Positions 1 to 38,078 of a DNA stretch of 38,078 nucleotides are shown one piece after another (positions within the stretch are counted from its first letter, which is position 1; each line of letters starts with the position of its first letter). The stretch covers positions 1 through 38,078 of the forward strand of contig NZ_WAKV01000085.1 of assembly GCF_015523185.1 (NCBI RefSeq). The letters run 5' to 3'. Both the position numbers and the translations under genes were made by a program. The notes beneath the pieces were generated by a model that was not told the origin of the DNA, ran no database searches, and saw only the letters and a program-made list of their open reading frames with translations. The stretch comes from Thermococcus sp. GTDB taxonomy: Archaea; Methanobacteriota_B; Thermococci; Thermococcales; Thermococcaceae.

Positions 1-873
1 ATAAGTGCCAACCTCTACGTCCGCGAGAGGGACTACAGCATCGAAACAACCAGCGGCTACTACGAAGGAAAGAGCGTCTCTGCGGAGCTGAGGGTTGCCT
101 CAAGGAGCTTCGCTCTCCTACTTGAGAAACTCGGCATGCCAAGGGGCAAGAAAACGGAGAAAGCCTACCGCGTTCCAGAGTGGATAATGGAGGCTCCGCT
201 TTGGGTCAAGAGAAACTTCTTAGCTGGACTCTTCGCGGCAGACGGAAGCATAGTCGAGTTCAAGGGCAACACGCCGCTCCCGATAAACCTTACCCAGTCG
301 AAGAGCGAGGAACTTGCTGAAAACCTTGCCGAGTTTTTAGACGACGTTGCAAAGCTCCTCGCGGAGTTCGACATAAAGACGACCCTCTACAAGGTCAAGT
401 CGAAGAAAGGCGTAACCTACAGGCTCTCGATAGTAGGAGAGGACAGCATCAGAACCTTCGTCGAGAGGATAAACTACGAGTACGACCTCGAAAAGAAGGC
501 CAAAGGCCTCATCGCGGCTGCCTACATCAAGCTCAAGGAGCGCGTTAGGGAGGAGCGCAGGTGGGCCGTCGAAAAGGCGAGGGAAGTCTATGAGAGGACG
601 GGGAGTGTAAAGGAGGCCCATGAGGCCGTTAAAGACGTTGTAAACAGGCGCTTCGTCGAGAGGAGTATCTACGAAGGCTACAGAGAGACGAGGGTTCCGA
701 AGGACTTCCCGACCTTTGAGGAGTTCGCCAGGGAGAGAGGTTATGAAGGCGGCTTCGTCGCGGAGAGGGTGGTAAAAGTCGAGAGGGTCAGGCCAAGCTA
801 CACCAAATTCTACGACGTCGGCGTTTACCACGAGGCCCACAACTTCATAGCCAACGGCGTCGTCGTCCACAAC
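1..873 (+). mobile_element. Intein in RtcB at the catalytic cysteine (C-terminal part, with LAGLIDADG endonuclease)
   Basis: This is an in-frame protein insertion that splices itself out. A LAGLIDADG block ([11 protein letters not shown], about bases 220-255) marks a homing endonuclease domain. The C-terminal splicing block reads [16 protein letters not shown] and ends VVVHN. Its last residue is Asn, preceded by His, and the next residue is Cys (+1), the classic C-terminal junction for asparagine cyclisation. The first cysteine and N-terminal splicing blocks lie upstream of the window. Insertion at the metal-binding Cys98 of RtcB is a typical conserved-site choice for inteins. Nothing visible suggests that splicing is lost. 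Confidence 0.93.
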
Positions 874-2025
874 TGCGGCGTCCGCCTCATCAGAACGAAC
901 CTCACCGAGAATGAGGTAAGGCCCCGCATCAAGGAGCTCGTCGACACGCTCTTCAAGAACGTGCCCTCTGGCCTGGGAAGCAAGGGTAGAGTAAGGCTCC
1001 ACTGGACGCAGTTGGATGATGTCTTAGCTGACGGTGCCAAATGGGCCGTTGACAACGGCTACGGCTGGAAAGAGGATTTGGAGCACCTCGAGGAAGGCGG
1101 CAGGATGGAAGGGGCAGACCCTGAGGCGGTCAGCCAGAAGGCGAAGCAAAGGGGCGCTCCACAGCTTGGTTCTCTCGGCTCGGGAAACCACTTCCTTGAG
1201 GTTCAGGTAGTTGACAAGATATTCGACGAGGAGATAGCAAAGGCCTACGGCCTCTTCGAGGGACAGGTCGTTGTGATGGTTCACACAGGTTCAAGGGGTC
1301 TCGGCCACCAGGTTGCGAGCGACTACCTCAGGATAATGGAGAAGGCCAACAGGAAGTACGGCATTCCCTGGCCCGACAGGGAATTGGTGAGCGTTCCCTT
1401 CCAGAGCGAGGAGGGGCAGAGATACTTCTCAGCTATGAAGGCCGCGGCAAACTTCGCTTGGGCCAACAGGCAGATGATAACCCACTGGGTCAGGGAGAGC
1501 TTTGAGGAAGTCTTCAAGAGAAAAGCCGAAGACATGGAAATGGGCATCGTCTACGATGTAGCACACAACATAGCGAAGGTCGAGGAGCACGAGGTCGATG
1601 GAAGGAAAGTTACTGTCGTCGTCCACAGGAAGGGGGCCACAAGGGCATTCCCTGCAGGACACCCGGACGTGCCCAAAGCGTACCGCGACGTCGGCCAACC
1701 TGTCCTTATTCCGGGCTCGATGGGAACAGCCAGCTATGTCTTAGCGGGAGCCGAGGGGTCTATGAGAGAAACGTTCGGTTCAAGCTGTCACGGCGCCGGT
1801 AGATTGCTGAGCAGGAAGGCCGCAACGAGGCAATACCGTGGCGACAAACTTAGAAACGAGCTGTTGAAGAGGGGTATCTACGTCCGCGCGGCGTCGCTCA
1901 GGGTAGTGGCTGAAGAGGCTCCTGGAGCGTATAAGAGTGTGGACAACGTCGTTAGCGTCGTCCACCAAGCAGGGATAGCGAAGCTAGTGGCTAGGATGAA
2001 GCCCATGGGTGTTGCGAAGGGATGA
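1..2025 (+). CDS. rtcB: RNA-splicing ligase RtcB with intein (5' end outside window)
   Basis: RtcB joins RNA ends bearing 2',3'-cyclic phosphate to 5'-OH ends in a GTP- and Mn-dependent reaction, and seals tRNA exons after intron removal. The frame is open from base 1, so the N-terminal part lies upstream. Bases 1-873 are intein. The C-terminal extein begins at Cys (874) and runs 383 residues, which matches the length expected after Cys98 of a roughly 481-residue Pyrococcus RtcB. Numbering from Cys98, the ligands Asn202 and His203 fall in [27 protein letters not shown] and the guanylylated-His motif CHGAGR follow. An ATG at 136 is internal to the intein and is not a start. moaC follows after 32 bp without an obvious promoter, so the two may be co-transcribed. 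Confidence 0.95.
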
Positions 2026-2057
2026 TTTCTTCATTCTCTTATTCTGGAGGGTTTTGA

Positions 2058-2525
2058 ATGGGCGAGCTAACCCACGTTGACGAGAAAGGCGTTAAAATGG
2101 TTGAAGTAGGACACAAGAGGGAGGTTTTCAGGAAGGCCGTAGCGAAGGGCCGAATCTACCTCCGGCCGGAAACTATCGAGCTCATAAAGGCCGGAAAAAC
2201 GAAGAAGGGCAACGTGATAGCGACGGCACAGATAGCGGGAATTCTGGCGGTGAAGAAGACACCAGAGCTTATCCCCCTGTGCCACCCGATACCTCTGACC
2301 GGTGTGGACATAACCTTCGAGTTCGGCGAAAACTACATAGAGGCCACCTGCGAGGTTCGCGCGGTTTATAAGACAGGTGTTGAGATGGAGGCCCTCACGG
2401 GCGTTAGCGTAGCGCTCCTTACGATATGGGACATGGTTAAAGCCGTTGAGAAGGATGAAAACGGCCAGTATCCAGTGACGAGGATAGAGGACATCCATGT
2501 CGTGGAAAAGATTAAACAAGAATGA
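2058..2525 (+). CDS. moaC: Cyclic pyranopterin monophosphate synthase MoaC
   Basis: MoaC converts the cyclic dihydro-GTP intermediate made by MoaA into cyclic pyranopterin monophosphate, the first committed intermediate of molybdopterin. In Thermococcales this cofactor mainly carries tungsten. The 155-residue product has the usual family length and the signature [12 protein letters not shown] (about residues 75-86), the [15 protein letters not shown] block with the catalytic Lys region, and an [12 protein letters not shown] helix. A GGAGG ribosome binding site lies just before the ATG. The gene follows rtcB closely on the same strand; function gives no reason for that pairing. Confidence 0.95.
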
Positions 2526-2535
2526 CCAGTAATGG

Positions 2536-2543
2536 TTATAAAT
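2536..2543 (+). promoter_or_regulatory. TATA box for the 2575 gene
   Basis: TTATAAAT lies just after the moaC stop. Transcription would start about 26 bp on, near 2565. This excludes the upstream ATG at 2542 as the start of the following gene and favours GTG at 2566 or 2575. Confidence 0.6.
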
Positions 2544-2574
2544 GACACCCCTCAAGCGACAATCGGTGAGCGCC

Positions 2575-3087
2575 GTGTATGAAGTAAAGAAGAGCAAATC
2601 CGGTTATATCTTTGACCTTCCAAGGGAGAGAATAGCCTTCATGTTCCTCAAGGATGGGACCTACATAATGTTCCACGACGAGGAGTTCCTCTGCTACTCC
2701 CCGAAACCCGTTGAAATCTCAAGAGAGGAACTGGAGAGGTTCGAGAAAACCGGCGAGATGCCGGAACTGGTAAGGCGCGTTAAGGCCCATGACTTTCCCG
2801 AGGGATGTATCGTCAAGAGGCTTCCCCCGATTGACGAGGACTTAAAACCCTTCAACCCGAACAGGAAGTGCGTCGTTATCTTTACGGGCTTCCGGGACAC
2901 GGTCATAGACTACATCGAGAGAGATGGTATAACCTATGCGGTTGCGAGGCTCGTTGATGACCCTGAAAAAATCTGCAGGTTCATTGGCAGGGGCAACTAC
3001 AAGGTTGCGGCGGTGAAACTCAAAAGGAACGAAAAATGCCTGACAAGGGAAGAGTTCCTGAAGGAGCTGGAAAAACTAAAAGGGTAA
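2575..3087 (+). CDS. Hypothetical protein, Thermococcales type
   Basis: I do not recognise the family. The 170-residue product is soluble, mixed alpha/beta and charged, with an N-terminal beta-rich half (YIFDLPRERIAFMFLKDGTYIMF) and Cys at LCYSP, EGCIV, RKCVV, KICRF and EKCLT; there is no CxxC pair. A longer frame opens with ATG at 2542, but that ATG overlaps the TATA box. GTG at 2575 follows a GGTGAG site with 4-base spacing, and GTG at 2566 would be leaderless; both are plausible. The gene converges on the AMP phosphorylase gene, with only 5 bases between stops. Confidence 0.75.
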   Translation: MYEVKKSKSGYIFDLPRERIAFMFLKDGTYIMFHDEEFLCYSPKPVEISREELERFEKTGEMPELVRRVKAHDFPEGCIVKRLPPIDEDLKPFNPNRKCVVIFTGFRDTVIDYIERDGITYAVARLVDDPEKICRFIGRGNYKVAAVKLKRNEKCLTREEFLKELEKLKG

Positions 3088-3092
3088 AGACC

Positions 3093-4604
3093 TCAGATGT
3101 TCCCGATTCGCTGGAGGACCATCCCCTCTATTCTTATTGGCTCCGTTCTCCTCGCAAGGACTATGGCCTGGTCGAGCCTCGCCTCGTGCTCCGCGTGAAT
3201 CGTGAAGAGCGGGTCGCCCTCCTTGACCTTCTCGCCCACCTTAACATAGAGCTCTATCCCAGCACCTTTGTCTTCCGGCGCTCCTGCGGCCCTCGCTATC
3301 GCCGTTATCGCCCTGTTGTCTATCGCCGTCACGTAACCGCTCGTCGGGGCGGTGAAGGTGTAGGTCTTGTCACCAATCGGTATCTCCTCGGGCTTGATGT
3401 TCGGGTCTCCGCCCTGGGCCTCGATGATTTCCTTCATCTTCTCCCAGGCCTTTCCGCTCTCAAGGATTTCCTTGGCCATCTTCTTACCCATTCCCGCCGG
3501 AGCGACGCCGCCCATCTCAAGGAGGATTCCAGCCAGGCCGGTGGCCTTCTCTATGAGGCTTCCGGGGCCTTTGCCGGTCATGAGGGCGGAAAGGGCTTCT
3601 CTAGCTTCGAGGGCGGGACCAACGGTGTGGCCTATCGGCTGGCCACCATAGGTTATGGCAACCTCAACGTACTGGCCGAGCCTCTTGCCGAGCTCTATGA
3701 AGTCTCTTGCCAAAGCCCTCGCCTGGTCAACGGTCTCAACCTTTACGCCCTTCCCCGTTGGGATGTCAATGAGCACGTACTGGCTTCCCATGGCGTACTT
3801 CTTTGACATTATGCTCGCGAGCATTAAACCGGTCGGGTCAACGCTTAAAGCGCGCTCCGCCTTGATGGTGATGTCGTCAGCGGGAGCGAGGTTCAAAGCA
3901 CCTCCCCAGACGAGGCATGCCCCCACCTTCTCCACTATCCTCTTGATTTCGTCGAGCGTAAAGCTGACGTTGGCGAAGACCTCAACAACGTCGGCCGTTC
4001 CGGCGGCGCTTGTTATAGCCCTTGAACTGGTCTTCGGTATTGTAAGACCAGCGGCGGCCACTATCGGGACGACGAGGATGTTGGTCTTATTTCCAGGAAC
4101 ACCGCCAATGCTGTGGACGTCCATTATGGGCTTCCTGTCAATGTCGAGCATGTCACCTGTCTCTGCCATCGCTATTGTTAAAGCCGCTATCTCGTCCATG
4201 TCGAGGCCGTTTATCTCAAGGGATGTCACAAAAGCACTAATCTCAATGTCCCTGAGCTTCCTGTCAACGATGTCCCTCACTATCGCCTCAATCTCGACCT
4301 TTCTCAGCTTTTCACCGTGCATCTTCTTCTTTATGTAGCGGACGCTCTCCGGTGTTCCGGCAGGGATAACGGCAACTGTCTCCCCTTCGGAGAAGCTGTG
4401 GAGTTCAAGGACGTCCCTGCTAACACCAACCTCACCTTTACCAACTAAGTTGCTTATCACAACGCTTCCATAAACTGTTTTCTTACCTGCCTCGAGCTTC
4501 ACGAGGTCGTCGGGGTGGAGTTTCGCTTCTCTTGCATCTTCCTCGTTTATGAGAACCGAGTACCTACCGCTGTAGAAGTCGAGAATCCTGACCTTTGCCC
4601 TCAT
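3093..4604 (-). CDS. deoA: AMP phosphorylase
   Basis: AMP phosphorylase cleaves AMP (also CMP and UMP) with phosphate to give the base and ribose-1,5-bisphosphate. In Thermococcus this feeds R15P isomerase and type III RubisCO, linking nucleotide salvage to central carbon metabolism. The 503-residue product has the archaeal layout: an extra N-terminal domain of about 85 residues, then the thymidine-phosphorylase fold with [13 protein letters not shown], a [21 protein letters not shown]-type phosphate-binding region and the [11 protein letters not shown] segment, ending in the C-terminal alpha/beta domain. The ATG is preceded by GGAGGTG with good spacing and by a TATA box at 4644-4651, giving a leader of about 18 bases. 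Neither R15P isomerase nor RubisCO genes are in the window. Confidence 0.95.
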
Positions 4605-4643
4605 CTTTTCACCTCCGTGAATTTAGTATTTCACCGAAGACTT

Positions 4644-4651
4644 ACTTAAAT
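4644..4651 (-). promoter_or_regulatory. TATA box of the AMP phosphorylase gene
   Basis: On the minus strand ATTTAAGT is centred 26 bp before about 4622. From there an 18-base leader containing GGAGGTG reaches the ATG at 4604. Confidence 0.55.
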
Positions 4652-4672
4652 GTTTTCGAGAAAGGGAGGACT

Positions 4673-4691
4673 AAAAAAGAAGTATAAAAAA
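4673..4691 (-). terminator. Oligo-T terminator after the 4717 gene
   Basis: Two runs of six T on the minus strand (4686-4691 and 4673-4678) lie downstream of the stop of the small gene at 4717. Archaeal intrinsic termination uses such T tracts without needing a hairpin. Confidence 0.5.
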
Positions 4692-4716
4692 CCACAATCG
4701 TCAGGGATTTGTAGAA

Positions 4717-4965
4717 TCAGTCCGAGAGACTCTCACCGTACTGAACCTTCGATTGTATTATCGTTTCGAGCTCACCTGTCCTTAGGAGGAGTCTCACAAC
4801 GTCGTTACTGACGCTCCTTATCGCCGGGGGAAGGACACCCGAGCCGGATAGATAGTGTCTTATAACTTCCTCAAGGGGGGCGGTGTGGAGCCTCCCATCG
4901 AATACCAGAACCTCGTTTTCGGTTATTTCCACGAGTTTGTCCATATAGCCTAACTTGGCCCTCAT
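4717..4965 (-). CDS. Small hypothetical protein (82 aa)
   Basis: Unrecognised. The product is small, soluble and acidic to neutral, with no cysteine or membrane segment. It has an N-terminal beta-like stretch (VEITENEVLVFDGRLH) and then helices. The segment HYLSGSGVLPPAIRSVSNDVVRLLL is the most distinctive part. The start is well supported: a long purine-rich site, GGAGGTGGGG, lies immediately before the ATG. The gene stands alone between the AMP phosphorylase promoter and the minD operon, with a T-tract terminator of its own. A regulatory or adaptor role is possible but nothing in the sequence shows it. Confidence 0.75.
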   Translation of the reverse strand: MRAKLGYMDKLVEITENEVLVFDGRLHTAPLEEVIRHYLSGSGVLPPAIRSVSNDVVRLLLRTGELETIIQSKVQYGESLSD

Positions 4966-5053
4966 CGCCCCCCACCTCCAGAATAGGGAGTACTATGGAG
5001 GTTTTAAAATTTAACGGCCAGGAAAGGTTTAGTAACAGAAGGTAAAAGAAGGC

Positions 5054-5302
5054 TTAAAGGTTTCTGACTTCCTCGTCTATTGACTCCTCGAGGGTCCTCT
5101 CCCAGTCGTCCACATCGAACTGTTCCAGCTCGCCCTCCAGCTCCTCCTTGAGATTCATAACACGCCTCTTCAGAGCGGTCTTCGTCTCTTCGTCGTAAAC
5201 GACGTAGTAGGGGTTGTTCTTCGCTGAAACGTAGAGGATTGTCAGTATGATGACCAAAACAAGGAGGATTACAACCAGCCCGTATAGGATGACCTCCGCC
5301 AT
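5054..5302 (-). CDS. Small single-span membrane protein, partner gene of minD
   Basis: This 82-residue protein has one N-terminal hydrophobic helix (about residues 4-27, rich in V, L and I) followed by a charged, probably helical cytoplasmic tail that ends very acidic. I know no family name for it. Its ATG at 5302 overlaps the TGA of the upstream minD gene (TGATG), so the two are translationally coupled, which suggests a shared function. A GTG one codon upstream (5305) is the less likely start. A membrane anchor or receptor for the MinD-like ATPase is a reasonable guess from the arrangement, not a demonstrated role. Confidence 0.8.
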   Translation of the reverse strand: MAEVILYGLVVILLVLVIILTILYVSAKNNPYYVVYDEETKTALKRRVMNLKEELEGELEQFDVDDWERTLEESIDEEVRNL

Positions 5303-6081
5303 CACTTCTTCCCTCCAAATATGGCTTTGAAGACCCTCTTAATCGGGCTCTCCGGTTCGGGCGGCTTCCACTTGATTCCCGCAAGTTTGGCCGCGAGCTG
5401 TTTGATTGCTATGGCGGCCGGGCTGGTCGGGTTCTTGATGACGAGTGGCACACCGTAGGCACTCGCTCTTTTTACCTCGGGGTCCTCCGGAATCATGGCC
5501 AGAACAGGAACCTCGAGGATGGCCTCGATTTCCTCCTTCGTCAGCTCGGTCTTCTCGTTGGTGACCCTGTTGAGGACCGCTCCAAGAGGAAGGGTTCCGA
5601 GCTTTTCTGCTATGAGCTTCGTCTTGAGAGAGTCCGTGATAGCAGAAATCTCCGGGTTGGTAACGATTATGAGCTCCTTACCGATGAGTAGGGCCGTAAC
5701 TGAGGTCATCTCAAGTCCAGCGGGGGCATCTATGAGGACGAAGTCAGCCATCTGGCTTATCTCCCTCATGAGCTCCCTGAGCCTCTCGGGCTTGGCCTTC
5801 TTGACCTTCTCAAGGCTAAGTCCACCCGGGATGACTTTGACTCCAGCCGGCCCCTCGTAGATGGCGTCCTTGAGGTCGGCCTCCCTTGCGAGGACGTCGT
5901 GAAGCGTAATGGGTATGTCTTCCATTCCGAGGACGAGGCTGAGGTTGGCCATCGTCAAATCAGCATCGAGGAGAATCACTTCCTTGCCGAACTGGGCTAA
6001 TGCAACACCGAGGTTTGCAACGGTTGTGGTTTTACCCGTTCCACCCTTTCCAGATGCAAAAACTATGGAACGCCCTTCCAA
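5302..6081 (-). CDS. minD: MinD/ParA-family ATPase
   Basis: This is a deviant Walker-type ATPase that cycles between membrane or DNA and cytosol in positioning systems. Near the N-terminus it has ASGKGGTGKTTTVANLG (the KGGTGKT P-loop starting near residue 12), LLDADLTMANLSL (switch I / Walker A' region) and DFVLIDAPAGLE (switch II). The product is 259 residues, ending in a basic stretch (IKRVFKAIFGGKK) that could act as a membrane-targeting amphipathic helix. The start chosen is TTG at 6081: a perfect GGAGGTG lies six bases before it, whereas an in-frame ATG at 6105 lies upstream of that site and near or before the expected transcription start. No MinE or MinC gene is nearby; the coupled small membrane protein is the only partner visible. 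Confidence 0.92.
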   Translation of the reverse strand: MEGRSIVFASGKGGTGKTTTVANLGVALAQFGKEVILLDADLTMANLSLVLGMEDIPITLHDVLAREADLKDAIYEGPAGVKVIPGGLSLEKVKKAKPERLRELMREISQMADFVLIDAPAGLEMTSVTALLIGKELIIVTNPEISAITDSLKTKLIAEKLGTLPLGAVLNRVTNEKTELTKEEIEAILEVPVLAMIPEDPEVKRASAYGVPLVIKNPTSPAAIAIKQLAAKLAGIKWKPPEPESPIKRVFKAIFGGKK

Positions 6082-6186
6082 AGCCGACACCTCCGGTAAA
6101 ATCATGATAGGTATGCACTAATTTAAGGCCTACTGTATATTGCGATTATCGCTTAAGAAACAAATGCTTTTAGCTTTTGCGGTAGA

Positions 6187-6199
6187 AATAAAAAGAAAG
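6187..6199 (-). terminator. T-rich terminator after the stomatin gene
   Basis: The minus strand reads CTTTCTTTTTATT shortly after the stomatin stop, a typical archaeal U-rich termination tract. It separates the nfeD-stomatin pair from minD. Confidence 0.45.
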
Positions 6200-6215
6200 T
6201 AATCGCCAGAAGTGT

Positions 6216-7025
6216 TCATTCGGTTTTCTCCTTCTCTTCTATCTTCTTAGTAGTCGTGTAGGTTCTCGCGGCGTCCCCCACGGCCTGGAAGAGTTTCAGC
6301 ATCTCCATTGGGAGTGGTAGAACGATGACGTTGCTCTTGTCGCTGGCGACGTCGCTGATGGTCTGGAGCGTTCTCAACTGGAGTGCCATCGGGTGCTCGC
6401 TGATTATTTCAGCGGCCTCACGGAGCTTCTCGGCGGCCTGCCTCTCCGCTTCAGCAAGGAGAATCCTAGCGCGCCTCTCCCTCTCGGCCTCGGCCTGCTT
6501 TGCCATGGCCCTCTGCATTCCCGCCGGCAACTCGACGTCTTTTATCTCCACGGTTGTGACCTTTATTCCCCACGGGTCAGTTGCCTCGTCAATAATTTTC
6601 TGGAGCTGGAGGTTGAGCTTCTCCCTCTCACTCAGGAGCTCGTCAAGGTGAGCCTGACCTATGACACTCCTCAATGTTGTCTGAGCTATCTGGCTGGTGG
6701 CCATTATGTAGTTGCTGACCTGAGTTACGGCCTTAACTGGGTCAACAACGCGGAAGTAAACAACGGCATTGACTCGGACTGGAACGTTGTCCTTGGTTAT
6801 GGTCTCCTGAACCGGGACATCGAGGACTCTAGTACGGAGGTCAACTATAACGGCCTTTTCAAAAATCGGGATTATGAAGAACAGACCCGGGCCCCTTGCT
6901 CCAACGACCCTACCGAGACGGAAGATAACGGCTCTCTCATATTCCTTGACTATCTTTATGGCACTGGCCAGTATAATCAAAACAAAAAGCAAGACGATTC
7001 CCAAAACTATCGTCCCAACCGCCAT
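6216..7025 (-). CDS. Stomatin/prohibitin-family membrane protein
   Basis: This SPFH-domain protein (269 residues) has one N-terminal membrane anchor (about residues 4-24), the diagnostic [14 protein letters not shown] motif, an SPFH core ([47 protein letters not shown]), then a helical coiled coil rich in Ala, Glu and Arg. The C-terminal [20 protein letters not shown] region is the part that the Pyrococcus partner protease cleaves in the stomatin studied there. The ATG at 7025 overlaps the nfeD stop (TGATG), the conserved stomatin operon partner arrangement. It probably organises membrane microdomains as an oligomer. Confidence 0.95.
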
Positions 7026-8368
7026 CAATTACCACCCCTAACCTTTTCAACGACGAGCGTCAATCCCCTCATCTCAACAACGCGAACGCGCTCCCCGGCT
7101 TTGATTGTCGAGCCATCCTTCGAGATGGCCTTCCAGAGTTCCCCGCGAACCTTTATGACCCCTTCTGGAGTTAGGTCTTCAACGACCTTTCCAATCTCTC
7201 CGATGAGTTCTTCCTTTCCCGTTTCAGGCTTTCTGCGGTGGGCTCTAACTACTGCCGCCATTCCGAAGAGGAAGAACAGCGCCAGTAGAATACCCGTGAC
7301 TATTATGGCAATCCTGAGGGTTTCGAAGGTTGATGAGTTCACGAGGTAAACACCCCCTCCTTTGCCAAAGAGCAGTAGCCCTCCCAAAACAAAGCTGACC
7401 AGTCCGGCGATTGTGAAAAGACCGAAGGTCGGAGTTAGTGCCTCCGCTATGAAGAAAATCATTCCGAGGATTACGAGGACAAGGCCGGCATCGTTGTAGC
7501 CGAAGTAACCCATGCCTATTACACCCAGAACGAGGAGTATCGCCCCTAGGGTTTCAGGGACGTGCCATCCAGGTGTCAGGAATCCGAAGACGAGTCCGAG
7601 CATTCCGACGACGAAGAGGAGGTACGAAACAGCTGGATTCGCGAGGAACGTGACTATCCTGTAGCTAAGAGAGGGGCTCAGTTCCTCGACCTTAACGTTG
7701 GTGAAATTGAAGGTGATGTAACCTTTTCCTGCAACGGGAACCTTCGTCCTCATGCCGTTAGCCTTCCTGAGAAGGTCAGGAACGCTGTCCGCGATAACCT
7801 CTATAACATGGGCTTTTAAGGCCTCCTCAGGGGTTAGGCTCAAGTCCTCCATGACGAACTTCTCAGCGGCTGTAACGTTCCTTCCGCTTTCCTCGGCCAG
7901 AGAACGCATGTAGGCGGTGTAAAAGTTTCTGATTTTCGCGGGAGCGCGTATTATACTGCCGTTGGCGGCGTAGCCGAGTATCGGCTCACAGGCCCCTATG
8001 CTCGTCCCGGGGGCCATCGCTATCAGATGAGAAGCCATCGCTATGTAGGTGCCGGCAGAAGCGGCTATGGCCCCCCTGGGATAAACGTAGATTATAACCG
8101 GAACGGTTGAGTTCTGGATTAGCGAGACTATTCTCATCATGGCATCTCCCTGGCCACCTGGGGTGTTTAACTCTATTATGAGCGCCTCGGCGTTGTGTTC
8201 CTCGGCGGTCTTTATGTAACTCGCGAACTGGTCCGCGGTGTACTGGGTAATCGTCCCGTCTATCTTGCCAACGTAGACAACTTTCTGAGCCTCCCGCTGG
8301 GCAGATACCGGGGGAAGAAGCAACAGGGCAATCAGAACTATCAGCAGGGCGCGCCTCATAAGTCTCAT
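7025..8368 (-). CDS. NfeD-family membrane serine protease (stomatin operon partner)
   Basis: This is a ClpP-like membrane protease fused to an NfeD domain. It has a signal peptide or N-terminal span, then an extracellular ClpP-fold domain of about 210 residues with the Ser of AIAASAGTY (Ser104 from this start) and Lys145 exactly 41 residues later, the same spacing as the Ser97-Lys138 dyad of the Pyrococcus horikoshii 1510 protease. Four to five membrane spans follow (about residues 230-375), then a C-terminal OB-fold NfeD domain ([21 protein letters not shown]). ATGs at 8368 and 8359 are both possible starts; TATA-like stretches at 8383-8398 do not separate them. Coupled to the stomatin gene, which probably encodes its substrate. 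Confidence 0.94.
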
Positions 8369-8430
8369 CAATCCTAGATACCACTTAAACGTTAAAAGCC
8401 TTTTGTCCCCAACGTGAGTTAGGAAAGCAA

Positions 8431-8439
8431 TTTATACAT
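8431..8439 (+). promoter_or_regulatory. TATA box of the glycosylase operon
   Basis: TTTATACAT, preceded by a purine-rich BRE-like stretch, is centred 26 bp before the ATG at 8459, implying a leaderless transcript. It lies over an upstream in-frame ATG at 8438, which therefore cannot be the start. Confidence 0.65.
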
Positions 8440-8458
8440 GGAGCCACTAAACACGACC

Positions 8459-8773
8459 ATGCTCGTCAAAACCTACAAGCGCTTTCGCATTGAAAAAAAT
8501 GGTGAGAAGGATAAACTTGCAAACCACCTCATAAGGGAAGTTGCAAAGCTCTCCTACAAAGAGCCCTTCTGGGAGACAGTCAAAAAGCTCGGCCTAAAAC
8601 CTGAGGCAGTAAAAGAGGCAATGCTCTATCTCGAAGAGATGGGGGAGATTGAAATAAAACGGGCCTCGGATGGAAGGAGGCTGTGGGTTCTGACCCTAAG
8701 GGATATAAAGAGGAATCCCGTGAGGCTGGACCGATGGCTGGGATTGACCTCGGAAAGACGAGCCGGGAAATGA
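8459..8773 (+). CDS. Small winged-helix-like protein, first gene of the DNA glycosylase operon
   Basis: The 104-residue product looks like a compact helical DNA-binding fold: helices with ANHLIREVAKLSYKEPFWETVKKLG, a helix LKPEAVKEAMLYLEEMGEIE, and a beta-wing IEIKRASDGRRLWVLTL, then a basic tail. I do not recognise a named family; the winged-helix reading rests on the secondary-structure pattern. The start at 8459 fits the TATA position. The stop TGA overlaps the ATG of the glycosylase gene, so the two are coupled. It may act in DNA repair with the glycosylase or regulate the operon. Confidence 0.75.
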   Translation: MLVKTYKRFRIEKNGEKDKLANHLIREVAKLSYKEPFWETVKKLGLKPEAVKEAMLYLEEMGEIEIKRASDGRRLWVLTLRDIKRNPVRLDRWLGLTSERRAGK

Positions 8774-9576
8774 TACGAAACGGCACGTGGACCTTTAAGG
8801 ACGGGACGTTCTATCAGGCTCTCAGGCTGGAAAGCGGAAAAGCTGGGATAGTCGCCTATGATGGGGACTTTCATTTCCCCGAGGACTGGAGCAGGGCTGA
8901 GAGAAAAGAGGCTAGAGAAAAAATAAGCTTCGTCTTAGGTCTGAACATGGATTTGGACTCCTTTTATGCCCAGATAAGCGATTCGCCCTTTGAGTTTCTC
9001 GTTGATGAATTTTATGGACTGAGTGCTCCTGCCTCCCCAAGTCCCTACCAGGCCCTCGTCGAGGTCATAGCCCAACAGCAGGTTAACTTCGATTTCGCCC
9101 AGAGGACGATTGGAAACCTCGTCAAGCTGGCAGGAGAACCGGTTAGGGAGCTTTACCTCTTTCCCACCGCGGAGAAAATTAATGAGTTAGGTGAGGAGAA
9201 GCTTAGGGAGGCAAGACTCGGTTACCGCGCTGGCTACATAAAGTCCCTCACGGAACTTTACCTTGAGGGAAAGCTGAACCTCGAACTCTGGGACTGGGGA
9301 ATAGATAGGGCAATCAGATACCTTACCAGATTCAGAGGGGTAGGAAAGTGGACCGCGGAGCTGTTTCTGGCTTATGGATTGAGAAAAAACGTTTATCCAG
9401 CTGGAGACCTTGGTCTCAGGAGAGGGATAGCAAAGATTTTCGGAAAGCGCCTAAAGGAAGTCAAAGAGAAGGACGTTCGGGAGATTATAGGACCCTACGG
9501 GGAGTGGAAGGGACTTTTGGCCTTTTACATCCTCTGCTATGACCGAAAGACCGAGATGGAGCGGAGAAAAAGATGA
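8770..9576 (+). CDS. HhH-GPD DNA glycosylase (AlkA-like)
   Basis: This base-excision-repair glycosylase removes damaged bases, probably alkylated purines. The 268-residue product has an N-terminal beta domain (GTWTFKDGTFYQALRL), then the helical core with SPYQALVEVIAQQQVNFDFAQRT, the helix-hairpin-helix FRGVGKWTAELFL (about residues 188-200) and the catalytic aspartate in YPAGDLGLRRG (Asp213). There is no Lys in the hairpin and no Cys cluster, so a monofunctional AlkA type is favoured over Ogg or Nth. ATG at 8770 overlaps the preceding TGA as ATGA; an alternative in-frame ATG at 8734 would add 12 residues. The stop overlaps the next gene in the same way. Confidence 0.88.
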   Translation: MIRNGTWTFKDGTFYQALRLESGKAGIVAYDGDFHFPEDWSRAERKEAREKISFVLGLNMDLDSFYAQISDSPFEFLVDEFYGLSAPASPSPYQALVEVIAQQQVNFDFAQRTIGNLVKLAGEPVRELYLFPTAEKINELGEEKLREARLGYRAGYIKSLTELYLEGKLNLELWDWGIDRAIRYLTRFRGVGKWTAELFLAYGLRKNVYPAGDLGLRRGIAKIFGKRLKEVKEKDVREIIGPYGEWKGLLAFYILCYDRKTEMERRKR

Positions 9577-9890
9577 GTAGTGTTATCATAATGATTGACA
9601 GGGAAAAATTCAAGAATATTAAAAACAAGAATATAGTTTCGCTTATCGAAGAAAACCTTCCAAAGGCCGAGGAAACTCTGGAGGCCGAGAGGGAGGAGTT
9701 TCTCCGCGAAAAAATTGCAAAACTTGAGGGGAAGCTGGAAAAGATGAGTTCCGAGATTGAAGAGCTCAGGGAGTTCTATGAAAAGGCTCTAAGGGACGGG
9801 GAGTTGATGATGGCTGAAAAGGAGAAGCTGAGAAAGGAAAACGAGAAGCTCAGGGCAAAGCTAAAGGAAAAAGGAGTTCATAAATCGTGA
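9573..9890 (+). CDS. Coiled-coil protein in the glycosylase operon
   Basis: This 105-residue, highly charged protein has an N-terminal 35 residues (DREKFKNIKNKNIVSLIEENLPKAEE) that may form a small cap, followed by one long predicted coiled coil (about residues 40-100) with heptad leucines such as IAKLEGKLEKMSSEIEELREF and KEKLRKENEKLRAKLKEK. No catalytic motif is present. Its ATG overlaps the glycosylase stop (ATGA), so it is translationally coupled. A second possible ATG is at 9591. It is probably an oligomerising scaffold or partner for the neighbouring proteins; the family is unknown to me. Confidence 0.75.
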   Translation: MSSVIIMIDREKFKNIKNKNIVSLIEENLPKAEETLEAEREEFLREKIAKLEGKLEKMSSEIEELREFYEKALRDGELMMAEKEKLRKENEKLRAKLKEKGVHKS

Positions 9891-9908
9891 ACGAGCCGTT
9901 CATGGAGC

Positions 9909-10316
9909 GTGGACGAAATGAAGCTCCTTATCAAACCCGATAGGGGCTTTGGAAAAATCGAGGTTGAGCTGGATGAGAGTCTGTGGAAAAGGATTGAAGA
10001 ACTTGCCAGGCGTTACGGAGTTTCCCCAGAGAGAGTCGTTGAGATTGCGCTGAATGGGGAGTTCAAAAAACCCAGGGGAGACCTCGAAAAACTTGAGGAA
10101 AAAGTAGAGGAGCTCGAAAGAAAAGTCTGGAAACTTGAAATGGAGTACGCCCCGCTTAGATACAAGGCCTATGGAGTTAGCGAGGACAACAAAATCTTAG
10201 CAATTGAACTCTCGGGTTTAATAGCCGAAAACAACCAGCTGAGGCGCTTCCTTAGGCTCTCCCCGAACAGGAATCCTGAACTGAGAAAGCTTATATCCTA
10301 CTACCTCCAAGGCTAA
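9909..10316 (+). CDS. RHH-like/coiled-coil protein, last gene of the glycosylase operon
   Basis: A 135-residue product. The first 50 residues resemble a ribbon-helix-helix DNA-binding unit: a beta strand (GKIEVELDESLWKRIEELARR), then helix-turn-helix YGVSPERVVEIALNG. A coiled coil follows (about residues 58-80, LEKLEEKVEELERKVWKLE) and then helices near the C-terminus. The RHH assignment is by pattern only. GTG at 9909 is the longest start; ATG at 9918 is also good, with GGAG ten bases before it. The gap to the previous gene is 18 bp, so it belongs to the same operon. It immediately precedes the C/D-box RNA. Confidence 0.72.
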   Translation: MDEMKLLIKPDRGFGKIEVELDESLWKRIEELARRYGVSPERVVEIALNGEFKKPRGDLEKLEEKVEELERKVWKLEMEYAPLRYKAYGVSEDNKILAIELSGLIAENNQLRRFLRLSPNRNPELRKLISYYLQG

Positions 10317-10318
10317 AA

Positions 10319-10376
10319 CGCGGATGATGACAGCGAATTGCACTGATGTTGATGACGAGGACTGGCCCTGACGCCG
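10319..10376 (+). ncRNA. C/D-box guide sRNA
   Basis: This is a complete archaeal C/D-box sRNA by pattern: C box ATGATGA (10324-10330), 12-base guide, D' box CTGA (10343-10346), 2-base linker, C' box TTGATGA (10349-10355), 12-base guide, D box CTGA (10368-10371). A short GCG/CGC pairing flanks the C and D boxes. Both guides have exactly the 12-base spacing that archaeal 2'-O-methylation complexes (L7Ae, Nop5, fibrillarin) require. The D' guide would pair with TGCAATTCGCTG and the D guide with GGCCAGTCCTCG. By the box-plus-five rule both predicted targets are A residues. I could not place either target in rRNA or tRNA from memory. No promoter of its own is seen; it may be processed from the upstream operon transcript. 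Confidence 0.88.
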
Positions 10377-10465
10377 TCCCGGACGGGCCGTGAGGAATCC
10401 AAGACGGGATGAGCGAAGGCGATGATATACCCTATGAGCGCCGAGCCCGTCCGGGGCGTTGGACA
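10375..10465 (+). ncRNA. Strongly structured RNA element, possibly an H/ACA-like sRNA
   Basis: A 14-bp stem with one G-U pair joins 10375-10388 to 10445-10458 (core CCGGACGGGC / GCCCGTCCGG). Within it a GGCG/CGCC helix (10418-10421 / 10439-10442) closes a loop containing GATGA and TGAG, which is the arrangement of an L7Ae kink-turn or K-loop on the plus strand. An ACA follows the basal stem at 10463. These features resemble archaeal H/ACA pseudouridylation guides, but the distance from the internal loop to the ACA (about 19 bases) is longer than the usual 14-16, so the class is uncertain. It directly follows the C/D-box RNA. GC content is far above the surrounding intergenic DNA, as expected for a hyperthermophile RNA gene. 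Confidence 0.6.
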
Positions 10466-10485
10466 ATCAACAACTTTTGAAAAAA

Positions 10486-10493
10486 CTTATAAA
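10486..10493 (+). promoter_or_regulatory. TATA box of the amidase gene
   Basis: CTTATAAA, with an A-rich stretch before it (BRE position), is centred about 48 bp before the ATG at 10538. The resulting leader of about 22 bases carries CGGAGGT with 7-base spacing to the ATG. Confidence 0.6.
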
Positions 10494-10537
10494 CAAGAAT
10501 GCCCTTCTCTTGGCATTAACCAACGGAGGTGCCCCTT

Positions 10538-11515
10538 ATGAGGAGGTCTAGTCTCCTGCTAATATTCCTCCTGCTCTCCGCTGTGCCGATTTTCAGTGCA
10601 AGTTATGTTGGTGCAGTCCAGACGGACCTGAGTGGGTATACTATTTGTGTCGACGCAGGACATGGGGGCAGTGACCCGGGAGCAGTGGCCAATGGCGTTG
10701 AGGAGAAGAACATTAACCTTGCAATAGCCCTCAAGGTTGCAAAGCTCTTTGAAGAGGACGGAGCAAAGGTCGTCCTAACAAGGGACGGCGATTACTACGT
10801 TTCACTATCGGATAGAGTCAAAATAGCTAACTCAAACAACTGCGACATATTTATCAGCATACACGCCAACGCGGCCAGTGACTCCTCTGCAAGTGGGTTT
10901 GAGGTGTATCACTACTACGGTTCAACAAAGGGGAACGAGCTGGCAACCTACGTTGATGAAGAAATCGCCAAGGATATACCCCTTAAGAACAGGGGCGTTA
11001 AAGAAGCTGGCTTTTACGTTCTCAAATATACCTCAATGCCGGCAATCCTCATCGAGACAGGTTTTGTGACAAACACCTATGACGTTGGGGTAATAACCGA
11101 CGAAAACTATCAGTGGCGCTATGCCTACGCGATTCTCCATGGAGTCCAAAGGTACTTTGGCGTTCCAGTCCACGACCCGTTGCCGACCGTGACGGGTATA
11201 AGGTTCGCCGACCACGGAGACTACTTCAGAGTTGTGCTTGACGTAAGCCAGAGTACAGGGTATGAGACGTTCTATTACTACTACGGCTATTACATCGTCA
11301 TTGAGGTTCTAAACGCAACGCTCGCTGACCTGGGCTGGAATTCCGATGGAACGTGGCAGTATACCGAAACGGGCTCCTCAAGTGTGCCCTACATTTACGC
11401 AACGGAGTATGAGGGAACTGTCTACGTTGTTCTGGCACTTGGTCATCCATATCAGGGCTACAAAGACTTCACGCTTGAGAACCCCTACAGGATAGTCGTT
11501 GACGTCTACAGCTAA
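10538..11515 (+). CDS. Secreted N-acetylmuramoyl-L-alanine amidase family (amidase_3) protein with a C-terminal AMIN-like domain
   Basis: A secreted zinc hydrolase fold of 325 residues: signal peptide (about residues 1-22, no lipobox), amidase_3 domain (about 34-205), and a C-terminal aromatic-rich beta domain (about 218-325) that resembles AMIN. All four expected active-site residues are present: His42 in DAGHGG, Glu56 in VEEKN, His109 in SIHANA and Glu173 in ILIETGF. Bacterial relatives cut the amide between muramic acid and the peptide stem, but Thermococcales have no murein, so the real substrate is unknown; a cell-surface glycopeptide, S-layer part or competitor's wall are possibilities. 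The GGAGGT site fixes the ATG at 10538 rather than GTG at 10529. Confidence 0.88.
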
Positions 11516-12591
11516 ACTGCCCCTACGTTTTCCAATATTTTTGGTATCTCATCGGGCTCAAGGGCGCTCTCGACTATGTAGCCCTTCTCCACGAGGATTC
11601 TCGAAATTAGCTCTTCTCTAGTGTAGCCGTCGAGCGTTCTGTCGCCGTAGAACATCAGCTCTGGAAGGAGAATAAGACCGAGTTCAACTTCCGGAAGTTT
11701 CCTAACTGCTCTCAACACGTCTCTACCCGTAAGCAGTCCGGCGGTTCCGATGTTCCCACCGAAGAACTCGTTTTTAACAGCGATGACAGGAATCTTTGGA
11801 AATATCCTCCTCAGCTCGGGGTAGGCCAGTTCGCCAGTGAGGATGTAAGTTTTTATGGCCGGCTCTATCTCAAAGGGCCCAACTTCGAGTCTCAGCTCGC
11901 CAAGGAGGGCCTTGAAAATCGGCGGAATCACGACCTTTATTCCCGTTTCCTTCCCAGCTTCGAGTGCAGTCTCCTTGACGAAAACGAGTTCTTCCCTTGT
12001 TAATGGCCTGACGTCTCTGTTGTACCTCGTTACGCCGACTGGGAAGAGCCTTACTTCAGCAACCTTCATCGAGGCTAAATCCTCTATTATTTCCCCGATG
12101 TCGTCCACGTTGTAGCCCGGTGTGAGGATTATGTCCGCTATGACTCGGAAGGTCTTGGCGACGAGGGGGAGAATGTCTATAAGCTTACCGGCGAGGGGGC
12201 TCCTCATGAGAGCAATCCGCTTTTCCTTCTTCGTCGTGTGAACTGAAATCTGTATCTCGTCGAGACCCGCTTTTTGGAGGTTCTCAATCCTCCTCTCATC
12301 GAGCCCGACGTTTCCGGCCGTGTCTGTAACCCGAACCCAGAGCTCTGGGTAGTGTTTGCTCACGTAGGCGATTCTGTTCTCAAGTTCTGGGTCGTTGAGG
12401 GTATCGTGAAAGGAAACCCTATAAATCATCTCCGGCGGGTTCTGGCGGAGGTAGCAGAAGAGGCAGAAGCTCCCGCAGGGGCCGGCTTTACTTGAGGGTG
12501 GAATAACGACCAAATCTTCCCTCTCATCAACGCCATCGAGCTCATACTTCGTTATCTTCCTCAGCTTGAAGTCCTCGGTAAACTCATACAT
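11512..12591 (-). CDS. Radical SAM protein with a DUF512-like C-terminal domain
   Basis: The 359-residue product carries [12 protein letters not shown] (Cys39, Cys43, Cys46), a CX3CX2C cluster for the radical-SAM iron-sulfur centre. The barrel follows ([54 protein letters not shown]). The C-terminal third, with [21 protein letters not shown], resembles DUF512 of bacterial PDZ-radical SAM-DUF512 proteins, but the N-terminal PDZ domain is missing. The reaction is unknown. The frame is open for 108 codons upstream, but the ATG at 12591 sits 25-26 bp from a TATA element, so a leaderless start there is favoured. It overlaps the amidase gene by 4 bp at the convergent ends. Confidence 0.85.
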
Positions 12592-12610
12592 GCCCCGATG
12601 TTGGAGCAGG

Positions 12611-12622
12611 CTTTTTAAAAGA
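12611..12622. promoter_or_regulatory. Near-palindromic TATA element shared by two divergent genes
   Basis: CTTTTTAAAAG is almost self-complementary. Its centre is about 25 bp from the radical SAM ATG on the minus strand and about 33 bp from the fap7 ATG on the plus strand. It can place a leaderless start for the former and a leader of about 7 bases for the latter. No second TATA is apparent in the 57-bp intergenic space. Confidence 0.55.
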
Positions 12623-12648
12623 TTAGCGTAAGAGTTCCGGGGATTGGC

Positions 12649-13182
12649 ATGATAATAGCGGTAACCGGAACCCCTGGAGTCGGGAAGACTACGGTCTCGA
12701 AGCTCTTGGCTCAAAGGCTCGGCTATGAATACGTAAATCTCAGGGACTACGCTATGGAGAAGGGCATTGGTGAGATGAAGGGTGATGAGCTGGAGGTTGA
12801 GGTTGATGAGCTGGTCTATAACTTCGAGAGGGATTTTGCAGGAAAAAACGTTGTCGTTGACGGTCACTTGAGCCACTTCCTTAAAGCCGACCTTGTGGTG
12901 GTTCTGCGCGCCCATCCAAAGCTTGTAGGCGAGAGGTTGAAGGCTAGAGGTTATTCAAAGGAGAAAATTGGGGAGAACGTTGAGGCCGAGCTCGTTGATG
13001 TAATCCTTGTTGAGGCCCTCGAGGAGAACGGGAACGTTATTGAGGTCAACACGACGGGAAAAACTCCCGAGGAAGTCGTTGATGAAATCATCGAGCTGAT
13101 TCAGAAGGGTGTTAAGAGGAGGGTAGGCGTTGTTGACTGGAGCGAGGTTTACGACGAGGTGATTCCCTACTTGCGCCTTTGA
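12649..13182 (+). CDS. Fap7/AK6-type adenylate kinase, ribosome biogenesis factor
   Basis: A small P-loop NMP-kinase fold of 177 residues with GTPGVGKTT at residues 7-15, an NMP-binding part ([15 protein letters not shown]), the DGHLSHFL strand and the lid-like [17 protein letters not shown]. It belongs to the hCINAP/Fap7 group. Archaeal Fap7 binds ribosomal protein S11 and helps mature the small subunit, with weak adenylate kinase activity. The 3' end overlaps nob1, another small-subunit maturation gene, by 16 bp in convergent orientation. The start follows GGGGAT. Confidence 0.92.
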
Positions 13183-13649
13183 CGTCTCCTTCTTTTGGGT
13201 ATAAGCCTTACTTGGCTTCCGCAGTCGGGACAGATTCCTTCTGGAGGCATCTCTTTAAAGCGCTTCCCACATCCTATGCAGACGTAGCTCCACCGGATTA
13301 CCCTTTTTATGCCCCGCTTTAGTGTTCTGAACTCTATTCCAAGTGTTTTTGCTATATTCTGGAGGTTGTAGTCGTCGGTGAGGAGTATTCCTTTGAGCTC
13401 GTAGGCCAGCGCGAGAACCTCAACATCGGCCTCGCTCAGTTCGTTTAGCTCGCCCGTTTTCCTCGCGGCGTCTTTAACGGCCTCGATACCCTTTCGCGAC
13501 GGGGCTAAAACCCTAACCTTGCCCGCGCTGATTAATCCTTCCAGGAAAAGCTTTGATTCGGGGTCCTTTACCTCCTCAACGACCTTTGGCGTGGTTACGC
13601 CTTCAACATCTACACCCTGTATGAATATAGCTGTGTCTATTACAAACAT
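13167..13649 (-). CDS. nob1: Endoribonuclease Nob1 (PIN domain plus zinc ribbon)
   Basis: Nob1 cuts the 3' end of 16S rRNA precursor in the last step of small-subunit maturation. The 160-residue product has the archaeal length. The PIN domain (residues 1-115) shows the acidic metal ligands Asp5 (FVIDTAIF), Asp75 ([13 protein letters not shown]) and Asp92/93 (LTDDYNLQN). A zinc ribbon with Cys124, Cys127, Cys140 and Cys143 follows, and the tail is very basic (KRRRRQRRK). The basic tail is encoded in the stretch overlapping the end of fap7. Confidence 0.95.
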
Positions 13650-13695
13650 GATAAGTTATTTTAGGACATTCATTCAAAAACCTTGGGGTGATACT

Positions 13696-14142
13696 TTGGT
13701 TACAAGAATTAAACCATTATACATCCCAGAAAACAAGGAGGAGGTTAAAGAGATATACTATCCTACTTGGCTTTATCTTTTTGATTACGTTGTCGAGCGA
13801 AGAATCTTTGGAGATATCATTGGGAAAATTACAATAGTCGTTGATGGCATAAGCGGACGTTCATACCTTGCAGATTCCTTCCCTGAGCTTGAGGAAATAA
13901 AAACAGAGGAAAAAGTGCTCGATCCTTCCATAAGTGAAGAGAAGGCTCTTGAAATAGCCCGGGACAAAGTTGAGACGTTTCTTTTCAGAAAATTCGCATA
14001 TTTGAAGTTTTCATACAGCCTCTCAAGAAAACACCTTGCGTACAAGCTGTTTTGGGCAAAGAAGAAGGGTAAAAGTTACTACCTCATGGACAGTATAACA
14101 GGAGATGAAATAGAAGTTCAGAAAATTGAAAGGTCAGAATAA
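13696..14142 (+). CDS. Hypothetical protein, possibly PepSY-like, with TTG start
   Basis: A 148-residue soluble protein of unknown function. The middle part (DPSISEEKALEIARDKVETFLF) followed by beta strands (FSYSLSRKHLAYKLFWAKKKGKSYYLMDSITGDEIE) resembles the strand-helix-strand layout of PepSY/YpeB-type units; this is a weak match by eye. TTG at 13696 is chosen because GGGGTGAT ends about five bases before it and a TATA-like TTATTTTA (13655-13662) predicts a start near 13685. An in-frame ATG at 13648 lies upstream of that promoter. Base composition and codon use are more AT-rich than most neighbours, hinting at later acquisition. The 3' end overlaps the symporter gene by 9 bp in convergent orientation. 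Confidence 0.7.
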   Translation: MVTRIKPLYIPENKEEVKEIYYPTWLYLFDYVVERRIFGDIIGKITIVVDGISGRSYLADSFPELEEIKTEEKVLDPSISEEKALEIARDKVETFLFRKFAYLKFSYSLSRKHLAYKLFWAKKKGKSYYLMDSITGDEIEVQKIERSE

Positions 14143-15645
14143 CTCATCAACAATACCAGCCAGCATCTTTAGTTCAGGAGTTGCAGAGCCTCCTCTAACG
14201 ATTATCTTCTTACCTGCTGCGTAGTCAACTATCTCCTGAATTTCTTGTGGAGGAGCCTTAGTGAGTAGGCTGATAACAACTATTGCAATACTTGCAAAGA
14301 CAAAGCCAGGTATCATTTCATACCAAGGATGCCAGCTAAGTCCGAGCTGTTTCCATAGTATAACAGTCACAGCACCTACTATCATTCCAGCAATAGCCCC
14401 TTCCTTAGTGGTTCTTTTCCAGTAGAGGCCGAAAATGACAACCGGCCCAAAGGAACATGCAAGCCCAGCCCATGCGTAAAGGACAAGCTTGAAAACAGTC
14501 TCCGTTGCACCGAGGGCAAGGTATATTGAGAGTAAGCTGACAACAAGAACGGAAATCCTACTTATCCACACAAGCTTATTTTGGTCTGCATCCGGATTTA
14601 TGAGCTTATTGTATATATCCCTCGCCAAAGCCGATGCAACGACGAGGAGATAGGAGTTTGCACTGGACATTATAGCAGCTGCCATGGCGGCTATAAGTAT
14701 TCCTGCAAAAACTGGGGGCAGCATTTCTTTGGTGAGCGCCATGAGGGATAGTTCGGGCTTTATCCCAGGAAGAAGAACTCGCGCAGCAACACCGCCAAGT
14801 GTTACGCCATAGAGGGCTATAACGGCCCATACAACCGCTGCAACCAAAGAATACTTCAGCATCTTCGAATCCTTAATTGCCATAAACCGTACATGGAGTT
14901 GGGGTTGTCCAAGATAACCAAGATACCCAATTGAAAGAAAGCCCAGTAAGGTTATTGGGGCTACCCATACGCTAGTTAGTTTGGGATCTATGGTGTACAG
15001 CTTGTCATACATAGTGGAGAGTCCACCTATTTTGGTTATTGCAAGGGCGGGGACTACGACTGCACCTATAAACATCAGTATTGCCTGTATAACATCAGTA
15101 TAAACCGCGGCTGCAAAACCACCGAGGAGGACGTATATCAGAACGGTTAAAGCACCTATTATTGCACCCCACTTGTAGTCTATTCCCGTAAGGAACTGAA
15201 GTGTCCTTCCCATGGCAACTGTCTGAGCTGCTGTATATGCAGTCAGGAATATGAATATTATAACAACCGCAATTATCCTGACGACGTGACTCTTGTCGTA
15301 GTATCTGGCTTCAAGAAAGTCCGGAATCGTTATTGCACCAACTTTTTCCGTGAAACGCCTTAGTCTTTTCCCTAGAACCGTGAAGTTTATCAACGGCCCC
15401 CCCGCACTTGTCATTGGGACCCAAACGCTTCCAAAACCAAGGCTATATCCTTTCCCAGGCATTCCTTGGAACATGTATCCACTCATGGCAGTTGCCTGAT
15501 GAGTTAGGGCTATTGTAAACGGGCCGAAACGCCTCTTTCCAAGGAAATATCCCTCAATAGATTCACTGCCTATTCTGTACGTTAGTATACCCACTGCAAT
15601 CATTGCAACAAGATACAATACAAAAGAAACCACCACTATATCCAT
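14134..15645 (-). CDS. Sodium/solute symporter (SSS family, PutP-like)
   Basis: An inner-membrane transporter of 503 residues with about 13 hydrophobic spans, the usual SSS length and topology. Family marks include the N-terminal GYFLGKRRFGPFTIALTHQATAMSGYMFQG segment, VGAITIPDFLEARYYDK, VLIYVLLGGFAAAVYTDVIQ and the AMAAAIMSSANSYLLVVASALARD helix, which carries the conserved Ser pair near the Na+2 site. Proline, pantothenate or another organic acid could be the substrate. It is divergent from the 5-oxoprolinase operon, so 5-oxoproline or proline uptake is an attractive guess. Its ATG abuts the stop of the small membrane gene upstream with no gap. Confidence 0.92.
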   Translation of the reverse strand: MDIVVVSFVLYLVAMIAVGILTYRIGSESIEGYFLGKRRFGPFTIALTHQATAMSGYMFQGMPGKGYSLGFGSVWVPMTSAGGPLINFTVLGKRLRRFTEKVGAITIPDFLEARYYDKSHVVRIIAVVIIFIFLTAYTAAQTVAMGRTLQFLTGIDYKWGAIIGALTVLIYVLLGGFAAAVYTDVIQAILMFIGAVVVPALAITKIGGLSTMYDKLYTIDPKLTSVWVAPITLLGFLSIGYLGYLGQPQLHVRFMAIKDSKMLKYSLVAAVVWAVIALYGVTLGGVAARVLLPGIKPELSLMALTKEMLPPVFAGILIAAMAAAIMSSANSYLLVVASALARDIYNKLINPDADQNKLVWISRISVLVVSLLSIYLALGATETVFKLVLYAWAGLACSFGPVVIFGLYWKRTTKEGAIAGMIVGAVTVILWKQLGLSWHPWYEMIPGFVFASIAIVVISLLTKAPPQEIQEIVDYAAGKKIIVRGGSATPELKMLAGIVDELF

Positions 15646-15747
15646 TCAAACTCCCTCCTCATCTTTGCTGAGATAGAAGTACGCTAGTGCCAGAAGGACG
15701 TATATAATAGGCACTCCAAACCACAAAAAGATTATCGACGCAGGCAT
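15646..15747 (-). CDS. Symporter small accessory membrane peptide (33 aa)
   Basis: This very short reading frame encodes MPASIIFLWFGVPIIYVLLA followed by LAYFYLSKDEEGV: one membrane helix with a charged C-terminal tail. Its TGA is directly followed by the symporter ATG (TGAATG), so the two are coupled. GGAGG lies 7 bases before the ATG at 15747; another ATG two codons upstream (15753) is too close to that site. Short one-span proteins encoded next to SSS symporters are known as symporter small accessory proteins, and the position, size and topology fit that group. A role in transporter assembly or stability is likely. Confidence 0.8.
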   Translation of the reverse strand: MPASIIFLWFGVPIIYVLLALAYFYLSKDEEGV

Positions 15748-15753
15748 TGTCAT

Positions 15754-15985
15754 GCCTCCGAGAGTTTTTTCATTTGTAAACGTTGATTTCAAATAATAAA
15801 TAGTTTTTGGTTTTAGTACTCTATTATCAATACACCAAAGAAAAATTCACAAAAACTAAATTTAAAATTGAATTTTGCTATTAGTTCTAATCAAAAATCT
15901 GATTTTAATTGCGAATTTATCAATATAAAGGAAATTTTAAAAATGTAAATTCACAAACCTTTATTTGGTGAATTTGGTGATGACA
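15754..15985. promoter_or_regulatory. AT-rich divergent promoter region between symporter and pxpABC
   Basis: This 232-bp stretch contains no gene and is far richer in A and T than its surroundings. For the minus strand, CTATTTATTATTTG (15789-15802) is a TATA candidate about 26 bp before a 23-base leader with GGAGG. For the plus strand, ATTTTAAAAA (15934-15943) is the likely TATA box, with AATATAAAG (15922-15930) as an alternative. ATTCACAAA occurs at 15949, a similar ATTCACAAAA at 15845, and the inverted form TTTGGTGAAT at 15964. Confidence 0.65.
15949..15973. promoter_or_regulatory. Candidate operator upstream of pxpA
   Basis: ATTCAC (15949-15954) and GTGAAT (15968-15973) form an inverted repeat with a 13-base spacer. 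It lies 6 to 30 bp after the best plus-strand TATA box, over the expected transcription start, where a bound repressor would block RNA polymerase. A partial third copy of the half site at 15845 supports protein binding. Confidence 0.45.
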
Positions 15986-16753
15986 ATGAAAGTCGACCTC
16001 AACTCCGATTTGGGGGAGAGCTTTGGGAGGTATAAACTTGGCCTCGATGAGGAGGTAATGAAGTTCATAAGCTCGGCGAACGTCGCAACCGGCTGGCATG
16101 CCGGAGACCCACTGGTTATGAGGAGAACCGTGAGGCTCGCAAAGGAGAACGGCGTTGCCGTTGGTGCACACCCCGGCTATCCAGATTTGCTCGGCTTCGG
16201 GAGAAGGTACATGAAACTTTCACCGGAGGAGGCAAGAAACTACATTCTCTACCAGGTTGGGGCGCTTTACGCTTTTGTCAGGGCAGAGGGGGTTGAGCTA
16301 CAGCATGTCAAGCCCCACGGTGCACTCTACAACGCCCTTGTGAAGGAAGAGGAGCTGGCCAGAGCGGTGATAGAGGGGATAGCTGACTTTGATAAGAACC
16401 TGATATTCGTAACGCTCTCTGGTTCAAGGCCCGCTCAGATAGCGGAAGAGATTGGCGTTAAGGTTGCTCACGAGGTTTTTGCTGATAGAGCTTACAACCC
16501 GGACGGAACGCTCGTTCCACGCTCCAAACCTGGTGCGGTAATACACGATAAGGAGGAGATAGCGGAGCGCGTTGTTTCGATGGTCAAGGATGGCGGGGTT
16601 AGAGCGATAAACGGCGAGTGGGTCGAGCTGAGGGTAGATACAATCTGCGTCCACGGCGACAATCCACAAGCTGTGGAGATAGCTAAGCACGTTAGAGAAG
16701 TCCTCGAAAGAGAAGGCGTCAAAATAGTTCCGATGAGAGAAATCGTTCGGTGA
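15986..16753 (+). CDS. pxpA: 5-oxoprolinase subunit A (LamB/YcsF family)
   Basis: PxpA works with PxpB and PxpC in ATP-dependent hydrolysis of 5-oxoproline to glutamate, which removes the toxic cyclisation product of glutamine and glutamate (a marked problem at high temperature). The 255-residue product has the family N-terminus [71 protein letters not shown] and [11 protein letters not shown] at 15986 is chosen because GGTGAT ends four bases upstream and related proteins start with the same MKVDLN-type sequence; ATG at 15980 and TTG at 15965 are alternatives. First gene of a three-gene operon. Confidence 0.95.
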
Positions 16754-16757
16754 GACC

Positions 16758-17444
16758 ATGAAAATCAAACCCCTCGGTGATTCTGCCCTGCTCGTTTCCT
16801 TCGGCGAGAGGATTGACGAGGAAATAAACGAAAAGGTTCACGCTCTCACAAGGGCCATAGAGCAGGCTAACTTTGAGTGGCTCGTCGAGGTTGTTCCTGC
16901 ATATTCTTCCCTCGCGGTAATCTATGACCCGGCTTTGGTGGACTTCGAGAGCGTTAAGAGAACCATTGAGGGAATAGAGATTACTTCAGAGCGCTTTGAG
17001 GGAAAACTTGTGGAGGTTCCCGTTGTTTACGGTGGCGAATATGGCCCGGATTTGGAGTTCGTTGCAGAATACAACGGTTTGAGCGTTGACGAGGTCGTTG
17101 AAATACATTCAAGACCGGTTTACCGCGTCTACTTCCTCGGATTTCTCCCCGGGTTTGCTTACCTCGGCGGAATGGACGAGAGAATAGCGACTCCGAGACT
17201 CGAAAAACCCCGCTTGAAAGTACCCGCCGGCTCCGTGGGAATAGCGGGAAAGCAGACCGGGATTTACCCGCTCGAAAGCCCCGGCGGCTGGCGTCTCATC
17301 GGAAGAACTCCACTCAGGCTCTTCAACCCGGCAAAAGATCCTCCGACCCTTTTCCAACCCGGTGATAGGGTGAAGTTCGTGCCAATAGATGAAAGCGAGT
17401 TTATAGAGTTGTACGAGGAGGAGTGGGGTGAAGGCGTTGATTGA
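16758..17444 (+). CDS. pxpB: 5-oxoprolinase subunit B (KipI family)
   Basis: PxpB is one half of the carboxylase-like part of the prokaryotic 5-oxoprolinase. The 228-residue product has the KipI-type layout: KIKPLGDSALLVSFGERIDEE at the N-terminus, an AYSSLAVIYDP strand, then the cyclophilin-like C-terminal domain with VYRVYFLGFLPGFAYLGGMD, PRLKVPAGSVGIAGKQTGIYP and SPGGWRLIGRTPLRLF. It starts four bases after pxpA with GGTGAG as ribosome binding site and overlaps pxpC by 17 bp, so the three subunits are translated together. Confidence 0.95.
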   Translation: MKIKPLGDSALLVSFGERIDEEINEKVHALTRAIEQANFEWLVEVVPAYSSLAVIYDPALVDFESVKRTIEGIEITSERFEGKLVEVPVVYGGEYGPDLEFVAEYNGLSVDEVVEIHSRPVYRVYFLGFLPGFAYLGGMDERIATPRLEKPRLKVPAGSVGIAGKQTGIYPLESPGGWRLIGRTPLRLFNPAKDPPTLFQPGDRVKFVPIDESEFIELYEEEWGEGVD

Positions 17445-18426
17445 GCTCCTCCGCGTTCCCTCGTTGCTGACGATTCAAGACGCTGGAAGGCCCAGCTACA
17501 GAAAGCTTGGCGTCCCGGTTTCCGGCTTTATGGACGACTATTCCGCGAGGATTGCCAACTATCTCGTCGGAAACCCCGGGAACGCTCCCCTGTTGGAGTT
17601 CCTCATTAGGGGGCCGGCTCTTCGCTTCAAGTCCTCTGCTGTTTTTGCCGTTGCCGGCGATGTTGATTTGAGGCTCAACGGCGTCTCCATTGAGCCGTGG
17701 ACGAGTCACTGGGCCAAGAGGGGCGACGTCCTTGAGGTTGGTGTATTGAAAACGGGTCTCTACGGATACATAGCCTTCGCAGGTGGAATAAAGTGTGGAA
17801 AATTACTCGGAAGTTGCTCCTCCTACCCAAGGGCAGGGCTTGGAATGCCACTAAAGGAAGGAGATGAGCTCACCCTTAGATACGCAATACTGACTGGAAA
17901 GGAGGGAAAATACCTCCCCGAGGAGCTCAGACCGGATTATTCGGGAAAAGAAATAACCGTTGGCGTTATCCTCGGCCCGGATTTGGAACACTTTACTGAG
18001 AGGGGAGTTGAGACCTTTCTGAGCGAGACTTACACGGTAACGCCCGAATCCGACAGAATGGGCTACCGGCTCGACGGAAAACCAATAGAGCACTCCGAAA
18101 AGGGGGCCGGGATAGTTACCGGCCCATTAGTTCCCGGAACGGTTCAGGTTCCAGCGAACGGAAAGCCAATAGTGATGATGAAGGATGCCCAGACAACGGG
18201 TGGTTACTCCAGAATAGGGGTCGTTATCAGTGCCCACCTGTCGAGGTTTGCCCAGCTAAGGCCCGGCTTCAGTGTTCGCTTTAGGAAAGTTGACGTCAGG
18301 ACTGCAAGGGAGGAATTCCTGAGAAAAGAGCGGACTCTAAGGGCGATAAAGCTCTTTCTGGAGGGGAAGATGAGAGCGTATCGGATAAAAACTGGAAAAG
18401 AAGAAAGGACAGTCTTTGCAGGTTAG
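17428..18426 (+). CDS. pxpC: 5-oxoprolinase subunit C (KipA family)
   Basis: PxpC is the second carboxylase-like subunit. The 332-residue product shows [37 protein letters not shown], the AFAGGIK turn, [42 protein letters not shown] and a C-terminal helical tail. The start is GTG at 17428, with GAGGAGG upstream, inside the end of pxpB. The stop overlaps the convergent UPF0179 gene by 4 bp. With pxpA and pxpB it forms a complete 5-oxoproline-hydrolysing enzyme. Confidence 0.94.
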
Positions 18427-18857
18427 TCCTTCTTGCGCATTACCTTGACTATTTTGTACGTCTTTCCATCGCACTCTATTTCTCCGGTTACCTCGATTAT
18501 CTTCACGTGGTCGCCCTCGAAGAGCCCCTCCGGTTTGAAGACTTCCCTCTTCTTGGGGTCACTGCACTCCTCGAACTTGAGCTGAATTATCGAGCCGACT
18601 ATGGCCAACCTCGGCTCTATTGCCACCTCAATGCTCGGTTCAACGACTTCAACAACGCGGACTTTCCCCTCATGGAGGGGGCAGGAGTGTGAGGGCATGC
18701 TCCTAACCCTGAGAATCTTGTACCTCCTTCCAGGTTCGAGGTTCCCAACGCACACCCCTGCAAGTTTACAGGTCTTGCACGGCTCGGCCGGACCGTAGAA
18801 TATGAACTCAACTCCCGGTTTGGCTAACTTTTCACCAACTAACGTGATTATGGCCAT
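18423..18857 (-). CDS. UPF0179 family protein
   Basis: An archaeal protein of unknown function, 144 residues. It has four conserved cysteines (Cys27, Cys30, Cys36 in [14 protein letters not shown], and Cys59 in [11 protein letters not shown]), suited to a zinc or iron-sulfur site, and two later cysteines (ECSD, ECDG). The rest is beta-rich ([38 protein letters not shown]). ATG at 18857 is eight bases from GGAGG; an in-frame GTG at 18866 touches that site and is rejected. It is followed on the same strand, 34 bp before it, by the end of the glycerol-1-phosphate dehydrogenase gene, so the two are probably co-transcribed. Confidence 0.85.
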
Positions 18858-18891
18858 TTCAAACACCTCCTGAAGTTGTAAGGGGCGATAA

Positions 18892-19944
18892 TCAGATAAC
18901 TCCAGTGATTTTAGCGGCTTTCTCGGCCGCTTCCCTCGTTAAACCGTCCTTCCCGAGGATTGTGTATCGCTCGGGCCTTATAGTGTGGGCAATCGTAAGG
19001 GCCTCGATTATGAGCTCGGGTTCGATTCCAAGTTCATACGCTGTTGTTGGGGCGCCAACCCTCTTTAAGGTTTCCCTAACACGTTCCCATTTCAGGCCGT
19101 GAAGGTAGGCCATTATTATTGTCCCGACCCCCACCTGCTCCCCGTGCAACGCCGGTTTCTCAGCCAGCATGTCCAGTGCGTGGCTGAAGAGGTGCTCGGC
19201 ACCACTTGCAGGTCTTGAAGAGCCCGCTATGCTCATGGCAACGCCCGTGGAGATTAGGGCCTTTATGACCTTTCTTACACTCTCCTCATTGCCGAGGCGT
19301 ATTATGTCGGCGTTCCTTATGACCATCTTGGCACTCATAAGACTGAGCGAGGCCGCGTATTCACTGTAGTATTCGCCCTTTATCCTGTGGGCCAGCTGCC
19401 AGTCCTTAACGGCTGTAAGGTTGCTTATCGTATCGCCGACACCGGCCGCGAGGTAGCGGTACGGTGCCGTTTTGATAACCTCAACGTCGGCTATGACCGC
19501 AACAGGAGGAACGGCCTTTACCGAGGTTTTGGAGCCCAAATCCCTTATCGAGGCGTTGGCGCTGGCTATGCCATCGTGAGATGCCGTAGTCGGGAAGCTG
19601 ATGAAGGGAACACCCGTCTTGAAGGAGGCAAGCTTGGCCACATCTATTATACTTCCCCCGCCAACGGCTATTACCCAGTCAGCGCTTTCGTCCCTTATCA
19701 GTCCAACCGTCCTCTCGACTTCCCCCATTGTGGCACCTTTCTTAACTGTTAGAGGAACAACGTCGTATTCGGATTTGAGGCTCTTCTCAACGTCTTTACC
19801 GGCTATCTTCTTTGTCCTTGGCCCGTAGAGTACTATAACTCTCTCACCGAGACCAAGTCGTCTCGCAACGTTAATAACTTCTCCCTTCAGGTTCTCGCCA
19901 AGGAGCACCTCTCTGGGAAGTTGCATAAGGTGAACTCCCTTCAT
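18892..19944 (-). CDS. egsA: sn-Glycerol-1-phosphate dehydrogenase
   Basis: This enzyme reduces dihydroxyacetone phosphate to sn-glycerol-1-phosphate, the stereospecific backbone of all archaeal membrane lipids. The 350-residue product belongs to the iron/zinc-containing dehydrogenase fold: [12 protein letters not shown] at the N-terminus, the NAD(P) loop [44 protein letters not shown]-type strand [13 protein letters not shown], and the metal site [13 protein letters not shown] with a later LHGEQVGVG. Possible starts are GTG 19953, ATG 19944 and ATG 19926; TATA-like sequence at 19975-19983 predicts a start near 19953, favouring 19944 with a short GGTGA leader. Divergent from the DUF63 gene. 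Confidence 0.95.
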
Positions 19945-20017
19945 GCCCTTCACCGTCCCCTAATCTCTCAGAAGGAAAAGCTTTAAGACTATCGGAAGGA
20001 CTCTCTATGGTGGTCGA

Positions 20018-20824
20018 ATGGGGTTTTACGAGTTTTTTTACCGCTATTTCGTCGAGCCAATAAAATACAACCAGGGCTACAACATTGTGAACACGCTAGT
20101 TTACGCCCTGATTCTTGGGGTCGCGGTTCTGCTTCTCTATAAGATGCTCAAGAGAATGGGGATAAAGATTGACGAACGCTTTTTCATAGCCCTAATGCCA
20201 TACATTCTCCTAGGCCCGCTTATGAGGAGCATAACTGATATAGGCCTCCTTCCGCGGACGTATCTAACCGTCAGCCCAGGTGGATACTTTGTGATAGCGG
20301 GCTTTGCAATAGCATCGCTCTTCACTGTGTGGAGACACTGCAACGATGAGAGACTCTACTCCATTTACCGTGACTTTGGCTGGATTCTGGTTGCCGGTCT
20401 GCTCTTCATAATGGTCATCAACTGGGATAAGCTCTCGGTTAGATGGGACTACTTCAAGTACTTCATACCAAGCCTTATCCTCGCTGAGTCGTTTATATGG
20501 GCTCTTTCGAAGAAGTTTGAACTTGTCAGAAACAACAAAATCCTCTTTTATACTCACTTCTACGACGCAACGACGACCTTCGTTGGAATCCAGTTCTTCG
20601 GCTTCTGGGAGCAGCACGTCCTCGCGAGAACCTTGATGAATATCTTTGGAACCCCCGCGGTTATGTACCTTGAAAAGCTAGTTATAATAACCCTTGTCGT
20701 TTACATTCTGGACAGGCTGATGACCGAGGAGGACCCCGAGCTGATAAATTTTGTCAAGCTTACAATTTTTATCCTCGGCTTCGGCCCCGGAACGAGAAAC
20801 CTGCTTATAGCCCTCCTGAGGTGA
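20018..20824 (+). CDS. DUF63 family multi-pass membrane protein
   Basis: The 268-residue archaeal membrane protein has seven or so hydrophobic spans. Family-like features are the N-terminal FFYRYFVEPIKYNQGYNIVNTLVYALILG, the PYILLGPLMRSITDIGLLPR segment and the late FYTHFYDATTTFVGIQFFGFWEQHVLARTL stretch, which holds conserved polar residues (His, Asp, Thr, Glu) within a membrane context and could form an active or ion site. Function is unknown. It heads an operon with the phosphatase gene (5 bp gap) and a rhomboid protease. Confidence 0.88.
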   Translation: MGFYEFFYRYFVEPIKYNQGYNIVNTLVYALILGVAVLLLYKMLKRMGIKIDERFFIALMPYILLGPLMRSITDIGLLPRTYLTVSPGGYFVIAGFAIASLFTVWRHCNDERLYSIYRDFGWILVAGLLFIMVINWDKLSVRWDYFKYFIPSLILAESFIWALSKKFELVRNNKILFYTHFYDATTTFVGIQFFGFWEQHVLARTLMNIFGTPAVMYLEKLVIITLVVYILDRLMTEEDPELINFVKLTIFILGFGPGTRNLLIALLR

Positions 20825-20829
20825 TTTAG

Positions 20830-21597
20830 ATGTACGCCTGGAACGAGATAGCGCTTAACATGGCGAAGGATTTGGAAAAAACCATAATGCCCCTATTTGG
20901 GACTAAAAAGGCTGGTGAGAACGTTGGAACAAACGTCAGCGGCGACGTCACCAAATACGTGGACAAGATTGCCGAGGACCTAATCCTGAGGCACCTCAAG
21001 CCCCTTGGTGTCAACATAGTCAGCGAAGAGGTGGGGGAGATAGACCACGGGAGCGACTACACCGTCGTCGTTGACCCGCTCGACGGTTCGTACAACTTCT
21101 CAGTGGGGATACCTATATTTGCGTTCAGCTTCGCGGTCTTCAAAGGGAAGAAACCCGTTTACGGGGCAATCTACGAGTTCTTTCCGAAGGCCTTCTACGA
21201 GGCAATACCCGGTGAGGGGGCCTATCTCAACGGAAGACATATTCACGTCAGCAACCCGGAACCGGGAAAGGAAGCGATAAGCTTTTACACCCGGGGGAGA
21301 TGCCTAGGGCTCGTGAGGAAGGTCAAAAGGATTCGCGTTCTGGGAGCGATAGCGGTTGAGATGGCCTATACTGCCAAAGGCTCGCTCGACGGCGTCTTTG
21401 ACATTAGGAACTACGTCCGGCCAACGGACATAGCCGCGGGAGTTATGCTCGTTAGAGAAGCGGGGGGAATTGTCACCGACGAAAGGGGAAAACCTCTGGA
21501 GTTTGAGCTTAAGGCCGAGGTGAACACGAACGTAATAGCAGTGGCTAACGAGAGAATTCTCAAGCTAATCTTGGAGGAGCTGGAAAATGAGTCTTGA
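20830..21597 (+). CDS. suhB: Bifunctional fructose-1,6-bisphosphatase / inositol monophosphatase
   Basis: A Li-sensitive phosphatase family enzyme. Archaeal members of this type dephosphorylate inositol-1-phosphate (for inositol lipids and di-myo-inositol phosphate) and fructose-1,6-bisphosphate. The 255-residue product has the family metal site: the Glu of IVSEEVGEID, the DPLDGSYNFSVGIP motif (both Asp ligands and the Ser-Asn in place of Thr), and the late RPTDIAAGVMLVREAGG with its Asp. The ATG follows a strong GAGGTGAT. The last codons overlap the rhomboid start. Confidence 0.93.
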   Translation: MYAWNEIALNMAKDLEKTIMPLFGTKKAGENVGTNVSGDVTKYVDKIAEDLILRHLKPLGVNIVSEEVGEIDHGSDYTVVVDPLDGSYNFSVGIPIFAFSFAVFKGKKPVYGAIYEFFPKAFYEAIPGEGAYLNGRHIHVSNPEPGKEAISFYTRGRCLGLVRKVKRIRVLGAIAVEMAYTAKGSLDGVFDIRNYVRPTDIAAGVMLVREAGGIVTDERGKPLEFELKAEVNTNVIAVANERILKLILEELENES

Positions 21598-22201
21598 ACG
21601 GTACTTCCACAGGTATGGGAGGGCAACCTTCACGCTCTTCCTCATAAACGTCGCGGTTTACATTGTGGAAGCAGTACTCAGTAGAAACCCATTCTGGATT
21701 AGTGACAACGTTCTCGGCGTTCTCGGCCAGTGGAACTATGCCGTCCTGTATTTACACGCGTGGTGGCAACCCTTCACGGCAATGTTCGTTCACGTCAACA
21801 TAATCCACATCGGATTTAACATGTACTTCCTCCTCATCATGGGGAGCCAGCTGGAGAGAATCATCGGGTCGAGTAGGGTTGCAATGGTTTACCTAATCTC
21901 AGGGCTTGCTGGAAACCTGCTCACCCTGTTCCTCCTACCTCCAAACGTTGTCAGCGCCGGGGCGAGCGGGGCTCTCTTTGGAATAGCGGGGGCACTGATA
22001 ACGATAACCGGCGTAGTCGGGGGAAACATGCAGATGGCCATTATAAACGCCTTCGTGCTGTTCCTCATCAACAGCTTCCTGCCAGGAGTGAACGCCTACG
22101 CCCACCTCGGGGGCTTAATTATGGGGATGCTCATAGGCTACTATTATGGAAAGGTTATACGGAGAAAGCTGACGTGGGCATACGCCTACGACTACTACTA
22201 G
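21587..22201 (+). CDS. Rhomboid family intramembrane serine protease
   Basis: A six-span membrane protease of 204 residues. The catalytic dyad is visible: Ser127 in SAGASGALFG and His173 in NAYAHLGGLIMG, with the oxyanion residues His74 and Asn78 in VNIIHIGFNMYFLLIMGSQLE. WR-type loop residues before these are present as WWQPFTAMFVH. The substrate is unknown. The ATG lies within the end of the phosphatase gene (11-bp overlap), with GGAGGAG upstream. Confidence 0.93.
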   Translation: MSLERYFHRYGRATFTLFLINVAVYIVEAVLSRNPFWISDNVLGVLGQWNYAVLYLHAWWQPFTAMFVHVNIIHIGFNMYFLLIMGSQLERIIGSSRVAMVYLISGLAGNLLTLFLLPPNVVSAGASGALFGIAGALITITGVVGGNMQMAIINAFVLFLINSFLPGVNAYAHLGGLIMGMLIGYYYGKVIRRKLTWAYAYDYY

Positions 22202-22208
22202 CGAAAGA

Positions 22209-22249
22209 TTTAAAAACGCCGACCGAAAGGTATAACCCGAGCGCTCGGG
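22209..22249 (+). promoter_or_regulatory. tRNA-Met promoter and leader palindrome
   Basis: TTTAAAAA (22209-22216) is a TATA box placing transcription start near 22239-22242, about 15 bases before the mature tRNA end. CCCGAGCGCTCGGG (22236-22249) is a perfect 14-bp palindrome at the start site. Ten of its bases (GAGCGCTCGG, 22239-22248) recur in the tRNA itself at 22277-22286. Confidence 0.55.
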
Positions 22250-22253
22250 CAGT

Positions 22254-22361
22254 GCCGGGGTAGCTTAGCCTGGTCAGAGCGCTCGGCTCATAGGGCCACT
22301 CCCCTTCGGGGGAGCCTGAGAAACCGAGAGGTCCGGGGTTCAAAGCCCCGCCCCGGCACCA
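22254..22361 (+). tRNA. tRNA-Met (CAT anticodon, elongator type) with a 30-base intron
   Basis: Cloverleaf: acceptor GCCGGGG (22254-22260) pairs with CCCCGGC (22351-22357); T8; D arm 22262-22280; anticodon stem CTCGG (22282-22286) with CCGAG (22324-22328); anticodon CAT 22289-22291; T stem CGGGG (22334-22338) with CCCCG (22346-22350) round TTCAAAG; discriminator A and encoded CCA (22359-22361). The intron (22293-22322) lies after position 37, the standard archaeal site. The acceptor begins G-C with a normal base pair, unlike the initiator, and tRNA-Ile2 is the only other CAT reader; elongator Met is favoured. U8 is a ThiI substrate, and thiI lies in this window. Confidence 0.9.
22293..22322 (+). 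other. tRNA-Met intron with bulge-helix-bulge splice motif
   Basis: The 4-bp central helix pairs CTCA of the anticodon loop (22287-22290) with TGAG (22317-22320). Three-base bulges TAG (22291-22293) and AAA (22321-22323) flank it, and each cut falls after the second bulge base. Inside, CTCCCC and GGGGAG form a stem closed by a TTCG tetraloop. Confidence 0.85.
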
Positions 22362-22950
22362 TCGAACCTTTGCAAACTCAAAGTTTCGTCAAAGTTTATA
22401 GCTCCTTCTTGGAATGCAATTTTCTTGAGTGGTCTCTTTTTAATGTGTTTGGGTGTTGGGAACTTATGGGATTGCATTATTTTGTTGGTTTGGCTTTAAA
22501 ATAGACGCCCGAAGGGTGTCAACGAGAGGCAAACCCTTCAGGAGGATTCTTCTCAAATGTTCTCCATTGCAAAATGAGCACTTAGTGCAAAACCATTTCT
22601 TCCAATGACTTCCCTTTGAGGGAGAACTACAAACTTTTGGTGAAGTTTTTTTCCAAAAGCTTCAGTGCCGGCAGAAAATGAAGTGCTTTTTGAAATTTGC
22701 AGTCTTTCTGAGTAGGTTTCTCATTCACTTGCTCCTTGGAGAGGGCTTTATTTTCTAAACAACATCGTATGGACGTTAAAAACAAGGGTGAAACTTGTTA
22801 AAGGGTGTTATTTAGTATTAAACCCATTTTGAATTGCTTTTTGGATAGTGCACGACTGGTTTCCTGCCAGTTTTAGGAGAAGAGCAATTTTCACCAGCCT
22901 TTTCTAAAGGCCGTGAGCAAAATTTCATCAAGACACGTTCCAGCGACCGG
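22362..22950. other. 590-bp stretch without a gene, AT-richer than its surroundings
   Basis: I find no credible reading frame on either strand. Visible elements: an inverted repeat AATGCAAT (22413-22420) / ATTGCATT (22471-22478); a TATA-like CTTTAAAATAG near 22492, followed by a small hairpin ACGCCC/GGGTGT; a 7-bp hairpin CTTTTGG (22634-22640) / CCAAAAG (22653-22659); a direct repeat AAAGTTT (22380 and 22391). No copy of the tRNA 3' end is present, so no attachment-site pair is shown. It could be decayed DNA downstream of a tRNA or a dispersed genomic repeat. Confidence 0.5.
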
Positions 22951-22984
22951 AAGGTTTATCTAAGTGGATGACAAAGTTTCCCCG

Positions 22985-23347
22985 ATGAAGATTGTTAAAG
23001 TGCCCTCCAATGACAAGGTTGGCGTCATAAACGTAAGTTCTCCGCCAGAGGTTGAGCTCGACATCGACGTCAAGCCCAGGAAGGGAGAACTCGCCGTCTG
23101 GATAACAAACCCAAACACCTTCAAGGTCGAGATAAGCAACGAGATTGAGCTCTACGAGTACGTCGGTTTCTGGCAGAAGATTGACCCGGGGATAGTTTTC
23201 CTAAACAGGCGAATCGTCCTCATTCCCGGGGAGACCATAGAGCAGAAACTCCCCGTTGAACTGCCCCCAGGAAGATACAAGGTCGTCAAGTTCGCCTATG
23301 TAAAGGGTGCTAAGGTCCGGATTGAAAAGAAGTTCACGGTCCGCTGA
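22985..23347 (+). CDS. Hypothetical beta-rich protein, Ig-like fold suspected
   Basis: The 120-residue product has no signal peptide and reads as a row of beta strands: VELDIDVKPRKGELAVWITNPNTFKVEISNEIELYEY, then the segment IVLIPGETIEQKLPVELPPGRYKVVKFAYVKG, whose LPPGRYKV turn is typical of extracellular Ig-like or CARDB-type sandwich domains. Nothing shows an enzyme. TATA-like TTTATC (22955-22960) lies about 27 bp before ATG 22985; GTG at 22964 would precede transcription start. The 3' end overlaps the helicase gene by 14 bp in convergent orientation. Confidence 0.75.
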   Translation: MKIVKVPSNDKVGVINVSSPPEVELDIDVKPRKGELAVWITNPNTFKVEISNEIELYEYVGFWQKIDPGIVFLNRRIVLIPGETIEQKLPVELPPGRYKVVKFAYVKGAKVRIEKKFTVR

Positions 23348-25259
23348 ACCAGAAGCGCTTCAGGTAAAGCCCCATTCTAACTAAATCAACGGGTCTCATG
23401 GTTTCCACCATCCAGTCCGGGAAGTCCTTTCTGACGTTTCTCCACAGGACGCGGTAGTCTAGGATTATTATCGAGCCCTTCTCCTCGGCCGAGCGGTGCA
23501 CCCTTCCAGCGGCCTGAACGAGCTTTCTGTGGGCCGGTAAGTAATACCCATAGTAACGGCCCTTCCCAGGGAACTTCTTTTCAAAGTACCTTATCTGAGC
23601 CTGAACCCTCGGTGTCGGCCTCGCGTAGGGAATCCCCACGAGTATAACCCCGTTCATTTCATCTCCCGAGTAATCCTGTCCCTCGCTGTTCCTACCTCCC
23701 ATGACCCCGAGCAGAACGGCACCGTTGCCCCTAGCGTGGGCCTTAAAGCTCGCCACCATCGCGTCGTTCTCGGACGAGCTGACGCCCTGTCTCTCGATGA
23801 ACACAGCTTTTCCCGTTTCCTCAAGCCGAACCTGGAGGTTGGCCGAGAGAAGGCCTTGGAGGACCTCGTAAGATGCCGTAAAAACCCCCACATTCTTTGG
23901 GATGAGCTTCACGGCCTCGACGATGTAGTCAACCATCTTTTTGTAAACCGCCAGAGAACGCTCTTCACCGCGCGTTGAGACGTCCTTGGCAACTAAAACC
24001 TGTGCGTTTTCTCTCTTTACAATCCGCGGGAACTTCTTTAGTCTGGCCCTCTCGATTCCCATAACGTCGCGGAACGCCTCAAGTGGCGTCAGAGTTCCGG
24101 ATATGAGGAAGGCACTATGGACGTCGTGGAGGAATGTTAAAGCCCTCGAAGGGTCCAGGGCAACGAGTTCAAGGCTCAGTCCTCTCTCCCTGCTGAGGAG
24201 GAACAGGTAGTCCTCGCGCCCGATGAGTGAAAACCAGAGGAGCAGGAACTCTCCAACTCTGCCGATGTAACTCCTCGGTGGCTTCCCCTTCTCTATTCTG
24301 TCCTCCCTTATCGCCTCCCCTATGGAGACCATCTCGTTCAGTGTTTTTACAATCCAGCGGGGGCTTATCCCCAGGGTGTTTATGAGGTGCGCAAAGACCA
24401 GTTCCGGCTGAATGGGTGTTTCCATTATCTCCCTGTCTGAGAGTCTTTCGTTGAAGAGCAACTCCAGGCCCTTTGCGAATATGCTCAGGAAGTTCGCTAT
24501 TTCGTTCTCCCTGTATTCGTCGGCCTCTTTGATGGCCCTGTTGACCGTGTGAATGCTCAGCCTGTCGCTTAAAGCCGAAATCGCTTGGTCGGGCAGGTTG
24601 TGGGCTTCATCAAAGATGATTATCAAATCGGAATAATCAACTCCGAGCGAGCTTATCAGGCTTTCTCTTATGCTCGGACTTATCGCGTAGAGGTAGCTCG
24701 CGACTATCACATCGGCCTTCTCTGCTATCCTCTTAGTCAAATCGTAGGGGCAGAGCTCGAGCGTTTCGGCGTAGCTTAAAATCTCCGAGGGATGGGATGG
24801 GCTCTTGAGGAAGAAGTTGACGAGCTCGTTGAACTCGGCCTTTTTCCTCTTCTCGTTTTCGTAGAACTCGCACTTACCGAGCTTTTTCAGGTTCTTGCAG
24901 ACTATCATGGCAGTGTATGCATCGTTCGTGAACTTAGTTAGGTAGTTGTGGAGACAGAGCTCCTTCCTGCTTCTCAGCTCGACTCCCGAGACCTTCGCCT
25001 TCCGGTTTATCGCCTTGAGCTCCTCTATAACCCTGTCCATCTGCCTGTGAGTTCTCGCCAGATAGAGAACCTTTAACCCGAGCTCCCCAGCAACGGGGAG
25101 AACTCCGGTCAGAACACTTACCGTCTTCCCAAAGCCCGTTGGAGCTTCGATTATCGCATTCTCTCCTCTCTCAGCAGTCTCACGAACGAGCTCTATGAAT
25201 TCGGCCTGATTTGGCCTGAGCGATTCGTAGGGGAAATAACTGAGGTCAGGTTCCTGCAT
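23334..25259 (-). CDS. XPD/Rad3-family iron-sulfur DNA helicase
   Basis: A 5'-3' superfamily 2 helicase, 641 residues. Walker A EAPTGFGKT (residues 38-46), DEAH box FDEAHN (217-220) and helicase motifs LSISGTLTP, GRNSEGQDYSGDEMNGVILVGIPY and QAAGRVHRSAEEKGS are present in order. Four cysteines between motif I and II (Cys102, Cys121, Cys130, Cys170) match the iron-sulfur domain needed for strand separation. Its archaeal role is probably nucleotide excision repair or replication-fork repair. A longer frame begins at 25355, but ATG at 25259 is 26 bp from a TATA-like TTAAAAACG, implying a leaderless transcript, and is the natural start of the family. Overlaps the convergent gene by 14 bp. Confidence 0.93.
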   Translation of the reverse strand: MQEPDLSYFPYESLRPNQAEFIELVRETAERGENAIIEAPTGFGKTVSVLTGVLPVAGELGLKVLYLARTHRQMDRVIEELKAINRKAKVSGVELRSRKELCLHNYLTKFTNDAYTAMIVCKNLKKLGKCEFYENEKRKKAEFNELVNFFLKSPSHPSEILSYAETLELCPYDLTKRIAEKADVIVASYLYAISPSIRESLISSLGVDYSDLIIIFDEAHNLPDQAISALSDRLSIHTVNRAIKEADEYRENEIANFLSIFAKGLELLFNERLSDREIMETPIQPELVFAHLINTLGISPRWIVKTLNEMVSIGEAIREDRIEKGKPPRSYIGRVGEFLLLWFSLIGREDYLFLLSRERGLSLELVALDPSRALTFLHDVHSAFLISGTLTPLEAFRDVMGIERARLKKFPRIVKRENAQVLVAKDVSTRGEERSLAVYKKMVDYIVEAVKLIPKNVGVFTASYEVLQGLLSANLQVRLEETGKAVFIERQGVSSSENDAMVASFKAHARGNGAVLLGVMGGRNSEGQDYSGDEMNGVILVGIPYARPTPRVQAQIRYFEKKFPGKGRYYGYYLPAHRKLVQAAGRVHRSAEEKGSIIILDYRVLWRNVRKDFPDWMVETMRPVDLVRMGLYLKRFWFSGP

Positions 25260-25265
25260 GGGAAG

Positions 25266-25289
25266 GGTTTTTAACGGCTCGTTTTTAAC
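25266..25289. promoter_or_regulatory. Duplicated TATA-like element between divergent genes
   Basis: GTTTTTAAC occurs twice, 14 bp apart, in the 46-bp space between the helicase and small membrane protein genes. Read on the minus strand, the distal copy places a leaderless start for the helicase; read on the plus strand, the proximal copy places a start near 25296 for the other gene. Confidence 0.5.
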
Positions 25290-25305
25290 CTTTCCCGTGG
25301 TGAAG

Positions 25306-25563
25306 ATGGGAGATAGAGAGAAGAAGTTGATTGAATACGGCGTCGAGGCCCTCATAATAGCGTGGCTCGGCTACCTGTTCCTCTACCAGAACTATCTCCT
25401 CCACAAGTGGCACCGTGGACTTCCACTGCCGGACAAGGTTCCGTTCATTCTTGGAGGAATAGTGATGGGCTTGGCGTTTTTCATCTACGAGGCATGGAAG
25501 CTTGAGAAGAATGCTTCAAAAAACAACCCTGAGGATGTACTCCCCGCCGAGCTCGAGACCTGA
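25306..25563 (+). CDS. Small two-span membrane protein
   Basis: The 85-residue protein has two hydrophobic helices (about residues 10-29, GVEALIIAWLGYLFLYQNYL, and about 45-62, FILGGIVMGLAFFIYEAW) joined by a basic loop, with a charged C-terminal tail. I do not recognise the family. ATG at 25306 follows GGTGAAG; a longer frame from 25258 would run through the promoter. It is divergent from the helicase and its last 48 bp overlap the next gene on the opposite strand. Confidence 0.78.
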   Translation: MGDREKKLIEYGVEALIIAWLGYLFLYQNYLLHKWHRGLPLPDKVPFILGGIVMGLAFFIYEAWKLEKNASKNNPEDVLPAELET

Positions 25564-26214
25564 GAAATCTTCCTCACTAACGTCAAGCAGGGACCTGTTA
25601 ACCTCGATGATTGCACTTCCACCCGAGCTCTTATGCTCGATGTCCCTGACAACCCCACCTTCGACGGTTATCCTAAACTCATCCCCGTCTCCTTTTCCCC
25701 GGAGGGAAAACGTCTCACCATCGAGGCTGAAGCGAAGGTATCTGAGCAGATGGGGGATGTCGTCAGTTGACATTTCCCGCACGTAGAACTCCCTCTTTCC
25801 GGTTGGCAGGATTTTTTCCGCGATTCTGCGATAGCTCTCTGAGAAACGACATATGGAAAGTCCAAAACCCCTTGCAAGTATCTCTAATTTTCGACCGAGA
25901 AAGCGCTCAACCAAGTCGGCGGATGCCCTTGAGACAATCATGTCATCCTCCATGGACACAGAGACAATCAACAGGCCCTTGGGCCCCTTCATGATATATG
26001 GGGCCGCTGAATCTGCAAAGGCCACGTTCATTCTCCCAGAGAACTCGAACTTCAGCAGTTTCCTTCTCAGGCGTATCTCAACGTCGAAGGGCTCCTCTCC
26101 CGAAACCCGCGCCTCGAAGGGAAGGGAACGAAAGAGTATCCTCGGCCTTGAAGCCACCCATTTTATGGCTTCCCAGTCCGCTTTGACGGGCATTTCTACG
26201 CTCGCTGATTGCAT
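25516..26214 (-). CDS. Hypothetical protein with an SRPBCC-like N-terminal domain
   Basis: The 232-residue product begins with a beta strand (SVEMPVKADWEAIKWVASRPRILFRSLPF) followed by antiparallel strands and a C-terminal long helix (IVSRASADLVERFLGRKLEILARGF) that together look like a START/SRPBCC helix-grip fold of about 115 residues. The second half repeats a beta-rich pattern and is unassigned. There are no catalytic signatures. ATG at 26214 lies about 25 bases after a predicted start from TATA TTTTATAAG (26262-26270, minus strand). The 3' end overlaps the small membrane protein gene by 48 bp. Confidence 0.72.
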   Translation of the reverse strand: MQSASVEMPVKADWEAIKWVASRPRILFRSLPFEARVSGEEPFDVEIRLRRKLLKFEFSGRMNVAFADSAAPYIMKGPKGLLIVSVSMEDDMIVSRASADLVERFLGRKLEILARGFGLSICRFSESYRRIAEKILPTGKREFYVREMSTDDIPHLLRYLRFSLDGETFSLRGKGDGDEFRITVEGGVVRDIEHKSSGGSAIIEVNRSLLDVSEEDFSGLELGGEYILRVVF

Positions 26215-26315
26215 CCACGTACACCCTGGGACAGTGCTGGAAAGATTTCCGAAAGAGGCTTATAAAATTTAAGGGCCGATTCGAGCTCGATGGAGGAGTA
26301 TTGTGAAAAGAAAAG

Positions 26316-27394
<1,079 letters not shown>

Positions 27395-27493
27395 TGTCAA
27401 GTGGGGAATTTTTAAGGTTTTCCAACAATTAAACTGCCCCAGTTTCAGAAGACGGGCGTTACTGTTAAAAGGGCATTAACTCAAACCCAATCT

Positions 27494-28207
27494 ATGAAAA
27501 AACCAGTTCTGCTAAAACTAAACGTCATCCCCTGCACATTCATTGAGAGGCTCAACCGCTTTGTGGCCCTTGTTGAGGTGGATGGAGAACTCAAGAAAGC
27601 TCTTGTCACAAACACCGGTCGCTTAGAGGAGTTCATGGTTCCGGGAAAAAGGGCATTCTGCCTGCCAAAGAGCGGTGGGAAGACTGACTTCGTTCTGCTG
27701 GCCTTTGAAGACCTGGATGGAAAGGGAGCGATAATAGACACGAGGATGCAAGCTAAGGCCTTCGAGAGGGCCGTTGAGCTCGGCCTAATCCCTTGGCTCA
27801 AGGACTGTTCCATAAAGAGGAAAGAAGTTCGCGTCGGTAACTCAAGGCTAGACTACCTCCTCGACTGCCCGGGTGGAGAGCTCTACGGTGAAATGAAGAG
27901 CGCCGTTTTAAGGGGAGGGGAAAGGGGGGAGTACGCCATGTACCCGGATTGCCCTTCGCTGAGAGGGCAGAGGCACATACGTGAGCTCATAGGACTTGCC
28001 CGCTCCGGCAAAAAGGCCATAATTTTCTTCGTAGGGGCAATGCCCGGTGTCGAGAAGTTCAAGCCCTACGAGAAGGGGGACCCCGTTATAGCAAAACTCC
28101 TGAGAGTGGCCGTAAGGGAGGGAGTTAGGATTGAGGGCCTCTCCATCTCGCTGTCTCCATCTGGAGAGGTTATCCTTGAGAGACCCTCCTTGAAGGTTGA
28201 ACTATGA
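27494..28207 (+). CDS. sfsA: SfsA family protein (sugar fermentation stimulation homologue)
   Basis: The 237-residue product has the conserved SfsA layout: an OB-like N-terminal domain ([34 protein letters not shown]) and a nuclease-like C-terminal domain with [23 protein letters not shown] (the Asp, Glu, Lys of a PD-(D/E)XK core), [22 protein letters not shown] and the [22 protein letters not shown] strand. SfsA binds DNA in Escherichia coli; a nuclease role has been proposed from structure but is not settled. A TATA box at 27461-27468 lies about 29 bp before the ATG, so the message is nearly leaderless. Confidence 0.92.
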
Positions 28208-28250
28208 GAACGGTTTTAAACCGGGGGGAGAATTATTGGCGGTGGTGAGC

Positions 28251-29144
28251 ATGGCAATAGTGGACGTTAGGATTCTCGTTGAGGGGGCGAGCGACGTTGA
28301 GGTCGTCAGCAAGGCACTTCAGGGGCTCGCCCTGGGGAGCGAATACAACATAACGATTTCAGCTATAATTCCCACGACCAACGTGGAGATAGCGAAGAGC
28401 GCCGCGGCGGGTGCCGATTTGCTCATAATAGCCACCGACGCAGACAGGGTTGGAAGGGAACTTGCCGAGAGGCTCTTCAACGAGCTCGGCGAAATGGTCG
28501 GCCACATTGAGAGGATGAAACTCCCCCTGGGACACGATTTGGAGCACGTTGACGTTGAGCTCGTTAGGAAGGAGCTCAAGAACACCCTCGTACGGGCCGG
28601 GCTGAAGAGCCTTCAGGTTCTTCCCGAGTACATGGAGCTGAGGAAACAACTCCTCGATATCAAGGGAAAATACGACCAGCTGGCAAACGACTACGAGAGC
28701 CTTTACAAGGAGCACGAAGAGCTCCAGAAGAAATATGAGGAGTTGCATGCTGAGTACGTAAGGCTGAGGAACGAGAACGAAGGCCTTAGAGAGCTCCTTG
28801 ACAAGAAGAGCAGGCCCGTTAAGATTGAAGAGGCCTGGACGAACCTGTTCCCGGCAGAACCCGTCCCGGATGAGAAGATTTTCGCCATAGCAGTTGAGAA
28901 ACTCGGATTGGCTGGGAAGGTTATAGTTGGACAGGGCTACGTCTTTGCAGAGGACAGAGAGCTCATTGAGGAGCTAATGAAAACCGTCTACCTGAGCCTG
29001 GCCATAAAGGAGGGCCTTGAAGGAAAAGCCAATGAAGTGGAAAATGCAGGAGAACAGGAAGGCAAAAAGACCGAATCTACTGAGAACCCTGAAAGAGAAC
29101 TCGAAATAATTGAGGCCAAGCTCAAGCCGGACGAACTGCTCTAA
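28251..29144 (+). CDS. TOPRIM-domain coiled-coil protein
   Basis: The 297-residue protein has an N-terminal TOPRIM fold (about residues 5-115): Glu11 in [11 protein letters not shown] and the Asp63-x-Asp65 pair in [17 protein letters not shown], the metal-binding marks seen in topoisomerases, primases and OLD-type nucleases. A long coiled coil follows (about 125-190, heptads such as [37 protein letters not shown]), and then a C-terminal mixed domain and acidic tail. The function is unknown. ATG at 28251 fits TATA TTTTAAACC (28213-28221) and a GGTGAG leader; the longer frame from 28197 does not. It is followed by xerA after 10 bp. Confidence 0.85.
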
Positions 29145-29154
29145 GGTCTGAGCT

Positions 29155-29997
29155 ATGGAAGAGGTCATAGAGGAGTTCGAGACGTACCTCGACCTCGAGG
29201 GGAAGAGCCCCAACACTATCAGGATGTACTCCTACTACGTTAGACGATACCTTGAGTGGGGCGGGACAATAAACGCTCGCTCCGCCCTGCGTTTTTTGGC
29301 CAGACTTAGGAGGGAAGGCTACTCCAACAGGAGCCTTAACCTCGTTGTTCAGGCCTTGCGCTCTTACTTTCGCTTCGAGGGTTACGACGAGGAAGCCGAG
29401 AAGCTGAAGCCACCAAAGGTCCCGAGGAGTCTGCCAAAGGCTTTAACCCGGGAGGAAGTCAAGAGGCTCCTCTCGGTGATTCCACCAATAAAGAAGAGGG
29501 ACAGGCTGATAGTCCTCCTGCTCTACGGGGCCGGTTTACGAGTCAGCGAGCTCTGCAACCTGAAGAAGGGCGACGTGGACCTGGAGAGGAATCTCATAGT
29601 TGTTCGTGGTGGTAAAGGGGCCAAAGACAGGGTCGTCCCGATTCCAGCTTTTCTGGGTGATGCCATAAGGGAATACCTTGAAAGCAGAGAAGACGAAAGC
29701 GAGTACCTCCTCGTTGAGGAGAGGAGACGGGAAAAGGACAGACTCTCGCCCAAAACCGTCTGGTATCTCCTGAGGAAATACGGGAATAAAGCCGGTGTTG
29801 AGGTTACTCCCCACAGGCTCCGCCACAGCTTCGCAACCCACATGCTTGAAAGGGGTGTTGATATCAGAGCTATTCAGGAGCTGTTAGGCCATTCAAACCT
29901 TTCAACTACTCAGATTTACACGAAAGTCACCGTTGAGCACCTGAAAAGGGCCCAGGAAAAAGCAAAGCTGATTGAGGGACTCCTTGAGGAACATTAA
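29155..29997 (+). CDS. xerA: Tyrosine recombinase XerA
   Basis: XerA resolves chromosome dimers at dif in archaea, and acts without FtsK. The 280-residue product has the SAM-like N-terminal domain (about 1-85) and a catalytic domain with the complete residue set: Arg129 (GAGLRVSEL), Lys154 (GGKGAKDR), His220/Arg223 ([10 protein letters not shown]), His246 (LLGHSN) and the nucleophile Tyr255 (TTQIYTKV). Length matches Pyrococcus XerA. Probable operon with the TOPRIM gene. No dif-like sequence could be identified next to it; dif lies elsewhere in Pyrococcus. Confidence 0.94.
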
Positions 29998-30012
29998 CTT
30001 CTCGATGGTTGA

Positions 30013-31395
30013 CTAGAGTGCTCCCTTTCTCCTCAAGAGGGCGAGATAGCTTGTGAAGGCTCCGGTTGAGATTGTATCGCCGAGCCCGACAGTTGAAACC
30101 GGATTCTTCACGAGCCTCGTTGGGATTATCACTATCTGGTATTCCCTCGTCCTTAGCCTTCTTTTAGCCTCTTCAAACCTGAGCTTAACGTATTCTCCGC
30201 GCTCGTTGTAGGGAACGCCCAATCCCGTTTCAAAGTCCCTTGGCGATTTTATGTCACCGAGCGAAGCCTTCGCCGCGGCTAAAGTCGTTGCCAGCTCAAG
30301 GCTCATTCTCAGCTCTTTTTCACTCAGAGGGTTATCGGCATGGGTTATGTACATCAGGTAGTAAATCGTGTGGATTTGCAGAACTTCGAGATTCATCTCG
30401 TCTATGAGGATTTTCCCGCCCAGAACGGTGTCCTCGATTCGGTTGTAGGTAAATATCCTTTCGGCCAGTTTCGGATAGCCGAGGGCACTCAGGACGTAGG
30501 CAATCTCTGACTCGTCCATCCCGACGCTATCAATAAGGGGAAAGAGGTTGTAAATGACCTTTTTCCTCAGCTCGCGGTTCTGGATTGATGCGAACTCAAG
30601 GTGAACCTTCAGGTCCTTTTCCCTTTTAAGAAGGAGTATGTCCTTTTTTGCCTCTCTTAGATAATAGTTGACATCCTTCCCGTCAGAGTAGCACAGTCTT
30701 ATCCCCTGATAGCCGGAGAGGATTGCACCGTCCGTTTGGAGTCCGATTTCCGGGAGAAAAGGCTTTAGTTCGGGCCTCGTGTAAATTCTTATGCTCTCAA
30801 ATCTGGCCGAGACTATGAAGCGGCCTGAATAGGGGACGGTTATAGTCTCGTTTCCAAGCCTGAAGGTCGTTCCGGCGCGGAACTCGAAGATGCGATTCAC
30901 CTTTATTGGGTCGTTCTCCCTGTAAGCTTCTATTGGGTGCTTGAGGACCAGTTTTCCGTTTTCAACGACGGGATAGAACATGTTTGGCTTCCTGACGAAC
31001 ATCTCCGCCTGTCTCTTTGCAAGGTGGGGAGTGTAAACGATGACCCTTCTGAAGTCGAGGTTCGCCAAGAGGTTCGCTATTATCCCGGCCTGGCCACCGA
31101 TTCTCTCGACGTCGTAATTGAAGCGGGAGTCAAACCATCCCTGGAGCTCTTCGTTGACGAGGGGAACTTCAATAGGTTTACCCGTCTTGAGTGCATGCAC
31201 AATCCTTGCAACGAAGTCTATGGGCTCTTCAATCTGCCTCGGGAACTCCTCCATTCTCCTTCTCACTGCCTCGGTTCCGAACTCGTCTATAAGCCCCTGA
31301 ATCGTTTTCCCGTTGAGGTATACTATTGCATCAACGTTCGCGTTGTATGCTGTGAACATCGATAGCTTCCTTGCCTCGTCGAGGAGCTCCATCAT
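30013..31395 (-). CDS. pfkC: ADP-dependent phosphofructokinase
   Basis: It phosphorylates fructose-6-phosphate with ADP in the modified Embden-Meyerhof pathway of Thermococcales. The 460-residue product is close to the Pyrococcus enzyme: MFTAYNANVDAIVYLN (sugar-binding N-terminus), ERIGGQAGIIANLLANL, GRFIVSARFESI, ILSGYQGIRL, LEFASIQNRELRKKV, VGMDESEIAYVL, and the C-terminal catalytic STVGLGDTISTGAF. It is nearer to the phosphofructokinase than to the ADP-glucokinase branch. ATG at 31395 follows GGGTGAT; another ATG is at 31392. A Thermococcales glycolytic motif lies directly upstream. Confidence 0.94.
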   Translation of the reverse strand: MMELLDEARKLSMFTAYNANVDAIVYLNGKTIQGLIDEFGTEAVRRRMEEFPRQIEEPIDFVARIVHALKTGKPIEVPLVNEELQGWFDSRFNYDVERIGGQAGIIANLLANLDFRRVIVYTPHLAKRQAEMFVRKPNMFYPVVENGKLVLKHPIEAYRENDPIKVNRIFEFRAGTTFRLGNETITVPYSGRFIVSARFESIRIYTRPELKPFLPEIGLQTDGAILSGYQGIRLCYSDGKDVNYYLREAKKDILLLKREKDLKVHLEFASIQNRELRKKVIYNLFPLIDSVGMDESEIAYVLSALGYPKLAERIFTYNRIEDTVLGGKILIDEMNLEVLQIHTIYYLMYITHADNPLSEKELRMSLELATTLAAAKASLGDIKSPRDFETGLGVPYNERGEYVKLRFEEAKRRLRTREYQIVIIPTRLVKNPVSTVGLGDTISTGAFTSYLALLRRKGAL

Positions 31396-31398
31396 TTG

Positions 31399-31415
31399 TA
31401 TCACCCTAGGTGACT
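31399..31415. promoter_or_regulatory. Thermococcales glycolytic motif (TrmBL1/Tgr site)
   Basis: TATCAC CCTAG GTGACT agrees with the known TATCAC-N5-GTGATA consensus in the first half and in four of six bases of the second. It lies downstream of the TATA candidates (31442-31449 and 31456-31463) of pfkC, the arrangement in which the sugar-responsive regulator represses glycolytic genes when no maltodextrin is available. It overlaps the ribosome binding site. Confidence 0.75.
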
Positions 31416-31499
31416 AACTATGGAAAAGTGAAGAAGGGCGGCTTTAAAAGGTTTCGTTTAAAATTAGGATGGCAAAGCAAAAATAGTTAGAACACTTCT

Positions 31500-32213
31500 T
31501 CAGTAGTCTGTGAAAAGTTTTCCGAGACTTGGAATCCTGTCCATGATGTCCATTTCCCTCAGCGCGAGCCAGAGGGAAGCCTGATTGCTAGTAACCACGG
31601 GAACCCCTAGGTCTCTCTCCAGCGTTTCAATTATCTCAAAGGTCCTCCAGTTAGTGCAACTTATGAATATCGCCTCGGCCTCGTCGGTGAAGCTAGCCTT
31701 GGCGAGTCTGTAAGCTGTGTAGGGTTCGAGCTTGCCAATCTCAAGGTTGTCCTCAATGCCGAGACCCCTGATGTCCAGAACGGTGAACTCGTTCGCCTCA
31801 AGGAACTCCTTCTCCCGCTGGTTTATCTCGTTGGTATAGGGCGTTATCACGAGGATTTCCCTGACGTCGAGCATCTTGAGGGCCTCGATTACGGCCGTGC
31901 TCGTGCTCACAACCGGGACGTTTACCTCGTCTTCGATTTCCATCTCAAGCTTTTTCTCGTAGTCCTTTCCCCCAATGAAGGAACCACTGGTGCATCCATA
32001 GAGAATCAGCTCAACCCCGGCATCCCTAAGGAGCTTGGCGCTCTCAACGGCCAGAGTGTTCATCTTTACGAGCTCCTCTTCGTTGACGTTTCTGAGGGGA
32101 ATCCTCGCCGTGTGTAGCGAAACTCCCTCCGGCAGGTAATCGTGAAGCTCCATCTCCATAGTGGTGTTCGATGATGGGACTATAAGGCCGAGTCTTCCTC
32201 TCCATCCGTACAT
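31500..32213 (-). CDS. Maleate isomerase / Asp-Glu racemase family protein
   Basis: A 237-residue cofactor-free enzyme of the racemase superfamily. It has the two active cysteines: Cys74 in ILYGCTSGSFIGG and Cys186 in AIFISCTNWRTFE, plus the GLIVPSSNTTMEME N-terminus that is typical of maleate cis-trans isomerases and arylmalonate decarboxylases, and VVTSNQASLW. With both cysteines a racemase or isomerase is favoured over a decarboxylase, which has one. The natural substrate is not clear. ATG at 32213 follows GGTGA with 5-base spacing; GTG at 32222 is rejected. Divergent from the nitroreductase gene. Confidence 0.88.
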   Translation of the reverse strand: MYGWRGRLGLIVPSSNTTMEMELHDYLPEGVSLHTARIPLRNVNEEELVKMNTLAVESAKLLRDAGVELILYGCTSGSFIGGKDYEKKLEMEIEDEVNVPVVSTSTAVIEALKMLDVREILVITPYTNEINQREKEFLEANEFTVLDIRGLGIEDNLEIGKLEPYTAYRLAKASFTDEAEAIFISCTNWRTFEIIETLERDLGVPVVTSNQASLWLALREMDIMDRIPSLGKLFTDY

Positions 32214-32308
32214 GCTTTTCACCGAAGGGAAGTTCTCGGCTTTTCTATTAAACCTTTGGTTTTGAAAAGGGATTAATAATCAAATCTCCAATGAGCACAG
32301 GTGGGAAC

Positions 32309-32917
32309 ATGGAACTGGGGGAAGTTATAAGGAGAAGAACCTCCGTTAGGTACTTCTCTGAGAAACCTGTTGCGGAGGAAGATATTAAGGAGCTCATCAA
32401 AAGTGCAATTCGGGCCCCAACGGCGAGTGGGCTTGAAAACTGGATTTTTGTGGTGTTCAGAAGCAAAGAAGCAAGAGAAAAGCTCTACGAGCTCATTGCT
32501 GAAGGCATGGAGGTCTACTATCGGGCTGTCAAACTACCTGAGGAAAAGATAGCAAAGCTCAGAAAGAGGATATACAAAGAAGGCATGTTCAGGGCACCGG
32601 TTTACATTGCGGTGTTCATAGATAAGCGCGTCCGGTTTCTCCCCGGAAAGGAGTTCGACGAGGTGGAGTTCATCTGGAGTGTTGAAAGTGCCTCTATGGC
32701 AATTCAGAACCTCATGCTCAAGGCGGTTGAACTTGGCCTTGGCACAGTTTACGTCGGAGTAACGAACTTTGAGGGGATAGAGGAGAGGGTAAGGGAACTG
32801 GCTGGATTAGATGAGAACTACTACCTCGTCGGTGTCATTCCCGTTGGTTATCCAAAGAACGAACCAAAACCGAAGAAAAGAAAGAAGAGCGTTGAAGATG
32901 TAACGAGATTCATCTAA
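32309..32917 (+). CDS. Nitroreductase-family flavoprotein
   Basis: An FMN-dependent oxidoreductase of 202 residues with RRRTSVRYFSEKPV, SAIRAPTASGLENW, a central helix set, VESASMAIQNLMLKAVELGLGTVYVGV and VGVIPVGYPKNEP at the end, all typical of the family. The reducible substrate is unknown; members act on quinones, flavins or nitro compounds. ATG at 32309 follows GGTGGGAAC; an in-frame ATG at 32291 lies before it without a site. A short-spaced TATA-like ATTAATAAT is at 32272-32280. Confidence 0.9.
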   Translation: MELGEVIRRRTSVRYFSEKPVAEEDIKELIKSAIRAPTASGLENWIFVVFRSKEAREKLYELIAEGMEVYYRAVKLPEEKIAKLRKRIYKEGMFRAPVYIAVFIDKRVRFLPGKEFDEVEFIWSVESASMAIQNLMLKAVELGLGTVYVGVTNFEGIEERVRELAGLDENYYLVGVIPVGYPKNEPKPKKRKKSVEDVTRFI

Positions 32918-32955
32918 ACTTTTTTATTTTAATCACCCAAGCAAAGACGATAGCC

Positions 32956-33291
32956 ATGATAGAGTTCGTAATCCTGCTCGGCGTCATCGGTGGATGGCTC
33001 GTCATGACCTCGACACTCTTCCTCATGCTAGCCTTTGGCAAAATGTGGGGGTTAGTGGGCGTTCTGTTCCTTGTAAGTTTCATAGTAATGAACCAGAACT
33101 GGAAGGTCCGCTACATGAGAACAATTGTTGACGCCACGCCGAGGGCAAAGGAACTTGCCAGGCATATCTTTGAGATGAACGAGCTCATTTTGCTTTCGTC
33201 ATACCTCATGTCCCTTGTCCTCTACACGGTCATTCAGAAGTACGTCGAGATAGTCGTCAAGTTTCCCCATCCACTCGGATCGGTGGGTTGA
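32956..33291 (+). CDS. Small membrane protein upstream of thiI
   Basis: Unrecognised 111-residue protein. Hydrophobic segments lie at about residues 2-21, 25-45 (GKMWGLVGVLFLVSFIVMN) and 77-95 (LILLSSYLMSLVLYTVI), with a basic linker between the second and third. TATA-like TTTTATTTTAA (32923-32933) provides a promoter. The stop is 3 bp before thiI, so the two are co-transcribed. No motif suggests a function. Confidence 0.78.
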   Translation: MIEFVILLGVIGGWLVMTSTLFLMLAFGKMWGLVGVLFLVSFIVMNQNWKVRYMRTIVDATPRAKELARHIFEMNELILLSSYLMSLVLYTVIQKYVEIVVKFPHPLGSVG

Positions 33292-33294
33292 GCC

Positions 33295-34437
33295 ATGAAC
33301 GTTGTTATCGTTAGATACGGTGAGATAGGAACGAAGTCAAGGCAGACGAGGAGATGGTTTGAGAACATCCTCATGAACAACATACGCGAAGCTTTGGTAA
33401 GCGAGGGGATTGAATTCAAAAAAGTCGAGGCCAAGCACGGTCGCGTTTTAGTAAGGACGAACAGGGCCAGGGAGGCTGTTGAGGTTCTCACCCGCGTTTT
33501 CGGAATAGTTTCCCTCTCCCCTGCCATGGAAGTTGAGGCAAACCTAGAAAAAATCAACAAGACGGCCCTAAAGCTCTTCAGGAAGAAGAAGCGTGAGCTG
33601 AACCTTGAGAGACCCCGCTTCAGGGTAACGGCTAGGAGAATTACCAAGGAGTTTCCGCTAAAAAGTCCGGAGATTCAGGCAAAGGTCGGGGAGTACATTA
33701 TTGAAAACGAGGAGAGCGAGGTTAATCTTCATAACTACGACATAGAGGTCGGCGTTGAGCTGATGGAGGGCAAAGCATACGTCTTCGTTGACAAAATCAG
33801 GGCATGGGGTGGTCTACCTATAGGGACGCAGGGGAAGGTCGTGGCTTTACTCAGCGGTGGCATAGATTCACCTGTCGCTACTTTCCTCATGATGAAGCGT
33901 GGCGTCGAGGTAATTCCTGTCCACATCTACATGGGCGAGAAAACCCTCGAAAAGGTCAGGAAGATATGGAACCAGCTTAAGAAGTATCACTACGGTGGGA
34001 AGGCCGAGCTGGTAGTTATAAAGCCACAGGAACGCGAGAAAATCGTTCGGAAGCTTAGGGAGATGAAGAAAGACAAATACACCTGTGTGATGTGTAAGTT
34101 CATGATGGTCAAATATGCAGACAAAATAGCCAAAGAGTTCGGGGCAAAGGGCATCGTCATGGGCGATTCCCTCGGGCAGGTTGCATCTCAAACGCTTGAG
34201 AACATGTACATCGTCAGTCAGGCGAGCGATTTGCCGATTTACAGGCCCCTCATAGGCATGGACAAGGAGGAGATAGTGGGCATAGCAAAGAGAATAGGCA
34301 CCTTCGAGCTCTCCACACTGCCAGAAGATGAAATACCCTTCATCCCAAAGCACCCGATAATAAGGGGTTCCTGGGAGGAGTTCCGAAAGATTTATAGAGA
34401 AATCTTTGGGGAAGAGCCGAAAAAGAGGGAGTGCTGA
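33295..34437 (+). CDS. thiI: tRNA 4-thiouridine synthase ThiI
   Basis: ThiI activates U8 of tRNA with ATP and inserts sulfur. The 380-residue product has an N-terminal ferredoxin-like and THUMP region (residues 1-165), the PP-loop SGGIDSP (187-193) and the catalytic-site motif CVMCKFMM (Cys264, Cys267), which in archaeal ThiI helps hold an iron-sulfur cluster. There is no C-terminal rhodanese domain, as usual in archaea. GGTGGG upstream. The gene sits between two small membrane protein genes, with no shared function visible. The tRNA-Met in this window has U8. Confidence 0.94.
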   Translation: MNVVIVRYGEIGTKSRQTRRWFENILMNNIREALVSEGIEFKKVEAKHGRVLVRTNRAREAVEVLTRVFGIVSLSPAMEVEANLEKINKTALKLFRKKKRELNLERPRFRVTARRITKEFPLKSPEIQAKVGEYIIENEESEVNLHNYDIEVGVELMEGKAYVFVDKIRAWGGLPIGTQGKVVALLSGGIDSPVATFLMMKRGVEVIPVHIYMGEKTLEKVRKIWNQLKKYHYGGKAELVVIKPQEREKIVRKLREMKKDKYTCVMCKFMMVKYADKIAKEFGAKGIVMGDSLGQVASQTLENMYIVSQASDLPIYRPLIGMDKEEIVGIAKRIGTFELSTLPEDEIPFIPKHPIIRGSWEEFRKIYREIFGEEPKKREC

Positions 34438-34444
34438 AGGAATC

Positions 34445-34987
34445 ATGAACCTGACGCGTCTGGCCTCTTACATAGCACTATCGATGCCCGTTATTTTCCT
34501 CATTGGCCTAGCTCTGGTTATCCATTTCAACCCCTGGTTCTCCTTCACTAACAACGCGCTGAGCGACATGGGCTCCCTCAAAAACCCGAACCGCTGGCTC
34601 TTCAACGGCTTCCTCATGTTCTTTGCGACGATAGCAATGATACCCTCTCTGGTTGCCTTCAAGAACGGCCTTTCCTACCTCATGCCCCTTGCAATGGTCT
34701 TTCTATTCCTCGTTGGCGTCTTTCCTGAAGAGCTTCCTTATCATACCCCATCGGCGGTCCTCTTCTACGTTCTGGCCCTGACGGATATAGCGATAATCGG
34801 AATAAAGCTCGGAAGAACCAGTCCACTCAACTACTTCTGGACAGCCGGTTCAATTGTTGTGTTCTCAACGATGCTCTACCTGATTAAAGCCAGAGTGTTT
34901 AAGGGATTGGCAATCCCCGAGCTTATAGGGGCGGTCTTCATTCTCGTCTGGTTCGTTTACCTCGGCCTTCTCCTCAGAATAAGGTGA
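34445..34987 (+). CDS. DUF998 family membrane protein
   Basis: A 180-residue protein with about six spans. DUF998 marks are FNPWFSFTNNALSDMGS at the end of the first span, the polar pair of which is conserved, the GVFPEELPYHTPSAVLFY loop between spans 3 and 4, and regularly spaced later helices. Function is unknown. ATG at 34445 is 7 bp after thiI, and the operon order is membrane protein, thiI, DUF998. Confidence 0.85.
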   Translation: MNLTRLASYIALSMPVIFLIGLALVIHFNPWFSFTNNALSDMGSLKNPNRWLFNGFLMFFATIAMIPSLVAFKNGLSYLMPLAMVFLFLVGVFPEELPYHTPSAVLFYVLALTDIAIIGIKLGRTSPLNYFWTAGSIVVFSTMLYLIKARVFKGLAIPELIGAVFILVWFVYLGLLLRIR

Positions 34988-35027
34988 GAGAAAAGAACCA
35001 GTGCCTAAGGAAAGGGGAAGAGTAAGG

Positions 35028-36395
35028 TCAATCCTGGCAACAGCACTCCTTCATACTGGCAGGCAGAATCTCCTTGAAGCCCGTGTATTTCCAGAGGACT
35101 TTCGGGAGCTTTACGACGCCTTCCTCTGTCTGGTGGTTCTCGAGGATAGCTACTATTGCCCTTGAGGTGGCTATGGCCGTTGAGTTAAGCGTGTGGACAA
35201 AGCGTGGCTTCTCGTGGGTTTTGTCCCTAAAGCGGATGTTCAGCCGTCTCGCCTGCCAGTCGGTACAGTTGCTCGCGGAAACAACCTCGCGGAACTTGCC
35301 CTGACCGGCCATCCACGCCTCGATGTCGTACTTTTTAGCTGCCACATAGCCCAAATCGCCGGTGCAGATGTTCACCACGCGGTAGGGAATCTCAAGCTCC
35401 TGGAATATCTCCTCGGCGTTGGCTATGATTTTCTCGTGCCAGTCCCAGCTCTCTTCTGGTCTTGAATAGACGAACTGCTCGACCTTGTGGAACTGGTGGA
35501 CGCGGAAGATTCCCTTCGTGTCCTTTCCCGCTGTTCCAGCTTCCTTTCTGAAGCAGGGTGAAACTCCAACGTAGAGGAGCGGTAAGTCCTTGCCGTCAAG
35601 GATTTCGTTGGCGTGCATTCCAGCCAATGGATGTTCAGCCGTCGGGATGAGGTATAGGTCCTCCCCCTCGACTTTGTATATTACGTCCTCGAAGTCCTCA
35701 AAGGTAGTAGCACCTTCCTCGACGAAGCGCCTGACCATGTAGGGTGGGATGACCGGTGTGAAGCCCTTCTCGATGAGCTTATCCAGAGCGAAGCGTATCA
35801 AAGCCAAATCGAGGATTACAAGCTCGTTGAGGAGGTAGTAGAAGCGCGAACCACTCACCTTCGCGGCCCTCTCTAGGTCAGCCCCCCTTAAAAGCTCAAG
35901 CAGGTCAACGTGAAGTCTCGGCCTCCAGCTCAAAACCTCGTAGTCCATCTTGCCAAGGCTCTGCTCCTTAAAGCTCTCAAGGAACCCTTCCCAGACCTTG
36001 GCTTTACCCCAGAACCTTATCGGCACGTTATCCTCGTCGCTCTCCCCCACCGGAACGCTCTCGTGAGTGATGTTTGGGAGCCTCCAGAGGTAATAGTCTA
36101 TCTTTTTCCTCAGCTCCTCAACTTCCTTTTCGAGCTCCCCAATCTGTTTAACTATCTCGTTGCTCCTCGCGAGCAAATCGTCTATTGGTTCACTGGCCTT
36201 CTTGCGCTTGCCTATCTGTATAGCAAGCTGGTTGCGCTCCTTTCTGAGTGCGTTGATTTTCTTAAGGTTCTCGCGCCATTTTCTGTCGAGGTCAAGGATT
36301 TCGTCAATCCATTTGACCTTCTCAGTTTCGCCCCTCTTGAGGAGATCCTTTTTCACCAGCTCGGGGTTTTCTCGGATGAGCTTTATATCGAGCAT
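35028..36395 (-). CDS. serS: Seryl-tRNA synthetase
   Basis: Charges tRNA-Ser. The 455-residue product has the class II bacterial/eukaryal-type layout: an N-terminal long antiparallel coiled-coil arm (about residues 30-110), then motif 2 FRKEAGTAGKDTKGIFRVHQFHKVEQ and motif 3 LNSTAIATSRAIVAILENHQ, with GDLGYVAAKKYDIEAWM between. It is not the rare methanogen type. The C-terminus is unusual in reading KECCCQD, three cysteines in a row. ATG at 36395 follows GGTG; a TATA box TTTTTTAAAC (36425-36434) lies upstream. Confidence 0.95.
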   Translation of the reverse strand: MLDIKLIRENPELVKKDLLKRGETEKVKWIDEILDLDRKWRENLKKINALRKERNQLAIQIGKRKKASEPIDDLLARSNEIVKQIGELEKEVEELRKKIDYYLWRLPNITHESVPVGESDEDNVPIRFWGKAKVWEGFLESFKEQSLGKMDYEVLSWRPRLHVDLLELLRGADLERAAKVSGSRFYYLLNELVILDLALIRFALDKLIEKGFTPVIPPYMVRRFVEEGATTFEDFEDVIYKVEGEDLYLIPTAEHPLAGMHANEILDGKDLPLLYVGVSPCFRKEAGTAGKDTKGIFRVHQFHKVEQFVYSRPEESWDWHEKIIANAEEIFQELEIPYRVVNICTGDLGYVAAKKYDIEAWMAGQGKFREVVSASNCTDWQARRLNIRFRDKTHEKPRFVHTLNSTAIATSRAIVAILENHQTEEGVVKLPKVLWKYTGFKEILPASMKECCCQD

Positions 36396-36511
36396 AGCCA
36401 ACACCTGAGGGAAAAACGGCACCGCGTTTAAAAAAGGTTTCCTAACCTACACGAGCACCTACACAAAAGCGCTATAAGAAAGCTAACCCAACCCTTTGAG
36501 GGGCCGGCGCG

Positions 36512-37597
36512 ATGAGAGTGGCTTATTCCTCCCTTCTGAGCAGGTATGAAAGCCTCTACGAGAGAGCCCTTGAGGAGGGCAACGTCGGAAAGGCGCGTTT
36601 CTTTGCCCTCCAGTGCGCCGGCCTTTTGAGAAGGTTGGCCTCCGAGGAGTTGCAGTTCTCCCATTACTACCTCAAGCTGGCTGAGGAGTGGGAGAGAAAG
36701 GCAGAAAACGTTGAATTTGATATTAAAAAGCGCTCCAACGGCCTTGAAAGACTTATCACGAGCTCAAACGTAACATGGAACGACGTTGGTGGTTTAAAAA
36801 GCGCTAAGAAGCTCCTGGCCCAGGCTGTTGGGATGCTCATGGCCAAAGTCCCCGGCGGAATCAAGCCCTGGAGGGGAATCCTGCTCTTCGGTCCTCCCGG
36901 AACTGGGAAAACCCTTCTGGCAAAGGCCCTAGCCGGAAGCATGAATGCCACGTTCATCGGGGTGAAGATAAGCGACGTGCTGAGCAAGTACTTCGGCGAG
37001 TCGAGCAGGATAGCGTCTTCCATTTACTCTTTGGCTCGCGAAAAGGCCCCAAGTGTTGTTTTTATTGACGAGTTCGACGCGCTTGGAATGAAGCGCTCCT
37101 CAATGGAAGATGCCGGTAGGAGACTTTTGGGGACGATACTGGCCGAGATGGACGGATTCCACGACTCGAAGGGAGTAATAACGCTGGCCTCAACGAACGC
37201 CCCTTGGGATCTAGACGAGGCCATCCTTTCCCGTTTTCCCCTGAGGATTTACGTTCCCTTACCTGATGAGGAGAGTGCCAGGGAGATATTTGCAATCCAC
37301 CTGAGGGGACTCCCGCTTAGGGTTCGGCTCGAGTCTCTGGCCAAAGTAGCTGTCAGGAGACTCTACTCGGGGAGGGAGATAGCGAACGCCTGCACTTTCG
37401 CCTTTCTCCACATGCTGGAGGAGATGAACCCAGAGCTGAGCGACCCACTCAAAGTCGGCTCGATAGCCGGGAAGGAGCTTACGGTTAGGCCTCTTGAGGC
37501 GAGGGACTTCAGATACGCCTTCCAGAAAGTCAAGAGTTCGGTAAAGAGGGAAACGCTTAAAAAATACGAGAAGTGGGCAAGGGAATACGGCCTTTAG
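36512..37597 (+). CDS. Vps4/CdvC-like AAA ATPase with MIT-like N-terminal domain
   Basis: The 361-residue ATPase has an N-terminal three-helix region (about 1-68) resembling an MIT domain, then the meiotic-clade AAA core: WNDVGGLKSAK, Walker A GPPGTGKT (127-134), Walker B VVFIDE (182-187), sensor region STNAPWDLDEAILSRF with the finger Arg241, and IYVPLPDEESAREIF. The C-terminal segment ending VKSSVKRETLKKYEKWAREYG matches the Vps4 helix seen also in CdvC. Thermococcales divide with FtsZ and no ESCRT-III gene is in the window, so its substrate is unknown. Divergent from serS, and its stop overlaps the moeA gene by 4 bp. Confidence 0.88.
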   Translation: MRVAYSSLLSRYESLYERALEEGNVGKARFFALQCAGLLRRLASEELQFSHYYLKLAEEWERKAENVEFDIKKRSNGLERLITSSNVTWNDVGGLKSAKKLLAQAVGMLMAKVPGGIKPWRGILLFGPPGTGKTLLAKALAGSMNATFIGVKISDVLSKYFGESSRIASSIYSLAREKAPSVVFIDEFDALGMKRSSMEDAGRRLLGTILAEMDGFHDSKGVITLASTNAPWDLDEAILSRFPLRIYVPLPDEESAREIFAIHLRGLPLRVRLESLAKVAVRRLYSGREIANACTFAFLHMLEEMNPELSDPLKVGSIAGKELTVRPLEARDFRYAFQKVKSSVKRETLKKYEKWAREYGL

Positions 37598-38078
37598 CCG
37601 AAGAACGTAACCTCAACCTCCTCTCCTGCCTCAAGGATTTCTACGTTCTCCGGAACCTCAATGAAGCCGTCGGCATCGACAAAGCTCGTAACGGCTCCGC
37701 TTCCCTTGAGGATTGGAACGGCCTTTTCTCCCTCTATCTTAACGGGAAGGAACTGCCTCCTTCCCTTAACCGAGAACACCTTGTGGGCGAGCTTCTTCTT
37801 TACTTTCCTGACCTCGCTTTCCCGTCCGATGAGCCTCCTGAGGAGCGGTGCGACGAGCAGGGTAAAGTTCGTGAGACAGCTCGTTGGATACCCGGGCAGG
37901 CCGAAAACGGGCTTTCCGTTTATCAGTCCTATTATCGTCGGCTTTCCGGGCTGAATGGCTATGCCGTGTATCTTAACCTCGCCAAGTTCCTCTATGATGG
38001 AGCTCGTCAGGTCTCTTATGCCACCGCTAGCACCACCACTGAGGATTACGATGTCACAGCACTCGATTCCCTTCTCTA
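37594..38078 (-). CDS. moeA: MoeA-type molybdopterin molybdotransferase (5' end outside window)
   Basis: Carries molybdate or tungstate insertion into adenylylated molybdopterin. The frame is open to the right edge, so only the C-terminal 160 residues are visible: the MoaB-like core with VILSGGASGGIRDLTSSII, VKIHGIAIQPGKPTIIG, PVFGLPGYPTSCLTNF, then domain IV with GRRQFLPVKIEGEKAVPIL, GSGAVTSFVDADGFIEVPE and VEVTFFG. Archaea usually have two MoeA paralogues (for molybdenum and for tungsten); which this is cannot be told. MoaC is at the other end of the window. Confidence 0.92.
   Translation of the reverse strand, partial: EKGIECCDIVILSGGASGGIRDLTSSIIEELGEVKIHGIAIQPGKPTIIGLINGKPVFGLPGYPTSCLTNFTLLVAPLLRRLIGRESEVRKVKKKLAHKVFSVKGRRQFLPVKIEGEKAVPILKGSGAVTSFVDADGFIEVPENVEILEAGEEVEVTFFG

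Follow-up and report, generated by a model that had tools for sequence, protein, structure and literature searches.

What is the very stable hairpin that lies directly behind a box C/D small RNA in a Thermococcus chromosome? The question comes from the initial annotation of a 38,078-nucleotide stretch of Thermococcus sp. DNA (contig NZ_WAKV01000085.1; hereafter the window), in which two guide RNAs of different classes were proposed to lie in tandem, the second being an imperfect H/ACA RNA or a member of a new or unusual class. We find that the hairpin belongs to a known kind of RNA, though with an unusually long stem and in a remodelled form. Very probably it is a box C/D sRNA with two guides, orthologous to the guide for tRNA-Met wobble methylation and bearing a further, predicted guide for 23S rRNA. 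This identity rests on sequence, namely on structure, covariation, boxes, guide spacing, complementarity, conservation and synteny; from these we infer expression, RNP assembly, methylation and processing. The tandem arrangement of guide-type RNAs thus stands, but both members are of the box C/D class.

The hairpin itself is as striking as first described. The arms of its GC-rich stem I, CGTCCCGGACGGGC at 10375-10388 and GCCCGTCCGGGGCG at 10445-10458 (+ strand, as are all features of the RNA given below), are supported by fold and by covariation, and form 14 bp around exactly 56 nt. For the 84-nt hairpin piece the folding energy is -43 kcal/mol (z -4.5), which was equalled by none of 200 shuffles; a longer stretch that includes the upstream sRNA is less striking than the hairpin alone (z -1.6), and the reverse strand folds more weakly (z -1.35). 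The locus is present in 55 of 61 Thermococcus genomes, and in 48 of the 49 good ones. Is the stem maintained in these relatives? The compensatory changes for which a comparison across Thermococcus had been proposed are indeed present. Across 44 distinct sRNAs of the genus, pairing is kept through changes that include C-G to G-C swaps at pairs 1, 2, 4 and 9, and a C-G to A-U swap at pair 5. In 24 distinct stems, 96.7% of cells are paired, versus 89.3% in shuffles, and 11 of the 14 pairs show two-sided changes, versus a shuffle mean of 1.6 and a maximum of 7. Each of these values was reached by none of 1000 shuffles, which ignore relatedness; a slid-register control that keeps relatedness leaves 36-52% of cells paired.

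The 56 enclosed nucleotides contain, in order, box C, a D' guide, box D', a linker, box C', a D guide and box D, and both guides are exactly 12 nt long, as befits an archaeal box C/D sRNA, where guides of about 12 nt precede boxes D' and D. What had been left open as a new or unusual class is a complete box C/D sRNA inside a stem. From the alignment and a census of boxes, box C is GTGAGGA (10390-10396; GTGACGA in most relatives), and is followed by the D' guide ATCCAAGACGGG (10397-10408) and box D' ATGA (10409-10412), which is CTGA in 25 of 36 distinct relatives and CTTA in three. The D'-C' linker (10413-10421) is variable, ranging from 7 to 15 nt in relatives and forming a hairpin in some. 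Box C' is ATGATAT (10422-10428; ATGACGT in most relatives), the D guide is ACCCTATGAGCG (10429-10440), and box D is CCGA (10441-10444), a form found also in the RF02163 consensus and replaced by CTGA in 2 of the 36 distinct relatives. Boxes D, D' and C' of the window RNA are thus non-canonical. The consensus of the alignment reads RTGANGA, NTCCAAGACGGG, CTGA or ATGA, a linker of 7-15 nt, RTGAYRT, RCCCTATGAGCG and CCGA, with one to three rows deviating at single boxes. Conservation is higher in the enclosed guides than in stem I.

Where would L7Ae bind? The initial annotation placed a plausible L7Ae site at a second helix, capped by GATGA...TGAG. The motif is present (10421-10437) and does cap a helix, GGCG/CGCC, in the minimum free energy fold. 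Of 36 distinct Thermococcus sequences, however, just 12 retain all four pairs of that helix, so that it is not the conserved structure, and a K-loop at this position was rejected on those grounds. The capping motif is instead box C' plus part of the tRNA-Met guide. We also rejected a local kink-turn fold, CGU-GAG-GA-AUCC/GGAU-GA-GCG, as AUCC/GGAU is kept in 6 of 36. With CCGA as box D, a kink-turn can be read directly as GGGC-CGU-GA...CC-GA-GCCC, a terminal kink-turn stem with tandem G-A pairs as far as the sequence can tell. An L7Ae site is accordingly still predicted, but it lies at the boundary between the long stem and the 56 nt, where box C faces box D.

What does the D guide recognize? 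A predicted target lies in the same window, an intron-containing elongator tRNA-Met gene at 22254-22361 (+ strand), whose 28-nt intron (22293-22320) starts with GGG immediately after A37. Positions 2-11 of the D guide, counted from box D, make 10 of 10 pairs with the exon-intron junction GCUCAUA|GGG, and C34, the wobble base, falls at position 5. On this complementarity, C34 of elongator pre-tRNA-Met is the most likely predicted target of the D guide. The tRNA gene was missed by RF00005 and by patterns with a longer intron or none, and was detected by its exon pattern. A GGG-starting intron right after CUCAUA is found in each of the 14 pre-tRNA-Met genes examined from Thermococcus, and in genes from three further genera; a homologue of the gene was found in each of 20 genomes searched (six genera), with at least 106 of 109 bases matched. 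Against rRNA, the D guide shows no run above 6. Shuffled D guides find a run of 10 bp among the tRNAs in about 1% of cases, so that the match by itself has only moderate strength if register and conservation are set aside. Because only seven pairs are left after splicing, methylation should precede splicing, and reaction before splicing has been argued for archaea in PMC2584109. The tRNA-Met of P. furiosus contains an intron (PMC7668247). In that survey of the tRNAs of this species, however, Cm34 is assigned to initiator tRNA-Met, with no mention of the elongator at that point, which calls for caution over the elongator C34 reading.

The D' guide is complementary to 23S rRNA, with 11 Watson-Crick pairs and one G-U pair in the right register. 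It places U649 of a close relative's 23S rRNA at position 5, and by a single pairwise alignment this residue is about E. coli U566. We regard that uridine as the likely predicted target of the D' guide, so that both guides would have a stable RNA with its target nucleotide at position 5 from D or D'. None of 300 shuffled D' guides reached 11 bp. In other genera the D' guides of the orthologues match rRNA over at most 7 bp, versus 11 bp in Thermococcus, all of these guides having been scanned against one Thermococcus rRNA operon.

Does the RNA in fact use both guides? One can imagine that only the D guide works, on C34 of tRNA-Met, and that the complementarity of the D' guide to 23S rRNA goes unused. 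The tRNA-targeting sRNAs of Pyrobaculum have one guide without a target (PMC7994747), the weaker rRNA matches in the other genera fit such an arrangement, and so do the ATGA form of box D' in the window and its CTTA form in three relatives. Against it stand the 11 bp in correct register that shuffled guides fail to reach, and the constancy of 10 nt of the D' guide, CCAAGACGGG, which are invariant in 36 distinct Thermococcus cores beside a linker that varies freely. A D' guide that is idle seems to us unlikely, though it deserves to be taken seriously. We lean, with some reserve, toward a more ambitious reading: that a single Thermococcus sRNA unites tRNA-Met C34 with a 23S uridine, targets that are normally guided apart, on a rebuilt 14-bp stem I with a CCGA box, the 23S guide being a gain by the genus on an old tRNA guide.

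Might the hairpin be something other than a C/D guide? The GC stem, with an internal cap resembling a kink-turn, would suit an H/ACA-type pseudouridylation guide with a K-loop, and in the window an ACA does lie 3' of the stem. However, just 4 of 56 relatives have an ACA close to the end of the stem, the capping helix is complete only in the minority already described, and the C, D', C' and D boxes with two 12-nt guides explain the 56 nt in full. The Rfam search that had been recommended for such families matched no H/ACA family at E <= 10, and gave a sub-threshold match to sR-tMet instead. This reading is hardly credible, and we think much the same of a kink-turn that regulates the downstream amidase gene from its leader. 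The hairpin does lie 70-80 nt upstream of that open reading frame on the same strand, and archaeal leaders bound by L7Ae exist; but the sequence behind the stem differs among Thermococcus species while the RNA stays, and in several of them it resembles the end of a convergent gene. Only a shade less improbable is a hairpin that ends transcription of the upstream gene or forms the 3' end of its mRNA. Such an element would account for a GC-rich stem shortly after a stop codon, and TTTT occurs within 8 nt of the stem in 15 of 56 relatives. The other 41 have no adjacent T4, the guides outdo the stem in conservation, and nothing in a terminator calls for 10 bp of complementarity to the intron junction of a tRNA.

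How might the dual-guide C/D sRNA work? It would probably be processed out of a transcript shared with the abutting C/D sRNA and the gene immediately before them. An L7Ae-binding kink-turn would form from box C and the CCGA box D on the unusually long GC stem I, and L7Ae, Nop5 and fibrillarin would assemble on C/D and on C'/D'. The D guide would pair with exon 1 GCUCAUA and intron GGG of elongator pre-tRNA-Met, and fibrillarin would then methylate C34 at its 2'-OH while the intron is still in place. The D' guide, for its part, would pair with 23S rRNA near E. coli 566 and direct methylation of the uridine there.

The neighbor of the hairpin, the C/D-box RNA already noted, is a canonical dual-guide box C/D sRNA at 10319-10374 (+ strand; RF01144, sub-threshold at 29.6 bits). 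Its start follows a stop codon by 2 nt, and its 3' end adjoins the long stem I. Its guide at 10331-10342 makes 11 bp with 23S rRNA at A871 (about E. coli A753) and its guide at 10356-10367 makes 10 bp with 16S rRNA at A1075 (about E. coli A1130), both being predicted targets. In many Thermococcus copies (L060, L075-L086 and others) the D guide of this sRNA is swapped for a AGAGCAACGCTA-type sequence that has no good rRNA match, and the D' guide is largely retained. Genome G072 (L220, ~1500-1590) has a half C/D unit, GGATGACGAGAGGGACTGGCCCTGA, before an sR41 orthologue, with a 16S guide nearly as in the upstream sRNA of the window; the unit and sR41 together are possibly an intermediate of the tandem. 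The gene upstream of the pair (9909-10316, + strand) encodes a small coiled-coil protein with a weak, below-cut-off match to ZapB, and in those Thermococcaceae that were inspected the end of this gene is preserved before the sRNA. Downstream, 10529-11515 (+ strand) encodes an N-acetylmuramoyl-L-alanine amidase-like protein with Amidase_3 and AMIN domains and a signal-like start. Its host is an archaeon, and archaea lack typical murein.

To which RNA family does the hairpin belong? An Rfam search of the window at gathering scores gave no match. At a lax threshold, RF02163 (sR-tMet) matches 10385-10448 with 20 bits, against a cut-off of 50; the best score in the genus, at the same locus, is 41 bits (E 1.9e-6). 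Matches are found at E <= 1 in 86 of 94 Thermococcaceae genomes, mostly at the same locus with some chance second matches, and the 50-bit gathering cut-off excludes every Thermococcaceae homologue in the 94 genomes, while H. volcanii, the control, scores above it. Since the hairpin falls below the cut-off, we call it a homologue and not a member of RF02163, although by complementarity it is a guide for C34 of an intron-containing elongator pre-tRNA-Met. RF01126 (sR41) reaches 11.2 bits at 10404-10446, short of its cut-off of 54. In other genera the orthologous slot is occupied by a short-stem C/D sRNA with CTGA and the same D guide, and in two such copies tested RF01126 scores 71 bits, over the cut-off. 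The upstream gene end and the D guide are alike in the two settings, with synteny judged by inspection. A copy in genus g2 (L221) is intermediate, with box D CCGA and a different D' guide. Farther afield, a Methanopyri MAG (JAADCQ010000019.1, L242, 6057-6080, - strand) has the same D guide with CCGA boxes, and is likely to hold a tRNA-Met C34 guide outside Thermococci. Either form of box D, CCGA or CTGA, may thus be the ancestral one and the other derived. The single genome searched from another family (G094) gave no match.

How, finally, does the Thermococcus RNA compare with guides already described? The sR41 of Rfam occupies the corresponding genomic slot, behind a gene end of the same kind, and has the D guide CCCTATGAGCG in common with it; sR41 differs in its canonical CTGA box D, its 3-bp GCG/CGC stem and its orphan D' guide. 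It is a different RNA from the T. kodakarensis sR41 of PMC9014305, whose published coordinates for sR13, sR15, sR41 and sR42 in KOD1 coincide with C/D sRNAs. The KOD1 copy of our locus (~287610-287763, - strand) lies between sR13 and sR15, so that a numbering by position, if that is what the paper uses, would include just one of the tandem RNAs (sR14). Pyrococcus sR49, as named in PMC2584109 (from Clouet-d'Orval 2001), is likewise predicted to guide Cm34 of tRNA-Met, with the intron joining the pairing; its name disagrees with the Rfam number found here, and the comparison is by description only. The haloarchaeal sR-tMet of RF02163 (Joardar et al. 2011, as cited in PMC4033218) has in common with the Thermococcus RNA the D guide core CCCUAUGAG, a CCGA box D, similar C and C' boxes, a D'-C' hairpin in some species, and C34 of an intron-containing elongator pre-tRNA-Met as target. 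The Thermococcus RNA departs from it in a stem I of 14 bp, versus four outer pairs in the Rfam model, in a D' guide complementary to 23S rRNA, in its tandem C/D partner and in its sub-cut-off score. Two definite predicted targets can thus be given to an RNA that escapes Rfam at the family's cut-off. The guide for tRNA-Met C34 appears to have been retained in one genomic slot while the stem, box D and the second guide were rebuilt, and the mixed tRNA and rRNA guide that results would contrast with Pyrobaculum, where the second guide of tRNA guides is idle.
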